DNA of 64,000 nt from Gemmatimonadales bacterium (GTDB lineage Bacteria; Gemmatimonadota; Gemmatimonadetes; Gemmatimonadales; GWC2-71-9): the NCBI GenBank assembly GCA_019637315.1, contig JAHBVU010000008.1, positions 124,001 through 188,000 of the forward strand. Direction: 5' to 3'. This document shows positions 1 through 64,000 of this stretch, one piece after another; position 1 is the stretch's first letter; each line of letters starts with the position of its first letter. The position numbers and the translations under genes were made by a program. The notes beneath the pieces were generated by a model. The model did not search any database. It had not been told where the DNA came from and saw nothing but the letters and a program-made list of their open reading frames with translations.

Positions 1-1
1 G

Positions 2-337
2 AGCGGCATCTTCCGGACCGCCGGCAAGACCCCCGAAGAAGCGGGCAGTAGTGCGGACCTGGCAGGCTTGCCGGCGCCGCAGGATCAGGAGCTGCTCAAG
101 GCCCTGACGATCTTTCCGGAGCAGGTGGCCAAGGCTGCCGCCGATCGGGAGCCACACCGCGTTACCGCGTACCTCGAAGAACTCGCCGGGATTGCGCACG
201 GCTGGTACCACCACTGCCGCGTGCTTGGTGAAGCGCCCGAAGTGGAACGCGCCCGGCTGGTCCTGGCCCGCGCCACGCGCATCGTCCTTCGCAACGGACT
301 CCAACTCTTGGGGCTCACGGCCCCGGAACGGATGTAA
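2..337 (+). CDS. argS: Arginine--tRNA ligase, C-terminal fragment (cut by window start)
   Basis: The frame is open from base 2, so the gene starts upstream of the window. The roughly 110 visible residues match the helical anticodon-binding (DALR) domain at the end of class I arginyl-tRNA synthetase: a PxxxELLKAL stretch, a segment resembling AxxxEPHRVTAYLEELA, and the ending RxxLARATRIVLRNGLQLLGL. That ending is typical of ArgS, which charges tRNA-Arg in the cytoplasm. The catalytic HIGH and KMSK regions are outside the window. The TAA stop at 335-337 lies 6 bp before the next gene, so the two are probably cotranscribed. The close relatives CysS and GlyS are less likely because of the conserved arginine-rich LARATRxVL helix. 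Confidence 0.85.
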   Translation, partial: SGIFRTAGKTPEEAGSSADLAGLPAPQDQELLKALTIFPEQVAKAAADREPHRVTAYLEELAGIAHGWYHHCRVLGEAPEVERARLVLARATRIVLRNGLQLLGLTAPERM

Positions 338-343
338 ACCATC

Positions 344-1264
344 ATGCCTTTGCTCGTGGTCGGGAGCGTGGCCCTCGATTCGATCTATACGCCCTTCGGC
401 GAAACCGCCGATGCGCTGGGCGGATCGGCCGTCTATTTCAGTGTCGCGGCCTCGCTCCTGTCCAAGGTCAAGGTGGTCGGCGTCGTGGGCGACGACTATC
501 CAGTCCACGAGCTCGACCGGCTGGCGCCGCGGGGCATCGACTGGACCGGCGTCGAGCGCGCCAAGGGCGAGAGCTTTCGCTGGAAGGGCAAATACAGCTA
601 CGATCTGCAGAGTCGTGAGACGCTCGATACTCGGCTCGGTGTCTTTGCCGCATTTCGTCCCAAGTTGCCGGCAGCGTGGGGCACCTCGGACTTTCTCTTC
701 CTGGGCAACATCGACCCCGAGCTGCAGCTCGCGGTGCTGGAACAGCTCGACAAACCGAAGCTGGTGGCCTGCGATACCATGAACTACTGGATCCAGAGCA
801 AGCGGCCGGAATTGATGACGCTGCTCAAGCGAGTCGACATGCTGCTCGTCAACGACAGCGAAGCTCGCGAACTCTCGGGTGAGTGGAACATCCACAAGGC
901 CGGGCGCTGGATCCTCGAGCACGGCCCGACCCGGGTCGTGATCAAGCAGGGTGAGTTCGGTGCGCTGCTGCTGGAGCCGGGCCGGACCTTCTATGTCCCG
1001 GCCTATCCGCTCGAGGAAGTCTTCGACCCCACCGGCGCCGGCGATGCCTTTGCCGGCGGCTTCATGGGCTACCTGGCCCGAGCAGGCTCGGCGGCGCCCG
1101 AGCAGATGCGCCGCGCCATGGTCTATGGCTCGGCGATGGGCTCGTTTGCCGTGCAGGGCTTCGGCATCAAGGGCTTCGACACGGTCGACTTCGACACCGT
1201 ACAGCAGCGGGTTCAGGCCTTCGTCGAACTGACCAAGGTGCCCTCCGCGGAGGAGTTGCCATGA
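344..1264 (+). CDS. PfkB/ribokinase-family carbohydrate or nucleoside kinase
   Basis: The 306-residue protein has the PfkB fold signatures: an N-terminal GSVALDSI strand, the GGSAVYFSVAASLL glycine motif near residues 26-40, and the C-terminal anion-hole and catalytic-base motif DPTGAGDAFAGG at about residue 228. The Asp of GAGDA is the expected base. Such kinases phosphorylate sugars or nucleosides with ATP. The substrate cannot be read from sequence; the purM neighbour hints at a nucleoside or ribose derivative, but this is only inference. The gene overlaps purM by 4 bp (ATGA), which suggests translational coupling. Confidence 0.85.
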   Translation: MPLLVVGSVALDSIYTPFGETADALGGSAVYFSVAASLLSKVKVVGVVGDDYPVHELDRLAPRGIDWTGVERAKGESFRWKGKYSYDLQSRETLDTRLGVFAAFRPKLPAAWGTSDFLFLGNIDPELQLAVLEQLDKPKLVACDTMNYWIQSKRPELMTLLKRVDMLLVNDSEARELSGEWNIHKAGRWILEHGPTRVVIKQGEFGALLLEPGRTFYVPAYPLEEVFDPTGAGDAFAGGFMGYLARAGSAAPEQMRRAMVYGSAMGSFAVQGFGIKGFDTVDFDTVQQRVQAFVELTKVPSAEELP

Positions 1265-2283
1265 CCGGCCCCCAATACGCAGCTGCCGGCGTCGACCTCG
1301 ACGCGCTTGCCTCGGCCAAACGGAGGATCGCTCGGGCGGTCGAGAGCACTCGCACGCCGCTCTCACGCGGGCTCGTCGGCGCGTTCGGCGGGATGGTCCG
1401 GATCCCGGAGGGGATGAAGCAGCCGATCCTGGTCACCAGCACCGACAGTGTCGGCACCAAGGTGCTCGTTGCCAAGCTGGCGGGACGGTACGACACCGTG
1501 GGCGAGGATATCGTCAACCACAGCGTCAACGACATCCTGGTGCACGGCGCCCGCGGCATCGCGTTCCAGGATTACATCGGCTCCAACGGTCTGACCGAAG
1601 TCCAGCTGGCCGACATCGTCGAAGGCGTCGCGCGCGGCTGCCGAGCCCATGGCATGGCGCTGACCGGCGGCGAAACCGCCTCGCTGCCCGACATCTACGC
1701 CCCCGGCGACTACGACCTGGCCGGCACGATTGTCGGGGTGGTGGAGGAATCTGCCGCCCTCCACGGTGACGCCATCGCGGCCGGAGACGTGCTGATCGGC
1801 TACCGCTCCTCCGGACTCCATACCAACGGCTACACCCTGGCCCGCAAGATCTGCTTCGATCGGCTCAAACTCCCTATCGATTCAGCACTTAGCGCCACCG
1901 GCACCAGCGTCGGCGAGGCCCTGCTGGCCGTCCATCAGAGCTACTTCCACGCGGTCTATCCGGTCCTCGATCTCGTCCACGGCATTGCCCACATTACCGG
2001 GGGCGGGCTCGAGGGTAATCTGGTCCGGGTATTGCCCTCCACCCTGGATGCGGTCATCGAGTCCCGCTCTTGGGAGTGGCCGCCGCTGTTCACTTTCCTG
2101 ATGGAAGCCGGTCAGGTCTCGGTCGACGAGATGCGCCAGGTCTTCAACATCGGGGCCGGACTGGTCGTGGCCGTACCGCCCGACCGGGCCGAGCGGGTGC
2201 GCGATGCTGCGCGCAAGGTGGGCATCGAGACGTGGATCGCCGGAGAGGTCCGTGCCGGAACGGGCGGAGTGCGATTCACCTGA
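1261..2283 (+). CDS. purM: Phosphoribosylformylglycinamidine cyclo-ligase (AIR synthetase)
   Basis: The 340-residue protein converts FGAM to aminoimidazole ribonucleotide with ATP, the fifth step of de novo purine synthesis. Diagnostic features are the N-terminal YAAAGVD motif, the segment around DSVGTKVLVAKLAGRYDT followed by GEDIVNHSVNDILVHGA (residues about 60-100), GGETASLPDIY in the middle, and SSGLHTNGYTLAR, all conserved in PurM. Length agrees with the usual 340-350 residues. The ATG start overlaps the kinase stop by 4 bp. No other purine gene is in the window. Confidence 0.96.
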   Translation: MTGPQYAAAGVDLDALASAKRRIARAVESTRTPLSRGLVGAFGGMVRIPEGMKQPILVTSTDSVGTKVLVAKLAGRYDTVGEDIVNHSVNDILVHGARGIAFQDYIGSNGLTEVQLADIVEGVARGCRAHGMALTGGETASLPDIYAPGDYDLAGTIVGVVEESAALHGDAIAAGDVLIGYRSSGLHTNGYTLARKICFDRLKLPIDSALSATGTSVGEALLAVHQSYFHAVYPVLDLVHGIAHITGGGLEGNLVRVLPSTLDAVIESRSWEWPPLFTFLMEAGQVSVDEMRQVFNIGAGLVVAVPPDRAERVRDAARKVGIETWIAGEVRAGTGGVRFT

Positions 2284-2307
2284 CGTTCGCTCATCAGGGG
2301 GATCTGC

Positions 2308-3294
2308 GTGCAGAGGCGATACGCCACGCTGATCGGCCTCGCCGGCATGCTCGTATGCGCGGCGAAGGGAAGTGCCCAGACAGATCCGGAGCCGCCAGCT
2401 CCGCATCCGTGTGATACCCACTCCGGCGCGACCCTGGCTGTCTGCCGCGCCGGCTACGATGCCCTGACCACCACCACCCCGTTTGCCGCCCTGCTTGCGA
2501 CCGGCGGCAATCCCGTGCTCGGCACCGCCGCCGGCGGTCGAGGGTTCGGCGATATCGGGGTCACCTTTCGGGTCAACGGCCTCCGTGCCGTGGTGCCCTC
2601 GACCGTCTACAACGGCAGTACGGACACCGTCCCGGCGCTCCGGCGCGCTTCGTTCGTAACGCCCCGGCTCGATCTCCGACTCGGTCTCTTTGCGAAAGCG
2701 CTGCCGGTCGGTGCCGCATCGGCCGATTTCCTGGCCTCGGTAACCGCGATGCCCGACAACCCGGGCGACTATTTCCGCTTCACGCCGGATGCGCGCCGAG
2801 TGGCCGGGATGAATCTTGGGTTCGGGTACGGCCTCCGACTCGCGTTCGTGCCGACCGCGGCCATGCCGACCGTGAGCCTCAACGTCGGCCGAAGTGACCT
2901 GCCCAAGTTCTCCGTCGGCAACCTCAACACCGGCAGCGATTACGCCTATACGCTTGCCGTTTCCGCGATCACGACCCGGCTGATGCTGGGCCACCAGTTT
3001 GGCGCCTTCGAGTTCACGGCGGGCGGCGGGGCGGATCTGATCAAGGGCAGCTATTCGGTCGTCTTCCGCGACCCCGCAACTGGCCTGGCCTCCGCCCGGG
3101 CCGATTCGACCGTGTCGACCATGCGGATCGTGACCGCCACCAATTTTGCGGTGCGTCTGGGCTCGGTGGCCCGACTGACCCTGGAGGGCGGTTTCCAGGT
3201 CGGCAAGGGCGACGGGCAGACCACGATTTTCGCGGCCAGCGACACCAAGTCGGGCCGGTTCTTCGGCGGGGCGGGGCTCGGGTTTAAACTGTAG
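2308..3294 (+). CDS. Exported protein of unknown function, probable outer-membrane beta-barrel
   Basis: GTG start with the ribosome binding sequence AGGGGGA at 2296-2302. The 328-residue product begins with a signal peptide (basic QRRY, hydrophobic LIGLAGMLVCAA, cleavage likely after GSAQ near residue 24). The mature part is rich in Gly, Thr, Ala and alternating hydrophobic/polar stretches and ends in GGAGLGFKL, as small outer-membrane barrels often do. Two cysteines near residues 36-47 could form a disulfide. No enzymatic motif was recognised. It sits 2 bp before ribD, so it may share a transcript, but its role in riboflavin synthesis is unsupported. Confidence 0.6.
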   Translation: MQRRYATLIGLAGMLVCAAKGSAQTDPEPPAPHPCDTHSGATLAVCRAGYDALTTTTPFAALLATGGNPVLGTAAGGRGFGDIGVTFRVNGLRAVVPSTVYNGSTDTVPALRRASFVTPRLDLRLGLFAKALPVGAASADFLASVTAMPDNPGDYFRFTPDARRVAGMNLGFGYGLRLAFVPTAAMPTVSLNVGRSDLPKFSVGNLNTGSDYAYTLAVSAITTRLMLGHQFGAFEFTAGGGADLIKGSYSVVFRDPATGLASARADSTVSTMRIVTATNFAVRLGSVARLTLEGGFQVGKGDGQTTIFAASDTKSGRFFGGAGLGFKL

Positions 3295-3296
3295 GC

Positions 3297-4367
3297 GTGA
3301 TCGAAGTACACGCCATGGACCGCGCCCTCGAGCTGGCCCGACGGGGCTGGGGCCGCGTCCATCCCAATCCTATGGTCGGGGCGGTCGTCCTCGCCGGCGA
3401 TAGCATCGTCGGCGAGGGGTACCACGCCGAGTATGGGGGGCCTCACGCCGAGACGGTTGCACTGGCTGCGGCGGGTCCCCGTGCCCGGGGTGCCACGCTG
3501 GTTGTCACCCTCGAGCCCTGTGCCCATGCCGGCAAGCAGCCGCCCTGTGCCGAGGCCATCATTGCGGCAGGCATCCGGCGGGTCGTGATTGCCAGTCTCG
3601 ACCCGAACCCGGTGGCTGCGGGCGGGCGCGCCCGGCTGGAGTCGGCCGGTATCGAGGTCGTCAGCGGGCCGGGGCGGGAGGCGGCTGATCGCCTCAACGC
3701 GGCATACCTGGCGGCAACCAGCGGGGGCGATCGCCCCTTCGTGACGGTCAAGCTGGCCACCTCGCTCGATCACTGCATTGCGGACAGCTCCGGCGTGTCG
3801 CGCTGGATTTCGGGCGAGGAGGCGCGCGACTGGGTTCACTGGTTTCGGGCCGGCTTCGCCGCCATCGGTGTTGGCGGCCGAACGGCCCAAGTCGACGATC
3901 CGTCGCTCACGGTGCGCGGTGCGCTCGAACCGCGTTCGGCGCCGGCCCGCGTGGTCTTTCTTGGTCGCCGCCGCCTCTCGCTCGACTCGGCGCTGGTGCG
4001 GACGGCCGCGGTGCGGCATACCGTGCTGATCGGCGACGGGCTGGTGCCTAACGAGCGGCATGCGCTGACGGAACGGGGCGTCGATATCATTCTCACCAGC
4101 GACCTGACCGAAGGCTTTTCGGAGCTCAAACAGCTCGGCATCGGCTCGATTCTGATCGAGGGCGGCGGGCGACTGAGCGGGAGCCTGCTCGCGGCGGGGC
4201 TGGTCGATCGGTTTGCCTGGATCGTCAGTCCGGTCTGGCTCGGCGATCACGGGGTCAAAGCGGTGCGCGGTTTCGACGTGCCCTCGCTGCTGCAGGCCGA
4301 GCGGTGGACCGTGGTCGAACGGCAGGCGCTCGGCCAGGATACGCTCCTCATGTTCGATCGCGCCTGA
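3297..4367 (+). CDS. ribD: Bifunctional riboflavin deaminase/reductase
   Basis: The 356-residue protein carries out the second and third steps from GTP toward lumazine: deamination of the pyrimidine and NADPH reduction of the ribosyl side chain. The N-terminal cytidine-deaminase-like domain shows the zinc motif H50-A-E52 and PC75 followed by C84 (LEPCAHAGKQPPC). The C-terminal reductase domain starts near residue 145 (PFVTVKLATSLD) and includes LIEGGGRLSGSLL, as in RibD/RibG. The GTG start at 3297 is only 2 bp after the previous stop; an in-frame ATG at 3315 is an alternative. First gene of ribD-ribE-ribBA-ribH. Confidence 0.95.
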   Translation: MIEVHAMDRALELARRGWGRVHPNPMVGAVVLAGDSIVGEGYHAEYGGPHAETVALAAAGPRARGATLVVTLEPCAHAGKQPPCAEAIIAAGIRRVVIASLDPNPVAAGGRARLESAGIEVVSGPGREAADRLNAAYLAATSGGDRPFVTVKLATSLDHCIADSSGVSRWISGEEARDWVHWFRAGFAAIGVGGRTAQVDDPSLTVRGALEPRSAPARVVFLGRRRLSLDSALVRTAAVRHTVLIGDGLVPNERHALTERGVDIILTSDLTEGFSELKQLGIGSILIEGGGRLSGSLLAAGLVDRFAWIVSPVWLGDHGVKAVRGFDVPSLLQAERWTVVERQALGQDTLLMFDRA

Positions 4368-4369
4368 TC

Positions 4370-4966
4370 ATGTTCACCGGCCTCATTACCGCAATCGGTC
4401 GGATCGAGAGTGCCAAGGCGACCCGTAGTGGTGGTCTCGATCTGGTGATTCGGGCGCCCTACCGCGGGCTCGCCATCGGGGAAAGCATTGCGGTCGACGG
4501 GGCCTGCCTAACGGTCGAGCGCCGGGTTCGCGGCGGCTTTCGGGTCCACGCGATTGCGACGACCCTGGAGCGGACCCTGCTCGGCGAGCTGGTGCCGGGG
4601 AGCCGGGTCAACCTGGAGCGAGCGGCCCGGGTCGGCGACCGGCTGGGCGGCCATCTCGTCCAGGGCCACGTCGACGGGATTGCGACCGTGACAGGGACCC
4701 GCCGCGCCGGCGACGCCTGGCTGGTCGACCTCAAGGTGCCCCGGGCGGTGGCGGCGGTGTCGATTCCGCTCGGGTCGATCACCGTGGCGGGGGTCAGTCT
4801 TACCGTGAATGCGATCCCCAAAGTCGGTACTATTCAGATCTCGCTGATTCCCCACACCCTGGCGGTGACCACGCTCGGGGAGCTGGTGCGGGGCAGTCGG
4901 GTTCACGTCGAGGGCGACGTGATCGGGAAGTACGTCAAACATCTGGTCGGGAGTCGCCGCGGCTAG
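4370..4966 (+). CDS. ribE: Riboflavin synthase, alpha subunit
   Basis: The start is set at ATG 4370, giving MFTGLITAIGRI, the near-invariant N-terminus of this enzyme; the frame is open further upstream, but that part overlaps ribD. The 198-residue protein has the two tandem lumazine-binding barrels expected: LxxGESIAVDGACLTV and GGHLVQGHVDG in the first, GSITVAGVSLTV and the histidine-containing IPHTL in the second. It dismutates two 6,7-dimethyl-8-ribityllumazine molecules to riboflavin. It follows ribD by 2 bp and precedes ribBA by 16 bp. Confidence 0.95.
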   Translation: MFTGLITAIGRIESAKATRSGGLDLVIRAPYRGLAIGESIAVDGACLTVERRVRGGFRVHAIATTLERTLLGELVPGSRVNLERAARVGDRLGGHLVQGHVDGIATVTGTRRAGDAWLVDLKVPRAVAAVSIPLGSITVAGVSLTVNAIPKVGTIQISLIPHTLAVTTLGELVRGSRVHVEGDVIGKYVKHLVGSRRG

Positions 4967-4982
4967 CGGCGGTGCAGGCAAT

Positions 4983-6188
4983 ATGGGTTTTGGAACGATC
5001 GAGCAGGCGATCAGTGACCTCCGCAACGGCAAGTGCATCATCGTGGCGGACGACGAGGATCGGGAAAACGAAGGCGATCTCGTTGCGGCGGCCGAACTGG
5101 TGACGCCCGACCTGATCAACTTCATGACGATTCACGGGCGTGGGCTGATTTGTCTCACGCTGACGCCTGAGCGATGCGATCAGCTCGGGCTGCCACAGAT
5201 GACGCTGGAAAACTCGGAATCGATGGGTACGGCCTTTACCGTCAGTATCGATGCCGAGCGGCGCTTCGGGGTCACCACCGGGATCTCGGCCGCCGACCGC
5301 GCGCGCACCATCCAGGTGGCCATTCGTCCGGAAACCCAGCCGAACGATCTGCGCCGCCCGGGCCACATTTTTCCGCTTCGGGCTCGGCCCGGCGGTGTGC
5401 TGCAGCGGGTCGGTCAGACCGAGGCAGGGGTCGATCTTGCGCGCCTGGCAGGGCTCGCGCCCGCGGGCGTGATCTGCGAAATCCTCAATCCCGACGGCAC
5501 CATGGCTCGCCGGACCGAGCTCTTCGAGTTTGCCGAACGGCACGGGCTGACCTTCGTGACGGTGGCGCAGCTGGTGGCGTACCGGTTGACCCAGGAGCGG
5601 CTGGTGCACCGGATTGCGGAGGCGCGCCTGCCGACGCCGCACGGGGTCTTCCGGATCGTCGGCTATCGAAATGATGTCGATGCAGCCGAGCATGTCGCCC
5701 TGGTCTATGGTGACGCGGAGGGGCAGCCCGACCTGCTCGTGCGGATGCACTCCAAGTGCCTGACCGGGGACGTGTTCCACTCGCTGCGCTGCGACTGCGG
5801 CGAGCAGCTCGATGCCGCGATGCGCCAAGTGGCCGAGGCGGGGCGGGGTGTGATCGTCTACCTCGACCAGGAAGGTCGCGGCATCGGCCTGCTCAACAAG
5901 CTGCGTGCCTACGAGCTGCAGGACAGCGGCGCCGATACGGTCCAGGCCAACCAGGACCTCGGCTTTGCGCCTGATCTGCGCAACTACGGCATTGGTGCGC
6001 AGATCCTGCGCGACCTCGGCCTCACGACCATTCGACTGATGACCAATAATCCGCGCAAAGTCGTCGGTGTCGATGCCTACGGCCTGTCGATCGTAGAACG
6101 GGTACCGCTGATCCTGCCCGCCACCGACGACAACCGCGCGTATCTCGCGACCAAGCGCGACAAGCTCGGTCATCTGATCGGTCACTGA
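4983..6188 (+). CDS. ribBA: Bifunctional 3,4-dihydroxy-2-butanone-4-phosphate synthase / GTP cyclohydrolase II
   Basis: The 401-residue fusion supplies both precursors of riboflavin. Residues 1-200 are the DHBP synthase, with the metal and substrate loop [11 protein letters not shown] at 23-33 and the later GRTELFEFA-like region before the linker. Residues from about 205 are GTP cyclohydrolase II, with the zinc cysteines in [17 protein letters not shown] around 257-272 and the active-site [10 protein letters not shown] near 295. Both halves keep their key residues, so both activities are expected. It is between ribE and ribH in a compact operon. Confidence 0.96.
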
Positions 6189-6195
6189 GGCAGCG

Positions 6196-6663
6196 ATGAA
6201 CGAGTTACGCAGTCAGCTCCGCGCGACGGGCCGGATCGGTATCGTGGTGAGCAGCTATCATGAGCGGATTACCACCAAACTGCTCGAAGGAGCGTTGGCC
6301 TGCTGCCGCGACGCGGGCGTACCCGATTCGGCTGTCGATGTCGTCTGGGTCAGCGGCGCCTTCGAACTGGGCAGCGTCACCGCGGCGCTGGCCGAGCAGG
6401 GTCGGTACACCGCGCTCGTCGCGATCGGGGTCGTGATTCGGGGTGAAACCCCGCACTTCGAGTTCGTGGCGGGCGAAACGTCGCGCGCGCTTGGCACGGT
6501 GTCGACGGCGCGGGCCTTGCCGGTGGGCTTCGGCCTGCTCACGGTCGACACCATGGCGCAGGCACTCGAGCGCGCCGGCGGCTCCGCAGGCAACAAGGGA
6601 TACGAAGCGGCCGAGGCCGCGATTCGGGCGGCCGACGTGATCCGCCAGGTGAGGGCATCGTGA
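6196..6663 (+). CDS. ribH: 6,7-dimethyl-8-ribityllumazine synthase
   Basis: The 155-residue protein joins the pyrimidine from RibD with the butanone from RibBA. It shows the family landmarks: RIGIVVSSYHERIT at the N-terminus, VSGAFELG for substrate binding, GVVIRGETPHFEFV with the catalytic histidine near residue 88, and GLLTVDTMAQALERAGG with NKGYEAAEAA at the end. The length is standard for the icosahedral or pentameric enzyme. The stop overlaps the nusB start by 4 bp, a common ribH-nusB arrangement. Confidence 0.96.
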   Translation: MNELRSQLRATGRIGIVVSSYHERITTKLLEGALACCRDAGVPDSAVDVVWVSGAFELGSVTAALAEQGRYTALVAIGVVIRGETPHFEFVAGETSRALGTVSTARALPVGFGLLTVDTMAQALERAGGSAGNKGYEAAEAAIRAADVIRQVRAS

Positions 6664-7073
6664 GGCTCCGGACCGAAACCCGCGGTCGGGCCCGCGCACT
6701 GCAGCTCCTCTATGCCGCCGAGACGCTGGATCGCCCGCTGGCGAGTGTGGTGCCCGGGCTGGCCAAGCTGACCGGCCCCGAGCCCACTGTGCTGGACTTG
6801 GCGGAGCGTTTGGCGCAGGAGGTCTGGGACGCGCGGAAGGAACTCGATGCGCTGCTCCAGGACGCCACCGACAACTGGCGGATCGAGCGGCTCGCCGCGA
6901 TCGACCGCAACATCCTCCGGATCGGCGCCTACGAGTTGCGCAGCGGCCAGGTGCCGCCCCGCGTGGCCATCGATGAGGCGCTCTGGGTGGCCCACCGGTT
7001 CGGAACGCCCCAGTCGCCGCCGTTTGTCAATGGCGTGCTCGACCGCGTAGCCCGGAGCCTCGGCCTCTTGTGA
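6660..7073 (+). CDS. nusB: Transcription antitermination factor NusB
   Basis: The 137-residue all-helical protein binds boxA RNA with NusE (S10) during rRNA transcription. The N-terminal RGRARALQLLYAAE, central NWRIERLAAIDRNILRIGAYEL and C-terminal FVNGVLDRVARSLGLL are characteristic. It starts with GTG inside a GTGA overlap with ribH and ends in a GTGA overlap with the next glycosyltransferase, so translation of all three is probably coupled. Confidence 0.94.
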   Translation: MRLRTETRGRARALQLLYAAETLDRPLASVVPGLAKLTGPEPTVLDLAERLAQEVWDARKELDALLQDATDNWRIERLAAIDRNILRIGAYELRSGQVPPRVAIDEALWVAHRFGTPQSPPFVNGVLDRVARSLGLL

Positions 7074-8200
7074 GGATCCTGCTGTTCAACTGGCAGGACC
7101 TCGACAATCCGCACGCCGGTGGCGCTGAGATCCACCTGTTCGAACTCTTCAGCCGCCTGGTTGCCCGCGGACATCAGGTTCATCTCGTCTGCGCCGGCTG
7201 GCCCGGCGCCCCGCCGACCGCGGTTCGCGATGGCATCACGATCGAGCGTCATGGGGGCCGGCACAGCTTTGCGCTCCGCGGACGTCGGGCGGTGCGGCGG
7301 GCGCTGCGGAGCGGCTCGTACGACGTGCTGGTCGAGGACGTCAACAAGCTGCCGCTCTACTGCGCAGCTGGCGTTGATGTGCCGTCCTGCGTCCTCGTGC
7401 CCCACCTCTTCGGTACCACGGCGTACCACGAGGCCTCGTGGCCCATGGCCACGGCGGTGGTCCTGGCTGAGCGGCTGATGCCGATCGCGTATCGCCGATC
7501 CTGGTTTCATGTTATCAGTGAGAGCACCCGGGACGACCTGGTCGCCCGGGGCATTCCGAGTGACCGGATTACGGTCATTCACCCGGGCATTGACCCGGTT
7601 GCCTTTGCGCCGGACCCGGCCCTTGACCGGTCCGACCCTCCCTCCTTCTTATATGTAGGGCGGTTGAAGCGGTACAAGGGCGTCGACCTGGCCATTCGGG
7701 CCTTGGAGCTGGTGCATCGCGACCGCCCGGAGGTTCGGCTGGACATTGCCGGCTCCGGCGACGACCGCCCCCGTCTGGAGGCGCTGGTCGCCACACTCGG
7801 CCTCGGGAAATCGGTCCGATTTCACGGGTTCGTCGATGACGCGGTCAAGCTCAGGCTCCTGCGCACGACCTGGGCCAATCTGTTTCCTTCACCCAAGGAG
7901 GGATGGGGCATCACCGTAATGGAGGCGGCGGCATCTGGAACCCCCTCCATTGCTTCGGACAGTCCCGGCCTGCGGGATTCCGTGCGGGCAGGCGAGACTG
8001 GCCTTCTGGTGCCACACGGCGACCCGGTCGCCCTGGCCCGGCAAATGCTGGCGTTGGTGTCTGAGCCTGCCACGGTGGCCCGCCTGGGCGCCGCAGCTCG
8101 ACAGCACGCGGAGCGCTGGACCTGGGACGACGCGGCGGCTCGAACCGAACGGCACCTGCAGGAAATCATCAATCGGGTAACCCGAGGAGAAGCCACATGA
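7070..8200 (+). CDS. GT4-family glycosyltransferase
   Basis: The 376-residue protein has the GT-B fold of family 4 retaining transferases. The N-terminal half begins FNWQDLDNPHAGGAEIH with the glycine loop that binds the acceptor or donor phosphate; the second half has FLYVGRLKRYKGVDLAIRA near residue 185 and the donor-binding EGWGITVMEAAASGTPSIA around 278-296. A nucleotide-sugar donor is expected; the acceptor is unknown. No strong membrane segment is visible, so it probably acts at the cytoplasmic face. It overlaps nusB and hpf by 4 bp each, an unexpected position between translation and PTS genes. Confidence 0.85.
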   Translation: MRILLFNWQDLDNPHAGGAEIHLFELFSRLVARGHQVHLVCAGWPGAPPTAVRDGITIERHGGRHSFALRGRRAVRRALRSGSYDVLVEDVNKLPLYCAAGVDVPSCVLVPHLFGTTAYHEASWPMATAVVLAERLMPIAYRRSWFHVISESTRDDLVARGIPSDRITVIHPGIDPVAFAPDPALDRSDPPSFLYVGRLKRYKGVDLAIRALELVHRDRPEVRLDIAGSGDDRPRLEALVATLGLGKSVRFHGFVDDAVKLRLLRTTWANLFPSPKEGWGITVMEAAASGTPSIASDSPGLRDSVRAGETGLLVPHGDPVALARQMLALVSEPATVARLGAAARQHAERWTWDDAAARTERHLQEIINRVTRGEAT

Positions 8201-8511
8201 TGACGACCGTCACTGCCCGCCACTGTGAAATCACGGATCTGCTTCGTGAGCGAGCCATCTCCATTATGGATCGCCTCGAGCATTTCTCACCACATACGCT
8301 GGAGAGCCAGGTAGTCTTCGACCTCGTTCCCGAGGGCCATCAGGCTGAAGTCCGATTGCATGTCCGGCGTGGTCAGGTGCTGGTCGGCAGTGCGGTAGGT
8401 CCGGATCACCGGACCGCGCTCGATCGAGCGGAGGACAAGGTTCGTCGACAGCTCGAACGGTCGACCACGCAGGCCCGACGCGATCGTCGGGTGGCGAGTA
8501 TCCGTCAGTGA
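8197..8511 (+). CDS. hpf: Ribosome hibernation-promoting factor, short form
   Basis: The 104-residue protein fits the short HPF/YfiA (S30AE) family: an N-terminal TVTARHCEIT strand, RLEHFSPHTLESQVVF, the QAEVRLHVRRGQVLVG hairpin and ALDRAEDKVRRQLER helix ending in a basic tail. Short HPF proteins bind the 30S subunit and help form inactive 100S ribosomes. Long-form dimerisation domain is absent. In many Proteobacteria hpf also sits beside hprK and PTS genes, which supports the assignment. ATGA overlap with the glycosyltransferase and GTGA overlap with hprK. Confidence 0.88.
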   Translation: MMTTVTARHCEITDLLRERAISIMDRLEHFSPHTLESQVVFDLVPEGHQAEVRLHVRRGQVLVGSAVGPDHRTALDRAEDKVRRQLERSTTQARRDRRVASIRQ

Positions 8512-9473
8512 GCCTGCGGCTTCGGGAGCTTCTGGTTCGTCACGGCAATCCGCTGCAGCTCGAATCGCTGACGGGGGAGGTTGGGCTCGACCGGACGCTC
8601 CAGGAAGCCGACATCTCGAGCCCGGGACTGGTGCTGGCCGGGTACACGGGTCGATTCGTACCCGAACGGCTCCATGTCCTGGGTGAGACGGAAATCAGCT
8701 ATCTCTCCTCGCTGCCCGACGACTTTCGGCGCGAGGTCCTGACCAAGTTCTTCAGTTACGACCTGCCCGGGGTCTTCATCACCAAGGGGCAAAGCCCGCC
8801 CGAGCCGATGATCACCGCAGCGCGCGACCGGGGCATTGCGGTGCTTCGAACCGCGCTCAAGACGGCCGAGTTCTACCGAGCGGCCAAACCGATCATCGAG
8901 GCGGCGTTTGCCCCGACCACCACGTTGCATGGCTCGCTGGCCGACGTCTACGGCGTCGGTCTCCTCTTTACCGGCCGGAGCGGCATCGGCAAGAGCGAGT
9001 GCGTCCTCGACCTGGTCGAGCGCGGCCACCGGCTGGTGGCTGATGACGTCGTGATTGCAACCTTGCGCGGCGCCGATGTGCTGATCGGGCGGGGCCACGA
9101 CCTTGCGGCGCATCACATGGAGATACGCGGAGTCGGCCTGATCGACATTCCCGCGCTGTTCGGGATCCGGGCGGTGCGACAGCAGAAGCGGATCGAGGTG
9201 ATCGTTCACCTCGAAGACTGGAACACCGCCGGCGAAGTCGATCGTACCGGACTCTCGCGGCTCGAGACGACGGTGCTGGGCATCAAGGTGCCCAAGGTCG
9301 TGGTGCCGCTCAATCCCGGTAAGAATCTCACGGTCATTTCGGAGGTCGTCGCGATGACGCATCTATTGCGACTGACCGGAGTCGATTCGGCCACGGCATT
9401 CAATGATCGCCTGATCAAGCGGATGAAAGAGCAACGCGGCTTGCGGGAGTATCTCCAAGAGGACTACGAATGA
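8508..9473 (+). CDS. hprK: HPr(Ser) kinase/phosphorylase
   Basis: The 321-residue enzyme phosphorylates and dephosphorylates HPr on serine. The N-terminal domain (1-130) is the non-catalytic HprK_N domain; the catalytic domain has the Walker A motif GRSGIGKS at about 156-163, followed by ECVLDLVERGHRLVADD, and the family signature MEIRGVGLIDIPALFG near 205. Its expected target, HPr with Ser46 intact, is encoded 2.2 kb downstream in the same operon. GTG start in a 4-bp overlap with hpf; ATGA overlap with the EIIA gene. Confidence 0.95.
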   Translation: MSLRLRELLVRHGNPLQLESLTGEVGLDRTLQEADISSPGLVLAGYTGRFVPERLHVLGETEISYLSSLPDDFRREVLTKFFSYDLPGVFITKGQSPPEPMITAARDRGIAVLRTALKTAEFYRAAKPIIEAAFAPTTTLHGSLADVYGVGLLFTGRSGIGKSECVLDLVERGHRLVADDVVIATLRGADVLIGRGHDLAAHHMEIRGVGLIDIPALFGIRAVRQQKRIEVIVHLEDWNTAGEVDRTGLSRLETTVLGIKVPKVVVPLNPGKNLTVISEVVAMTHLLRLTGVDSATAFNDRLIKRMKEQRGLREYLQEDYE

Positions 9474-9844
9474 GCGAGCTCTTGCGCGGCGCGGTCGTCT
9501 GCCACGGCGACCTCGCGGCGGCGCTGGTGGCGGCGGTGGAGTCGGTCAGCGGAGTTCGTGACGCGCTGGTACCGATCTCGAACGAGGGTTGCGACAAGGG
9601 GCTCCTCCAGCGGCGCGTCGCCGCCGCGCTGCCGCCCGGGCCTGGCATCCTCTTCGTCGATATGCCGGCCGGATCGTGTCTCCTCGCCGCACGTCGAGAA
9701 CTCGCCGGGCGCGAGGATGTCCGGGTTATTACCGGCGTCAATCTGGCCATGCTGGTCGAGTTCGTCTTTCGGCGCGATCTTCCGCTCGACGAAGCGGTGC
9801 GTCGGATCGTCGAGAGCGGCTCCCGTGCCGTCGGAGTCCGCTAG
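9470..9844 (+). CDS. PTS mannose-family EIIA component
   Basis: The 124-residue protein resembles the EIIA domain of the mannose/fructose/sorbose PTS family. The phosphorylatable histidine is His12 in GAVVCHGDLAAAL. The middle segment PGILFVDMPAGSCLLAAR and GVNLAMLVEFVF match the conserved strands of this fold. It would accept phosphate from HPr and pass it to EIIB encoded next. The family contains both transport and purely regulatory EIIA proteins, and a complete EIIBCD set downstream favours transport. Confidence 0.85.
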   Translation: MSELLRGAVVCHGDLAAALVAAVESVSGVRDALVPISNEGCDKGLLQRRVAAALPPGPGILFVDMPAGSCLLAARRELAGREDVRVITGVNLAMLVEFVFRRDLPLDEAVRRIVESGSRAVGVR

Positions 9845-10321
9845 GTGGGCATTGTCGTGGCGCGGATCGACGACCGGCTGGTCCACGGCCAGGTCGTGAT
9901 CGGGTGGGGCAGGCCCTACGAGATCGGCCGGATCGTGCTGGTCGACGCCGAGGTCGCGGCGAGTGACTTCGAGCAGGATCTCTATCGCATGGCCGTGCCC
10001 GAGGGCATCGCCGTCGAGTTTCTCGCGCCTGACGAGGCGCCGCTGCGGTTGACGGCATTGGCCACCGGCCCGGAGCGCGTCCTGGTGCTGACCGGAACCG
10101 TGGCAGCCATGGCCGATCTGGTGCGCGGCTTCGATGGGATTCGGGCCGTCAACGTCGGCGGGGTGCACGCCGGGCCGGGACGTCGTGAGTACCTCCGCTT
10201 CATTTATCTCACCGATGCCGAGCTGGCGGACCTCAAAGCCATCGCGGCGTCGGGCGTGGCGGTGTCGGCGCAGGATCTGCCGACCTCGCCCCCGGTCGAT
10301 GTCGGAGACCTTCGCGCGTGA
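9845..10321 (+). CDS. PTS mannose-family EIIB component
   Basis: The 158-residue protein carries the EIIB-Man signature RIDDRLVHGQVVIGW with active-site His14, and the later VNVGGVHAGPGRREYLRFIYL, equivalent to the conserved VNVGGM region. GTG start at 9845 directly abuts the EIIA stop with no overlap, the only junction from nusB to ptsI that is not a 4-bp overlap. It transfers phosphate from EIIA to the sugar carried by EIIC/EIID. Sugar specificity cannot be read. Confidence 0.9.
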   Translation: MGIVVARIDDRLVHGQVVIGWGRPYEIGRIVLVDAEVAASDFEQDLYRMAVPEGIAVEFLAPDEAPLRLTALATGPERVLVLTGTVAAMADLVRGFDGIRAVNVGGVHAGPGRREYLRFIYLTDAELADLKAIAASGVAVSAQDLPTSPPVDVGDLRA

Positions 10322-10983
10322 CGCTGGTGCTGCTCTGGCTCTGGGCCACGCTGGCGGGGCTCGATCTCGTGAGCGTGCTGCAGACACTGCTGTCGCGCCC
10401 GCTCATCGTCGGGGCGGCGGCCGGGGCGCTGGCAGGCGACGTCGAGGCAGGACTCCGAGTCGGGGCCCTGCTCGAGTTGTTTGCGCTGGATGTGGTGCCG
10501 GTGGGTAGCTCCCGCTATCCCGATTTCGGCGCGGCAACCGTCGCGGCCACGCTGATTGCGGCGGGCCACGACTGGCCCGTGGTGCTTGGCGTGGCGGCCG
10601 GAGCTGGCATCGTACTCGGCATTGCCGCGGGAACGACCCTGCCGATGACGCGACGGCTTTCCGCGGTAACGGTGCAGCGATTCAGCGACCGGCTCGGTCG
10701 CGGCGATGCCGCAGCGGTGGCGCGGGTACATTGGACCTGCCTGGGCTATGATGTCGGCCGGAGTGCTCTGGTCGGTGCAATCGCAGTGGGGATCGGCGCG
10801 CTGGTGGCCGCAACCCGCTGGTCGCCGCCCGCTGCGCTTGGCATGGCGCTCACCACGGTGGCCCTCGCCGGCGGCGCCTGGTCGGTGGCGCACGGCGCGG
10901 TGGCCAGCGCGCGCTCCGGACCCCGCTGGCGCTGGGTCGCGGCCGGCACGGCGGTCGGCGTGCTCGGAGCGAGCCTGCTGTGA
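10318..10983 (+). CDS. PTS mannose-family EIIC permease component
   Basis: The 221-residue membrane protein has several hydrophobic segments and the family region LQTLLSRPLIVGAAAGALAGDVEAGLRVGALLELFALD near its start, followed by PVGSSRYPDFGAA. These match EIIC-Man, where the motif lines the substrate path. It is slightly shorter than the usual 250-270 residues, mainly at the C-terminus. It starts with GTG in a GTGA overlap with EIIB and ends in a GTGA overlap with EIID. Forms the inner-membrane channel with EIID. Confidence 0.88.
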   Translation: MTLVLLWLWATLAGLDLVSVLQTLLSRPLIVGAAAGALAGDVEAGLRVGALLELFALDVVPVGSSRYPDFGAATVAATLIAAGHDWPVVLGVAAGAGIVLGIAAGTTLPMTRRLSAVTVQRFSDRLGRGDAAAVARVHWTCLGYDVGRSALVGAIAVGIGALVAATRWSPPAALGMALTTVALAGGAWSVAHGAVASARSGPRWRWVAAGTAVGVLGASLL

Positions 10984-11711
10984 AGCCGCTTGGACGGGTG
11001 GTTGCGCGGCTCCTGATTCTGCAGAGCTCATGGACCTACGAGCGGATGCAGGGCGTGGGCACCGGTTACGCCAGTCTGCCGCTGCTGGACGAGTTGCGCG
11101 CCGATCCCGAGCGTCACGCCGCGGCGGTGTCTCGTTCGACCGAGCTCTTCAACGCGCATCCGTACCTGGCGGGCATTGCCGTCGGTGCCGCCGCCCGCGC
11201 CGAGCTCGACGGCAAGCCGGGGACCACCGTGCAGCGGCTCAAGACCGCGCTGGCTGGTCCGCTCGGCGCGCTGGGCGACCAACTCTTCTGGATCGGGGTG
11301 GTGCCGGCCGCCATGGCCGTGCTGTTGCTGGCCGTGATGGCCTTCGGGGCCGGTGCGGTGGTGATCGGTGTCTTGGGCTACGCGCTGCTGCGCCTTTATG
11401 TCACCTATTGGGGCGTCAAGCTCGGCTACGGTGCCGGCGTGGACGTCGCGGCCGCTCTCAAACGGTCCCGGCTGGCTGAGCGGGTAGGGCAGGTGGGGCT
11501 GGCGGCGGGCTTCATGGTGGCTCTGGCGGTGCCATTGGTGATCCGCTGGCTGTTGGTGCCCGAGACCGCAGGGCCCGGCGTGGCGGCGGCGAGCGTCGGC
11601 GCGGTCGGGGGCACGGTTGCAGCGCTGGTCCGGGTTCGGGTGCCGAGCGCCCGACAGATTACCCTGGCAACGATGGCTGTCGTCCTTCTCTGGTACTGGA
11701 GTGTTCTGTGA
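10980..11711 (+). CDS. PTS mannose-family EIID permease component
   Basis: The 243-residue protein matches EIID-Man: WTYERMQGVGTGYASLPLLDEL at residues about 19-40 and the FNAHPYLAGIAVGAA motif near 57. The second half contains three or four membrane helices (ALGDQLFWIGVVPAAMAVLLLAV and later segments) and ends in the membrane at about residue 240. Pairs with EIIC to translocate the sugar. Slightly shorter than typical EIID proteins of about 270-280 residues. GTG start overlaps EIIC, and its stop overlaps the HPr gene. Confidence 0.9.
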   Translation: MKPLGRVVARLLILQSSWTYERMQGVGTGYASLPLLDELRADPERHAAAVSRSTELFNAHPYLAGIAVGAAARAELDGKPGTTVQRLKTALAGPLGALGDQLFWIGVVPAAMAVLLLAVMAFGAGAVVIGVLGYALLRLYVTYWGVKLGYGAGVDVAAALKRSRLAERVGQVGLAAGFMVALAVPLVIRWLLVPETAGPGVAAASVGAVGGTVAALVRVRVPSARQITLATMAVVLLWYWSVL

Positions 11712-11971
11712 CCGAACGCACCGCGACGATCGTCAATCCGCTTGGCCTGCACGCCCGTCCGGCTGCGCAGCTGGTCAAGCTGGCCGCCGGCTTTGCCTGC
11801 AGCATCGAGCTCGAGAAAGACGGGCAGGCCACTAACGGCAAGAGCATCATGGGCGTGATGATGCTTGCGGCGGAGCAGGGCAGCGCCCTGGTGATCCGCA
11901 CCGACGGCGTCGATGAGTCGGCCGCGATGGACGCGCTGGTGGCGCTGATTGCCTCCGGGTTCGGCGAATGA
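11708..11971 (+). CDS. ptsH: Phosphocarrier protein HPr
   Basis: The 87-residue protein keeps both phosphorylation sites: His15 in NPLGLHARPAAQLVKLA, phosphorylated by Enzyme I, and Ser46 in NGKSIMGVMMLAA, the target of HprK. The presence of both in one operon with hprK indicates a functional regulatory loop rather than a relic. It starts with GTG within a GTGA overlap with EIID and overlaps ptsI by ATGA. Confidence 0.96.
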   Translation: MTERTATIVNPLGLHARPAAQLVKLAAGFACSIELEKDGQATNGKSIMGVMMLAAEQGSALVIRTDGVDESAAMDALVALIASGFGE

Positions 11972-13731
11972 GCGAAGCACGGACTCTGCGCGCGGTCGGC
12001 GTGTCGCCCGGAATCGCCTATGGGCCGGCGGCGGTGCTTGAGCGCAGGTTCCCGGATGTGCCTGATCGTTCGGTCACACCCGAGGAGGTCGATCAGGAAG
12101 TCGAACGTCTCCGCCTGGCAGTCGAGGCCGTGGTCCAGCACCTCGACCATCTCCGCGAGCGGGTGCTGCATTCCGCCGGACTCGAAGAGTCTCAGATATT
12201 CGAGGCTCAGATCCTGATGGCCCAGGATCCGGATTTTCTGGCGTCCGTCGAGCATTTGATTCGCAAGAACAAGCTGAGCGCGGAGACAGCCTATGAGTTC
12301 AAGGCACTCGAACTGCGCGTGGCCTTTGCGGAAGCCGCCAATCTGCGGATGCGCGAACGCCTGACCGACCTGACCGCGGTTCAGATCCATACGCTGCGAC
12401 ATTTGATGGGGCGTCCCGACGACGAACTCGCCGCGGTGCGCAGGCAGGAGCATGTCATTATCGTGGCCCGAGAACTGTCACCCGGACTCACGGTCCAGCT
12501 CGATCGTGACCAGTTGCTGGGTCTCGTCAGCGAAGAGGGAACCCGGACGTCTCACGCGGCGATCCTGGCGCATTCGCTCGGTATCCCGGCCGTGATGGGC
12601 GCCTCAGGGGCGCTGGCCCGGATTCAGGCCGATACCATGGTCCTGATCGACGGTTACACCGGTACCGTGGTGATCGATCCGACGCCCGATGAGCTCGAGT
12701 TCGCGCGGGCGCGGGCCAACCGGCGCCTCAAGCTCGGCCTGGCGCTCGAAGGCGCCGCGAGCCAGCCGGCCGTCACGCCGGATGGGGTCGAGGTCACCTT
12801 GATGGGCAACGTCGACCTGCCGGAGGAAATCGACGTGGCAGTCCGGCACGGCGCCCAGGGCGTCGGTCTGCTGCGCACCGAGTTGCTGGTGGCCGGGCGG
12901 GCCCATGTGCCGACCGAGCTGGAACAGCTCGAGTACTTTCGCCGAGTCTGTGCTGCCTTTCCGAATCACCCGGTGGTGATTCGCACCTACGACCTCGGCG
13001 GCGACAAGTTCCCGGCTGCCTTCGAGACTCACGCCGAGGCGAATCCGTTCCTGGGTTGGCGCTCGATCCGGGTCTGTCTCGATCGGCCGGAGATCTTTCG
13101 GCCCCAGCTGCGCGCGTTGCTGCGGATTGCGGCGGAGCGGCAGGTCAAGGTCATGCTGCCCCTGGTAACTCGGGTCGACGAGGTCTTGGCCACGCGCGAC
13201 CTGGTACACCAGGAGGCGGCGCAGCTGGCGTCGACCGGTGTTCGTGCCTCGGACTCGCTCGAACTCGGTGTCATGATCGAGACCCCCGCCGCGGTCGTGA
13301 TTGCCGACCGGCTGGCGGCCGTGTCGCAGTTCTTCAGTGTCGGCACCAACGACCTGACCCAGTATACCCTGGCGGTCGATCGCGGAAGTGCGCACCTGGC
13401 GTCTCGTTTCACCCCGCTCGATCCGGCCGTGCTGCGCCAGCTCGAGGCCGTGCGCGTCGCGGCCCAGAACGCCTCCATTCCGGTCAGCATCTGCGGCGAA
13501 ATGGCCTCGGATCCGCTCAGCGCGGTTCTGCTGGTCGGTATGGGGTTTACCATCCTGAGCGTGGCGCCGCCAACCCTGCCGCTGGTCAAATGGATGGTTC
13601 GCAACGTCCCCGCGTCGGTCAGTCAGGAGGCAGCACGCCAGGCCCTCCTTGCCCCCGATGTCGCGAGCATCACGCGCATCCTGCAACAAGCCGTGCAAGG
13701 CTATGTCGACCAACGACTTCTAGCCCCCTGA
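11968..13731 (+). CDS. ptsI: Phosphoenolpyruvate-protein phosphotransferase (Enzyme I)
   Basis: The 587-residue protein starts the phosphate relay from PEP to HPr. The phosphohistidine is His196 in GTRTSHAAILAHSLGIPAVMG-like context; the PEP-binding TIM barrel shows GVGLLRTELL, NPFLGWRSIR, MIETPAAV, SVGTNDLTQYTLAVDR and the catalytic CGEMASDP with Cys509. All catalytic residues expected for EI are visible and length is normal (about 570-590). It is the last gene of the operon; 81 bp of noncoding DNA separates it from metK. Confidence 0.96.
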   Translation: MSEARTLRAVGVSPGIAYGPAAVLERRFPDVPDRSVTPEEVDQEVERLRLAVEAVVQHLDHLRERVLHSAGLEESQIFEAQILMAQDPDFLASVEHLIRKNKLSAETAYEFKALELRVAFAEAANLRMRERLTDLTAVQIHTLRHLMGRPDDELAAVRRQEHVIIVARELSPGLTVQLDRDQLLGLVSEEGTRTSHAAILAHSLGIPAVMGASGALARIQADTMVLIDGYTGTVVIDPTPDELEFARARANRRLKLGLALEGAASQPAVTPDGVEVTLMGNVDLPEEIDVAVRHGAQGVGLLRTELLVAGRAHVPTELEQLEYFRRVCAAFPNHPVVIRTYDLGGDKFPAAFETHAEANPFLGWRSIRVCLDRPEIFRPQLRALLRIAAERQVKVMLPLVTRVDEVLATRDLVHQEAAQLASTGVRASDSLELGVMIETPAAVVIADRLAAVSQFFSVGTNDLTQYTLAVDRGSAHLASRFTPLDPAVLRQLEAVRVAAQNASIPVSICGEMASDPLSAVLLVGMGFTILSVAPPTLPLVKWMVRNVPASVSQEAARQALLAPDVASITRILQQAVQGYVDQRLLAP

Positions 13732-13812
13732 TTCGGTTGCCGCCCGGTCGCGGGGCGACTAGGTTTCCGCCCGAGTTTGCAGCCTCATTTTTTTATCACT
13801 TTTCCCGGATCG

Positions 13813-15045
13813 ATGCCCATGGCTCGCGCGCCGCGCCACGTCTTCACTTCCGAATCGGTCACCGAAGGCCATCCCGACAAGGTGGCCGATCAGATTTCCG
13901 ACGCCGTCCTGGATGCCATCCTCGTCAAGGATCCGGTTGCGCGGGTGGCGTGTGAGACGCTGGTCACGACCGGGATGGCCGTTGTGGCCGGCGAGATTTC
14001 GACGACGACCTACGTTCACATTCCCGACATCGTTCGCGATACCATCGCTTCGATCGGCTACACCGACGCCTCGTTCGGCTTCGACAGCCGCACCTGCGCC
14101 GTGTTGTCGTCGATCGATCGGCAGTCGCCCGACATTGCGATGGGCGTCGACGTCAAGAAGGATCGGGAGCAGGGCGCGGGCGACCAGGGCATGATGTTCG
14201 GCTATGCCACTCGCGAAACTCGCGAGCGGATGCCACTGCCGATCATTCTGTCGCACCGCATTGCGGAGCGGCTGGCTGCCGTGCGCAAAGGCCTCCATGG
14301 CCTGGAGCAGATCGACTGGCTCCGGCCCGACGGCAAGAGCCAAGTGTCGGTCGAGTACGAGGGCGATCGTCCGGTCGCGGTCAAAACCGTGGTCGTCTCG
14401 ACCCAGCACGCCGAGCGGGTGGGCAACCGTCAGCTTTCCCACAACACCATTCGCGACACCGTGATCAGTGAAGTGATTCGTCCGGTGCTGGAGAAGGCCG
14501 GCTTCGAGTCGCGGGGCATCAAGTTCCTGATCAATCCGACGGGTCGTTTCGTGATCGGCGGACCGCACGGTGATGCCGGTTTGACTGGTCGGAAGATCAT
14601 CGTCGATACCTACGGCGGCATGGCCCGCCACGGGGGCGGGGCTTTCAGCGGCAAGGATCCCTCGAAGGTCGACCGTTCGGCCGCCTATGCGGTGCGCTGG
14701 GTGGCGAAGAACATCGTCGAAGCCAAGCTGGCGGCGCGTTGTGAAGTGCAGGTGGCCTACGCCATCGGGGTGGCGCAGCCGGTTTCGGTCATGGTCAACA
14801 CCTTCGGCACCGGCGAGCTGCCCGATGCCAGGCTCGAGCGGATCGTCAGCGAGGTGTTCGACCTGACGCCGGCCGGGATTACCGCGGCGCTCAAGCTCCG
14901 CCGGCCGATTTACCGCCCCACGGCGGCCTACGGTCATTTCGGCCGCCGGCCTGTGTCGGCCAAGGTCGGCGGCAAGCAAGTCACCCTGTTTCCCTGGGAA
15001 GAGACGAGCAAAGTCCGGGATCTCTTGACCGCTGCCAAGAGGTAG
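13813..15045 (+). CDS. metK: S-adenosylmethionine synthetase
   Basis: The enzyme makes SAM from methionine and ATP. Diagnostic motifs are [24 protein letters not shown] at the N-terminus, [12 protein letters not shown], the [18 protein letters not shown]-like loop (here [12 protein letters not shown]), and [23 protein letters not shown] 13813 gives 410 residues; ATG 13819 is equally possible and is better spaced from the weak CGGA at 13806. The frame is also open upstream to a TTG at 13777, but those residues are not part of the family. No SAM riboswitch was recognised in the short leader. Confidence 0.95.
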
Positions 15046-15059
15046 GCCACCCTTCCGGC

Positions 15060-15557
15060 ATGGTTCGGATGACGGTGGCCCATCTTGGCGTCGAGCGGAG
15101 CACCAACACCCCGGTGGTGGTGCTGCATGAGGTTGGCGGCAGCCGCAGTCTTCAGATCTGGATCGGTGCCTCGGAAGCCAACGCCATTGCCGTGGAACTC
15201 CGGGGCGAGCATCCGTCCCGCCCGATGACGCACGACTTGCTCAAACAATTGTTGCGGGGGCTCGGTGGCGAGTTGCGCCGGGTCTCGGTAACGGCCCTCC
15301 GTGACAACACCTACTACGCCGAGCTGCTGGTGGCACGTGGCGATCACTTGTTCGTGATCGATGCCCGACCCTCGGACAGCATTGCGCTGGCGCTTCGCTT
15401 CGACGCGCCGATTTTCGTCAGTGAGGATCTGCTGCGGGACGAGGGCGATGGCGGCCCGTCCGGCCCGGCCGCCGACGACCCCACGGCAGGCGCCGAGGCG
15501 CTCAAGCGGTTTCTCTCGAAGCTCGACCCGGAAGATCTGGGACGGTTCCAGCCATGA
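15060..15557 (+). CDS. Bifunctional nuclease family protein (DUF151)
   Basis: The 165-residue protein matches the DUF151/BFN family: NTPVVVLHEVGGSRSLQIWIGASEANAIAVELRG, RPMTHDLLKQLL and the acidic-site motif RPSDSIALALRFDAPIFVSEDLL near residue 103. Members have been reported to have DNase/RNase activity, but the cellular role is unclear in bacteria. It lies 14 bp after metK and overlaps the following gene by ATGA. The last 30 residues form an acidic, Pro/Gly-rich and then helical tail. Confidence 0.85.
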   Translation: MVRMTVAHLGVERSTNTPVVVLHEVGGSRSLQIWIGASEANAIAVELRGEHPSRPMTHDLLKQLLRGLGGELRRVSVTALRDNTYYAELLVARGDHLFVIDARPSDSIALALRFDAPIFVSEDLLRDEGDGGPSGPAADDPTAGAEALKRFLSKLDPEDLGRFQP

Positions 15558-16669
15558 CCGTCCGCTGGGCCCTCGCACTGCTGGCGGTGGGGGCGCTGCC
15601 CCTCGCTGCCCAGCGACCGACTCGCGCCGAGGGCACGGTCATTCGTCCGCAGCTGGCTGACACGACGCCGGTCGGCGGGGTGCGCGTGGTGCTGCATCAG
15701 GTCGGCCGCGCCACTCAGGGGCCGCTCGACACCGTGCAGACCGATCGGCGTGGTCGTTTTGCCTTCCGGTTCCCGGCCGATTCCACGGCCAACTACCTGG
15801 TGAGCGTCCGCTACGCCGGAATCGAGTACTTCTCCACGCCGCTCGCGACCAATCCCGCACGGCCGGACACGATGGTGCAGCTCTTCGTGTTCGACACGGC
15901 CTCGACCACGACCATCTCCGCGCGCAGCCGCACCCTGGTCGTGGGTGCGGCTGACGCGATCGGTGCGCGTACGGTGGTCGACTGGCTGGTCATCGATAAT
16001 CGGGGCGTCACAACCCGGGTCGGAGCCGATTCGCTGGCGCCGACCTGGGCGGCGCCGTTGCCCGCCGGCGTGCGGAACCAGCAGGTGGGCGGCGGGGCGC
16101 TGTCGCAGCTCTCGCCCGACGCCGTCGAGTTCCGCGACGACAGCGTGTTCGTCTTTGCGCCGCTGTCGCCTGGTGAAAAGGAGCTGCTGCTCCAGTATGA
16201 AGTGCCGGCCGGGCAGCGACGCCTCGAGCTGGCGACGGTCGGGATCGACTCGGTCGACGTCTTCGTCGAAGAGGAAACGGTCCGAGTCGAAGGTGGGCGT
16301 TGGATCCAGGGACCGCCCCAGATGTTCGAGGGCCGCTCCTTCCGTCGCTTTGTTGCGCCAGGTGGCGAGGTTGGCCTCGCATTGGTGTTTCCCAGAACCT
16401 CGTTTGGTATAGCGGTGCTGCCCGTGGCCGTCGCGGGCACCGCTTTGGGCCTGCTGCTGCTCAGCTGGGTCGTGCTGAGGCGGCAGCGCCCAGAGACCCG
16501 GCGTTCGACGCCTTCGTCGGTCGAGCTCGCCGACCGGATCGCGGCGCTCGATCGAACTCTGGAAGAGCCGGGAACGTTGCCGGAGTTGCGCTCGCAACTC
16601 GAGCGCGACCGGGGTGCCCTGGCGGAGCAGCTTCGTGCGGCCCTCGCGTCGCGTCCTCGGCGAACCTGA
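15554..16669 (+). CDS. Exported single-pass membrane protein with a carboxypeptidase-regulatory-like domain
   Basis: The 371-residue protein starts with a signal peptide (VRWALALLAVGALPLAAQ). Residues about 25-110 look like a carboxypeptidase-regulatory/Ig-like beta-sandwich (TPVGGVRVVLHQV, DRRGRFAFRFPADSTANYLVSV). A second beta-rich region follows to about 275. One transmembrane helix lies near residues 283-308, followed by a basic stop-transfer RRQRPETRR and a short predicted coiled coil (ADRIAALDRTLEE through RAAL). Function is unknown. It lies between the DUF151 gene and btuF, whose start is inside its 3' end. Confidence 0.7.
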   Translation: MTVRWALALLAVGALPLAAQRPTRAEGTVIRPQLADTTPVGGVRVVLHQVGRATQGPLDTVQTDRRGRFAFRFPADSTANYLVSVRYAGIEYFSTPLATNPARPDTMVQLFVFDTASTTTISARSRTLVVGAADAIGARTVVDWLVIDNRGVTTRVGADSLAPTWAAPLPAGVRNQQVGGGALSQLSPDAVEFRDDSVFVFAPLSPGEKELLLQYEVPAGQRRLELATVGIDSVDVFVEEETVRVEGGRWIQGPPQMFEGRSFRRFVAPGGEVGLALVFPRTSFGIAVLPVAVAGTALGLLLLSWVVLRRQRPETRRSTPSSVELADRIAALDRTLEEPGTLPELRSQLERDRGALAEQLRAALASRPRRT

Positions 16670-17546
16670 TCGCCGGGTTCGATCCCTGCAGGCCGCGCTG
16701 CTGGCTGCGTGGCTGGTCGGGTGCGCGCCGAGCCGCGACGCGGTACCTGCCATCACCCTCACCGATGATAGTGGGCACACCACGACGCTGGCCGCACCGG
16801 CCAGCCGCGTGGTCTCTCTGGTTCCCGCCGCCACGGAGTTGGTCTACGCGCTCGGCGCCGGCAGCACACTGGTGGGAAGAACCCGCTGGTGTGATTACCC
16901 CGCGGAAGCTCTCGAGGTGCCGTCGGTCGGCGATGGAATCATGCCGAACGTCGAAGCGGTGGTCGGCCAGCGCCCCGACCTCGTGCTGGCCTACCGTTCC
17001 CCCGGCAACGTCTCCGCCGTGACCAGACTGCGCGGGCTGGGCATTCCTGTGCTGGAAATCGCCATCGATCAGCTCAGTGACTTCGAACGCGATGCCCGGC
17101 TGCTCGCCGCCGCGCTCGGTCGGTCGGCAGCCGGTGACAGCCTGGTCGAGCAGACCCGCGCGGATCTCGAGGCCGCCTCCGCCGTGCGCGCTAAGCCACC
17201 GACCGTGCTGATCGTCAGCTGGAGCGACCCGCCCATCGTGATCGGGGCGGGGAGCTTCCTCAACGAAATTCTCCACCGTGCCGGCGCGGTCAACCTGTAC
17301 GGCGACAGCGATCGTCCCTCGTTTGTCGTCTCGATCGAATCAGTCGTCGATCGCGATCCGGATTGGATCCTCGTCGTCGGTGACAGCGAGCCTGCATTCC
17401 TGGGCAAGCCGGAATGGCAGGTCGTACCCGCGGTTCGGGAACGACGCCTGCTGCGGGTTTCGGGGTCGATGTTCAGCCGGCCGAGTCCGCGGATCGGGCA
17501 GGCGGTCCGACAGTTGCGCAGCGCGCTCGAGACCGCCGGTCGATGA
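16614..17546 (+). CDS. btuF: ABC transporter substrate-binding lipoprotein, probable vitamin B12 binder
   Basis: Starts at GTG 16614 or GTG 16635, overlapping the previous gene by 35-56 bp. The N-terminus ends in the lipobox LVGC (Cys37 from the first start), so it is a lipoprotein. The mature part matches cobalamin-binding BtuF proteins: RVVSLVPAATELVYALGAG, the CDYP motif in RTRWCDYPAEALEVPSVG, and NVEAVVGQRPDLVLA. Other members of this fold bind iron chelates; the CDYP element and following btuCD genes favour B12. It would deliver cobalamin to BtuCD in the inner membrane. Confidence 0.8.
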   Translation: MPWRSSFVRPSRRVLGEPDRRVRSLQAALLAAWLVGCAPSRDAVPAITLTDDSGHTTTLAAPASRVVSLVPAATELVYALGAGSTLVGRTRWCDYPAEALEVPSVGDGIMPNVEAVVGQRPDLVLAYRSPGNVSAVTRLRGLGIPVLEIAIDQLSDFERDARLLAAALGRSAAGDSLVEQTRADLEAASAVRAKPPTVLIVSWSDPPIVIGAGSFLNEILHRAGAVNLYGDSDRPSFVVSIESVVDRDPDWILVVGDSEPAFLGKPEWQVVPAVRERRLLRVSGSMFSRPSPRIGQAVRQLRSALETAGR

Positions 17547-18508
17547 AGTTCCTGCTGCTCTGTCTAGCGACCGTGGCGGCGGTGCTGGTGGCGCTGGCCA
17601 TCGGTGCGGTGCCGCTGCCGCTGTCGCAAGTGGTCGACGGGGTGTTCAACCCCGACGGACCGGCCGGAACCATCGTCTGGCAACTGCGGATGCCGCGCAT
17701 CCTCCTTGCCTTTGCGGTCGGCGGAGCGCTCGGGGTATCCGGGGCGGCGCTGCAGGCGCTGGTGCGGAATCCGCTGGCGGAACCGTATCTGCTGGGCATC
17801 TCCGGTGGGGCCGGGCTCGGCGCCGTCGCGGCCATCGCGCTCGGATTTGCGGGGCTCTTTGCCGTGCCGACCGCGGCTTTTCTCGGCGCGTTGGCAGCGT
17901 CCGCCGCTGTGTACGGTGTGGCGGTGGTGCAGGGGACCCGACTCGAGCCACGCGTTCTGGTGCTGGTGGGCGTGGTGATTGCCGCGCTCTGCGGAGCGCT
18001 CACGTCGGCGCTGCTGGCCCTCTCGGAGGCTGCGCAGCTTCGCAACGCGTTTCTCTGGTTGCTCGGCGGCTTTGCGGCGGCCAGCTGGCCGGCCGTCGGG
18101 GCGTTTACGGTCTATGCGCTGCTCCCGCTGGTCTATCTCTTCGGAGCTTCGAGGTCGCTCGATCTCCTCTCCCTCGGTGACGAGCCGGCTCACGCGCTCG
18201 GCCTTCGCACCGAGCTCACCAAGCGAACGGTGTTCCTCGCGACGGCCCTCCTGACGGCGGCCAGCGTGGCGGTCAGCGGCATGATCGGCTTCGTCGGTCT
18301 GCTGGCGCCCCACGCAATGCGCGGCTGGGTCGGACCGCGACATGGCGCCCTGCTGCCGGCCGTCTTCGTGGCCAGCGGCGGCCTGCTGATTCTTGCGGAT
18401 GCCGTTGCTCGCACCGTTCTCCGTCCAGCGGAACTGCCGATCGGCGCCATCACGGCCCTGATCGGTGTACCACTCTTTGCCGCCTTGGTGCGGCGGTCAC
18501 TGACCTGA
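17543..18508 (+). CDS. btuC: Vitamin B12 (FecCD-family) ABC transporter permease
   Basis: Start set at ATG 17543, in an ATGA overlap with btuF; the frame is open further upstream inside btuF. The 321-residue protein has about nine to ten membrane helices and family motifs QLRMPRILLAFAVGGALGVSGAALQALVRNPLAEPYLLGISGGAGLGAV, GEPAHALGL in the coupling region, and SGMIGFVGLLAPHAMR. These are typical of FecCD permeases for B12, haem or siderophores. Substrate assignment to B12 rests on btuF. Confidence 0.85.
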   Translation: MKFLLLCLATVAAVLVALAIGAVPLPLSQVVDGVFNPDGPAGTIVWQLRMPRILLAFAVGGALGVSGAALQALVRNPLAEPYLLGISGGAGLGAVAAIALGFAGLFAVPTAAFLGALAASAAVYGVAVVQGTRLEPRVLVLVGVVIAALCGALTSALLALSEAAQLRNAFLWLLGGFAAASWPAVGAFTVYALLPLVYLFGASRSLDLLSLGDEPAHALGLRTELTKRTVFLATALLTAASVAVSGMIGFVGLLAPHAMRGWVGPRHGALLPAVFVASGGLLILADAVARTVLRPAELPIGAITALIGVPLFAALVRRSLT

Positions 18509-19290
18509 TGCTTGCCGCGCACGACGTCACCATCCGTTATCCGGGTGCTGCGCACCCGGCGGTGCACGGCGTCACCCTGGCCGTCGAGCCCGGACGGCTG
18601 GTTGCGGTGGTCGGCCCCAACGGCAGCGGCAAGACCAGCCTGCTGCGAGCGCTCCTGGGCTCGCTCCGACCCGACGCTGGGCGGGTCGAACTGGATGGCC
18701 GCCCGATCGAGGCCTGGAGCGCCAGGGATCGTGCCCGGCGGATTGCCGCCGTCGCGCAGCGTGAGGATTACCCCTTTTCCTGGCGAGTCGAAGAGCTGGT
18801 CGGGTTTGGCCGCTACGCCTGGCTCGGTGCCCTGGAGCCGCTCGGCGCGCGCGATCGGGCTGCCATTGCTGACGCGATGGCGCGGGCCGACGTCGCCGGA
18901 CTGACCGGGCGTCGGATCGATACCCTGTCTGGGGGCGAGTGGCAGCGAGTTCGGATTGCGCGCGCCTTGGCGCAGGAGCCCGCCATTCTGCTGCTCGACG
19001 AGCCCACTGCATCGCTCGATCTCGGCCACGAGATGGAGATCTTCGAGTTGCTTCGCCGGCTCACCGACGGTGGAATCGCCAGCCTCGTCGTGACCCACCA
19101 TCTCAACCTGGCGGCACGGTTCGCCGATGCGATGGTGCTGATGAACGAGGGTCGGGCGGTTGCGAGCGGGCCACCGGCCCAGGTGCTCGAAGCCGGCCTG
19201 GTCGAACGCGTCTTTGCCTGGCCGGTCGCCATTCGTGACGAGGATGGGGTGCCCCAGATCGTGCCGAGGCGCCGGCCCGACGGGGTTTGA
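18508..19290 (+). CDS. btuD: Vitamin B12 ABC transporter ATP-binding protein
   Basis: The 260-residue ATPase has Walker A GPNGSGKTS at residues 36-44, Q-loop in VAQREDYPF, the signature LSGGEWQRVRIARALAQ around residue 140, Walker B ILLLDEPTASLD and the switch histidine in VVTHHLN. It pairs with the permease encoded immediately upstream (ATG overlaps the TGA by 1 bp). The C-terminal region ERVFAWPVAIRDEDG resembles other B12/iron-chelate ATPases. Confidence 0.88.
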   Translation: MLAAHDVTIRYPGAAHPAVHGVTLAVEPGRLVAVVGPNGSGKTSLLRALLGSLRPDAGRVELDGRPIEAWSARDRARRIAAVAQREDYPFSWRVEELVGFGRYAWLGALEPLGARDRAAIADAMARADVAGLTGRRIDTLSGGEWQRVRIARALAQEPAILLLDEPTASLDLGHEMEIFELLRRLTDGGIASLVVTHHLNLAARFADAMVLMNEGRAVASGPPAQVLEAGLVERVFAWPVAIRDEDGVPQIVPRRRPDGV

Positions 19291-19338
19291 CCGGGCGCCA
19301 TTTGCCCCGGGCCCGTTGCTCCCGGTATCGTTACCTGA

Positions 19339-20418
19339 ATGGCTGTGCTCGATCGTGTCCTGCCGCTTCTGTTGGTCAGTGGTCTGGCGAGTTGCGCCGC
19401 GACCACCGAACCACTGCCACCGCCCGAAGAGCGACTCCTCGTCGTCAACGCCGGCGAGAATTCGCTGTCGCTGATCCCGACCGAAGTCGGGCGTCCGTCG
19501 CGGAAGATCCTGGCACCCGGGCTTCGCGGCGGTGCTTCCGACATCTCGGCAGTGGGTCGGGTGGCCATCGTTTCGAGTCAGAGCAACGACTCGCTCGCGG
19601 TGTTCGATCTTCGCCTGGAGGAGGTCCGGAACTGGTACGCCTTTCCGGCGGGGTCCAAGCCCTCAGCCGTCGTGTTGCTCAGTGAACAGGTCGCCTACGT
19701 TGCCAATGCCGGAACCAATACGGTCACCCGGCTCAACCTCCTGACCGGTGATACGGCAAGCGTGGCTGTCGGGCAGTACCCGCGCGATCTGGTACTGACT
19801 CGCGGGCGGCTGTTCGTCGTCAACGCCAACGTGGAGCCGTGTCCCGAAGGCACTTGCTCATTGGGGGAAAGCTGGATCACGGTAGTCGATCCGCAAACCA
19901 ACGCGCGGGCCGCCGGGCGGGATTCGATTCCGCTGCCCACCCCAGGCAACGCGCGGTCGGCCACGCTCGGTGGGGACGGGCTGATTTACATCGTCAGCAC
20001 CGGCGACACGACAAGTGAAGTGTCCGGACGGCTCAGCATCGTCGACCCCATCCAACGCCAGGAGGTCGGCAGCTTTGCCGGCTTCGGTTTCGTGCCCTGG
20101 GGCGTGGCCTCCGATGGCGCCGAGCGTTTGTTCGTGACCTCGATCAAGGATGGCTTGATGGAGTTCAATACCCGGACCCGACGGGTGGTACGGGGCGCTG
20201 GCCAGGGGATCTTCGTTCTCAACAACGTGGCCGCGGCGGTCGACCCTGCGGGCAGGATCTACGCCATCGAGGCCACCGGATGCGATGCCGGGCAGGCAGG
20301 CAGGCTTCGGGTTTTCAGGCCGGATCTGACCCAGGCCCGCGACCTGGCCCTTGGCGTCTGTCCGGTGGCCGTGACCCTGGTCCTCCTGCCGGGCCTGGGC
20401 GGCCTGGCGGCTCCGTGA
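19339..20418 (+). CDS. YncE-like beta-propeller lipoprotein, candidate BtuG-type B12-capturing protein
   Basis: The 359-residue protein has a lipobox LASC with Cys19. The mature part consists of repeated blades: LLVVNAGENSLSLI, VAIVSSQSNDSLAVFDL, VAYVANAGTNTVTRLNLLTG, LFVVNANVEP, LIYIVSTGDT and similar strands, as in YncE-type seven-bladed propellers. Two cysteine pairs (CPEGTC and CDAG with a late C) may form disulfides. It follows btuD by 48 bp, on the same strand. Bacteroidota B12 loci encode BtuG, a propeller lipoprotein that captures B12 at the cell surface; the similar context suggests the same role here, but this is inference. Confidence 0.65.
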   Translation: MAVLDRVLPLLLVSGLASCAATTEPLPPPEERLLVVNAGENSLSLIPTEVGRPSRKILAPGLRGGASDISAVGRVAIVSSQSNDSLAVFDLRLEEVRNWYAFPAGSKPSAVVLLSEQVAYVANAGTNTVTRLNLLTGDTASVAVGQYPRDLVLTRGRLFVVNANVEPCPEGTCSLGESWITVVDPQTNARAAGRDSIPLPTPGNARSATLGGDGLIYIVSTGDTTSEVSGRLSIVDPIQRQEVGSFAGFGFVPWGVASDGAERLFVTSIKDGLMEFNTRTRRVVRGAGQGIFVLNNVAAAVDPAGRIYAIEATGCDAGQAGRLRVFRPDLTQARDLALGVCPVAVTLVLLPGLGGLAAP

Positions 20419-20448
20419 TCCGGCCGCATCGGCCGAGTTAGCGGGTCT

Positions 20449-21219
20449 ATGGCCCCGATCGAGACGCCGGCCACCATCCTGTCGACCATTCCGTACGGCG
20501 AAACGTCCAAGATTGCCCGACTGGCAACGCGAGAGCTCGGCGTTGTCAGCGTGATTGCCAAGGGTGCCCGGCGGCCTCGCAGTGCGTTCGGCGCCTCGCT
20601 GCAGATCCTGAGCGACGGAATCGCGACCGTTCACCTTGCCCGTCATTCCGATCTTCACACCTTGAGCGCCTTTGATGTGGGTCGTGTCCCAGAGGCGATG
20701 GCCACTAACATCGAACGCTATGCCGTTGCCACGGTGCTGGGCGAGCTGATGCTCCGGTTTGCCCCGGGCGACCGCCAGGCGGCAACCTATGACTTCTTCC
20801 GCCACGGTCTCGACGTCCTGGAGGGGGTCCCCGCCGAGGTCGTGGCGATCGTCGGGCTCCGCTCGATCTGGGGACTCGTCGCTCATCTCGGCTTTGCGCC
20901 CGCACTGGGCGTGTGCGCCCGTGACGGCCTGCCGGTGGGCCGGGATCAGGGGCCGGTCGCCTTCTCGCCGGCCCATGGCGGGGTACTGTGCGCGGCCTGT
21001 GCCCGTGCGGTCGAAACCAGCCGTCTGACGCCCAAAGACCTTCGCGACCTCGAGGCGTTGATCGAAGGGCGGGGAGACCTGCCGGCCTTAGACAGTCGCT
21101 ACCTGGCCGCCCACCGGCGTTTGCTCGATCGCTACGTTCGTTACCATCTGGGGGACGGAGCGGCGCTGCCCGCGTTGGGCTTCTGGTCTGAGCCGGGCTG
21201 GGTTCAGGCTCCGGGGTAG
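20449..21219 (+). CDS. recO: DNA repair protein RecO
   Basis: The 256-residue protein matches RecO, which loads RecA on SSB-coated DNA with RecR. The OB-fold N-terminus shows IVLSxxPYGETSKIARLATRELGVVSVIAKGARRPRS-like features (ILSTIPYGETSKIARL and VIAKGARRPRSAFGA). The C-terminal helical part has the incomplete zinc region ACAR preceded by SPAHGGVLCAAC. Of the four zinc cysteines of many RecO proteins, at least CxxC and one upstream Cys are visible. Length is usual. Confidence 0.88.
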   Translation: MAPIETPATILSTIPYGETSKIARLATRELGVVSVIAKGARRPRSAFGASLQILSDGIATVHLARHSDLHTLSAFDVGRVPEAMATNIERYAVATVLGELMLRFAPGDRQAATYDFFRHGLDVLEGVPAEVVAIVGLRSIWGLVAHLGFAPALGVCARDGLPVGRDQGPVAFSPAHGGVLCAACARAVETSRLTPKDLRDLEALIEGRGDLPALDSRYLAAHRRLLDRYVRYHLGDGAALPALGFWSEPGWVQAPG

Positions 21220-21429
21220 CTGCCATTTCGGCGCGCTTGAGACGGGTTATGACGTCATTGCGCTTAACGCCTTGCTGCTTATGTCTTTCCGTCGCGTGTA
21301 CAGTGCTGCCAGACCGGCGGTTATTCGGGGTATGGCGGTTGCTTCTCGTTTCGGAGAGGAAATGTTACATCGCAAAAGGTGTCCGGGCAGGCTAGCCGTC
21401 GCGGCATCAGGAACCGACTCGAGGAGCAG
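21220..21429 (+). promoter_or_regulatory. Leader region of clpB
   Basis: The 210-bp gap before clpB holds no gene. It contains the palindrome ATGACGTCAT at 21249-21258 and a weak sigma-70-like pair TTGCTT (21339-21344), 18-bp spacer, TGTTAC (21363-21368). No CIRCE (TTAGCACTC-N9-GAGTGCTAA) element and no clear heat-shock sigma-32 promoter were found. A ribosome binding sequence GAGGAG is at 21421-21426. Confidence 0.25.
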
Positions 21430-24625
<3,196 letters not shown>

Positions 24626-24678
24626 GAACGCACACCTCCACGACCCTCTCTCTTCCTTCTTCAACTTCGACCTTACCT

Positions 24679-26022
24679 GTGCACGATCTCACCGTCGGCT
24701 CCATTCCGAAGCACATCGTTCGTCTCGCAATCCCGCTGGCCATCGGCATGGTGTTCCAGACCCTCTACCTGATGGTCGACCTCTACTTCGTGGCGCGTCT
24801 CGGCGATGCGGCGATTGCCGGTGTCAGCGCAGCAGGCAACGTCCAGTTCATCGTGATGGCGCTGACCCAGGTGCTGGGGATCGGTACCATGGTCCTGATT
24901 GCCCATGCGGCAGGGCGGAAGGACCGGCACGACGCCAACTTGGTGTTCAACCAGAGTCTGGTGCTTGCCGCTGGCGCCGGTCTGCTGGTGCTGGGCGTCG
25001 GGGCCGTGTTGGCGCGGCCCTACCTCGAGTTCGTGGCAGCGGACGCCGCGACCGTGGCGGCAGGGGTGACCTATCTGTACTGGTTTCTGCCGGCGCTTGC
25101 TCTGCAATTTGCGCTGATCTCGATGGGGTCGGCCCTGCGCGGCCACGGCATCACCAAGCCGACCATGGTGCTGCAGATGTTCACCGTGCTGCTCAACGCC
25201 GTCCTGGCACCGGTCCTGATTGCGGGGTGGGGCACCGGTCGGCCGCTGGGCGTGGCGGGCGCCGCGCTGGCCAGCACGATCTCCGTTGCGGTCGGCGTGT
25301 TCTTTCTGTACGGCTACTTCCGCCGCTTCGACCGATTCGTCGAGGTCGATCGTGCCCTGATTCGCCCCGACCTGGGCACCTGGAAGCGGCTCTTCCGGAT
25401 CGGGGTGCCTGCGGGTGGCGAGTTCGCCCTGATGTTTCTGTCGATGGGAGTCGTCTACTGGATCATTCGCGATTTCGGCGCGGCTGCGCAGGCAGGCTAC
25501 GGCGTGGGCTCGCGGGTCATGCAGGCGATCTTCCTGCCCGCGATGGCGGTGGCCTTTGCCGCCGCACCGGTGGCCGGGCAGAATATGGCGGCGCGAAACT
25601 ATCCTCGGGTGCGCGAGACCTTCTGGGCGGCGGCCCGGATCGGAACCGGGGTCATGGTGGCTATGACGCTTTTCGCGCACTGGCGCCCGGATTGGCTGGT
25701 ACGTCCATTTGCGGGCGACGAGGCCGTGCTGGTGGTCGCCGTGGACTTCCTGCGCACGATCTCGTGGAATTTCGCGGCCTCGGGGCTGGTATTTACCTGT
25801 TCCGGTCTCTTCCAAGCCATGGGCAACACCTTGCCCTCGATGGTCAGCAGCACGGTGCGCCTGGCGGTATTCGTCGGGCCGGCCCTCTGGGTCTCGCGCC
25901 TGCCCGGCTTTCAGCTGCACTGGACCTGGCGCGTTTCGGTCGTGGCAACCACCCTCCACGCGATCTTTGCTCTCTGGCTGCTTAACCTCGAGGCGAAGCG
26001 GCGCCTGCCGGTGGCCGGCTAA
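24679..26022 (+). CDS. MATE-family multidrug/Na+ efflux transporter
   Basis: Start set at GTG 24679, giving MHDLTVGSIPKHIVRLAIPLAIGMVFQTLYLMVDLYFVARLGDAAIAGVS. This matches the usual MATE N-terminus, and residues upstream are unlike the family. The 447-residue protein has about 12 membrane helices in two repeats, with the second-half motif RIGVPAGGEFALMFLSMGVVYWIIRDFGAAAQAGYGVGSR. Probably exports cationic drugs or metabolites in exchange for Na+ or H+. No clear Shine-Dalgarno is visible. Not enough to fix substrates. Confidence 0.85.
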   Translation: MHDLTVGSIPKHIVRLAIPLAIGMVFQTLYLMVDLYFVARLGDAAIAGVSAAGNVQFIVMALTQVLGIGTMVLIAHAAGRKDRHDANLVFNQSLVLAAGAGLLVLGVGAVLARPYLEFVAADAATVAAGVTYLYWFLPALALQFALISMGSALRGHGITKPTMVLQMFTVLLNAVLAPVLIAGWGTGRPLGVAGAALASTISVAVGVFFLYGYFRRFDRFVEVDRALIRPDLGTWKRLFRIGVPAGGEFALMFLSMGVVYWIIRDFGAAAQAGYGVGSRVMQAIFLPAMAVAFAAAPVAGQNMAARNYPRVRETFWAAARIGTGVMVAMTLFAHWRPDWLVRPFAGDEAVLVVAVDFLRTISWNFAASGLVFTCSGLFQAMGNTLPSMVSSTVRLAVFVGPALWVSRLPGFQLHWTWRVSVVATTLHAIFALWLLNLEAKRRLPVAG

Positions 26023-26140
26023 CGCAGCCGGTCCGCACCGGGGCGTCCTCCGACCAGATGCGCGACTGGTCCGGCGCTCTTGACGGCTCGCTCCGTAGCT
26101 GTCACTTTGCCATGAGGCGTCCTTGCGCGCCAGTCACCCG

Positions 26141-26154
26141 GACAGGCCTCTGTC
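26141..26154. repeat. Short inverted repeat upstream of the SusC-like gene
   Basis: GACAG-N4-CTGTC, a 5-bp dyad 42 bases before the start codon at 26197. The same arms, with different spacers, occur twice before the second TonB receptor (37449-37464 and 37489-37500). It could be an operator half-site pair, a small RNA hairpin, or chance. Confidence 0.25.
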
Positions 26155-26196
26155 GGGCTCTGTACGGGGCTTCCCACCACAACTCGAGGTACTTCC

Positions 26197-29100
26197 ATGG
26201 TGAGTCGTAAGATCCCAGGCGCATCGGTGCTGGGGCTACTTGCCGCCGTGTTGTTTGCGGGGCAGGCCCAGGCGCAGTCCACGGGCTCGATTGCTGGCAC
26301 AGTGGTTGACGCGCTCACCCGGCGGCCGATCGGTGCTGCGCAGGTCAGCGTGGTCGGTACCAACCTGGCCACCACGACCAACAGCAACGGCAACTACACC
26401 CTCACTGGCGTCGCGGCGGGCACAGTCACCTTGCGGATCCTTGGGATCGGGTATGCCGAGGTATCGCGAGAGATCAGCGTCACGGCCGGGCAGCGGGTCA
26501 CCGTCGACATCCAGATGCAGGCGCGGGCCATGGAGCTCAGCCCCCTGGTCGTGACGGCAACGGGTGAACAGCGGCGCATCGAAGTCGGTAACGCGATTGC
26601 CTACGTCAATGCGGCCGAGGTCGTCGAACGCCAGTCGATCTCCAACATGACGGACATGCTGACCGCTCGTGCGGCCGGCGTGCTGGTCACGCCGCCGATT
26701 CAGACGGGCGGCGGCGGTCGGATTCGGATTCGCGGCAACAGCTCGATGTCGCTGACGAATAACCCAATCTTTGTGATCGACGGCGTTCGCGTCGAAGGTA
26801 CCACGGGATCGTCATCGATCGGCGTCGGCGGGACCACGGTGTCGCGGATGAACGATTTCAATCCCGAAGAGATCGAGTCGATCGAGGTGGTGCGCGGTCC
26901 CTCGGCGGCGACCCTGTATGGAACGGACGCAGCCAACGGCGTGATCGTGATCCGGACCAAGCGAGGTGTGGCTGGCCGGACCGATTGGAGCTACTACACC
27001 GAGCAGGCGGCGCTGTCGGATCGCAACAAGTATCCTGACGCGTACTGGGGTTGGACGGCCGGTTCCACCCGGACCAACTTCACCCAGTGTATCCTGTCCC
27101 AGGTCATCTCCGGAGCCTGCGTTCAGGACAGCGTCACCATGTACAACCTCCACAAGGATCCCGAAGCCACCCCGTACGGCACCGGCTACCGCCAGCAGCA
27201 CGGCTTGCAGGTTCGCGGTGGCTCCGACGCGGTCCGGTACTTCATGCACGGCGAGTTCGAGACGGAGGACGGCGTCACCAAGATCCCGACCTTCGATCAG
27301 CGCTGGCTTGACAACCGAGGTATCACGCTTCGGCCCGAGCAGCGCAATCCGAACGGGCTCAAGCGGTTTTCGGCGCGATCGAACCTCGACGTTGCCCTCA
27401 ACGCCAATACCGACGTTTCTGTGAGTCTGGGCTACATCCAGCAGGAAACGCGGCTGACCCGAAGCGATGACTCAGGTGTTCCCGGTCTCGCCACCAACAC
27501 CTTCGGTGGTCACGGCTACAAGTACATGACCAACCTTGCCGGCGACACCCTGCACGGGTATCGGACCGTGACACCCCGCGAGATTTACCGGACCTCGACT
27601 GCTCAGGACGTGAACCGCTTCATCGGGTCGATCACGGCTCAGTGGCGGCCGCGCTCGTGGCTGAGCGGCCGGGGTACCTACGGTATCGACTTCGTCGGGC
27701 GCAAGGAAACCCAGCTCTGCCGTTTCACCGAGTGCCCGGTGTCCGGTACGGACGCCCTTGGTTTCAAGCGCGACAACCGTACCAACATGTTCGCGCACAC
27801 GCTCGACGCCGCGCTGACCGCAACGCGGTTGATCTCCTCGTCAATCGAATCCAAGACCACGGTTGGCGTTCAGTACAATCGCAACACATTCGATCGAAAC
27901 GGCGCCTTCGGTCAGGAACTGCCTCCCGGCGCCACCACGGTAACCTCGGCCGCGATCAAAACCTCGGACGAATCGAACAGCGAAACCCGGACGATCGGCG
28001 CGTACATCGAGCAGCATATCGCCCTCAACGACCGTCTCTTCCTGACGGGTGCGCTGCGCTCAGATCGCAACAGTGCCTTCGGCGCGGACTTCAAGACGGT
28101 GCTCTATCCGAAGTTCTCGGCGTCCTGGGTAGTTGCCCAGGGGCGGGGCGGGCTGGTCGACCAGCTCAGGCTCCGTACCGCGTACGGCGCGTCTGGCGTG
28201 CAGCCCAGCACCACGGCAGCCGTGCAGTTCTACTCCCCGCTCACCTATGTGGGCGAGTCGGGCGAGGCCCCCGGCCTGGTGGCCGATGCACTCGGAAACC
28301 GCGACCTCAAGCCGGAACGGTCGGCCGAGCTCGAGGTCGGGTTCGATGCGACGCTCTTCAATAACCGGGTGACCGCTGAAGTGACCTGGTACAACAAGAA
28401 GTCGACCGACGCGCTGATCAGTCGGGTGCTGCCACCGTCGCTCGGCACCGGTGCGACCACCCGGTTCGAGAATCTCGGTGAAGTCAAGAACACCGGCTGG
28501 GAAATCATGCTGATGGCGCAGGTCATCGATGGCCGGTCGTTCGGATGGGATCTTGCCCTCAACGGGTCGCTCAACAGCAACGAACTGATCAGCCTGGGTG
28601 GCGTGCCACCGGGGGCTGGCGCCACGTCTCGGAATGTCGAAGGCTACCCGCTCTTTGGCTGGTGGAACCATCGTTTCCTCGGCTTCGAGGACAAGAACGG
28701 CGACGGCCTGATCCGCTACAGCGCCGACCCCAATCTGAATGAGGTCTTCCTCGGCACCGAGCCCGAGTACCTCGGTCCGTCGCTTCCGACGCGCGAGTTT
28801 GCCCTGACCTCGGGCATCGATCTCTTCCGTCGCAGCTTGCGGCTCTCGGGTCAGCTCGACTACAAAGGCGGGCACCTGCTGTACAACAACACCGAGCGGA
28901 TCCGCTGCCAGAGCCGTAACAACTGCCGCGGTCTGATCGATCCGAACGCGCCGCTCTTCGAGCAGGCCCGGACCATCGCGGTCCGCCAGTTCGGCACCGC
29001 CATCGGCGGCGGCGCCTTCATGGAGAAGGCCGACTTCCTCCGGCTCCGTGAGCTGTCGCTTTCGCTGCGTGCACCGGATCGGTGGGCCGGTCTGATCGGT

Positions 29101-29268
29101 GGTCGCAGCCTGACCACGTCGCTCTCGGTGCGCAATGTCGCGATGCTCTGGACCGAGTACACCGGCGTCGATCCCGAGGCGATGGCCTCGACGATCAACA
29201 ACCCGTCGGAGTTCCAGGCCTTCGGACCGCCGACCTACGTCTCGTTCCGTCTCACGCTCGGCTTCTAA
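26197..29268 (+). CDS. SusC/RagA-like TonB-dependent outer-membrane receptor
   Basis: The 1023-residue protein begins with a signal peptide ending in AQAQS (about residue 27). Residues 28-110 form a carboxypeptidase-regulatory domain (GSIAGTVVDALTRRPIGAAQVSV); the plug follows at about 118-245 (GGRIRIRGNSSMSLTNNPIFVIDGVRVEG, VEVVRGPSAATLYGTDAANGVIVIRTKRG). The rest is the beta-barrel, ending in VSFRLTLGF. SusC-type receptors import oligosaccharides, peptides or other large nutrients with a SusD lipoprotein, encoded 11 bp downstream. GAGG at 26186-26189 serves as ribosome binding site. Substrate unknown, as no glycosidase is adjacent. Confidence 0.93.
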   Translation: MVSRKIPGASVLGLLAAVLFAGQAQAQSTGSIAGTVVDALTRRPIGAAQVSVVGTNLATTTNSNGNYTLTGVAAGTVTLRILGIGYAEVSREISVTAGQRVTVDIQMQARAMELSPLVVTATGEQRRIEVGNAIAYVNAAEVVERQSISNMTDMLTARAAGVLVTPPIQTGGGGRIRIRGNSSMSLTNNPIFVIDGVRVEGTTGSSSIGVGGTTVSRMNDFNPEEIESIEVVRGPSAATLYGTDAANGVIVIRTKRGVAGRTDWSYYTEQAALSDRNKYPDAYWGWTAGSTRTNFTQCILSQVISGACVQDSVTMYNLHKDPEATPYGTGYRQQHGLQVRGGSDAVRYFMHGEFETEDGVTKIPTFDQRWLDNRGITLRPEQRNPNGLKRFSARSNLDVALNANTDVSVSLGYIQQETRLTRSDDSGVPGLATNTFGGHGYKYMTNLAGDTLHGYRTVTPREIYRTSTAQDVNRFIGSITAQWRPRSWLSGRGTYGIDFVGRKETQLCRFTECPVSGTDALGFKRDNRTNMFAHTLDAALTATRLISSSIESKTTVGVQYNRNTFDRNGAFGQELPPGATTVTSAAIKTSDESNSETRTIGAYIEQHIALNDRLFLTGALRSDRNSAFGADFKTVLYPKFSASWVVAQGRGGLVDQLRLRTAYGASGVQPSTTAAVQFYSPLTYVGESGEAPGLVADALGNRDLKPERSAELEVGFDATLFNNRVTAEVTWYNKKSTDALISRVLPPSLGTGATTRFENLGEVKNTGWEIMLMAQVIDGRSFGWDLALNGSLNSNELISLGGVPPGAGATSRNVEGYPLFGWWNHRFLGFEDKNGDGLIRYSADPNLNEVFLGTEPEYLGPSLPTREFALTSGIDLFRRSLRLSGQLDYKGGHLLYNNTERIRCQSRNNCRGLIDPNAPLFEQARTIAVRQFGTAIGGGAFMEKADFLRLRELSLSLRAPDRWAGLIGGRSLTTSLSVRNVAMLWTEYTGVDPEAMASTINNPSEFQAFGPPTYVSFRLTLGF

Positions 29269-29279
29269 GGGGTGATGCC

Positions 29280-30653
29280 ATGATTGTTTCTCAGCGTCAT
29301 ACGCAGCCGCGGCGTCTTCGGATCGCGGGGATAGCCGCCGCGATGATCATCGCGGCGGGCAGTACCGGGTGTTCGCCGGGGGATCTCCTCGAGGTGGAAA
29401 CGCCGGATATCATCGATCCGCGGGCGGTGCAGTCGGCGGCGGGCGCCAACGCGGTGCGGCTCGGCGCCTTGGCGCAGTTCACGACCGCAACCTCCGGGGG
29501 TGAGAGTCTGTTGCTTTTGAGCGGACTCTTTGCCGATGAGTGGATCAACGGCGATACGTTCGTCGATCGTCATCAGTTCGACCGGCGCGACATGCTGCCG
29601 GCCAACACCTTCATGGCGACGGCATCGCGAAACCTCCACCGGGCGCGCCAGTCGGCGTCGCAGGCCGTCTCGCTGATGGGTACGTATCTGCCGGCGGCGC
29701 CGCCCTCCCAAGTAGGTGAGCTGCATTTCGTGCAGGCGTTTCTCGTCAATCAGGCGGCTGAGAACTTCTGCAACGGCTTGGTCTTCAGCGACGTCGCCGT
29801 TGACGGAACCATCACCTACGGCAATCAGATCACCGGGGTTCAGGCGTTTGAACGCGCCCTCGGCCATGCGACCGACGGGCTCGCGGTCATTACCGGAGCA
29901 ACTGCGGCCGATGTGCGGATCCGTCACGCGCTCAACCTGACCCGGGGGCGGATTCTCTTCAATCTGAACCGTCCGGCGGAAGCGGCAGCCGCCGTGGCAG
30001 GCGTTCCCACGAACTATGCGTACACCATCAATCACGGTGTCAGCACGGCCAACAACAACATCTGGACCTGGAACAACAACGCCCGGCGCTACAGTGTGGC
30101 GAACAATGAAGGCGGCAATGGCCTCAACTTCGCGTCGGCTGCCGACCCGAGAGTGCCGGTATGTCGTGCGCCGTGTCCGCAGGGTGGGGTCACCCAGGCC
30201 AGTCGCGAAGACGGCCAGCAGCCGCTCGATGTGCAGCAGCTCTGGCCGACGCGCGAGACGGGCGTTGCCTTGCTCCGGGGCGTCGATGCGCGGATGATCG
30301 AGGCTGAAGCGGCACTCCGAGCAGGAAATGCCGGCGCGGCGCTGGACATTCTCAACGCCGCCCGGGCGACCGTGTCACTGGCCCCCTTGACCGACGCTGG
30401 AACGGCGGCCGCTCGCCTGGATCAGATGATGCGCGAAAAGGCTTTCTGGTCCTTTGGACGCGGCCAGCGGATGGGCGACCTCCGCCGGCTGGTGCGGCAG
30501 TACAGCCGGCCCCAGAATACCGTCTTTCCCACCGGCACCTGGCACAAGGCGGGCGGTACCTACGGAAGCGATGTCAACATGCCGATTCCTCAGGAGGAGT
30601 CGAACAATCCCAACCTGAACGGAACTGCGGCGTGCCTCGATCGCAATCCGTGA
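29280..30653 (+). CDS. SusD/RagB-like surface lipoprotein
   Basis: Start set at ATG 29280, preceded by AAGGGG. The 457-residue product has a lipobox-like GSTGC with Cys31 and then the SusD pattern of helical TPR-like repeats: LEVETPDIIDP, LLSGLFADEWING, FVQAFLVNQAAENFCNGLVFSDV, IEAEAALRAGNAGAALDILNAAR, and a C-terminal EKAFWSFGRGQRMGDLRRLVRQY. SusD proteins sit on the SusC pore as a lid and bind the ligand. The SusC-SusD order and close spacing are standard. Confidence 0.9.
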   Translation: MIVSQRHTQPRRLRIAGIAAAMIIAAGSTGCSPGDLLEVETPDIIDPRAVQSAAGANAVRLGALAQFTTATSGGESLLLLSGLFADEWINGDTFVDRHQFDRRDMLPANTFMATASRNLHRARQSASQAVSLMGTYLPAAPPSQVGELHFVQAFLVNQAAENFCNGLVFSDVAVDGTITYGNQITGVQAFERALGHATDGLAVITGATAADVRIRHALNLTRGRILFNLNRPAEAAAAVAGVPTNYAYTINHGVSTANNNIWTWNNNARRYSVANNEGGNGLNFASAADPRVPVCRAPCPQGGVTQASREDGQQPLDVQQLWPTRETGVALLRGVDARMIEAEAALRAGNAGAALDILNAARATVSLAPLTDAGTAAARLDQMMREKAFWSFGRGQRMGDLRRLVRQYSRPQNTVFPTGTWHKAGGTYGSDVNMPIPQEESNNPNLNGTAACLDRNP

Positions 30654-30708
30654 CGACAGGTCGATAGCTGCGAGAAGCACCGCGATCTTCGGATCGTCGA
30701 TGACCTGG

Positions 30709-30748
30709 AGGCGCTGGGGACACGGGAGCAACCGTGTCCCCAGCGCCT
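30709..30748 (+). terminator. Perfect 17-bp hairpin at the end of the susCD unit
   Basis: Arms 30709-30725 and 30732-30748 are exact reverse complements (left arm starts AGGCGCTGGGG), with a 6-base loop GAGCAA. It begins 55 bp after the SusD stop. A weak T-rich run (GCTTGTT) follows, so intrinsic termination may be incomplete; a barrier against 3' exonucleases is another possibility. Confidence 0.65.
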
Positions 30749-30808
30749 GCTTGTTCCATCCTCAGCTTGGACACCATGGCTTCGTCGGTAGTGGGTCAGT
30801 GACCACTG

Positions 30809-30848
30809 CCGTTTCGTGGGTACTGGTAGGTACCAGTACCGTTTCGTG
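30809..30848. repeat. Ten-base direct repeats flanking a 9-bp hairpin
   Basis: CCGTTTCGTG occurs at 30809-30818 and 30839-30848, 30 bp apart. Between them lie GGTACTGGT (30819-30827) and its complement ACCAGTACC (30832-30840) around the loop AGGT; the right arm shares two bases with the second repeat. An imperfect GTGGGTCA/TGACCAC dyad lies just upstream at 30790-30806. No ORF of note covers it. Confidence 0.6.
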
Positions 30849-30945
30849 CCGCGCCTTGGCGATGCGGGAAGCCGTTGTTAGCTTACCGCGGCTCTTCCGG
30901 TTTCCGTTTGGTTCGATCGTTGCGTGGGGAAACGGAAGACTCAAA

Positions 30946-31032
30946 GGACAGGTGTCCGAGTGGCTGAAGGAACCGGTCTCGAAAACCGGCATACCGGCAA
31001 CGGTATCGAGGGTTCGAATCCCTCCCTGTCCG
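30946..31032 (+). tRNA. tRNA-Ser (anticodon CGA)
   Basis: An 87-nt cloverleaf: acceptor GGACAGG (30946-30952) pairs with CCTGTCC (31025-31031), discriminator G. Anticodon stem CCGGT/ACCGG encloses loop CTCGAAA with CGA at 30980-30982, which reads UCG. A long variable arm and T arm GAGGG-TTCGAAT-CCCTC are typical of class II tRNA-Ser. The CCA end is not encoded. Confidence 0.96.
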
Positions 31033-31057
31033 TGGTTTCGGTGAGAGACTCATTGAT

Positions 31058-31089
31058 GAGCGGGTGCCGAGTCGAATTCGGCCCCGCTC
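31058..31089 (+). terminator. Stable hairpin downstream of tRNA-Ser(CGA)
   Basis: GAGCGGG (31058-31064), one bulged T, then GCCGA (31066-31070) pair with TCGGC-CCCGCTC (31078-31089), a 12-bp stem with a 7-base loop. No T-run follows. It starts 26 bp after the tRNA and may mark the 3' end of its transcript or act in processing. Confidence 0.45.
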
Positions 31090-31114
31090 GTCGCGTATTC
31101 GGGGTCGCAATGCG

Positions 31115-31309
31115 ATGCTGATGTTCCTGCTGCTGCAGATCCCGGGTCCACCCGACTGTGCGCTGATGGGTACCTGCGGTGCTGTCGTGCCGCCGCCAGG
31201 TCCGCCGTCAGGGCTGATGTACCTGGCCGTTGGGCTCGTCGGGGTCGGGATCTTTGGTCTGTGGCGCTATCGTCGGGCGCGCCTGCAGGCACCCGAATCC
31301 GACCCCTGA
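31115..31309 (+). CDS. Small single-pass membrane protein, unknown function
   Basis: The start at ATG 31115 gives 64 residues; the frame also opens at GTG 31064, but that start lies inside the preceding hairpin. The short N-terminus (MLMFLLLQIPGPPDCALMG) could be a signal or first helix. Two cysteines (PPDCALMGTC) and a Pro-rich linker are followed by one clear helix, GLMYLAVGLVGVGIFGLW, and a basic tail RYRRARL. Coding status rests only on an uninterrupted frame and membrane pattern. Confidence 0.4.
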   Translation: MLMFLLLQIPGPPDCALMGTCGAVVPPPGPPSGLMYLAVGLVGVGIFGLWRYRRARLQAPESDP

Positions 31310-31353
31310 GGGGGTTGCAATATGCGGCGCCGCCAACAGAGCGTCAGAGCACG

Positions 31354-32055
31354 CTAGCCGTACCTCGTGCCTGGATGCAGCAGGTGAACGGCTTCGATGA
31401 AGAGTGGCTGGAAGACCGGCCCAAAGATCCGCCACGCGATCAGCATCCCGATGATGGCAAGGAATGGCTGGCTCCAGAGAAACTGCTGATACCTGGCGCT
31501 TGCTGCGGGCGGCAGCAGCAGTGGAACTGCGGCACTGCCGTCGAGCGGGGGAAGGGGAATCAGGTTGAGCACTGCCAGCGCCAGGTTCATCGAAAAGAGC
31601 GCCCCGATCATGAAGGCAATGCTGGGCCACCAGCCGCCAGCGGTTGCCGCCACCACATGACCGAACCGCACACTCGACGGCGCTTCGAAGAAGCCAGCGC
31701 CGATTCCAAGCTTGAGCACGGCAAACGCAATCACGACGAGCAGCAGATTGGACGCCGGCCCCGCCAGCGCCATCCAGGCCGCTCGGCGCGGATACCGCAT
31801 TGCCCATTGCGGGTCGTAGGGTGCGCTGGCAAAACCGAACGGCCATCCGGCAATCGCCACCGAGAGCAGCGGCAATACGACCATGCCGAATGGCTCGCGC
31901 CGGATATGCGGTCGTGGGTCGAGAGACACCTGTCCGCCGAGATAGGCGGTCAGATCCCCGCCGCGCTTGGCGGCCCAAGCGTGGGCCGCTTCGTGCAGGG
32001 TGACCGAAAAGAGGAAGACGATGTAATAGACGAGGCCGGATGCAAGATCGGGCAT
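31354..32055 (-). CDS. M50-family membrane metalloprotease (site-2-protease type)
   Basis: The 233-residue membrane protein has zinc motif HEAAH at residues 21-25 in the first helix and the second-site motif LNLIPLPPLDGSAA near residue 170, containing the Asp ligand. Four to six membrane helices are seen; no PDZ domain is present, so it belongs to the short YwhC-like group. These proteases cut substrates within the membrane; the substrate is unknown. Divergent from topA, sharing a 297-bp intergenic region. Confidence 0.9.
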   Translation of the reverse strand: MPDLASGLVYYIVFLFSVTLHEAAHAWAAKRGGDLTAYLGGQVSLDPRPHIRREPFGMVVLPLLSVAIAGWPFGFASAPYDPQWAMRYPRRAAWMALAGPASNLLLVVIAFAVLKLGIGAGFFEAPSSVRFGHVVAATAGGWWPSIAFMIGALFSMNLALAVLNLIPLPPLDGSAAVPLLLPPAASARYQQFLWSQPFLAIIGMLIAWRIFGPVFQPLFIEAVHLLHPGTRYG

Positions 32056-32352
32056 GGCGCAGTCGTGAAAGGAGTCGAAAACTATGCAGGCGTGCGCTCT
32101 ACCGCGAAACCGGCGTCGCGGGTCGATCGGGTTTTTCGCCGTTTCCGGGCATCTAACATGTTGTGCCGTAAACTGTTAGCTGCGAATCGAGCGGTCGAGG
32201 CTGGTCGGGGGCCAATTGACAGACCCGACTCTGGGCGTCATTCTGTTCCCGCAATTTCCTGTCCTCCCCGCCTCGCGACCCGGTCGCTGGCGGGGGTGGG
32301 AGGCGTCGCCCGCGGTCGGGCGCTACGCATGAACTGCAACATTTAGGACGGC
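32056..32352. promoter_or_regulatory. Divergent intergenic region, with a candidate topA promoter
   Basis: The 297-bp gap separates the M50 gene (leftward) and topA (rightward). A perfect -35 hexamer TTGACA at 32216-32221 is followed by a 17-bp spacer and CATTCT at 32239-32244, which keeps the critical A2 and T6 of the -10 box. This points toward topA and would give a leader of about 100 bases. No leftward promoter was recognised. Confidence 0.4.
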
Positions 32353-35169
32353 ATGTCCACTCTCGTCATCGTCGAGTCACCCACCAAGGCGCGGACCATC
32401 CGCGAGTTCCTCCCCCGCGGATATAAGGTGGTCGCGTCGATGGGGCATGTGCGCGACCTGCCGGATCGGGCGTCGGACATCCCCGCCAAGGTCAAAGGCG
32501 AGGAGTGGAGCCGGCTCGGCGTCAACGTCGATCAGGACTTCGAGCCCCTGTATGTCGTGCCGTCGGACAAGAAACACATCGTCAAGGAGCTCAAGTCCGC
32601 GCTGTCCGATGCGGACGAACTGATCCTCGCGACGGACGAAGACCGCGAAGGTGAGAGCATTTCGTGGCACCTCGCCGAGCTGCTCAAACCGCGGGTGCCC
32701 GTTAAGCGGATGGTGTTCCACGAAATCACCCGCGAGGCGATCCGGGAGGCGCTCGCACAGACTCGTGCCGTCGATGATCGGCTGGTGCGTGCGCAGGAAA
32801 CCCGTCGGATTCTCGACCGGTTGTTCGGCTACACTTTGTCGCCGCTGCTCTGGAAGAAGATTGCCTACGGCCTCTCCGCCGGACGGGTCCAGTCGGTGGC
32901 GGTGCGCCTGCTGGTGATGCGCGAACGCGAACGGCGCGCCTTCGTGCCCGGCATCTACTGGGATCTGGCCGCCACGCTGGAGCACCGCGATCAAACCTTC
33001 GATGCCCAGCTGGTGTCCCTGGCCGGAAAGCGCCTGGCCACCGGCAAGGACTTCGACGAGCGGACCGGCAAGCTCGCTGCCGGCAAGGATGTGGTGCTGC
33101 TGGACGGACCGGCGGCGGAATCGCTGGCTGATCGGCTGCGGGCTGCGCCCTGGACCGTGGGGTCGGCGGAGGAAAAGCCGTTTACCCGTCGGCCGGCGCC
33201 GCCGTTCATCACCTCGACGCTCCAGCAGGAGGCCAACCGCAAGTTGCGTCTGTCGGCGCGGGAGGCGATGCGGACCGCGCAGAAGCTCTACGAAGAGGGC
33301 TTCATCACCTACATGCGTACCGACTCGGTGCACCTGTCGCAGCAGGCACTCGGCGCGGCGCGCGAATGCGTCTCGCGTCTCTACGGCGACCAGTACCTGC
33401 CCAAGGCGCCGCGTCAGTACGTCAGCAAGAGCGCGTCGGCGCAGGAAGCTCACGAGGCCATTCGTCCGGCTGGGTCGCACTTCCGCACCCCGGAAGAGAC
33501 CCGATTGAGCGGACGGGAACTGGCCCTCTACGACCTGATCTGGAAGCGGACCGTAGCGTCGCAGATGCTCGATGCGCGACTGACGAGCGTTGTCGTTACC
33601 ATCGAGGTCGAAGAAGCGGTCTTCCGCGCGGCGGGAAAGCGGATCGATTTTCCCGGCTTCCTGCGCGCCTACGTCGAAGGCAGCGATGACCCGGAAGCGG
33701 CGCTCGAAGATCAGGAAGTGCTGCTGCCCGACCTGGCCGTCGGCGACCGCCCGGCCTGTCGGGATCTCGCGGCCGTGTCGCACGAGACCCAGCCGCCCGC
33801 CCGGTACACGGAAGCGAGCCTGGTCAAGGAACTCGAGGCGGACGGAATCGGTCGCCCCAGTACCTACGCATCGATCATCGACACCATCATCGACCGCGGC
33901 TACGTCCAGAAGCAGGGTCAGGCCCTGGTCCCGACCTTCACGGCGTTCGGGGTGACCAGCCTGCTCGAGCATCACTTCCCGTCGCTCGTGGATCTCAAGT
34001 TCACGGCGGGGATGGAGCAGACCCTCGACGACATTTCCGAGGGCAACGCGGAGTGGTTGCCCTATCTCCGCGAGTTCTACCTGGGCCGCACCGGTCTCCG
34101 GCAGCAGGTTGCCTCGCGAGAAAAGGGCATCGATCCGGTTGAGGCGCGAACCATCGAGATCGATGGTCTGGACGGTGCCAGCGTCAAGATCGGTCGCTTC
34201 GGGCCCTACGTCGAGGTGGTTTCGGAAGACGGCGAGATCCTCAAGGCGTCGCTGCCTCGCGATGCCGCGCCGGCCGACCTGTCTCGCAGCCAGGTCGACG
34301 AAGTGCTGCGCCAGAAGGCCGAAGGCCCGGAAATCGTCGGCAACCATCCGGACACCGGTGAGCCGATCCTGCTGCTCACCGGGCAGTACGGCCCCTATGT
34401 CCAACTCGGCGTGGTAACCGATGACAGTCCCAAGCCGAAGCGTGCCTCGCTACCTAAAGGTGTTACCACCGATCAGGTCACGCTCGACATGGCCGTAGGG
34501 TTGCTGGCGCTGCCGCGCACGCTTGGCGCGCATCCAGAGACCGGTGCCCGGGTGCTGGCAGGGCAGGGGCGGTTCGGTCCTTATATCGTGCATGATCAGG
34601 GCAAGGTCAAGGACTACCGCTCCCTCAAAGGCGAGGACCACGTCCTGACCGTGACGCTCGACCGGGCCCTCGAGCTGCTGGCGCAGCCCAAGCTGGGTCG
34701 CGGGCGACGGATGGCGGCGACGCCAATCCGCGAGGTTGGTCCGCACCCTGCCGACCAGGCGCCGATCGGGCTCTACGAAGGCAAGTACGGGCCCTACGTC
34801 AAACACGGCGACGTCAGCGCCTCGATCCCGAAAGACGTCGACCCCGCAACCGTGACGGTCGAGCAGGCCGTCGAATGGATTGCCGCTCGCGGCGGCGGCA
34901 AGGCAAAGCCGAAAGGCAGAGGTGCAGGCGCGTCGTCGTCCGCGGGTGCGAAGCGGTCGGTCAAAGGTCGCTCGGCCCCAGACCCCCTGACCGCGAAGGT
35001 CAAACGCGCCGGCAGCGCCAAGCGCGCGGCCAAGGCCAAGTCGGGAACGGCAGCCAAAGCGGCGGCCAAGCCGAAGCCGAAGGCCAAGCCCAAATCCGGG
35101 GCCAAGGCTGCGGCAAAAGCCAAGGGGCCGGCTCGAGCCACGCGTCGCCCGGCCAAAGCCGCCCGATAG
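32353..35169 (+). CDS. topA: DNA topoisomerase I with a histone-H1-like tail
   Basis: The 938-residue type IA topoisomerase relaxes negative supercoils. The Toprim domain shows [11 protein letters not shown] at 5-14 and the acidic DEDREGES near 95; the catalytic tyrosine is Tyr320 in FITYMRTDS. After residue 600 there are four topoisomerase C-terminal repeats, marked by [27 protein letters not shown] and GKYGPYVKH. No CxxC zinc fingers are present. Residues from about 845 form a Lys/Ala/Pro tail resembling histone H1, likely for non-specific DNA binding. Confidence 0.96.
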
Positions 35170-35240
35170 CGCACCGCGTTGACCCTCTTCGGCTGGCGGG
35201 CTAAGTTGCCGCCGGCCCGAGAGGGGCGTCAGTGGCTCGA

Positions 35241-35328
35241 GGTGCGATGGCCGAGTGGTTGAAGGCACCACCCTGGAAAGGTGGCAGACCTCCTAAGGGT
35301 CTCGTGAGTTCGAATCTCACTCGCACCG
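35241..35328 (+). tRNA. tRNA-Ser (anticodon GGA)
   Basis: An 88-nt cloverleaf: acceptor GGTGCGA (35241-35247) pairs with TCGCACC (35321-35327), discriminator G. The anticodon loop CTGGAAA between CCACC and GGTGG carries GGA at 35275-35277, reading UCC and UCU. The long variable arm and T arm GTGAG-TTCGAAT-CTCAC fit class II tRNA-Ser. The CCA end is not encoded. Confidence 0.97.
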
Positions 35329-35342
35329 CTGCAGTTTCGTGA

Positions 35343-35376
35343 AGTCGGGTCGCCCGGTCGGGTTGCCCGACTTTTT
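35343..35376 (+). terminator. Intrinsic terminator after tRNA-Ser(GGA)
   Basis: AGTCGGG (35343-35349) and CCCGACT (35366-35372) form a 7-bp stem, with an inner GC-rich loop able to pair further, followed by TTTTT at 35372-35376. A standard rho-independent terminator 14 bp after the tRNA. Confidence 0.85.
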
Positions 35377-35436
35377 CGTCTCGGGGTATCGGGGTCGTGG
35401 TAGATTGGAAGTGTCGAGAGAGACGGAGAAACCGCC

Positions 35437-36345
35437 ATGCTGATTCGTCGGGCGCCAGAGATCGCCAGTTCGGAAGTAACCGATGAGGGGCTCTATCACT
35501 CCCGGCGGGAGTGGCTTCGAGCTGCCGGGGTGGCCATGGCGGCCCTGGCAACACCGGGCGTGGCACGAGCCGCTCAGGGCCGTCAGCCCGAGGACAAGCC
35601 GACCCCGTACGACGTCATTACCACGTACAACAATTTCTATGAGTTCGGCACCGCGAAGGAGGATCCCGCTCGGAACGGGGGAACGCTCCGGACCAGGCCG
35701 TGGGTGGTCAAGGTGTCGGGCGAGGTCAAGCGCCCCGCCAGCTACGATCTGGACGATCTGCTCAAAGGATTGCCCGTGGTCGAGCGTACCTATCGGATGC
35801 GATGTGTCGAGGCCTGGTCGATGGTGATTCCGTGGCAGGGCGTCCGGATGGTCGATCTGATCCGGAAGCTCGACCCCGGCAGCAACGCGAAGTACGTGGA
35901 ATTCGTCACGCTCTATGACCCGAAGCAGATGCCCGGGCAGCGCAGCCGGACGCTCGACTGGCCCTACGTCGAAGCCCTCCGCCTCGACGAGGCAACGCAT
36001 CCGCTCACACTGATGGCCACCGGCATCTACGGCAAGCCGCTGCTCAATCAGAACGGCGCGCCGCTTCGGCTCACGGTCCCGTGGAAGTACGGCTTCAAGA
36101 GCGGCAAGAGCATCGTGGAAATCCGGTTCTCCGAGTCTCAGCCGGCCACCACCTGGAACGTGGCAGCTCCGCAGGAGTACGGTTTCTATGCCAACGTCAA
36201 CCCGGACGTGTCGCATCCGCGCTGGAGCCAGAAGTCGGAGCGGCGCCTGGGCGAGTTCTTCCGTCGGCCGACGCTCCCGTTCAACGGGTACGGCGATCAG
36301 GTGGCTTCGCTCTACAGCGGTCTCGATCTGCGAGTGAACTATTGA
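35437..36345 (+). CDS. msrP: Protein-methionine-sulfoxide reductase catalytic subunit MsrP
   Basis: The 302-residue molybdoenzyme repairs oxidised methionines in periplasmic proteins. A Tat signal [10 protein letters not shown] with Arg23-Arg24 is followed by a hydrophobic stretch and an ARAAQ cleavage region. The molybdopterin-ligating cysteine is Cys123 in [18 protein letters not shown], a hallmark of MsrP (YedY). [13 protein letters not shown] and [16 protein letters not shown] also fit. The gene is coupled to msrQ by a 4-bp overlap. Confidence 0.95.
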
Positions 36346-36977
36346 GCGGTGGTGTGCCTGAGCCGGGGGCGGCGGCGCTGGTGCGACGGGTGCTCAAGCC
36401 GATCCTTTGGATTGCCTGCCTGGCACCTGCGGGATGGCTGGTTCACGGACTGATCCGACAGGACCTTGGAGCCGATCCGGTCAAGACGCTGACCCACACC
36501 ACCGGCCTCTCGGCGCTGGTCATACTGCTGGTGACCCTGGCCGTGACGCCGGTTCGTCGGCTGCTCGACCAGCCGGCGCTGATCCGGCTCCGCCGGCCGC
36601 TCGGGCTCTTTGCCTTTTTCTACGCGACACTACACCTCGCGATCTATGCGGTCTTCGATCACCGCCTGTCGGTAGCCGAAATCGGTGCCGACATCATCGA
36701 GCACCCCTGGGTTCTCGTCGGTTTCCTGGCCTTTCTGATCCTGGCCCTGCTTGCGGCGACCTCGCCGGTGGCCATGGTGCGCCGACTGGGGCGGCGCTGG
36801 CAGCGGCTCCACCGGCTGGTCTACCTGGCGGCCGGGCTCGCGGTGCTCCACTTCTTTTGGCTGGTGAAATGGGATGCGAGCGAGCCGCTCGTCTATGCCG
36901 CCGTGCTGGCAGTCCTGCTGATCAGCCGGCTGATTGTGCGCCCTCGTCACAAGCGGTCGGCGTCCCCGGGTTCGTAG
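36342..36977 (+). CDS. msrQ: Haem-binding membrane subunit MsrQ
   Basis: Start chosen at TTG 36342, in a TTGA overlap with msrP; GTG 36354 is an alternative. The 211-residue protein has five to six membrane helices with histidines in [14 protein letters not shown] and [23 protein letters not shown] that fit b-type haem ligands of the MsrQ/YedZ family. It delivers quinone-derived electrons to MsrP in the periplasm. No regulatory site is visible. Confidence 0.9.
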
Positions 36978-37032
36978 GCGCCTGCGGTCGTGGCTGGTTG
37001 GCCGGGGGCGTTGGATTCGTTAATATGAAAGG

Positions 37033-37428
37033 ATGCTCGGGCGACTTCGGCGGTGGCGGTGGCTGGCCGGCCTCCTGGTGGTGCTCTCACCCCCGGTGGC
37101 GGGAACCGTCATTCCGCTCATCGATCCTTGCCCGATCGACACACCCTGGCTGCTCGCCGAGAGCACTGGGGATCAGCACGGCCACGACGCTCACGCAGGT
37201 CACGGTGAGCCGTCCCAATCGGACGATGCCCATTCCGGGCACACCAACTGCCATTGTATCGGTGCCTGCACCGGTGCCGCCTCGGTTGGGCTCAGTCCAG
37301 GTGCTGGATCCACACTGGCAGTTCTTCCGGCGGTCGCGCTGGCGCCTCGCGTTCCTGCGGACGCGCCGGTTCTGGTTACCCGCCCTCGCTTTCTCCTGCC
37401 TCCGTCCCACGCTCCTCCTGTCGGCTGA
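37033..37428 (+). CDS. Small exported His/Cys-rich protein, possible DUF2946-like metal binder
   Basis: The 131-residue protein has an N-terminal hydrophobic segment (WLAGLLVVLSPPVAG). The middle is rich in metal ligands: QHGHDAHAGHG, DAHSGHTNCHCIGAC, with seven histidines and three cysteines within about 35 residues. The C-terminus FLLPPSHAPPVG resembles DUF2946 proteins, which are often found next to copper-linked TonB receptors. It starts 55 bp after msrQ and lies 100 bp before the receptor gene. A role in copper or another soft metal is inference. Confidence 0.6.
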   Translation: MLGRLRRWRWLAGLLVVLSPPVAGTVIPLIDPCPIDTPWLLAESTGDQHGHDAHAGHGEPSQSDDAHSGHTNCHCIGACTGAASVGLSPGAGSTLAVLPAVALAPRVPADAPVLVTRPRFLLPPSHAPPVG

Positions 37429-37448
37429 ACTGCAGTTCCAGCGCAAAT

Positions 37449-37464
37449 GACAGAGTTGGCTGTC
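37449..37464. repeat. Inverted repeat GACAG-N6-CTGTC before the TonB receptor
   Basis: Five-base arms 37449-37453 and 37460-37464. The same arms recur at 37489-37500 (spacer 2) and before the SusC gene at 26141-26154 (spacer 4). Unequal spacing argues against one common operator. Confidence 0.25.
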
Positions 37465-37488
37465 CCGTAGCAGGGGCGGCCCATCATT

Positions 37489-37500
37489 GACAGCCCTGTC
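37489..37500. repeat. Inverted repeat GACAG-CC-CTGTC before the TonB receptor
   Basis: Arms 37489-37493 and 37496-37500, 28 bp before the receptor start at 37529. See the related repeat at 37449-37464. Confidence 0.25.
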
Positions 37501-37528
37501 GTGGACGGGGCGGCCGTGGAGCGTGGAC

Positions 37529-39880
37529 ATGTTCGGACTTGGGAAGAACCGGTCGAGTGCCGGTCGACTCGCGCGTGCCGCGGGTCTGGCGGGTTTCATC
37601 GCAATCGCGTCGGTCGGTTCCGCCGATGCGCAGCAGACAGGTGGAGTCGAGGGCCGGGTGACCGGCGCGGCCAAGGAGCCGATCCACGCCGCCTTGGTGC
37701 AGGTCATCGGGACCGGCAAGTCGGTCCAGACCTCACCCGACGGACGCTATCGGATCGAGGGAATTCCTGCCGGCCAGTACACCGTGGCGGTTCGGGCCAT
37801 CGGGTGGAAGACCGCCCGGATCCCGGTGGCCGTCACTGCCGGGTCGGTAGTCGTTGTCGACGCTTCGCTCACCAACGATGCCGTGGTGCTCTCTGATGTC
37901 GTGGTGAGCGTCTCTCGCGAGGCGCAGTCGCGGTCCGAGGCGACGACCAGCGTTGGTGTGGTCGATCGGACGGTTCTGGAGCAGGCCAGGCCGCACCATC
38001 CGGCCGAGATCGTGGCCCGCGTGCCGGGCGCCTGGGTGGCGAACTTGAGCGGTGAGGGCCACTTCACCGCGATTCGTCAACCGATCACGACCAAGCCGAT
38101 GTATGCCTATCTCGAGGACGGGGTACCCACCCGCTCGACCGGCTTCTTCAATCACAACGCGCTCTACGAAGTGAACCTGCCGGGTGCCGAGCGGGTCGAG
38201 GTCATCAAGGGACCTGGCTCCGCGTTGTATGGCAGCGACGCCATCGGCGGTGTGGTCAACTCGTACACGCGCGCACCGAGCGATCGCCCGAGTGGCGAGC
38301 TCTTCGTCGAAGGCGGGCGTTTCGGCTATGCCCGGGTACTCGGTACGGCGAGCAACGCCTGGGGATCCAACGGACTCCGAGCCGATCTCAACCTGACTCG
38401 CTCCGACAGCTACCGGGACGGCGCACCGTACGCTCGGCAGAGCGGCACCGTGCGCTGGGATCACCGCCTCAGCGACGCTGCGTCGCTCAAGACGGTGGTG
38501 GCCTTTTCGCACATCGATCAGCCGGGGGACGGTGGCAGTGATGTGACGCAAGCCGACTTCGATGCGCGTCCAACCGCGAACTACACTCCGATTGCGTACC
38601 GCCGGGTGCTCGCGGTACGGGCGTCGTCGTCCCTCGAGCGGCAGAGCGGCTTGTCTCACTTTACCGCCACGGTTTATGGGCGACACAACCGGCTCGAGCT
38701 GATGCCCTCCTGGCAGCTCAGCTTCGACCCGCAGATCTGGGACAGCAAGAACCAGTCGGTCGGCCTGATGGGACGCTACCGGCAGACGGTGCTGCCGCTG
38801 CGCGCCAACCTGAGCGCCGGCGTCGATCTCGAGGTCAGCCCGGGCAGCAGGATGGAACAGGCGATTCTGCCCGTGCGCGATGGCGCGTTCTTTCGCGATT
38901 ACACGCCGGGCGTCGTGCAGTACGACTACGACGTCACCTTCTGGCAGACCTCACCCTACGTACAGGCCGAGGTCAATCCCGCAGCCGGCTTGCGGCTCGA
39001 TCTGGGGCTCCGCTTCGACAACGTTGGTTTCGACTACGATACCCGGCTCGATCCGATCGCGACCGGACCACACCGGCGCCCGGCCTCGACCGGAGTGTCC
39101 TACCAGCGCCTGAGTCCCAAGCTCGGCGCCTCGTTCGAAGTGACGCGCGGGCTCAACCTGTTTGCGTCCTACCGTGCGGCCTTCCGGGCGCCCTCCGAGA
39201 GCCAGTTGTTCCGGCAGGGATCGGCGCTCAATACGATCGACCTCGCGCCGGTCAAGGCGGACAATTACGAAGCGGGGACGCGCGTGGCGCTCGGCAGCCG
39301 GGTCAGCTTCGAGGCGACCGTCTACCAGCTCGATATCGAGGACGACATTCTGACGCTCACCGATCCGGTCACCGGGCTGCGCAGCGCCAGCAACGCCGGC
39401 GCGACCCGTCACCGCGGCGTCGAACTGGGTGCCGCGGTCGAGCCGGTGCGCGGCTTGCGGATCGACGGCAGCTGGACCGTTACCAAGCAGGAATACCTCG
39501 AGTGGCGCCCCAGTGCCGCGCTCGACTACAGCGGCAACGAGATCGAGATCGCTCCGCGCGACATGGGACGGGTCGGCGCCACCTTGACGCCGCGGGCGTT
39601 CGGGCGCGGCCACCTCGCGGCCGAGTGGCTCCACATGGGTTCCTACTGGATGGACCCGCAGAACACCGAGAAGTACGCGGGGCATGACGTCTTCTCGGTG
39701 TCGGGGTCGTTGCCGGTAACTGCGCAGTTCGACGTAGTCGGCCGGGTCCACAATATCGGCGACACCCGTTTTGCCGAGACCTCGTCGTACACGGCGTTGC
39801 AGGGTCGCCGCTACCGGCCCGGGCCGCCCCGCACGTTCTACCTCGGCCTGCAGTACCGCTTCGGCGCCCAAGGAGGCTGA
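37529..39880 (+). CDS. TonB-dependent outer-membrane receptor, possibly for a metal complex
   Basis: Start placed at ATG 37529 (MFGLGKNRSSAG), followed by a signal peptide ending in SADAQQ; the frame also opens at TTG 37487. The 783-residue protein has a carboxypeptidase-regulatory domain (GGVEGRVTGAAKEPIHAALVQV), a plug with VERVEVIKGPGSALYGSDAIGGVVN-like pattern at about 215-240, and a barrel ending FYLGLQYRFGAQGG, where the last residues after the final aromatic are unusual. It is smaller than SusC receptors and resembles siderophore/copper/B12 receptors. The neighbouring His-rich and CPCC proteins suggest a metal substrate. Confidence 0.85.
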   Translation: MFGLGKNRSSAGRLARAAGLAGFIAIASVGSADAQQTGGVEGRVTGAAKEPIHAALVQVIGTGKSVQTSPDGRYRIEGIPAGQYTVAVRAIGWKTARIPVAVTAGSVVVVDASLTNDAVVLSDVVVSVSREAQSRSEATTSVGVVDRTVLEQARPHHPAEIVARVPGAWVANLSGEGHFTAIRQPITTKPMYAYLEDGVPTRSTGFFNHNALYEVNLPGAERVEVIKGPGSALYGSDAIGGVVNSYTRAPSDRPSGELFVEGGRFGYARVLGTASNAWGSNGLRADLNLTRSDSYRDGAPYARQSGTVRWDHRLSDAASLKTVVAFSHIDQPGDGGSDVTQADFDARPTANYTPIAYRRVLAVRASSSLERQSGLSHFTATVYGRHNRLELMPSWQLSFDPQIWDSKNQSVGLMGRYRQTVLPLRANLSAGVDLEVSPGSRMEQAILPVRDGAFFRDYTPGVVQYDYDVTFWQTSPYVQAEVNPAAGLRLDLGLRFDNVGFDYDTRLDPIATGPHRRPASTGVSYQRLSPKLGASFEVTRGLNLFASYRAAFRAPSESQLFRQGSALNTIDLAPVKADNYEAGTRVALGSRVSFEATVYQLDIEDDILTLTDPVTGLRSASNAGATRHRGVELGAAVEPVRGLRIDGSWTVTKQEYLEWRPSAALDYSGNEIEIAPRDMGRVGATLTPRAFGRGHLAAEWLHMGSYWMDPQNTEKYAGHDVFSVSGSLPVTAQFDVVGRVHNIGDTRFAETSSYTALQGRRYRPGPPRTFYLGLQYRFGAQGG

Positions 39881-39882
39881 TG

Positions 39883-41187
39883 ATGCAGTGGATCCGGGTG
39901 GTCGGCGCGCTGGCGCTGACGGCAATGGCAGGTTGCAGACCTGGCACCGTGCCGATGACGCCGATCGAGCTGGCGTCGGGGGCGACGGCCACCGGTGCCA
40001 CGCCGATGATGTTGGTCACCTCGGCAGGCGATCGCGTTCTGTCGTGGGTCGCGGTCGATTCCGTCAGCGGTCGCGAAGCGCTCTTCGTCGAGGTCACTCG
40101 CGACGGCGCCACCAGCGGCGATCCGGTCGTCGTCGTGCGCGACTCCCTGGGCGGTATCAATCCGCACGGGGAGGCGCCTCCGCGCCTGGCGGAGTCGTCC
40201 GACGGCGCGATCTACGTGATGTACACCGTCGGCAAGGAAGTGCCTGGTTCGCGCTTTCCGCGAAGCGCGCTCCGACTGATCCGGTCGGACGACGGCGGCC
40301 GCAGCTGGAGCGAGCCGGTCAGCGTCAACGAGGGTGAACGCTTCGGTTCGCACAACTTCCACGCGGTGCTGGGCGGGCCGGGCGGAGCGGTGCACGCGGC
40401 CTGGTTGAGTTCCCATCACGGTCGGTCGATGGTCTGGATCCGGCAGTCGAAAGACGGCGGCCGGAACTGGGACACGGCCCGCGCCATCGACAGCGCGGCG
40501 GCGTGCCCCTGTTGCCGAACGGGCTTGGCGCTTGGTCCGGATGGCAGCCTCTACGTGGCCTGGCGGCGGATCTTCGACGGCGAGGTTCGGGATGTTGTCG
40601 TGATGCGGTCGCCGGACGGGGGTACCACCTGGGACGAGCCTGTCCGACCCCGTCAGGACGGCTGGGTCTTCCACGGGTGTCCCCACGCCGGTCCGTCGCT
40701 TGAAGTTGACCAGGCGGGTGCGGTGCACGTTGCCTGGTGGACCGGCAAGCCCGGCGAGGCAGGTGTGTACTACGCCCGGTCGGCCGACGCCGGCAAATCC
40801 TTCGAGGCGGTCCCGATTGCGGTGGGCGAGAAGGCCGCGCCGGCCCATGTGCAGCTGGCGGTCGGCAGCTTCGGAACCGTGGTCGGCTGGGATGACGGTC
40901 TCACCGCGTCGCCCCGGATCCTGATCCGGGCCGCAGCGCCGGGCGGCCGGTTCGGTCCTGAAATCCAGCTGAGTCAGGGCGGGGCGGCAACCTACCCCGT
41001 CTTTGCGGTGCTCCGGGACACCCTGCAGGTGGCCTGGAGCCAGAAGGCTGCCGACGTCTACCGGGCCGATGAGGCGGCTCGCCCGGACATGGACGACCCC
41101 AAAGCGGTCATGCCGCTGCCGCGGGTGGGCCAGTCTGAGATCTTCACCCGGCGCGCCAAGGTTGCGGACCTCATGATCGCCAACTAG
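39883..41187 (+). CDS. BNR/Asp-box repeat lipoprotein with CPCC motif (sialidase-like fold)
   Basis: ATG 39883 is spaced 6 bases from AGGAGG at 39871-39876; ATG 39880 is the alternative. The 434-residue protein has lipobox MAGC near residue 18 and four Asp-box-like repeats (SDDGGRSWSEP, SKDGGRNWDTA, SPDGGTTWDEP, SADAGKSFEAV), showing a beta-propeller. Cys208, Cys210 and Cys211 (CPCCRT) and Cys266 (GCPHAGP) are unusual for sialidases. The arginine triad of true sialidases is not evident, so sialic acid cleavage is unlikely. A surface metal- or ligand-binding role with the receptor is plausible. Confidence 0.7.
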   Translation: MQWIRVVGALALTAMAGCRPGTVPMTPIELASGATATGATPMMLVTSAGDRVLSWVAVDSVSGREALFVEVTRDGATSGDPVVVVRDSLGGINPHGEAPPRLAESSDGAIYVMYTVGKEVPGSRFPRSALRLIRSDDGGRSWSEPVSVNEGERFGSHNFHAVLGGPGGAVHAAWLSSHHGRSMVWIRQSKDGGRNWDTARAIDSAAACPCCRTGLALGPDGSLYVAWRRIFDGEVRDVVVMRSPDGGTTWDEPVRPRQDGWVFHGCPHAGPSLEVDQAGAVHVAWWTGKPGEAGVYYARSADAGKSFEAVPIAVGEKAAPAHVQLAVGSFGTVVGWDDGLTASPRILIRAAAPGGRFGPEIQLSQGGAATYPVFAVLRDTLQVAWSQKAADVYRADEAARPDMDDPKAVMPLPRVGQSEIFTRRAKVADLMIAN

Positions 41188-41201
41188 CTTGGGCTCCCGG
41201 C

Positions 41202-41741
41202 ATGACATCTACGAGCCGGGTTCTCGATGCACGCGCAATGAGTCGCGCACTGTCCCGCATGGCGAGTGAAATCGTCGAGCGGTGCCAGGGAGTCGAGGGG
41301 GTCATTCTGGTGGGAATTCAGCGGCGGGGCGTTGAGCTGGCTCAACGTCTCGCCGTTTTGCTCGAGCGGAACGAAGGGCATCCGATTCCCCAGGGCAAAC
41401 TCGATATCACCCTCTATCGCGACGATCTCCAGTCGATCGGGCCTCGTCCACTCGTTGGCGAGACCAGCCTGCCCAAGGGTCTCGACGGAAACACGGTCGT
41501 GATCGTCGACGACGTGCTCTACACCGGACGAACCATCCGGGCCGCCCTGGACGAACTGGCCGACTTCGGACGGCCTCGCCGGATCCTCCTCTGCGTCCTG
41601 GTCGATCGGGGCGGGCGGGAACTGCCGATCCAGGCCGACATCGTGGGTCTCACCATCGGAACCGTTCCCGGCGATCGGGTCGACGTCCTGGTCCACGAGC
41701 ACGATGGCGAGGACGCCGTCATGCTGGTTCGGGCCCAATGA
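41202..41741 (+). CDS. pyrR: PyrR-type bifunctional uracil phosphoribosyltransferase/regulator
   Basis: The 179-residue protein shows the PRPP-binding motif [21 protein letters not shown] at about 98-117, [16 protein letters not shown], and the PyrR-typical [17 protein letters not shown]. PyrR binds pyr mRNA leaders to cause attenuation and also makes UMP from uracil. Only 14 bp separate it from the preceding gene, so no leader with a PyrR-binding hairpin lies immediately upstream. Followed by pyrB in an ATGA overlap. Confidence 0.92.
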
Positions 41742-42694
41742 GCGGCGCCCTCGGCAAGGACCTGGTCGGGCTGGAGCACCTGACGGCCGAGCAGATCGTG
41801 GCAATTCTGGATACCGCCGAGCCGTTCAAAGAGGTCAGCGAGCGGTCGATCAAGAAGGTACCGGCCCTCCGCGGCAAGACGATCGTCAATCTCTTCTTCG
41901 AAGCCTCGACCCGAACCCGGATTTCCTTCGAGTTTGCCGAAAAACGCCTCTCGGCCGACACCGTCAATGTCGCCACCCAAGCGAGCTCGGTATCCAAGGG
42001 CGAGACCCTCGTCGATACCGCGCGCAATCTCGAGGCGATGCGGATCGACATGGTGGTGATTCGCCACCCGTCGAGCGGCGCCGCCCGGTTCCTGGGTGAA
42101 CGGATCCGGTCCAACGTGATCAACGCCGGCGACGGCAAGCACGAGCACCCCACCCAGGCGCTGCTCGATCTGCTCACCTTGCGAGACCGGTTCGGTCGGA
42201 TCGAAGGCCTCAAGGTCGCCATCTGTGGCGATGTGCTGCACAGTCGGGTGGCCCGGAGCAATATCTGGGGTCTGACCAAGCTTGGTGCGCAAGTCGCGGC
42301 GTGCGGACCGCCCACGCTGCTGCCCAAAGGACTCGAGTCGCTCGGTGTGACCGTGATGCATCGCATCGAGGAAGCGATCGGCTGGGCCGACGCCTTGAAC
42401 GTGCTCCGGCTGCAGCTCGAACGGATGGAGGGAGGCTTTGTGCCGTCGCTCCGCGAGTACAACCGGATTTACGGGGTGACCACCGAGCGGCTCGAACGAG
42501 CCCCCAAGGATCTCATCATCATGCACCCGGGGCCGATCAACCGCGGCGTGGAAATCGACAGCGACGTGGCTGACGGTCCGCACAGCGTGATCCTTCCTCA
42601 GGTGACCAACGGCGTGGCCGTTCGAATGGCCGTGCTCTATCTCCTCGCCGGCGGGTCGCCCGACTGGCGGAGTCAGGCAGCAGACGACCGATGA
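41738..42694 (+). CDS. pyrB: Aspartate carbamoyltransferase catalytic subunit
   Basis: The 318-residue enzyme condenses carbamoyl phosphate and aspartate. The carbamoyl-phosphate motif STRTR is at residues 57-61 ([19 protein letters not shown]); further conserved segments are [25 protein letters not shown], and [11 protein letters not shown] near the end. No regulatory pyrI is present. It is the second gene in pyrR-pyrB-pyrC. Confidence 0.97.
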
Positions 42695-43992
42695 ATGCTC
42701 TTTTGATTGCCGGGGGTCGTGTCATCGATCCCTCTCGCGGCACCGATGGCGTGGCCGACGTGTACATCCAGGACGGCCGGATCGAAGCGGTCGGCCGCAA
42801 CATTGCCGTCGAAGAGGGAACCCCTCGGATCGACGCAACCGGCAAAGTCGTGGCGCCCGGGTTCATTGACGTGCACGTGCACCTGCGCGAACCGGGGCAG
42901 GAGCACATGGAGACCATCGCCACCGGCACCACCTCGGCGGTTGCCGGCGGGTTTACCGGCGTCTGCGCCATGCCGAACACCGATCCGGTCATCGACAACC
43001 AGGCCGCGGTGGGTTTCGTGGTCCGCCAGGCAATCCGGGCCGGCAAGGCGCGGGTCTATCCGATCGGCTGCGTCTCGCTCGGGCAGAACGGCCAGCAGCT
43101 GGCCGAGTTTGGCGAGATGATCGCGGCCGGCGCGGTGGCGGTCAGTGACGACGGCAAGCCGGTGGTTTCGAGCCAGCTGATGCGGACGGCGCTCGAGTAC
43201 GCCAAGGTCTTCGGGATTCCCGTGGCGGATCATTGCGAGGACCACACCCTGGCCCAGGGCGGCGCGATGCACGAGGGCGAGGTTGCCACTCGCCTTGGCC
43301 TCAAGGGTATTCCTTCGGCAGCCGAAGAGATCATGGTGGCGCGGGACATCATTCTTGCGGAGCTGACGGGTGGGCATGTCCACCTCTGCCACATGTCGAC
43401 TCGCGGCTCGGTCGAACTGATTCGGCGCGCCAAGGAGAAGGGCCTCAATGTCACGGCCGAGGCCACCCCGCATCATTTCAGCCTGACCCACCGCTGCTGT
43501 GAGGCGTACAACACCAACGCCAAGATGAACCCGCCGTTGCGCGAGGATCCGGACGTCGAGGCGATCCGTCAGGGGCTTCGCGACGGGACCATCGACTGCA
43601 TCGCCACCGATCACGCCCCGCACCATTACGATGCCAAGCAGCGGGAGTTCGACCAGGCGCCCAACGGAATCGTCGGGCTCGAAACTGCCCTGGCGGTCGG
43701 GCTCCGCGAGCTGGTAGCGCCCGGCCTCCTGAGCCTGCCGGATCTCGTCGCCCGGATGAGTACGGTGCCGGCCCGAGTCTTTAAACTTCCTGGGGGCACG
43801 CTGGCCATTGGGGCCCCGGCCGACGTCGTCGTTTTCGATCCGGGACGGCAGTGGATCGTTCGGGCAGAGGATTTGCACTCCAAGAGCACCAACAGCCCCT
43901 ATCTTGGTGAGACGTTCACGGGGCAGGCCGAGGTGACCGTAGTGGGGGGCCGGGTGGTCTTTGACCGGGACCGGAAATTCGCTGCGACGTAA
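42691..43992 (+). CDS. pyrC: Dihydroorotase (class I)
   Basis: The 433-residue zinc enzyme closes carbamoyl aspartate to dihydroorotate. His62 and His64 in [10 protein letters not shown] are metal ligands, and [54 protein letters not shown] and the catalytic Asp in [16 protein letters not shown] are all present, so it is likely active rather than a PyrC' pseudoenzyme. ATGA overlap with pyrB. Confidence 0.96.
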
Positions 43993-44010
43993 CCCTCGTA
44001 AGACGTTGCC

Positions 44011-44036
44011 CTGACGGGACTTAATCCGACCGTCAG
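44011..44036 (+). repeat. Hairpin-forming inverted repeat after pyrC
   Basis: CTGACGG (44011-44017) and CCGTCAG (44030-44036) form a 7-bp stem with a 12-base loop in the 83-bp gap before the zinc-ribbon gene. No T-run follows, so termination is doubtful. Confidence 0.35.
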
Positions 44037-44075
44037 CGGTGCAGGGAACCGGGGATACGCTGGGAGAGACTCTGG

Positions 44076-45023
44076 ATGACCGATTTTGAGCGGCAGGACT
44101 TGAGCGAGGTCGAGTCGCTCCTCGCGTCACGGCAGCAGCTGGCGGGCTGGCTCGAAAAGATCGACGCTGCAGGAAGCAAGACTCCGCCGGCTGTGCGAAA
44201 GCGGGTCCGGACCGACTACGAGGCCCGGCTGGCTCAGGTGGTCGAGAGCCTCCGGGGGCATTCCGACGTCATCAGCAGTACCCTCGAAGGCCTCCGAAGC
44301 CAGACTCGCGAGTACCAGGCGTTTCGCGCCGAAGAGGAGGAGACCCTCGCGGAAGCCGAGTTGCGGCACAGCGTGGGTGAGTACAGCGACGCCGAATGGC
44401 AGCGAGTCGCGGACGATTGCGGTGGCAAGATCGCGGGCCTCAACGAGGAACTCGACCGACTGGCCGGAGAAACCGAGCGGCTGGAGGAGGTCCTCAGTCA
44501 GATTGCGCCCCCGCCGGCCCCGGAGCCGGAACCCGAAGTCGAGCCGTTCGTAGCGGCGGCGGAACCCGAGCCTGATCCCGTCCCCGAACTCGAGGCGCCT
44601 GTCGTCCTGAGCCTCGAAGAGGACCCGGTCGAGCCGGCCCCGGCTCAGACCCAGGCACCGGCAGCCCAGGCGCCTGCGCCGGTCGAACTGCCTGAGGCCC
44701 CCCGGTTCGTCCCTCGTGGCGGCCTCAAGCCCCGCGAATCGGGCCCGGCTCGTACGATCCCGTTTCCGTCGACGGCGGCCTCAAAGGAGCCCCTGGCGCC
44801 CCCGCCGGCCTCTGCGGTAGACGAGTTGACCTTCCTCAAGTCGATGACGCTCGATCCGCGCAACGCCGCGGGGCAGGCGACCACGACCGTTCCGGAAGTC
44901 CGCGGGCCCGACCGGCCGGCCCCGACGTCGGCCAAGACGCTCAAGTGCGGCGAGTGCGGCTCGCTCAACCGGCCGACGGAGTGGTACTGCGAGCGCTGTG
45001 GAGCCGAGCTCGCGGCTGTCTGA
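44076..45023 (+). CDS. Coiled-coil protein with C-terminal zinc ribbon, unknown function
   Basis: GGGAGAG at 44062-44068 precedes the ATG. The 315-residue protein has three parts: a charged helical or coiled-coil region (1-145, rich in E, R, L), a long disordered Pro/Glu/Ala linker (about 146-285), and a terminal zinc ribbon LKCGECGSLNRPTEWYCERC with two CxxC pairs. No signal peptide or membrane helix. The architecture suggests an adaptor or a cytoplasmic scaffold; no enzymatic role is visible. A bidirectional terminator follows. Confidence 0.7.
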   Translation: MTDFERQDLSEVESLLASRQQLAGWLEKIDAAGSKTPPAVRKRVRTDYEARLAQVVESLRGHSDVISSTLEGLRSQTREYQAFRAEEEETLAEAELRHSVGEYSDAEWQRVADDCGGKIAGLNEELDRLAGETERLEEVLSQIAPPPAPEPEPEVEPFVAAAEPEPDPVPELEAPVVLSLEEDPVEPAPAQTQAPAAQAPAPVELPEAPRFVPRGGLKPRESGPARTIPFPSTAASKEPLAPPPASAVDELTFLKSMTLDPRNAAGQATTTVPEVRGPDRPAPTSAKTLKCGECGSLNRPTEWYCERCGAELAAV

Positions 45024-45045
45024 GGTAACTCAGGGGTAGAACGAG

Positions 45046-45074
45046 AAAGGGGCCGGCGATTGCCGGCCCCTTTT
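45046..45074. terminator. Bidirectional intrinsic terminator between the zinc-ribbon gene and rpsT
   Basis: GGGGCCGGC (45049-45057) and GCCGGCCCC (45062-45070) form a perfect 9-bp stem around GATT, with AAA before and TTTT after. It can stop transcription from both convergent genes. Confidence 0.9.
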
Positions 45075-45098
45075 GTCATCTGCACCCAGCGACCCGTA

Positions 45099-45362
45099 TC
45101 AGGCGCTGGCGGCCGCAGCGTTCTTGGCCTTGGCCAACCGGCTCTTCTGACGGGCAGCCGTGTTGGGATGGATCAGGCGCTTCTGACCGGCCCGGTCGAG
45201 CAGCTTTTCAGCCGAGGCGAAAGTCGTCGCGCGGGTGGCGGCGTCGGTGGCCTTCCGAGCATTCTTCAGCGCGGTCCGGAGCTGGCTCCGCTTCTGGCGA
45301 TTGGCGGCGGTGCGGGTCTTGGTCTGACGCAACCGCTTCTTGGCGGACTTGATCCTCGGCAT
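45099..45362 (-). CDS. rpsT: 30S ribosomal protein S20
   Basis: The 87-residue basic protein begins MPRIKSAKKRLRQ, and shows NRQKRSQLRTALKNARKA and the C-terminal GxxxxIHPNTAARQKSRLAK, all typical of S20. It binds 16S rRNA in the 30S body. Transcribed on the - strand, convergent with the zinc-ribbon gene and ending at the shared terminator. Confidence 0.97.
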   Translation of the reverse strand: MPRIKSAKKRLRQTKTRTAANRQKRSQLRTALKNARKATDAATRATTFASAEKLLDRAGQKRLIHPNTAARQKSRLAKAKNAAAASA

Positions 45363-45530
45363 CGTTTCCTCGATGATTCGGCAATTCGGCCCCGACGACA
45401 GTCGGGTGACAGCCTTGCAAGCTAGTCTGGTCGAGCTGGCTTGGGCAAGGGTGGGGGGCAGCCGGTATTGGCAAGGCGCCGCCAGGGCCCAATTCGTCCC
45501 TCTGCTACCCGCACGAATGGTGATTCAGGT
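45363..45530. promoter_or_regulatory. Divergent region between rpsT and the ABC transporter
   Basis: A 168-bp gap. In the rpsT leader, CCCGAC (45391-45396) and GTCGGG (45401-45406) form a 6-bp hairpin with loop GACA. GAGGAAA precedes the rpsT ATG on the - strand. S20 autoregulates its translation in some bacteria, but no leader mimic of 16S rRNA was recognised. No convincing promoter for the rightward gene was found. Confidence 0.35.
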
Positions 45531-46451
45531 ATGGTCGAACTCAACGGCTTGACCCGCACCTTCGGCGACCGGATCGTGGTCGATCGAGTGAGCTTCGCGC
45601 TCCGTGAGGGCGAGCTGTGTGCGCTGCTCGGTCCGAACGGGGCGGGCAAGACCACGACCGTGCGCATGCTGCTGGGCCTGATCGGGGTCTCGGCGGGTTC
45701 GGCGCGGGTGGCCGGGGTCAACCTTCCGGGAGCCAGGCCCGATCTGGCCCGGCTCCGTGCTGCCACCGGCGTGCTCACGGAGACGCCCGGTCTCTACGAC
45801 CGGCTGACCGCCTATGAGAACCTGGCGCTCTTCGGCCGCCTCTACGGTCTCGAGGGGCCTCGCCTGGCGGACACCATCGAGCGCCAGCTGAGAGGCATGC
45901 AGCTCTGGGACCGGCGCGACGATCTCGTGGCGACCTACAGCAAGGGCATGAAACAGCGGCTCGCGATCGTCCGCGCTGTCTTCCACGACCCCTCGGTCAT
46001 CTTCTTCGACGAGCCGACCTCCGGGCTCGACCCGCAGTCGGCCCGTGAGGTGCGGCTGCTGATTCGATCGCTCAAGCAGGCAGGACGGACCATCCTGGTC
46101 TGCACCCACAACTTGGCTGAAGCCGCGGAGCTGGCCGATGTGGTGGCCATCGTGCAGCGCCGCCTGCTTGCGTTCGGGCCGCCCTCATCGCTTGGCGGGC
46201 AGGGCGGTGCCGAGCAGGTTGCTATCGAGGTGGCTGGCGATCCGCGCCCCGCGGCCGCGGTGCTGACCGCGCTGCCATTCGGCCTGGAACTGGAGCTGCA
46301 GGGCGAGACGGTGCTGGTCCGTCCGGCCGGTGAGCGCATCCCGGCGATGGTGGAGGCGCTGGTTGGAGCCGGTATCGGGGTTCGCGCCGTGGTGCCGATT
46401 CGTCGCACCCTCGAGGACGTCTACCTGGCCACGATTGCGAGCGCCGAATGA
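45531..46451 (+). CDS. ABC-2 type transporter ATP-binding protein
   Basis: Start set at ATG 45531 (MVELNGLTRTFGDR); 306 residues. Walker A GPNGAGKT at 34-41, signature YSKGMKQRLAIVRAV, Walker B VIFFDEPTSGLDP, and the switch histidine in CTHNLAEAAEL are present. The SKGMKQR signature and a C-terminal extension after residue 220 are typical of exporters such as DrrA, CcmA or NatA types. Overlaps the permease by ATGA. Substrate unknown. Confidence 0.88.
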   Translation: MVELNGLTRTFGDRIVVDRVSFALREGELCALLGPNGAGKTTTVRMLLGLIGVSAGSARVAGVNLPGARPDLARLRAATGVLTETPGLYDRLTAYENLALFGRLYGLEGPRLADTIERQLRGMQLWDRRDDLVATYSKGMKQRLAIVRAVFHDPSVIFFDEPTSGLDPQSAREVRLLIRSLKQAGRTILVCTHNLAEAAELADVVAIVQRRLLAFGPPSSLGGQGGAEQVAIEVAGDPRPAAAVLTALPFGLELELQGETVLVRPAGERIPAMVEALVGAGIGVRAVVPIRRTLEDVYLATIASAE

Positions 46452-47257
46452 AGCCGGTGCTGTCACTCTTCCTCCGCAAGGAGCTCCGCGATATTCGCGG
46501 CAATGCCCAGGTCTGGGTCGGGTACCTGCTCCTGCCCCTCATTGGCGTCGGTATTCCGATCGTGCTGCTGTCGCTGCTGCCGCTCGATCCGGCGTTGCCG
46601 GGTATCGATCCGGACTTCGCGGCCCTGTTCCGGTTTGCGGCGCTCGATCCGATCCTCGCAGGCTATCCGGAAGGGGAACGGGTCATGCGGCTGCTGGTTC
46701 GCGAAGTTGGCGCCTTCTTCCTGTTCATGCCGGTGCTCCTGTCGAGCATGGGGGCGGCCATGTCGATCGCGGCGGAGAAGCAGCAGCGAACCCTCGAGCC
46801 GATCCTCGCGACGCCGGTGGAGGATCGGGAGTTTCTGCTCGCCAAGCTGCTGGCGGCGGCCGTGCCAGGTACCCTGGTGACCTGGGGCGCCGGCATTCTG
46901 TACGCGCTTGGTACGGTAGTCGTCTCGGTGGTGCGGCTCGGGTATCCGGTATTCCCGGGTCTGCCGTTTGCCGTGGCGCTGCTGCTGCTGGTGCCGTTTG
47001 CCGGGGGCATTGCCGCGCTGATCGGGATGCGAGCCTCGATGCGGGCCGCCGACGTCCAGGCCGCTGCCCAGATGGCGGGCCTCTGGGTCATCCCTGCGGC
47101 TCTGGTACTGATCGGTTTGCTCGGTCGTCCCGCGATGCGGAGCGTGCCGCTCGCGCTGCTGGCGCTCGTGCTGTTCGGGTTCTTGTTCTGGTGGCTCTTC
47201 GTCGGTACGCTCAAGCGATTCGATCGCGAAGAGATCCTGGTCCGCTGGCGACGGTAG
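46448..47257 (+). CDS. ABC-2 type transporter permease
   Basis: The 269-residue protein has six hydrophobic segments. It begins LFLRKELRDIRGNAQVWVGYLLLPLIGVGIPIVLL and includes ISIAAEKQQRTLEPILATPVEDREFLLAKLL-like ABC-2 motif (here MSIAAEKQQRTLEPILATPV), matching ABC-2 membrane proteins. It forms an exporter with the ATPase encoded upstream. It may export sodium, a lipid or an antibiotic; this cannot be decided. Confidence 0.85.
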   Translation: MKPVLSLFLRKELRDIRGNAQVWVGYLLLPLIGVGIPIVLLSLLPLDPALPGIDPDFAALFRFAALDPILAGYPEGERVMRLLVREVGAFFLFMPVLLSSMGAAMSIAAEKQQRTLEPILATPVEDREFLLAKLLAAAVPGTLVTWGAGILYALGTVVVSVVRLGYPVFPGLPFAVALLLLVPFAGGIAALIGMRASMRAADVQAAAQMAGLWVIPAALVLIGLLGRPAMRSVPLALLALVLFGFLFWWLFVGTLKRFDREEILVRWRR

Positions 47258-47288
47258 CGCCTTTTCACCTTCTTCACCGAGCTTCCTG

Positions 47289-48719
47289 ATGCGCGCTTTC
47301 ACGCTCTCGGCGCTGTTCATGGCCGCCATCACGACCGTTCTCGATGCGCAGCAGCCGGGCATCGACGCACTCCTCCGGCAGATCGATGCCGGCCACGCCC
47401 GCTCCAGCGAGATCGCCCGTCGGATCTGGGGCTTGGCGGAAGTCGGCTATCAGGAGACGAAGAGCAGCGCTCTTTTGCAGGAGCAGCTGCGCGCCGCCGG
47501 ATTCCGGATCGAGGCGGGCGTCGCGGGCATCCCCACCGCCTTCGTGGCGAGTTGGGGCAGCGGCCAGCCGGTGATCGGGATCCTGGGCGAGTACGACGCA
47601 CTGCCCGGGCTGTCCCAGGATTCCGTGCCGGAGCGCAAGATCCTGCTCGAGGGCGGGTCGGGGCACGGCTGCGGGCACCATCTCTTCGGCGTGGCGTCGG
47701 CGGCCGCGGCCATCGCGGTCAAGGACTGGTTGCAGCAGCACGGCAAAGGCGGCACGATCCGCTTCTATGGCACCCCAGCGGAGGAAGGCGGGGGCGCCAA
47801 GGTCTACATGGTGCGCGCCGGGCTGTTCCGTGACGTCGACGCGGTGGTGGCCTGGCACCCGAGCGACGCCAACCGCGTGATGCGTTCCACCACGCTCGCC
47901 AATATCTCGGCCAAGTTTCGTTTCCGGGGTGTCAGCGCACACGCGGCCATTGCACCCCATCAGGGGCGTTCGGCGCTCGACGGGGTCGAGGCGATGAACG
48001 CGATGGTCAACCTGCTCCGCGAGCACGTGCCGAGCGAAGCGCGGATCCACTACGTCATCACCGCCGGTGGCCGCGCACCGAACGTCGTGCCCGACTACGC
48101 CGAGTCGTACTACTATGCCCGACACAGCGATATGCGGGTGCTGGAGGGGATCTGGGAGCGGATCCTCGCCACCGCCAACGGCGCGGCGCTGGGCACCGGG
48201 ACCAAGGTGGAAGTCGAACTGATGAACTCGGTGTACAACGTACTGCCCAACCAGTACCTGTCCGATATTGCCGAGCAGGCGCTCCAGCGGGTGGGCGGCT
48301 ACCGGTACTCGCCGGAGGAGGGCGCCTTTGCCGCTTCGATCCGGGGAACGCTCACGGGCGCGCCGGCCGATTCGGATCGGATTGCGGCGGCGATCCTGCC
48401 CGCCGATTCCGGGGTTTCGAATGGCTCCACGGACGTGGGCGATGTCAGCTGGGTCGTGCCGACCGTTCAGGTCTCGACGGCAACTTGGGTTCCAGGAACT
48501 CCGGCGCACACCTGGCAGGCGGTGGCCGCGGGCGGGATGTCGATCGGAATGAAGGGTATGAACGTCGCGGCCAAGGCGATGGCTCTGACCGCGGTCGAGC
48601 TGTTCGGCAACCCGGCCCATCTGACCAAGGCGCGCGCGGAGCAGGATCAGCGCCTTGGGGGATATCAGTACTCGAGCAAAGTTGGTGACCGCGACCCGCC
48701 GCTCGACTATCGGAAGTAG
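47289..48719 (+). CDS. Exported M20-family amidohydrolase, AbgB-like
   Basis: The 476-residue protein has a signal peptide (FTLSALFMAAITTVLDAQQ). Metal and substrate motifs of M20 amidohydrolases are seen: GILGEYDALPGLS, GHGCGHHLFGVASAAAA, TPAEEGGGAKVYMVRAGLFRDVD and AWHPSD. The arrangement is closest to p-aminobenzoyl-glutamate hydrolase subunit B, which is usually cytoplasmic; export is unusual. It lies 31 bp after the ABC permease. It probably cleaves N-acyl amino acids or dipeptides in the periplasm. Confidence 0.85.
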   Translation: MRAFTLSALFMAAITTVLDAQQPGIDALLRQIDAGHARSSEIARRIWGLAEVGYQETKSSALLQEQLRAAGFRIEAGVAGIPTAFVASWGSGQPVIGILGEYDALPGLSQDSVPERKILLEGGSGHGCGHHLFGVASAAAAIAVKDWLQQHGKGGTIRFYGTPAEEGGGAKVYMVRAGLFRDVDAVVAWHPSDANRVMRSTTLANISAKFRFRGVSAHAAIAPHQGRSALDGVEAMNAMVNLLREHVPSEARIHYVITAGGRAPNVVPDYAESYYYARHSDMRVLEGIWERILATANGAALGTGTKVEVELMNSVYNVLPNQYLSDIAEQALQRVGGYRYSPEEGAFAASIRGTLTGAPADSDRIAAAILPADSGVSNGSTDVGDVSWVVPTVQVSTATWVPGTPAHTWQAVAAGGMSIGMKGMNVAAKAMALTAVELFGNPAHLTKARAEQDQRLGGYQYSSKVGDRDPPLDYRK

Positions 48720-48721
48720 CG

Positions 48722-49876
48722 TCAGCGTCCGGCGACGAATTCGCCGTTCCTGACGATCACCACGCCATCGGCGACGACGGTGGCCTGGGGAATGAAGAGC
48801 AGGGTCTCCAGGTGACCCGGGACGCGATTCTTGCCTCCGGACTCCCAGTTGTCGCCGAACGACACCCGGACGATGCCGGCACCGTAGCCGTAGTACGGCA
48901 TGAATCCCGAGGGCAGCACTGCGGGCAGGGCGGGGTTGGTGCCGATCACGAACTCGCTGGGCACGGCCTTGTCGCCCGACCGGCTTTGCCACGAGGCAAC
49001 CAGCGCCTCGCCGCCACGAGCGGACACGAGGCGGCTGACTCGATTGCCGGCAAAGGTTGCGTCGAGGATCGGGCCTCGGGTGTCGAAACTGGCGTAGCCA
49101 ACGGCTCGGCCTTCGACATCGGTCAGTGCCGTGGTTCGGTACACGCTGGCCGGCAACTCCTCCTCGCGGTCACGAATCGTTCGAGCACTGGCAACCTTGG
49201 CCAAGCTGACGTCACCGGTGTTGCGATGGACCCAGGCGTCCGCCGGGATGCGAAAGCTCAGGTTGGTGCCGTTCGGTGCGGTGATGCGAACCGTCTTGCC
49301 GCGAATCGCCCGGTCGATTGCCGCCATCCGGGCCTCGAGTTCCGCCGGCGGCACCGCCATCGCAGCGACGTAGAGGGAGTCGACCAAAGCGACGTCCGAC
49401 CCGTCCGGCGGCAGGAACCAGTGAAAGTGGATCGAGCGGACCCTCGATTTCTCGACCAGCCACTCGAAGGGACGGTCGGCAAGGGTCGAGGTCGGGGTCG
49501 GGAGCCAGATCGCGACGTCGGCGCCCGCAAAGGCAGCGGTCCAGGCCGAGTCTCGCCGGGCGCGCTGCAGCGCCTGAACCGCCGGCGCGAGTCGCCCGAT
49601 CGCAGCAGCCTCCGCCTCGGTCGGAGCGCTCAGCTCGGCCGAGATGACGCCACCGGCCGCCGCGACCGCACGGCGAAAGGCCGCGGCGGCGCCCCGGTCG
49701 CTGCCCTGGTCCCAGAACAGCAGCACGCGCTCGCCCGGTGCGAGGCGGAGATTGCGAGTCACCACACTCGTCGTGAGGGCGTCCCAGTCGACCGCTGAGG
49801 CGGGCGGGGTTTGGGCGGTGACGGTCGTGGCAAAGAGGGCGACGCCCAGGGTTCCGGCGGCGAACGGCAAGTGCAT
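48722..49876 (-). CDS. Exported M29-like aminopeptidase homologue, active site doubtful
   Basis: ATG at 49876 gives MHLPFAAGTLGVALFATTVTAQT, a clean signal peptide; an in-frame ATG at 49906 is also possible. The 384-residue protein resembles thermophilic M29 aminopeptidases (ALTTSVVTRNLRLAPGERVLLFWD, GTNPALPA, FGDNWESGGKNRVPGHLE). Compared from memory with M29 metal ligands, Glu in SEFVIGTN and His in PGHLE are kept, while the GE of the first site (here LPASVYRT), the DEK..H region (YGAGIVRVS) and the HxD Asp (HLE) are changed. Enzyme activity is therefore uncertain. Convergent with the M20 gene, 2 bp apart. Confidence 0.65.
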   Translation of the reverse strand: MHLPFAAGTLGVALFATTVTAQTPPASAVDWDALTTSVVTRNLRLAPGERVLLFWDQGSDRGAAAAFRRAVAAAGGVISAELSAPTEAEAAAIGRLAPAVQALQRARRDSAWTAAFAGADVAIWLPTPTSTLADRPFEWLVEKSRVRSIHFHWFLPPDGSDVALVDSLYVAAMAVPPAELEARMAAIDRAIRGKTVRITAPNGTNLSFRIPADAWVHRNTGDVSLAKVASARTIRDREEELPASVYRTTALTDVEGRAVGYASFDTRGPILDATFAGNRVSRLVSARGGEALVASWQSRSGDKAVPSEFVIGTNPALPAVLPSGFMPYYGYGAGIVRVSFGDNWESGGKNRVPGHLETLLFIPQATVVADGVVIVRNGEFVAGR

Positions 49877-50047
49877 GGCGTTATTTCGTGGGTCGAGGTG
49901 CCGCAAGTTCGCGTCCGGACGGGTTTGGCGCCAGATCGGGTCGCATCGGGTGCCGACCCCTTCGCCTGAGCGGGGGAGCCGACCATATTGGACCCCAGCT
50001 TGCGACGAAGCCCGTCGCGTCGGTTTTCCTGCTCGTTTTTGGTGTCA
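49877..50047. promoter_or_regulatory. Divergent region between the M29-like gene and scpA
   Basis: A 171-bp gap with no gene. A GCGACG-N5-CGTCGC dyad occurs near 50002-50020 before a short T-rich stretch. No strong -35/-10 pair was recognised for either direction. Confidence 0.25.
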
Positions 50048-50836
50048 ATGACGACTGTTGGCCCGGGCCTGCCTGAGGCGCCTGCTTCCACTGCCACGCT
50101 CGACGTCGAGCCCGGGGCTCCCGGACCCGAGTCGGGGTTCGTGGTCGAGCTGGACGCGTTTACGGGGCCCCTGGACCTGCTGCTGCACCTCCTTCGGGAG
50201 GAGCGGCTCGATATTGCGGATATTCCGATTGCGCGCATCGCGGATCAGTTTCTCCGCGCCATTCATCAGCTGGGCCTCAACCAAGCTGCCGACTACCTCG
50301 ACATGGCCAGTCGTCTGGTGCGTCTCAAGGCCCAGATGCTGCTGCCGCGCGGCGGCGATGGCGACGAGTGGGAGGATCCGCGCGCCGAGTTGGTTCGCCG
50401 GCTGCTCGAGTATCAGCAGATCAAGGAAATTGCGCTCTGGATGGGCGATGCGGCCGAGCGTCGGGCTGCCAAGTTTGTACGTGGCTACCTGCCGCCTCCG
50501 CCGGAGCTCCCGCCTCCACCTCTGACGCTCGACCTGATGGAGTTGCTGGCGGCGGTCGAACGGGTCATCGCGGGCATCCTCCACCCGGTCTTGCATCGGG
50601 TGGTGGCTCGGCCGCTCAACGTCGAAGGGGCAACCCTCCGGCTGGAAACCCTGCTGTCGGAACGAGCGAGCATCAGCTGGGCCGAGGCGGTTGGTCCGCA
50701 TCCGACGATTGCCGACGTGCTCTCGACGCTGCTTGCGATTCTCGAATTGGCGCGCCGCGGTGCCGCCTTCGTCTTTCAACAACGGGCCTATGGGCCGGTG
50801 GTGATTTCCCGTGAACGACCTCAATCAGCTGATTGA
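50048..50836 (+). CDS. scpA: Segregation and condensation protein A
   Basis: Start at ATG 50048; the frame also opens at TTG 49988. The 262-residue kleisin shows FVVELDAFTGPLDLLLHLLREERLDIADIPIARIADQF, QAADYLDMASRLVRLKAQMLLP, LVRRLLEYQQIKEIA and the C-terminal winged-helix region. It bridges the SMC heads with ScpB and takes part in chromosome condensation. It overlaps scpB by 26 bp. Confidence 0.95.
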   Translation: MTTVGPGLPEAPASTATLDVEPGAPGPESGFVVELDAFTGPLDLLLHLLREERLDIADIPIARIADQFLRAIHQLGLNQAADYLDMASRLVRLKAQMLLPRGGDGDEWEDPRAELVRRLLEYQQIKEIALWMGDAAERRAAKFVRGYLPPPPELPPPPLTLDLMELLAAVERVIAGILHPVLHRVVARPLNVEGATLRLETLLSERASISWAEAVGPHPTIADVLSTLLAILELARRGAAFVFQQRAYGPVVISRERPQSAD

Positions 50837-51395
50837 AGCGGCGCTGTTTGCCGCGCCCCGCCCGGTCACGGTGGAGGAGTTGCAAACCCTCGACCCGGAC
50901 ACGGGACTGGCCGAGATCCGTCAGGCGCTCGAGCAGCTCCGCGAACACTATGATTTCGACGGTCATGGGGTGGAGCTGGTCGAAATGGCCGGCGGCTTTC
51001 AGATCGTAACGCGCGCCGTCTACGCCGCCGCCATCGAACGTGCCCAGCTGTCCTCCAAGCCGCCCCGCCTCTCGGCTGCCATGCTCGAGACGCTGGCCAC
51101 GATTGCCTATCGCCAGCCGGTGGGGCGCGCCGAGATCGAGGAGATTCGCGGAGTCAGCGCGGCGGGCGTGTTGCGGACGCTGCAGGAGCGCGGGCTGATC
51201 GAGGTTGTCGGGCGCAGTGAAGCGCTCGGTCGCCCCCTGCTGTACGGGACTACGCCCCTCTTCCTCGAGTTGCTGGGCATGTCGGATCTTGCCAACCTGC
51301 CGCGGGCGGACGAGCTCTCGATCGCGCTGCAGCCGGCCAAGGTCGAGATCGATCGGGACGAGGACGCGGCTGCCTACGTCGAAGCCGAATCATGA
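50811..51395 (+). CDS. scpB: Segregation and condensation protein B
   Basis: GTG start inside scpA. The 194-residue protein has the ScpB pattern: LIEAALFAAPRPVTVEELQ, ELVEMAGGFQIVTR, LSAAMLETLATIAYRQPVGRAEIEEIRGVSAAGVLRTLQERGLIEVVGRSEALGRPLLYGTT. These two winged-helix domains bind ScpA. An acidic tail of about 25 residues ends the protein. ATGA overlap with the pseudouridine synthase gene, an order found in many bacteria. Confidence 0.95.
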   Translation: MNDLNQLIEAALFAAPRPVTVEELQTLDPDTGLAEIRQALEQLREHYDFDGHGVELVEMAGGFQIVTRAVYAAAIERAQLSSKPPRLSAAMLETLATIAYRQPVGRAEIEEIRGVSAAGVLRTLQERGLIEVVGRSEALGRPLLYGTTPLFLELLGMSDLANLPRADELSIALQPAKVEIDRDEDAAAYVEAES

Positions 51396-52117
51396 CGGTG
51401 ATGCGCCTGCAACGGGCCCTGGCACGTGCGGGCGTCGCATCTCGGCGTCAGGCCGAGGTGTTGATCGAGGCTGGAGCGGTCAGCGTCGATGGGGTGGTGG
51501 CCACGCTGGGCACGAAAGTCGATCCCGACCTTCAGAAGATCGTCATCAAGGGCCGACGGATCCGACCGGTCGCCACCCGGTGGCTGGTGCTGCACAAGCC
51601 ACTCGGTGTCGTGACGACCGCGGCGGACGAGGAAGGTCGACCGACCGTCTTCGATCTGATTCCCGATCACAAGGGCCTGACCTACGTCGGGCGGCTCGAC
51701 GTTATGACGACGGGCGTGCTCCTGCTGACGACCGACGGCGACGCTGTCCATCGGCTGACCCATCCGCGATTCCGGATTCCCCGCCGCTACACGGTGCTGG
51801 TGCACGGCAACACGACCGAGGCCATCGCCAAGGCGGCGGCCGGTCGCGTGGTGGTGGCTGGCCGTCCGGTCGTCCCCTTGTCGGTCCGGGTGCAGGCGGG
51901 ACGTGCGGGTCGTACGCTGATTGACGTCACCCTGGCCGAGGGCCGCAATGCGGTCGTCCGGAAGTGGGTGGCCGAGATGGGCGGCAAGGTCGAGCGACTT
52001 GCCCGGCTGTCGTACGGACCGATCCGCCTGGGCGACCTCAAACCGGGCGAATGGCGTCCCCTCACGCCACCCGAAATCAAAGCGCTGTATCGGGCGATCG
52101 ACCTGCCGGCGCCCTAA
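51392..52117 (+). CDS. rluB: 23S rRNA pseudouridine synthase of the RluB/RsuA family
   Basis: The 241-residue protein has an N-terminal S4 RNA-binding domain (MRLQRALARAGVASRRQAEVLIEAGAVSVDG) and the catalytic motif GRLDVMTTGVLLLTTDGD with the nucleophilic Asp. WLVLHKPLGVVTTAADEEGRPTVFDLIP and the tail RNAVVRKWVAEMGGKVERLARLSYGPI are typical. The scpA-scpB-rluB order supports RluB, though RsuA-type specificity cannot be excluded. It follows scpB in the same operon. Confidence 0.88.
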   Translation: MTVMRLQRALARAGVASRRQAEVLIEAGAVSVDGVVATLGTKVDPDLQKIVIKGRRIRPVATRWLVLHKPLGVVTTAADEEGRPTVFDLIPDHKGLTYVGRLDVMTTGVLLLTTDGDAVHRLTHPRFRIPRRYTVLVHGNTTEAIAKAAAGRVVVAGRPVVPLSVRVQAGRAGRTLIDVTLAEGRNAVVRKWVAEMGGKVERLARLSYGPIRLGDLKPGEWRPLTPPEIKALYRAIDLPAP

Positions 52118-52148
52118 CGTTCCGACGTCGGTTGGACAAGGAAAGCTC

Positions 52149-53126
52149 ATGACCGCTCCCGCTGCCGCTGCCAATCCCCATGCCGAGGTGCTGCGTCGCG
52201 CGCTGGATGAAATCGGCCGACGCATCGTGGGTCAGCGTCAGATGGTCGAACGCCTGGCGGTTGGGTTACTGACCGGGGGGCACGTGCTGCTCGAGGGCGT
52301 GCCCGGGTTGGCCAAGACCCTGGCGGTCAAGACCCTGGCCGAAACCTTCCGGGCTACCTTCTCGCGGATCCAGTTTACCCCGGATCTGCTGCCGGCCGAC
52401 ATCGTCGGCACTATGATCTTCGACCCCAAGACGCAGGAGTTCCGGCCGAAGCAGGGGCCGCTCTTCGCCAACCTCGTTCTGGCGGACGAGATCAACCGTG
52501 CGCCGGCCAAGGTGCAGTCGGCGCTGCTCGAGGCGATGCAGGAGCATCAGGTCTCGATTGGCGGGCAGACCTATCTGCTGCCGGAGCCCTTCCTGGTGCT
52601 GGCCACGCAGAATCCGATCGAGAACGAAGGCACCTACCCGTTGCCCGAAGCGCAGCTGGATCGGTTTCTGCTCAAGATCAGGGTGGGGTACCCGACCCGG
52701 TCCGAGGAACGTGAAATCCTGCAGCGGATGAGCGGCGGTGACGCGATTCCGGTGGCGCCGGTGCTCGATCCGGCGACGGTCATCGAGCTGCGCCGGCTGA
52801 CGCTGCATGCGCATCTCGATCCGCGGCTGGCAGACTACGTCGTCGACCTGGTGCGCGCTACGCGGGAGCCGGACACGGTCGGTCTGGCAAACCTGGTTCC
52901 GTTGATTGCGTTCGGAGCATCGCCGCGCGCCTCGATTGCGCTGGCGCAGGCGGCCCGGGCCCACGCCGTACTGCAGGGCCGAGGCTACGTCACTCCGCAG
53001 GACATCCAGGCGCTTGCCGCGGACGTGCTGCGGCACCGGATCGTGCTGTCGTTCGAGGCCGAGGCCGAGGACGTCACCAGCGACTCGATCGTGGAACAGG
53101 TGCTTGCGCGGGTGCCGGTGCCGTGA
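52149..53126 (+). CDS. MoxR-family AAA+ ATPase
   Basis: Start at ATG 52149 after AAGGAAAG; 325 residues. Motifs: Walker A GVPGLAKT, FTPDLLPADIVGT, Walker B LVLADEINRAPAKVQSALLEAMQE, sensor 1 ATQNPIENEGTYPLPEAQLDRF. MoxR ATPases act as chaperones for assembly of proteins with VWA domains, encoded next. GTGA overlap with the DUF58 gene. Confidence 0.93.
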   Translation: MTAPAAAANPHAEVLRRALDEIGRRIVGQRQMVERLAVGLLTGGHVLLEGVPGLAKTLAVKTLAETFRATFSRIQFTPDLLPADIVGTMIFDPKTQEFRPKQGPLFANLVLADEINRAPAKVQSALLEAMQEHQVSIGGQTYLLPEPFLVLATQNPIENEGTYPLPEAQLDRFLLKIRVGYPTRSEEREILQRMSGGDAIPVAPVLDPATVIELRRLTLHAHLDPRLADYVVDLVRATREPDTVGLANLVPLIAFGASPRASIALAQAARAHAVLQGRGYVTPQDIQALAADVLRHRIVLSFEAEAEDVTSDSIVEQVLARVPVP

Positions 53127-54007
53127 CGATTCGGGTCTCCCCCGAGCTCCTCAAGCAGGTCAAAGGGATCGCGATTCGCACCCGGGGCGTCATCGATACG
53201 CTCTTTGCCGGCGAGTCGCGATCGGTCTTTCGGGGTCAGGGGATGGAGTTTGCGGAGGTCCGCGCCTACGAACAGGGCGACGACTACCGCGCCATCGACT
53301 GGAACGTCTCCGCCCGGCTCGGCTCTCCGTTCATCAAAACGTTTACCGAAGAGCGTGAACTCACCCTGCTGCTGGTGGTCGATCAGTCCGGGTCGACCCG
53401 GGTCGGTGAACCGGTAGCGCGCGCCATCCGGGCGGTCGAGATCGCCGCGGTGCTGGCCCTGGCCGGTGTTCGCGAGCAGGACCGGGTCGGCGCGCTGCTC
53501 TTTACCGACCGGGTCGAACATGTGGTGCGCCCGTCGAAGGGCCGGCGTCATGCGCTCCGACTGATCCGCGATCTGCTCGCCTTCCGTCCCGAACGGCAGG
53601 GAACCGACATTGCCAACGCGGTGCTGTACGCCTCGAAGGTGTTGGCCCACCGCGGTGTGGTGATTCTGATTTCGGACTTTCTGGGCGGCAACTGGGATGC
53701 GCCACTCAAGCGTCTCGCGGCCCGGCACGACGTGACGACGGTCACCGTCGATGACGCCCGCGAGGTCTCGCCCCCCGGCGAGGGCTGGTTCGAGTTTGCC
53801 GATGCGGAGTCCGGCGCGCGGCATCTCGTCGACCTGTCCGATCGGGCCACGCGCAGGCGTTGGACTGAAGCGGCGGCTGCGCGGATTGCCGAGCGCAACG
53901 GGCGACTCCGGGCGGCCGGGGTGCGGCATGTGGCCATCGATGTCGCGGAAGACTATGCTCCGATTCTCCGCCGGGCGTTTGCGCCGAAGCGGCGGGGGAC
54001 ACGGTGA
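53123..54007 (+). CDS. DUF58 (VWA-like) protein
   Basis: The 294-residue protein has the DUF58 signature GMEFAEVRAYEQGDDYRAIDWNVSARLGSPFIKTF, followed by VWA-type metal-site DQSGS in TLLLVVDQSGSTRVG. MoxR-DUF58 pairs are common, with DUF58 the likely client. GTG start; GTGA overlap with the next gene. Function likely in cell-envelope or stress-related protein assembly. Confidence 0.9.
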   Translation: MTIRVSPELLKQVKGIAIRTRGVIDTLFAGESRSVFRGQGMEFAEVRAYEQGDDYRAIDWNVSARLGSPFIKTFTEERELTLLLVVDQSGSTRVGEPVARAIRAVEIAAVLALAGVREQDRVGALLFTDRVEHVVRPSKGRRHALRLIRDLLAFRPERQGTDIANAVLYASKVLAHRGVVILISDFLGGNWDAPLKRLAARHDVTTVTVDDAREVSPPGEGWFEFADAESGARHLVDLSDRATRRRWTEAAAARIAERNGRLRAAGVRHVAIDVAEDYAPILRRAFAPKRRGTR

Positions 54008-54750
54008 TCTCGCTGCTTGCCGCGCTGCTGGCGTACCAGCCGCCGCGCGTGCCGACGGTCGGTGATACCGTCTGGGTTGCTGCCACGGTCCGGCTGGCTG
54101 CGGATCAGATTCTCCGGCCCCAACCCTGGGTTCTCGGTGATCTGGGCCAGGTCCTGGGGCCGCCGGTCCTCGAGTTCTCCGGCGACAGCGCGACCATTCG
54201 CTATCCGGTTGCGTTCTGGTATCCCGGGGCGCACACGGTTTCGATTCCCGGACCGATCGTCGTCAATCCCGCCGGTCGCTCGGACACGTTGCGTGCCCGG
54301 GACGTGCTGGTCACGGTGCGCAGTGTTCTTCCTGCGGGCCCGGTTGACACGATCGCCCCGCGGCCGGCTGCCGGTTTGCTGGAGCAGAGTGAGCCTTCGC
54401 TCCTGCCGGTCGTGGTGTTGAGTCTGCTTGTTGCGTTGGTGGCCTTTCCGGTCGGTGTGGTATTGACGCGTCGTCGCCGGCCACGCAAGAGCCCGCCTGC
54501 TGCGGTGCCTGGCGGTCCCATGCCGGGCGATCGGCTCGATCGCTGGCAGCGTTCGGGTGAGGTCCGCGTGGCTCTGGACGGCTGGGCCCATCTGGTCGAG
54601 CGGACACCGCCGTCAGATCCGACCGCGGCCTCGATTCGGAACGAGCTGCTGGCCGAGCTCGACAGGATGACCTTCCGTCCTGATGCGCCCGTTGCGGACG
54701 TGGATGAGCTGATCGTACGTGCCAAGCGTTGGGTTGCGGAGGGACGATGA
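54004..54750 (+). CDS. Membrane protein of the Bat locus, unknown
   Basis: The 248-residue protein has a short hydrophobic N-terminus (ISLLAALLAYQPP, possibly a weak signal), a beta-rich periplasmic portion (about 20-125), one membrane helix (LLPVVVLSLLVALVAFPVGVVL, around 138-160), and a basic, helical cytoplasmic tail (to 248). No known catalytic motif. Its place between DUF58 and batA, with GTGA and ATGA overlaps, matches the small BatD-like gene often found there. Function is inferred from location only. Confidence 0.65.
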   Translation: MISLLAALLAYQPPRVPTVGDTVWVAATVRLAADQILRPQPWVLGDLGQVLGPPVLEFSGDSATIRYPVAFWYPGAHTVSIPGPIVVNPAGRSDTLRARDVLVTVRSVLPAGPVDTIAPRPAAGLLEQSEPSLLPVVVLSLLVALVAFPVGVVLTRRRRPRKSPPAAVPGGPMPGDRLDRWQRSGEVRVALDGWAHLVERTPPSDPTAASIRNELLAELDRMTFRPDAPVADVDELIVRAKRWVAEGR

Positions 54751-55721
54751 CCGTTGCCCGCCCGATCCTTCTGTTGCTGCTGGCCCTGATTCCGCTCTGG
54801 CTCTGGTGGCGCCACCGGCGTCCGCCGCCGGCACTTCGGATTGCCGACGGACATGTGGCCCGTCGCGCGGCTCGCGCGTCCTGGATTGCTCACCTGCCAG
54901 TGGCAGCGCGATCGCTGGCGCTTGCCGCGCTGATCGTCGCCGCGGCGGGCCCCCGGTTCCCTGGCGATCGAACCACGGTGAAGCGCGAGGGGATCTCGAT
55001 CGTGATCACGATCGACATCTCGAGCAGCATGCTGGCCGAGGACTTCGCGCCATCGAACCGGCTGGAGGTTGCCAAGCAGCAGGCAATCTCGTTCGTTCGC
55101 GGACGCGATGCCGATCGAATCGGCCTGGTCGCGTTTGCCGGAGAGGCCCTGACCCAGGTGCCGATTACGCTCGACTATCCGGTGCTGGAGCAGGCGATCC
55201 TGGACCTGCGAATCGGCACTCTCGATGACGGTACCGCCATCGGCAGCGGGCTGGCCACCGCGGTCAACCGCTTGCGTCGGGTCGAGAGCCCCTCGAAAGT
55301 GGTGCTGCTCCTCACCGATGGCGAGAACAATCGGGGGGCGATCGACCCCAGGACGGCGGCGGAGGCCGCCCGTGCCATGGGCGTCCGGGTCTACACCATC
55401 GGCGTCGGGACCGATGGGGAGGCGCGCATCCCGACCGGCCGCGGCCTGACCGGGTATCGCTACGAAATGCTCCCGGTTCGGATCGATGAGGCACTGCTGA
55501 CCGACATTGCCACGCTGACCGGCGGGCGATACTTCCGGGCCAAGGACAGCGATGCCCTGAGCCGCATCTTTGATCAAATCGACGAGTTGGAGCGCAGCCA
55601 GGTCGAGATGGTGCGCTACCGCTCGCTCGACGAGAGTACCCGCCCCTTCCTGATCCTGGCTCTTGGTGCGCTGATGCTGGAGCTGCTGACGGCGGCTACG
55701 GTGGCTCGGAGGGTCGGATGA
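54747..55721 (+). CDS. batA: BatA: VWA-domain membrane protein (aerotolerance locus)
   Basis: Start at ATG 54747 in an ATGA overlap; 324 residues. Two N-terminal membrane helices (ILLLLLALIPLWLWW and LALAALIVAAAGP) precede the VWA domain, whose MIDAS metal site is IDISSSM (DxSxS) plus a conserved Thr in DGTAIGSGLATAVNRL and Asp in LLLTDGENNRG. A terminal helix (PFLILALGALMLELLTAA) anchors the C-terminus. BatA-type proteins of Bacteroides are linked to oxygen tolerance. Confidence 0.85.
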   Translation: MTVARPILLLLLALIPLWLWWRHRRPPPALRIADGHVARRAARASWIAHLPVAARSLALAALIVAAAGPRFPGDRTTVKREGISIVITIDISSSMLAEDFAPSNRLEVAKQQAISFVRGRDADRIGLVAFAGEALTQVPITLDYPVLEQAILDLRIGTLDDGTAIGSGLATAVNRLRRVESPSKVVLLLTDGENNRGAIDPRTAAEAARAMGVRVYTIGVGTDGEARIPTGRGLTGYRYEMLPVRIDEALLTDIATLTGGRYFRAKDSDALSRIFDQIDELERSQVEMVRYRSLDESTRPFLILALGALMLELLTAATVARRVG

Positions 55722-57331
55722 GGCTCGATGCACCGATGCTCGGCTGGCTGGCGCCGGTCATCGGCCTGATGGTGCTGGCCGCCGCATGGTGGGCCCGGCA
55801 TCGCCGGATTCGCGCGGCGGCAGCCTGGTCCGGTACCCGGGCTGAGCTGGCCGGGCAGGGGCGCATCGGGCTTGCCGCTGTTTCGGTTGGCGCGCTCCTG
55901 ATCGGCCTTGGCGTTGCCGGGCCGCGCTGGGGCCGGACGGAAACGTCGACCGAAGCTCGGGCGCTCAATGTCGTGATTGCAATCGACATCAGCCGTTCGA
56001 TGCTGGCTGAAGATGCCGTGCCGAATCGGCTGGGGCATGCGGTTCGCGAAAGCCGTCGGCTGCTGCAGGATGCCCGCGGCGACCGGATGGCGTTGCTGGC
56101 CTTTGCCGGCCGCAGTTACATCCTGACGCCGTTGACGCTCGATGACGGCGCGGTGGAGCTGCAACTCGATGCGCTCGACCCCGAAGTTGCCAGCGAAGGC
56201 GGCACGGCCATCGCCACGGTGCTGCGACAGGGGCGGGAACTGCTCGAAGCGGTCGATCACGGGGGCGCCCGTGCGATGGTACTCTTCACCGACGGTGAGA
56301 CGCACGACTCGCTCGGCCCGGTTCGTGAGGCCGCCCGGTCGCTGCGTGACGCAGGGGTGACGCTGATCGTCGTCGGTGCCGGCGGGGTGACGCCGACCCG
56401 GATTCCGCTTCGTGACGCTGTTGGGCAGATCCAGGGGTATGTCACGGATCAGGCCGGACAGGACGTTCTGAGCAGCCGGCGAGACGACGTGCTCCGCTTG
56501 GTGGCGGACGCAGCCCGGGGCATTCTGGTGCCGGCCGATTTTCCGGATCAGGCGGGCGCGGTCTGGAAAACGCTTGCCGCGCTGGAACGGAGCCCGACGC
56601 GAGGTCAGCGTGCGGAAGACATGGTTCCCAAGGCCTGGGTCTTTGCGTTAGGCGCCTTTGCCATTCTCCTGGTACAGGCCGCCTGGCGACGGCGCGCGGC
56701 CCTGGTGGCGATTGCCTGGTTGGCCATCCTTGGCGGGGAGGCTGCCGCCCAGCGCCCCGCACCTGGTGTCGCCCGCCTGCGAGTCCAGGATACGGCGCGA
56801 TCGATCGCGGCGTTTTCCGAGGCGGCACGAGCGGGTCGCGCTGCCGATACGAGCTGGTACAACGCCGGATCGCTGGCGCTGATCGCCGGTGACTACGACG
56901 CGGCCCGCACCTCGCTGGCGGCAGCGACCGAATCGTTGGACCCGATGGTGCGGTTCCAGGCTCTGTATAATCTCGGCCTCGCAGCGCTCCAGTCTGCGCG
57001 AGCCGATACGGCCCGCCGCAGCGAGCTCGAACAACAGGCAGCCCAGCACCTCCGGGAGGCGCTGACCATCGCGCCCACCTCGTTTGCCACCAAGTGGAAC
57101 CTGGAACTGGCCTCGCGACGGCGGCCACCGCCACCGTCATCGAGCCAGCCGCAACCAACGCCTCCGCGGCCCGAGGCCGGCGCGGGCACGCCAACGCCGC
57201 GACCGGCCGGGATGACCGCGGCCGAAGCGGAGCAGATTCTCCGCTCGGTCGAGCGTGCGGAGCAATCGGTGCGGGCGGAACAGTTGCGCCGCCGGCGGGT
57301 GGCGCGCAGCGCCGCAGACAAGGACTGGTAG
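55718..57331 (+). CDS. BatB-BatC fusion: VWA domain plus TPR
   Basis: The 537-residue protein starts like BatB: membrane helices (about 8-25, 45-65) and a VWA domain with MIDAS AIDISRSMLAED and LFTDGETHDS. After residue 310 there are membrane helices (AWVFALGAFAILLVQAA and ALVAIAWLAILG), then a TPR-like region (about 355-455, with WYNAGSLALIAGDYDAARTSLAAAT) and a Pro-rich segment and basic helical tail. In Bacteroidota, BatC (TPR) is a separate gene; here both lie in one frame. ATGA overlap with batA. Confidence 0.8.
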   Translation: MRLDAPMLGWLAPVIGLMVLAAAWWARHRRIRAAAAWSGTRAELAGQGRIGLAAVSVGALLIGLGVAGPRWGRTETSTEARALNVVIAIDISRSMLAEDAVPNRLGHAVRESRRLLQDARGDRMALLAFAGRSYILTPLTLDDGAVELQLDALDPEVASEGGTAIATVLRQGRELLEAVDHGGARAMVLFTDGETHDSLGPVREAARSLRDAGVTLIVVGAGGVTPTRIPLRDAVGQIQGYVTDQAGQDVLSSRRDDVLRLVADAARGILVPADFPDQAGAVWKTLAALERSPTRGQRAEDMVPKAWVFALGAFAILLVQAAWRRRAALVAIAWLAILGGEAAAQRPAPGVARLRVQDTARSIAAFSEAARAGRAADTSWYNAGSLALIAGDYDAARTSLAAATESLDPMVRFQALYNLGLAALQSARADTARRSELEQQAAQHLREALTIAPTSFATKWNLELASRRRPPPPSSSQPQPTPPRPEAGAGTPTPRPAGMTAAEAEQILRSVERAEQSVRAEQLRRRRVARSAADKDW

Positions 57332-57334
57332 GGT

Positions 57335-59623
57335 ATGGTCGCGTTGCTGATGCTGCTCTGGCAGGCGACGGGCGTCACGATTACCGCCGAGGTCGACCGG
57401 GTCCGCGTGCCGGTGGGAGAGGACGTGGTCTATACGGTTCGCGCGGTCTCGACGCTGCCCGGAACCTTCCAGGTGCAACTGCCCCCGATCTCGGGGTTCG
57501 ACATCGTGGGCCGTTTTGAACGGCTCGATGAGGTGGTTGCCGGGATGCCAGGCGCCCGCGCCTACCAGTTCGAACTGACCCTGCGTGCCTCTCAGGTCGG
57601 TACCTGGTCGTTGTCGCCCCTCGTCGTGTCGGTTGGGGGTGAGTCGCATGTCGCCCCCGATGTTCGGGTCACGGTGGTTGGAACCTCGGCGACCGACCCG
57701 GTTCGCAATCCTCGCCTGATGGAGCTGATTCGCCGGGTTCCCGAGCCGGTGCCCGGCGAGGCGGCGACGCTCGTGACCCTCGTATCGGACTCCCGCATCT
57801 ACCAGGGCGCTCAGCTCGACGTCCTGACTGCGGCCTGGTTCTCCCGCAGCTTGCGCGCCCGTTTGCGTCGTTCCCCGACGCTCAAACCTCCCGTCTTGCC
57901 AGGGGTCTGGTCGGTTCCGCAGCCGGCGGTTCCCGGGATTCTCGCGACTCGCACCGTCGGCAACGACACCTATGACCTGTTCGTCAGCCATCAAGTCACC
58001 TTTCCGCTGACGCCGGGCCGGATCGAGGTGCCGCCCGCCCGCCTCGAGTACACGGTGCCGGCTCGGCGCGCAGTGTCGGCCGAACGCCCCGCCGAGGCAA
58101 CCAGTGCGCCGGTTCCGGTGGAGGTCCTGCCGGTCCCGACCGTCGCAATGCCATCGGGGTTCCGGGGTCCGTCGGCCGGGGGGCTCCGTATCGGGTATCG
58201 AATCCAGACGCTCCCGGCCCATGCCGGGGAGCCGTTGCCGGTCGAGATCGTTCTGTCCGGCACCGGGAATCTGGCGTTCTGGGCTCCGCCTGATGTCGGC
58301 TGGCCCGTCGGCACCCGGGCTTACCTGGACCGGACCGCCGATGCGGAGCGAGTGGCGGCTGGCATGCTGGGGGGAACCAGGACCTTCCACTTCCTGGTCG
58401 TGGCTGACAGCGCAGGCAGCGTCGCGCTGCCGGAACTCCGCTACGACTACTTCGACCCGGCGTCCGGCTTTCGGGTCGCTGCGGCGCCCGGGATGGTGGT
58501 CCCGGTTCTGCCCGGCAAGAGCCGGACGGCTGGCCGAACGCCACCCCCGCTTGCCGGCCCTGGCGCTCGGCTGTCGGCTCTCGGGTTGCTCGAGCCGGGT
58601 CGACCAGCCTGGTGGGCAATGCTGCTGGTGCCGCTGGTCGTTGTCCTTGGCGCGGCGGCTTTCCACCGGCGCCGGGGGACCACGGCGCCTCCGCCCGAAA
58701 TCGACGGCGTGACAGCGCTCGAGCAGCTGGTCGTGCGCCTGGTACCCGAGTCTGATCGGGGCCAGGTCGACCGGCTCGAAGGCGGGTTACGGCGGGCCGG
58801 GCTTTCCCGCGACGCCGCGGCGCACGCGGCGCGACTCAAGCTCGAACTCGATCGGCTGCGCTTCACGCCGGGGGCCGGGGGGAGCACCGAGGCGCTTGAC
58901 GCGCAGGCACGGGTCGTGATCGAGGCAGCTCCCGTGGTGGTTCGGCGCCGGGCCGGGCTCGCGCTGGCTCTGTTGCTGGTCGGGGGCAATGCCGCTGCGC
59001 AGCATGATCCCGCCGCGCTCTACCGCGACGGGGCGTTCCACGCGGCGGCAGTCGAGTTCGAGCGCCAGGCCAGCGCGCGGGGCGACGAGTGGCAACTCTG
59101 GTACAACGCCGCGGCCGCGCGCTACCTGAGCGGTGACGACGCCGCAGCGGCAGCCCGTCTGACCCGCGCGCTGGCCCTGGCACCGCGTCAGCCCGCGGCC
59201 AGGGCGCTCTGGAACACGCTCGAGCGGGAGTACGAGCCGCTGCACCAGGTGCGTCCGCCCCGGGGCCCTTCACGACTTGAATGGGGGCTGATCTCGGCCG
59301 TGGTCTGGGCGCTGGCCGTTGCGATCGCGGTTCGGTCAGGGCGCCGTCCCGAACTGCGCTGGAGCGCCATCGCGCTGGGCGTCGCCCTGGCGATCGTGGT
59401 GCTTGGCTGGCCGAGGTTACCCGTCGACCAGGCCTTTGCCACGGCCAATGTCTCGCTCAAGCGATCGCCGCACGGTCTGGCCCCGGAAGAGGGCCGCCTC
59501 CCGGGTCTCTCCCGCGTCACGATCGAGGAACGTCGCGCCGACTGGGTCAGAGTCCGCGACCGCCACGGCAACCGTGGCTGGGTGCCGAAGGTCTCCGTCG
59601 CCCAAGTCGACCGTGTAGATTGA
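57335..59623 (+). CDS. BatD-BatE fusion: BatD-like domain, TPR and SH3
   Basis: The 762-residue protein starts with a signal-like hydrophobic stretch (VALLMLLWQATG). Residues about 12-400 are beta-rich BatD-like repeats (ITAEVDRVRVPVGEDVVYTVRA, FELTLRASQVGTWSLSPLVV). A helix follows (AMLLVPLVVVLGAAAF). The second part resembles BatE: a TPR region (AALYRDGAFHAAAVEFERQ, WYNAAAARYLSGDDAAAAARL; about 560-630), membrane helices (GLISAVVWALAVAIAV), and a terminal SH3 domain (VTIEERRADWVRVRDRHGNRGWVPKVSV). Fusion suggests that BatD and BatE function in a 1:1 complex. Confidence 0.75.
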   Translation: MVALLMLLWQATGVTITAEVDRVRVPVGEDVVYTVRAVSTLPGTFQVQLPPISGFDIVGRFERLDEVVAGMPGARAYQFELTLRASQVGTWSLSPLVVSVGGESHVAPDVRVTVVGTSATDPVRNPRLMELIRRVPEPVPGEAATLVTLVSDSRIYQGAQLDVLTAAWFSRSLRARLRRSPTLKPPVLPGVWSVPQPAVPGILATRTVGNDTYDLFVSHQVTFPLTPGRIEVPPARLEYTVPARRAVSAERPAEATSAPVPVEVLPVPTVAMPSGFRGPSAGGLRIGYRIQTLPAHAGEPLPVEIVLSGTGNLAFWAPPDVGWPVGTRAYLDRTADAERVAAGMLGGTRTFHFLVVADSAGSVALPELRYDYFDPASGFRVAAAPGMVVPVLPGKSRTAGRTPPPLAGPGARLSALGLLEPGRPAWWAMLLVPLVVVLGAAAFHRRRGTTAPPPEIDGVTALEQLVVRLVPESDRGQVDRLEGGLRRAGLSRDAAAHAARLKLELDRLRFTPGAGGSTEALDAQARVVIEAAPVVVRRRAGLALALLLVGGNAAAQHDPAALYRDGAFHAAAVEFERQASARGDEWQLWYNAAAARYLSGDDAAAAARLTRALALAPRQPAARALWNTLEREYEPLHQVRPPRGPSRLEWGLISAVVWALAVAIAVRSGRRPELRWSAIALGVALAIVVLGWPRLPVDQAFATANVSLKRSPHGLAPEEGRLPGLSRVTIEERRADWVRVRDRHGNRGWVPKVSVAQVDRVD

Positions 59624-59626
59624 AGC

Positions 59627-61363
59627 GTGTCTGCCGCAATTCCCAATCGCCGGATCGCCATCCTCTCCGATGCAGTCGCCAATCAGATCGCGGCCGGTGA
59701 GGTCGTTGATCGCCCGGCCTCGGTCGTCAAGGAACTGATCGAGAACGCCATCGATGCCGGCGCGCGTCACGTGCGCGTCGAGATCGCCGAGGGTGGCAAG
59801 CAGTCGGTCGTCGTGAGCGACGATGGCAGCGGGATGGGCAGGGATGACGCGGTGCTCGCGCTCGACCGTCATGCCACGAGCAAGATCGTCGCGGCGTCTG
59901 ATCTCGTCGGGGTGCCAACTTTCGGCTTTCGCGGTGAGGCGCTCCCGGCCATCGCCTCCGTCTCTCGGCTCACCCTGGCCACCTCCGATGGCTCCGGTGA
60001 AGGTACCGAGGTCAGCCTGACGGGCAGTCGCATCGATCGGGTCGAACCGATTGCCCGTCAGCGCGGTACCACCGTCACGGTGCGCAGTCTGTTCTTCAAC
60101 ACCCCCGCACGTCGCAAGTTTCTTCGTTCGGTCTCGAGTGAGCTGCGGGCCGTCTGGGAGGCGGTCGGCGTCCTCGCGCTGGCGCATCCCGATGTCGGCT
60201 TCGAACTCATCGCCGACGGGACCCGCCGCCTCGAGGTGCCTGCCGATCAGGACCTCGCGGGTCGTCTTGGTGTTGTCTGGGGTCGCGATGTGGTGGCAAC
60301 CATGGTGCCCGTCAGGCACGCCGTCGGTTCGGTGCAGGTCGAAGGGCTGATTCAACGGCCATCGGACGCGCGTCCGACCGGGCGCCGGGTCCAGTTGTTC
60401 GTGAATGAGCGACCGTTCCGCGACCCGTTTCTCGTTCGAGCGGCAGAGAACGGCTACCGGTCGGCAATTGCCCCGGGCGATCGCCCCACGCTGCTGCTGC
60501 GCATCAGCGTGGCCCCCGGTGACGTCGACGTCAATGTGCATCCGGCCAAGCTCGAGGTACGCTTCCGTGAACGCTTTGCGGTCGAACGGGCGGTCGAAGA
60601 AGCGGTCAAGCTCAGCCTGGGGGCACTCGATGCCTCGGCCACCATCGCGCCGGTGGCCGACCGTCCCGTTCCCAGTTGGCACGCAACCCCTGCGGTGGAG
60701 CGAGCGGCGGACCTCTCGGAGGTGATGCCCTTGCTGTTCGAGGCGTCGTCCGATGCTCCGGTCCCGATCGAGGCACCGGTTGCTCCGCGAGCAATTACCA
60801 CGCCACTCCTTCAGCTGCGCAATACGTACATCGTGTTCGAGACCGCCGAGGGTGCCGTCTTTGTCGACCAGCACTCGGCGCACGAGCGGGTCCTCTACGA
60901 GCAGGTCATGGGCGACATCCAGGCCGGGGTGATTGCCAGCCAGCGACTGCTGCTCCCGATCACGGTCGAGCTGAACGATGACGAACTCGAAGCGGTCGAG
61001 CGGTACGGCGATGAGCTGACCCGGGTCGGATTCGAAGTCGCGCCATTTGGCGGGCGGAGCGTGGTGCTGCACGCGGTGCCGACGCCGCATCCTCGCTTCG
61101 ACGCCACGGCCTGCTTCCGGGAACTCGTGGCGGACCTGGCCCGCGGGCGCTTTGGCGGATGGGCCAATCGCCTGGAACGATTTGCGGCGACCTACGCGTG
61201 TCGGGCAGCGGTCAAGGCCGGGATGCCGCTCTCGGAGCCGGAGATGCGTAGCTTGCTCTTGCGCCTGTTCGAGACGGCGTTACCTCCGCACGACGTCCAC
61301 GGTCGCGCGACGATCGTGACCGTGCCGGTCGATGAACTGGAGCGCCGGTTTGGTCGGAGATAG
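59627..61363 (+). CDS. mutL: DNA mismatch repair protein MutL
   Basis: The 578-residue protein has the GHKL ATPase with ELIENAIDAGA, DDGSGMGRDD and GFRGEALPAIASV in the N-terminal 120 residues, then a linker (about 330-385) and the C-terminal dimerisation domain. The near-canonical endonuclease motif DQHSAHERVLYE is present; the later CPHGRP motif is altered to DVHGRA, losing a metal-ligand Cys, while ACRAAVKAG is kept. It works with MutS in mismatch repair. GTG start only 3 bp after the previous stop; the last 32 bp overlap miaA. Confidence 0.94.
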   Translation: MSAAIPNRRIAILSDAVANQIAAGEVVDRPASVVKELIENAIDAGARHVRVEIAEGGKQSVVVSDDGSGMGRDDAVLALDRHATSKIVAASDLVGVPTFGFRGEALPAIASVSRLTLATSDGSGEGTEVSLTGSRIDRVEPIARQRGTTVTVRSLFFNTPARRKFLRSVSSELRAVWEAVGVLALAHPDVGFELIADGTRRLEVPADQDLAGRLGVVWGRDVVATMVPVRHAVGSVQVEGLIQRPSDARPTGRRVQLFVNERPFRDPFLVRAAENGYRSAIAPGDRPTLLLRISVAPGDVDVNVHPAKLEVRFRERFAVERAVEEAVKLSLGALDASATIAPVADRPVPSWHATPAVERAADLSEVMPLLFEASSDAPVPIEAPVAPRAITTPLLQLRNTYIVFETAEGAVFVDQHSAHERVLYEQVMGDIQAGVIASQRLLLPITVELNDDELEAVERYGDELTRVGFEVAPFGGRSVVLHAVPTPHPRFDATACFRELVADLARGRFGGWANRLERFAATYACRAAVKAGMPLSEPEMRSLLLRLFETALPPHDVHGRATIVTVPVDELERRFGRR

Positions 61364-62288
61364 GGTTCCCATTATCGTCGGCCCGACTGCGGTCGGCAAA
61401 ACCGCAGTGGCGCTTGCGCTGGTCGAGCATTGGGACATGGAGGTTGTCTCGGCGGATTCCCGACAGATCTATCGCCGACTCGATATCGGGACGGCCAAAG
61501 CAACCCGGCGCGAGCAGCGGCGGGTCCGCCATCACGGCATCGACGTGATCGATCCGGGCGAACGGTACAGTGCCGGCCGGTTCGCGCGCGATGCGGAGGG
61601 CTGGGTCGAGGAGATTCGCTCACGCGGTCGCCTGCCGGTGATCGTGGGCGGTACCGGGTTCTATATCCGCACCCTGGTTGAAGGACTCTTCCGCGAGCCG
61701 CCGCTCGACCCTGATCGTCGCCGGCTGCTCGAGACGATCGTCGGCAGCTTCGGTACGACCTCGCTGGTGCGATGGGCGTCTCGGCTCGATCCGGCGTTCA
61801 AGGGTGGCGGCCGACAGCGGGCCATGCGGGCGATCGAGGTTGCCCTGCTGTCGGGATACCCGCTCAGCTACTGGCAGGCCGCGGCCCGGACCTCGGGAAG
61901 CATCGCGCCCTGGTATGTTGTGCTGACGGTGCCACGTCCGGTGCTGCATCGCCGCATTCTGGTGCGGGCCGAGGAAATGGTGCGGCGGGGTGTCATCGAG
62001 GAGGCAGCGGCCGCCATGGCGGACGGCGCCCGCCCGGGGTCGCCGGGCCTCGACGGGGTCGGGATTCGCGAGGCCGTCGAGTACCTGATCGGGATGCGAC
62101 CCCGGGAGTCGGTTGTCGAGGCGATTGCCACAGGGACGCGGCAGTATGCCAAACGTCAGGAAACCTGGTTCCGTCACCAGCTCGTTGGCCCGGTTCTCGC
62201 GTTGGATGCCACGCGCCCGCCCGACAGTCTGGCACGCGAGATTGCGGAGGCGTGGGCCAGTGTCGATGAAAGGAGTGCGCGCGCGTGA
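61332..62288 (+). CDS. miaA: tRNA dimethylallyltransferase
   Basis: The 318-residue enzyme adds dimethylallyl to A37 of tRNAs that read UNN. P-loop IVGPTAVGKTAVAL, DSRQIYRRLDIGTAKA, HHGIDVIDPGERYSAGRFARDA and GGTGFYIRTLVEGLF are diagnostic, as is TRQYAKRQETWFRH near the end. The mutL-miaA order is common in bacteria. The start at ATG 61332 lies within mutL; TTG 61350 is an alternative. GTGA overlap with bshA. Confidence 0.95.
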   Translation: MNWSAGLVGDRVPIIVGPTAVGKTAVALALVEHWDMEVVSADSRQIYRRLDIGTAKATRREQRRVRHHGIDVIDPGERYSAGRFARDAEGWVEEIRSRGRLPVIVGGTGFYIRTLVEGLFREPPLDPDRRRLLETIVGSFGTTSLVRWASRLDPAFKGGGRQRAMRAIEVALLSGYPLSYWQAAARTSGSIAPWYVVLTVPRPVLHRRILVRAEEMVRRGVIEEAAAAMADGARPGSPGLDGVGIREAVEYLIGMRPRESVVEAIATGTRQYAKRQETWFRHQLVGPVLALDATRPPDSLAREIAEAWASVDERSARA

Positions 62289-63406
62289 AAATCGGAATCA
62301 CCTGCTATCCGACCTACGGTGGCTCCGGTGCGCTGGCGACCGAACTCGGTCTTGCACTGGCGCGCCGCGGTCATGAAGTCCATTTCATTACCTACGCGAT
62401 GCCGTTTCGGCTGCGTGAGTATGCCCAGGGCGTCTACTTCCACGAGGTCGACACGACGGAGCAGTACCCACTGTTCGAGTACTACCCCTATTCGCTTGCC
62501 CTGGCCAGTAAACAACATGAGGTCGCGCTGAGGGAAGAGCTTGATGTGCTGCACGTCCACTACGCGATTCCGCACGCGACAGCAGCGTACCTGGCGCGCG
62601 AGATGCTGGTCGGTCGCCGCCGGCTGCCGGTGATCACGACGCTTCACGGTACGGACATCACCCTCGTCGGGCAGGCAAGCAGCTTCTACGCCATTACCAA
62701 GTTTTCGATCGAGCGTTCGGATCGGGTTACCGCCGTCTCGCAGTTCCTCAAAGAGGAAACTGTTCGCACCTTCGGCTGCAACGGCTGTGACATCACGGTG
62801 ATTCCGAATTTCGTCGATCTGGCCGAGTACGCTCCCAGGCCTGATGACTGCCGTCAAGGCCTGGCCCCGCCCGGGCATCGCATTGTGGTTCATGTGTCGA
62901 ACTTCCGGGAAGTGAAACGGGTCCGCGATGTCGTTCGCGTTTTCGCGCGGATTCGGCGGGCCATGCCGGCTACCCTGGTGATGATCGGTGACGGGCCGGA
63001 TCGGGCCGATGCGGAGCGGGAGGCGATCGATGCCAAGGTCGATGAGGACGTGCAGTTCCTTGGACGGCTCGGTGATGTGAGTCGGCTGCTCGGGGTCGCC
63101 GATCTGTTCCTGCTGCCGTCGCAGACCGAGTCCTTCGGTCTGGCAGCCCTCGAGGCGCTGGCGTCCGGCGTGCCGGTCGTTGGGTCGCGGACCGGTGGGA
63201 TTCCCGAGGTCGTCGAGGACGGTGTCTCGGGTATTCTCGAGCCGCCCGGGTCGGTCGAGGCGATGGGACGCCGGGCAATCGATCTGCTGCGCAACCCAGA
63301 TGCGTACCAAACAATGCGCGCTGCGGCGCTGCAACGCGCGGCGATGTTCTCCGCCGATGTGGTCGTTCCACAGTATGAAGCACTCTACGCTGAGGCGTTG
63401 TCATGA
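62285..63406 (+). CDS. bshA: N-acetyl-alpha-D-glucosaminyl L-malate synthase (bacillithiol pathway)
   Basis: The 373-residue GT4 enzyme shows the BshA N-terminus IGITCYPTYGGSGALATELGLALARRGHEVHFITYAMPFRL, HVHYAIPHATAAYLAREM, TLHGTDITLVG and the donor site ESFGLAALEALASGVPVVGSRTGGIPEVV. It is the first step to bacillithiol, a low-molecular-weight thiol. bshB and bshC are not in the window. GTG start overlaps miaA by 4 bp; ATGA overlap with uppP. Confidence 0.9.
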   Translation: MKIGITCYPTYGGSGALATELGLALARRGHEVHFITYAMPFRLREYAQGVYFHEVDTTEQYPLFEYYPYSLALASKQHEVALREELDVLHVHYAIPHATAAYLAREMLVGRRRLPVITTLHGTDITLVGQASSFYAITKFSIERSDRVTAVSQFLKEETVRTFGCNGCDITVIPNFVDLAEYAPRPDDCRQGLAPPGHRIVVHVSNFREVKRVRDVVRVFARIRRAMPATLVMIGDGPDRADAEREAIDAKVDEDVQFLGRLGDVSRLLGVADLFLLPSQTESFGLAALEALASGVPVVGSRTGGIPEVVEDGVSGILEPPGSVEAMGRRAIDLLRNPDAYQTMRAAALQRAAMFSADVVVPQYEALYAEALS

Positions 63407-64000
63407 CGTTGTCCTGGTGGCAGGGGCTCATTCTCGGACTGGTACAGGGATTTACCGAGTTTCTGCCGATTTCGAGTTCCGGACATCTCGTGCTGGCTGA
63501 ACGGATCGTTGGTTTCGAACCCCAAGGACTCTTCTTCGAAGTCGTCGTTCATGTTGCCACGCTGCTGTCGGTGTTTATCGCCTATCGTGCACGGATTGCC
63601 GCGTTGCTGCGCGGCATGTTGTCCGGCGACGCCCAGTCACTTCGGTTTGCAGGGCTGATCCTGCTGGCTTCCGTGCCGGCGGCTGTCGTTGGGATTGCCT
63701 TTAAAGACTTTTTCGAACGGACCTTCCACTCTCCGGTCCTGCTTGGCTGGCAGTTTCTGCTTACGGCGGTGCTGCTTTGGAGTACCAAGTACGCCATGCA
63801 ACGGGCACCGGTCGAGTCGAGGCCGATTACGCCATGGCGTGCCTTCCTGATCGGGGCTGGTCAGGCCCTCGCCATCATTCCGGGGATCTCGCGATCGGGC
63901 ACCACGATTGCAGTGGCCCTTTGGACCGGTGTCAAGCCGGTGGTCGCAGCCGAGTTTTCGTTTCTGATGTCGATCGTCGTCATTGCTGGGAGCGGGGTCT
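63403..64000 (+). CDS. uppP: Undecaprenyl-diphosphatase, N-terminal part (cut by window end)
   Basis: About 199 residues are visible, running off the end. Motifs GLVQGFTEFLPISSSGHLVL at 13-31 and PGISRSGTTIAVAL (both catalytic glutamate/arginine regions) and multiple helices identify UppP/BacA, which recycles undecaprenyl diphosphate for peptidoglycan synthesis. It starts at ATG 63403 in an ATGA overlap with bshA. The length of the family is about 265-275 residues, so roughly 70 are missing. Confidence 0.95.
   Translation, partial: MTLSWWQGLILGLVQGFTEFLPISSSGHLVLAERIVGFEPQGLFFEVVVHVATLLSVFIAYRARIAALLRGMLSGDAQSLRFAGLILLASVPAAVVGIAFKDFFERTFHSPVLLGWQFLLTAVLLWSTKYAMQRAPVESRPITPWRAFLIGAGQALAIIPGISRSGTTIAVALWTGVKPVVAAEFSFLMSIVVIAGSGV

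Follow-up and report, generated by a model that had tools for sequence, protein, structure and literature searches.

Four open reading frames (ORFs) lie on the + strand between positions 16614 and 20418 of the window, the whole 64,000-nucleotide stretch of Gemmatimonadales DNA that was analysed. The first encodes a putative btuF-like periplasmic corrinoid-binding protein with a lipoprotein-type signal (16614..17546; PF01497, 98 bits), the start of which is probably GTG 16614 or 16635. It is followed by btuC for a FecCD-family permease (17414..18508; PF01032 FecCD, 292 bits), whose true start is probably internal to this ORF, and by btuD for an ABC ATPase (18508..19290; PF00005). The fourth ORF (19339..20418) encodes a 359-aa lipoprotein, described here as a BtuG-like 7-bladed propeller on the basis of the ORF, the lipobox, AlphaFold2 and Foldseek. 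The ORFs and the lipobox bear out the preliminary description, in which btuFCD was followed by a lipoprotein (Cys19) 48 bp past btuD. The conserved neighbours on both sides, assigned by Pfam, are also on the + strand: a gene with a carboxypeptidase-regulatory-like domain (15554..16669), whose 3' end is overlapped by btuF at 16614-16669, and recO (20449..21219), so that the propeller gene fills the slot before recO. The order btuFCD-propeller-recO-clpB is kept in related genomes, indicating that the arrangement is not due to chance. The NCBIfam models for BtuF and BtuC are among the best matches of the window proteins yet fall under their curated cut-offs, and the B12 label of the window btuFCD therefore comes mainly from its context.

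No TonB-dependent receptor adjoins the propeller gene in the window. The nearest one, at 26197-29268, is SusC-like by NCBIfam, in keeping with the earlier remark that no BtuB receptor is adjacent. A cobalamin riboswitch was not found at the window btuF either, even at E<=10. Sister genomes do have such a riboswitch at this place; in L037 it lies between the carboxypeptidase-regulatory-like gene and btuF, and this stretch is absent in the window. On this comparison of sequences, B12 control of btuFCD-propeller may have been lost here; that both riboswitch and receptor disappeared from the window locus is read from one assembly and its sister genomes.

The window also holds other pairs of receptor and lipoprotein genes. 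At 37529-41187, the gene of a TonB-dependent receptor whose best model is TonB-siderophor runs into the start of one for a BNR-repeat lipoprotein, a second receptor-plus-lipoprotein pair in which the lipoprotein is likely a propeller. At 26197-30653, the ORF after the SusC/RagA-family receptor (29082-30653) carries a lipobox and looks SusD-like.

Fold of the lipoprotein and its relation to BtuG

The lipobox ends in Cys19, which is kept in 20/20 rows of the family alignment A1. A script detected a lipobox in some 65 homologues and none in about 10 deep members (L121, L122, L127, L129-L133, L137 and L138), in which anchoring may differ. Pfam and NCBIfam searches with the propeller gave no match above the Pfam cut-off and weak matches to YVTN/PQQ-propeller repeats. 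The AlphaFold2 model, built with 20 homologues, is a 7-bladed propeller (pLDDT 89.9, pTM 0.87) with blades at residues 30-58 plus 342-350, 66-101, 108-143, 148-202, 205-246, 253-285 and 296-340, the first blade being closed by the C-terminal strand. The preliminary description had called for a 7-bladed propeller comparable with BtuG, and the model agrees with this on both counts: besides the seven blades, ranks 1-16 of a Foldseek search against the PDB are all BtuG. VIA-align gave Z scores of 30-33 for BtuG versus 36.6 for the archaeal YVTN propeller 1L0Q, so the fold by itself does not point to BtuG in particular. For the homologue of Gemmatimonas aurantiaca (pLDDT 92.8), 1L0Q takes Foldseek rank 1 and BtuG chains take ranks 2-11.

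BtuG of Bacteroides thetaiotaomicron (BtuG1/2/3) and its relatives (PDB 3DSM, 8BMX, 8BLW, 8PTD, 8PTF and 8OKV) have in common with the window protein the 7-bladed propeller lipoprotein and, in most relatives of the window propeller, a gene that adjoins btu genes and one for a BtuB-type receptor, with a cobalamin riboswitch in control. The same btuB-btuG order is seen in the Bacteroidota loci L153-L155. The two differ in phylum, in the propeller gene of the window's genus not adjoining a receptor, and in sequence, with about 13-18% identity in structural alignments. Membership of BtuG has been assigned by similarity to the B. thetaiotaomicron protein at a BlastP E<1e-10 (PMC6143338). Similarity of this order was not seen in single-sequence searches with the window propeller; phmmer against PDB sequences, BtuG included, returned no BtuG at E<=1, and DUF5074/PF16819 had no match anywhere in the window genome. 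By sequence, the propeller thus fails one defining test of the BtuG family. The earlier proposal of a BtuG-type protein is supported in part, by the fold and by the B12 context across the phylum.

Profiles gave a mixed picture. Among PDB sequences, BtuG1 chains were the best matches of profile A1, and a broader family profile ranked 1L0Q above BtuG. A profile comparison of the family with three BtuGs gave a modest match (probability 92%, E 8e-07). We also tried a BtuG profile as a test of orthology, which was uninformative, as the generic YVTN propeller L157 (69 bits) outscored the best member of the propeller family (38 bits). A BtuG search of viral contigs gave no match.

Genomic context across Gemmatimonadota

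Profile A1 found some match in 218 of 298 Gemmatimonadota genomes, many of which are fragmented metagenome assemblies, and a clear gap separated full-length members from generic YVTN repeats. The 79 loci taken around the strongest matches hold 78 members and one non-member, L144. Among the 61 loci having >5 kb of upstream DNA, 56 carry a cobalamin riboswitch (RF00174) upstream on the same strand, and L144 is one of the five that do not. At least one B12 feature is present in 75/79 loci; the other four are L043, L100 and L109, which lie at contig edges, and L144, and L100 still has a DUF71 gene. A TonB-dependent receptor precedes the propeller in the operon in about 61 of the 78 members, a count that combines 53 loci found by script with eight found by reading (L048, L103, L104, L116, L121, L122, L127 and L129), where the script had missed the receptor because of an overlong ORF or a gene in between.

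Two gene orders are usual: riboswitch-btuF-btuC-btuD-receptor-(DUF71)-propeller and riboswitch-receptor-propeller. Gemmatimonas aurantiaca T-27 (L051) has riboswitch-btuF-btuC-btuD-receptor-propeller, four loci (L054, L101, L114 and L115) keep receptor and propeller without adjacent btuFCD, and in 13 loci, those of the window's genus among them, the propeller gene directly follows btuD. A tandem pair of full-length propeller genes was observed within one B12 operon in L116 and in L123. The two checks on relatives suggested in the preliminary description, for linkage to B12 genes and for a btuB next to the propeller gene, thus come out in its favour, with btuFCD, BtuB-like receptors and cobalamin riboswitches beside the propeller across the phylum. 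Searched against 84,980 named genomes, profile A4 gave 28 confirmed loci, all in Gemmatimonadota, and a single-protein search of the same collection with the window propeller gave 0 confirmed matches.

Taken alone, the window locus, which has neither receptor nor riboswitch, would suit an unrelated YncE-like protein that came to lie between btuD and recO by chance, but the linkage to riboswitch and receptor recurs in many families of the phylum, including loci without recO and clpB as neighbours. Generic YVTN/YncE propellers, such as the surface-layer protein 1L0Q and E. coli YncE, have the same fold and similar or higher alignment scores, whereas none of the 34 located in these Gemmatimonadota genomes has a cobalamin riboswitch within 10 kb (0/34). 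A chance neighbour is, on these grounds, very improbable.

Genomes in which the propeller is missing were also sampled. A cobalamin riboswitch is still present in 57 of 60 genomes without a full-length propeller match, and most of 20 such loci read riboswitch-btuFCD-receptor-recO-clpB with the propeller slot empty. Many genomes thus have riboswitch, btuFCD and receptor without the propeller, which indicates that the propeller is a dispensable accessory to B12 uptake. This set corresponds to the E. coli-type BtuB-BtuFCD system, which has no propeller lipoprotein and with which the window's genome shares btuFCD and a receptor that comes closest to the TIGR01779 model; many Gemmatimonadota have only this set. 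In two loci (L205:5704-6951 and, in reverse complement, L206 5478-6920), the slot between receptor and recO holds a divergent propeller lipoprotein, so our survey undercounts propellers. Scored with the receptor profile, the receptors of these two loci fall far below the lone BtuB-like ones in neighbouring genomes, and receptor type and propeller may have been swapped together there.

A distant receptor in the window's genome

The genome of the window probably depends on imported corrinoids. No corrin-ring methyltransferases were seen in it, its single TP_methylase being probably RsmI, and it encodes five proteins with a B12-binding domain, which together point to corrinoid import. A survey of Gemmatimonadota likewise found no corrin-ring pathway, with btuB and tonB present (PMC10581226).

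The preliminary description had reasoned that a distant receptor would be needed, and a BtuB-like TonB-dependent receptor does lie on another contig, C6, under the only cobalamin riboswitch of the whole genome (RF00174, 71.6 bits). The riboswitch is upstream, on the same strand, of the receptor gene (L035:7053-8930), which is followed by a DUF71/diphthamide-synthase-like gene (L035:8927-9598); an earlier prediction for DUF71 proteins includes a B12-salvage branch (PMC3541065). The receptor matches PF00593 and PF07715 over the cut-off, and its best NCBIfam model is TIGR01779 TonB-B12 at 212 bits, below the curated cut-off of 599.7. TIGR01779 is also the best NCBIfam model for the propeller-linked receptors of L045, L049, L052 and L054. 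Searched against the window genome, the L049 receptor has one full-length match, the C6 receptor (171 bits), the next being partial at 62 bits. When 17 operon-linked receptors from the window's own family were compared with a subset of 10 receptors, their best match was again the C6 receptor. Those of the phylum's other families did not single it out, and its assignment as the partner of the window propeller, which we infer, therefore draws on matches within its own family together with the riboswitch and TIGR01779. The two receptors in the window, the SusC-like one at 26197-29268 and that at 37529-39880 with TonB-siderophor as best model, were considered as partners and are not favoured by the family models.

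The riboswitch-receptor-DUF71 unit is present in 5/5 members of the genus examined. In six related genomes (L047, L048, L053, L094, L103 and L104), receptor and DUF71 gene lie within the propeller operon, and for this reason the C6 unit may be a piece separated from that operon. In the window's genus, then, the receptor has been lost from the propeller operon, and a BtuB-like receptor is encoded elsewhere.

Proposed role in corrinoid capture

Computation establishes the fold, the lipobox and a placement beside BtuB-like receptors, btuFCD and cobalamin riboswitches that is conserved across Gemmatimonadota. We consider it probable that the protein is a lipoprotein of the outer membrane with a BtuG-like function, the capture of corrinoids for a BtuB-type receptor. 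BtuG itself is described as binding corrinoids very tightly on a negatively charged face, with conserved hydrogen-bonding residues in blades 1-4, and as forming a stable complex with BtuB at the cell surface. By analogy, the Gemmatimonadota propeller would face outwards at the outer membrane, bind corrinoids there and hand them to the BtuB-type TonB-dependent receptor, on which it might sit like a lid; BtuF and then BtuCD would carry them into the cell. Context and fold together make it very likely that the propeller works like BtuG, and the functional label of a BtuG-like partner of BtuB is well supported.

The same lipoprotein could instead face the periplasm and act as a chaperone that passes corrinoid from the receptor to BtuF. 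The window sequence from Cys19 on, CAATTEP, has no obvious surface-export signal, and the signal known from Bacteroidetes (PMC6143338) may not be that of this phylum; many relatives have acidic residues after the Cys (CSDALEQ, CGDD, CDGD). A periplasmic site would also suit the window's genus, where the propeller gene has kept its place beside btuFCD while the receptor is encoded elsewhere. Across the family, in contrast, the gene mostly follows that of the receptor, as btuG does in Bacteroidota, and the four loci without adjacent btuFCD have kept receptor and propeller together. On balance we regard a periplasmic chaperone as unlikely.

Less probable still is a purely structural or regulatory role at the receptor, for instance as a lid or an assembly factor, without corrinoid binding by the lipoprotein itself. 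Fold and context would suit any partner of the receptor, and in sequence the protein is no closer to BtuG than to generic YVTN propellers. Among characterised propeller lipoproteins, however, those associated with riboswitch-controlled B12 receptors are BtuGs, and these bind B12 (PMC6143338 and PMC10404256).

As to the origin of the propeller, we tentatively suggest that Gemmatimonadota and Bacteroidota may each have recruited a propeller lipoprotein to work with BtuB, in Gemmatimonadota one of the YVTN kind. Capture by BtuB plus a propeller would then have arisen two times, and in the window's genus the genes of propeller and receptor would have come apart, with riboswitch control of the propeller gene also lost here. 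BtuG has been described in Bacteroidetes only, from 313 gut genomes, and competition in the gut was offered as the explanation (PMC6143338); our literature search found no work linking BtuG with Gemmatimonad- names. Coupling of a propeller to a B12 receptor in Gemmatimonadota, which live in soils and waters and for which no corrin-ring synthesis was recorded (PMC10581226), would make propeller-based B12 capture a wider strategy, and with the operon of Gemmatimonas aurantiaca T-27 it can be tested directly in a type strain that is in culture.

Follow-up and report, generated by a model that had tools for sequence, protein, structure and literature searches.

A sialidase-type propeller lipoprotein with four conserved cysteines, probably a copper-binding protein, encoded next to a TonB-dependent transporter in Gemmatimonadales

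The 64,000-nucleotide stretch of Gemmatimonadales DNA analysed here (the window) raises the question of whether a protein built like a sialidase still cleaves sugars or has become something else. The gene at issue lies on the plus strand, from 39880 or 39883 (ATG) to 41187, with its stop codon at 41185-41187, and encodes 434-435 amino acids with a signal sequence and a lipobox-like AMAGC18 (judged by eye), hence a predicted lipoprotein. The initial annotation had read a sialidase fold from Asp-box repeats, and had suggested from several cysteines and a histidine that the domain may be an undescribed propeller binding metal or haem. Copper uptake across the Gram-negative outer membrane, and the identity of the protein that receives the metal, are largely open questions on which the surroundings of this gene may bear.

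A BNR propeller with four conserved cysteines

The fold assignment is borne out by sequence comparison. BNR_2 matches the propeller with an E-value of 1.7e-12 (47.7 bits, cut-off 31.4) and is the only Pfam family above its cut-off, no NCBIfam family passes, and Asp-box repeats can be read at residues 134-142, 188-196, 242-250 and 300-307. The solved structures nearest by sequence are sialidases, with matches that fall for the most part within residues 113-254, a region of Asp boxes. Cys208, Cys210 and Cys211 form a CPCC motif within ACPCCR (40504..40515, plus strand), and Cys266 occurs with His268 in GCPHAGP (40675..40695, plus strand).

For comparison, 67 BNR propellers were aligned, which had been collected by similarity and not by their cysteines. 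All four cysteines pointed out in the initial annotation align in 63 of these: 33 members of subfamily A (the window and loci L038-L049 and L101-L120), 19 of subfamily B (L050-L068), 10 encoded on plasmids and one from IMG/VR. Subfamily A carries CPCCR or CECCR, mostly together with GCP[HD]xGP, and subfamily B carries C[EDST]CC[QNT], mostly with CPVNGP; the genome of the window encodes one propeller of each kind. The only other polar residues kept in all four-cysteine members are Arg228 and Arg236 (40564..40590, plus strand), each present in 63/63. The CxCC spacing and the cysteine of CPxxGP are kept together at approx. 21-26% identity, and the four cysteines are, as judged from the alignment, constrained strongly and beyond chance. 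Four propellers were treated as outsiders of the 63, a division that is partly circular: L028, L029 and L030 have two of the four cysteines each, Cys266 among them, and a 465-aa ORF of L052 has none and scores 58 bits to the query, compared to 55 bits for the weakest member. L003, the sole match of a search of genome contigs, is an Asp-box protein lacking CxCC and was excluded from the family.

Two details of the metal-site proposal did not survive this comparison. His268 is present in the window protein, yet residue 268 is His in only 29 of the 63 members (Val in 29, Asp in 4, Met in 1), so that it is no family-wide ligand and was dropped as an essential one. Haem binding was rejected as unsupported, CXXCH being absent from the protein sequence. 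The remark that the arginine triad of sialidases is not evident, on the other hand, agrees with the alignment, in which Arg228 and Arg236 are the only positions with Arg in at least 95% of the 63 members. The column of the FRIP arginine, taken as residue 98, two before Pro100 (itself conserved in 53/63), with the motif placed by eye, holds Asp in 28 members, Ala in 24, Ser in 4, Thr in 3, and Val, Gly, a gap and Arg in one each; the window protein has Ala. No Tyr or Glu, the residues of the nucleophile pair, reaches 95% across the aligned 63. Because the FRIP column is not Arg and no Tyr or Glu reaches this level, the sugar-cleaving site appears to have been lost in this family. GH33 sialidases do share the Asp-box propeller and provide the best matches by sequence and by Foldseek, as expected if the protein were an active member of that group; nevertheless, with Arg in 1/63 at the FRIP column, only two arginines and neither Tyr nor Glu at 95% or above, and four cysteines that GH33 enzymes do not have in their place, such an activity is scarcely credible. 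The central proposal, that this propeller binds metal and is no sialidase, thus gains support from the cysteine conservation, the missing FRIP arginine and the copper contexts described below.

Structure prediction, suggested at the outset as a check on whether the cysteines cluster with the histidine, gave a mean pLDDT of 52.5 for the window protein alone, and a propeller with a mean pLDDT of 67.9 and a pTM of 0.74 for residues 30-392 modelled with one IMG/VR relative. In this second model, of moderate confidence, one blade carries the CPCC loop ahead of its inner strand (model 185-188, residues 214-217), and the next blade has Cys266 in the same loop, ahead of its own inner strand (model 243-246, residues 272-275). 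The cysteines are thus predicted to occupy corresponding loops of two blades that lie side by side. In sialidases, such propeller loops form the face that bears the active site. The modelled placement fits a joint site made from CPCC and Cys266. Foldseek ranks sialidases first (E 1.1e-12, TMq 0.53). With VIA-align 2 the best match is CylK (7fh7, Z 31.0, rmsd 3.1, 328 aligned residues), followed by PLL-type lectins (PLL4, 8q82_A, Z 28.2, rmsd 2.7, 299 aligned), and the putative neuraminidase 4irt (Z 27.4) is the only entry among its best 50 rows whose name points to a sialidase. Because the two programs thus disagree on the nearest fold, the number of blades is unsettled.

The propeller was matched at 1e-8 in 28 of 61 genomes (including that of the window), and the subfamily-A alignment at 1e-20 in 250 of 394 genomes of the window's phylum, the weakest of which may be other BNR propellers. 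Relatives of subfamily-B type on plasmids of the Roseobacter group are mostly annotated as "sialidase family protein". Scans of viral contigs yielded a single contig with a family member, IMGVR_UViG_3300024581_004228 (L069/L070), on which phage-structural-like genes come first, then a CDCC propeller gene and metF- and metH-like genes (named by recognition of their translations). It is possibly a chimeric contig, or one with host genes at a junction.

The operon and its leader

In the window, genes for MsrP (35437-36345) and an MsrQ-like protein with a ferric-reductase domain (36354-36977) lie just upstream of a small leader ORF (37033..37428, plus strand), which is followed by a TonB-dependent transporter gene (37487..39880, plus strand, probable ATG at 37529; Pfam TonB_dep_Rec_b-barrel 3.2e-40, Plug 9.3e-16) whose stop codon overlaps the first ATG of the propeller gene at 39880. 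Downstream lie a phosphoribosyltransferase (PyrR-like) gene and PyrB- and PyrC-like genes, the latter read from translations. A TonB-dependent transporter adjoins the propeller in 29/33 subfamily-A loci, which descend from common ancestors within one phylum and so are not independent cases; it does not do so in L044, L105, L115 and, at a contig edge, L118. Locus genes were called by a codon-usage script that missed some, and L047, L112 and L115 were rechecked. Where both genes were called, they overlap or lie less than 60 bp apart in 24 of 28 loci. Genes outside the unit vary, the downstream pyr genes being common to five loci (window, L038, L039, L046, L049). The MsrP/MsrQ-like pair stands ahead of the unit in L039, L046 and L049 as well, and such a pair lies immediately before the propeller in L105; a link between copper and periplasmic methionine repair is possible. 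L105 has neither leader nor transporter, and its propeller is followed by a large Sortilin-Vps10/BNR protein (L105:8596-11808).

A TonB-dependent transporter in a copper setting recalls OprC/NosA (excerpts of PMC8610252 and PMC7558416), and one branch of the propeller family adjoins nos genes, as discussed below. OprC itself is characterised by a CxxxM-HxM copper site (PMC8610252, in part). This site is absent from the window transporter, and an OprC-type identity was rejected, because the protein has no cysteine and no HxM. Nor do the 28 adjacent transporters that were aligned (one of them partial, L117) share any Cys column, or any Met column other than the start Met, at the 75% level or above.

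The leader of the window encodes 131 aa with a signal-like hydrophobic N-terminus (by eye), a His-rich stretch, CHCIGAC and a C-terminal SHAPPVG, the last cysteine lying 46 residues before HAPP. A small His-rich ORF with a cysteine cluster is the first gene of the unit in 28 of the 30 subfamily-A loci with upstream sequence, a count that leaves aside the contig-edge loci L038, L118 and L119 and in which L105 and L115 lack the leader. These leaders end in xAPP (23 loci) or xGPP (5), with T, N, Q, H or L and in 0/28 cases Arg at the x position, and 27/28 have a cysteine 44-47 residues before this motif. The exception (L112:4093-4515) lacks the last cysteine and has Cys only at 50 and 48, and the leaders of L042 and L043 have a further one at 42. 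The pattern was drawn from the window and L039-L049 and afterwards applied to L101-L120, where 11 of the 18 loci with upstream sequence have an ORF matching strict xAPP and 16 of 18 have one after widening to xGPP, which was decided after sight of those five leaders. Among 5546 ORFs scanned, the strict pattern occurs in 27, of which 23 are at the leader position of subfamily A and 4 elsewhere. None was found at the 6 transporters adjoining subfamily B.

This layout resembles that of the CruR-BfrG-BP2921 operon of Bordetella pertussis, in which a leader, a TonB-dependent transporter and an accessory gene follow each other as they do here, although the third gene there, BP2921, encodes a PepSY_TM protein and here a four-cysteine propeller. 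According to passages of PMC9426467, the CXXC of CruR lies 45 residues before RAPP, a spacing between cysteine and PP similar to that of the window-type leaders; copper perceived at CXXC relieves the RAPP arrest, and Rho then stops transcription before the transporter gene. An excess of C over G on the coding strand is reported for CruR; in 78-base windows along the leader studied here, C exceeds G at starts of 37060-37220 and 37340-37380, but not at 37260-37300. The window-type leaders differ from CruR, a DUF2946 protein, in their xAPP/xGPP ending without Arg and in falling below the DUF2946 cut-off: against Pfam DUF2946 (PF11162) the window leader scores 15.6 bits (14.6 in a genome search), compared to the cut-off of 23.7. 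By contrast, 17 of 297 genomes of the phylum have DUF2946 matches above this cut-off (loci L125-L144), and the 16 DUF2946 ORFs read from these loci all have a terminal RAPP, which the second Cys precedes by 43-46 residues. In one hhalign comparison, the 28 leaders aligned to these 16 ORFs with a probability of 10.5-17.3% (E 0.0007-0.0014), and in another set, which included three wrongly framed ORFs, the leader/DUF2946 probability was 4.6% and 2.6%.

The leader was accordingly not filed under DUF2946: it is CruR-like in its predicted layout and its position, and its likeness to DUF2946 is weak, below the cut-off and weak by hhalign. The DUF2946 context that the initial annotation had named for comparison was thus instructive: the ORF and its CruR-like arrangement are present, and membership of the family is at most weakly indicated. 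In the CutF-CutO-CutG system of Rhodobacter capsulatus, as far as the portion of PMC9973294 consulted extends, an exported leader with CxxxC and a proline-rich C-terminus likewise governs copper genes; CutF controls a multicopper oxidase, whereas the leader here precedes a transporter-propeller pair. We infer that the leader may be a copper-sensing upstream ORF of the CruR/CutF kind. RNA folding of the gap between leader and transporter was not convincing (z -1.76, 7 of 200 shuffles as good).

Copper and thiol genes beside relatives

Other members of the family are found next to copper genes in several settings. In L041 (subfamily A), genes for a CsoR-type repressor, a heavy-metal ATPase, a cupredoxin and an HMA protein lie beside the propeller in convergent orientation. 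An AhpC-TSA/thioredoxin (TlpA-like) protein with WCxxC is encoded by the next gene downstream in 5 of 33 subfamily-A loci (L101, L102, L114, L118, L119), followed in L101 by a DsbD_TM protein; TlpA is described in PMC7558416 as the reductant of the cysteines at the copper site of oxidase subunit II, acting before the metal is loaded. A "putative sialidase" of Nitrososphaera vien­nensis is named together with DsbD in a figure legend on gene clusters upregulated under copper limitation (PMC7785015, legend), and recalls the CxCC propeller by its name and its copper/DsbD setting.

In subfamily B, an adjacent transporter is present in 6 of 19 loci and absent from 13. Four of these six (L051, L056, L065, L066) have genes for cytochrome c and NosZ-type proteins on the side opposite the transporter; cytochrome c, NosZ, NosD and ABC genes were assigned by Pfam in L066 and by clustering in the other three, and the run of L051 is cut by the contig end. 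No nos genes were seen in the other 15 of the 19 subfamily-B loci, and a copper link was noticed in none of these. Some neighbours have no copper link, such as peptidase M28 and penicillin amidase; a protein of the latter type adjoins the propeller in L052 (by Pfam), L053 and L063 (same cluster).

On plasmids, 10 loci were opened out of 67 matching records, many of which are alike. Within 8 kb, genes for copper or heavy metals occur in all ten, and in 8/10 the gene run of the propeller includes one for a copper oxidase or multicopper oxidase, the clearest run comprising a copper oxidase, a copper-binding protein, an azurin-like protein, an ABC transporter, cytochrome c, the propeller and CusA. 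The weakest cases are Marinovum, with a multicopper oxidase approx. 3 kb away, and Spirosoma, with DUF326 and a heavy-metal protein, whose propeller has CECC and lacks CPxxGP although a Cys aligns. One plasmid copy (L148) adjoins mercury and arsenic resistance genes. The plasmid relatives sit in resistance rather than uptake settings, where the same cysteine site may serve sequestration.

Proposed function and alternatives

Taken together, the missing sialidase site, the four conserved cysteines and a gene set resembling those for copper uptake suggest that the CxCC propeller is probably an undescribed copper-binding protein. We further consider it rather likely, on genomic grounds, that it is a Cu(I)-thiolate propeller of a copper-acquisition operon, accepting copper imported by the transporter when the metal is scarce. 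The sialidase-type propeller of an exported lipoprotein would have lost sugar cleavage and gained a four-cysteine Cu(I) site at its channel face, contributed by CxCC from one blade and the cysteine of GCPxxGP from the next. Under copper scarcity, ribosomes would stall on the leader ORF, and transporter and propeller would be made; the transporter would carry copper, free or in a complex, through the outer membrane, and the propeller thiols, kept reduced in some species by the TlpA-like thioredoxin encoded alongside, would accept the incoming copper as Cu(I) and hand it on to copper-dependent enzymes of the periplasm, of which N2O reductase is an example. The sequences themselves show the fold family, the conserved cysteines, the loss of the FRIP arginine and a gene layout that recurs; from the gene neighbourhoods and likenesses we infer which metal is bound, its Cu(I) state, which way it is passed, how the operon is regulated and which enzyme receives the copper. 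Points that count against the Cu(I) reading are the two disulfides possible among four extracytoplasmic cysteines, the pLDDT of 52.5 and 67.9 of the models, the variability of His268, the partly circular count of 63, a leader below the DUF2946 cut-off and without the Arg of RAPP, a window transporter with neither Cys nor HxM, the absence of both leader and transporter from L105 and L115, the many subfamily-B loci lacking a transporter or nos genes, and the resistance setting of the plasmid copies.

The first of these points leads to a different view of the protein, in which the cysteines form structural disulfides tying two blades together, the propeller serves the transporter by binding a sugar, a peptide or a metallophore, and copper has a regulatory role only. 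An exported lipoprotein with two possible cysteine pairs would suit this view, as would the presence of propeller lectins among the closest folds (PLL4, 8q82_A, Z 28.2) and of Cys266 in three propellers without the CxCC set. Disulfides alone, however, account poorly for the joint conservation of the CxCC spacing and the CPxxGP cysteine at approx. 21-26% identity, for the thioredoxin and DsbD_TM partners in some operons, and for copper neighbours in several different settings, and we regard this view as unlikely, though worth bearing in mind. The thioredoxin partners would equally suit a redox enzyme instead of a carrier, i.e. a thiol or copper oxidase or reductase that might, for example, reduce Cu(II) or chelated copper, and so would CxCC with two fully conserved arginines; yet no catalytic family beyond BNR emerged from the Pfam and NCBIfam searches, which makes such an enzyme quite improbable. 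Thiolate sites, finally, are not specific for copper, and the mercury and arsenic resistance genes beside L148 would fit a propeller binding another thiophilic metal or metalloid (Zn, Hg, As, Ag), with the copper neighbours marking general metal loci. This too seems improbable, as the named genes beside the plasmid copies are most often copper genes, and nos genes and a CruR-like leader are copper contexts.

With the Cu(I)-thiolate propeller retained as the preferred reading, the type of operon is already known from CruR, and the propeller family with its four-cysteine site is undescribed in the open-licence PMC literature searched, where no description in a copper context was found; the text of PMC6769254 mentions neither sialidase, propeller, BNR nor DUF2946. 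It is tempting to speculate, with some reserve, that a widespread and undescribed family of Cu(I)-thiolate propellers goes under the name of sialidase and helps to acquire copper and to assemble copper enzymes in hosts that range from the phylum of the window to bearers of Roseobacter plasmids, its first group standing under distinct nascent-chain copper sensors with about the spacing of CruR (45) and at most a weak likeness to the family of CruR. If true, this would provide a receiving protein for copper in which an old fold of sugar enzymes bears a new metal site, tie one branch of the propellers to genes for nitrous oxide reductase, and put right an annotation as "sialidase" that recurs. 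The leader ORFs would then be further copper-sensing arrest peptides, with which it may be probed whether the spacing of approx. 45 residues reflects the length of the ribosome tunnel.
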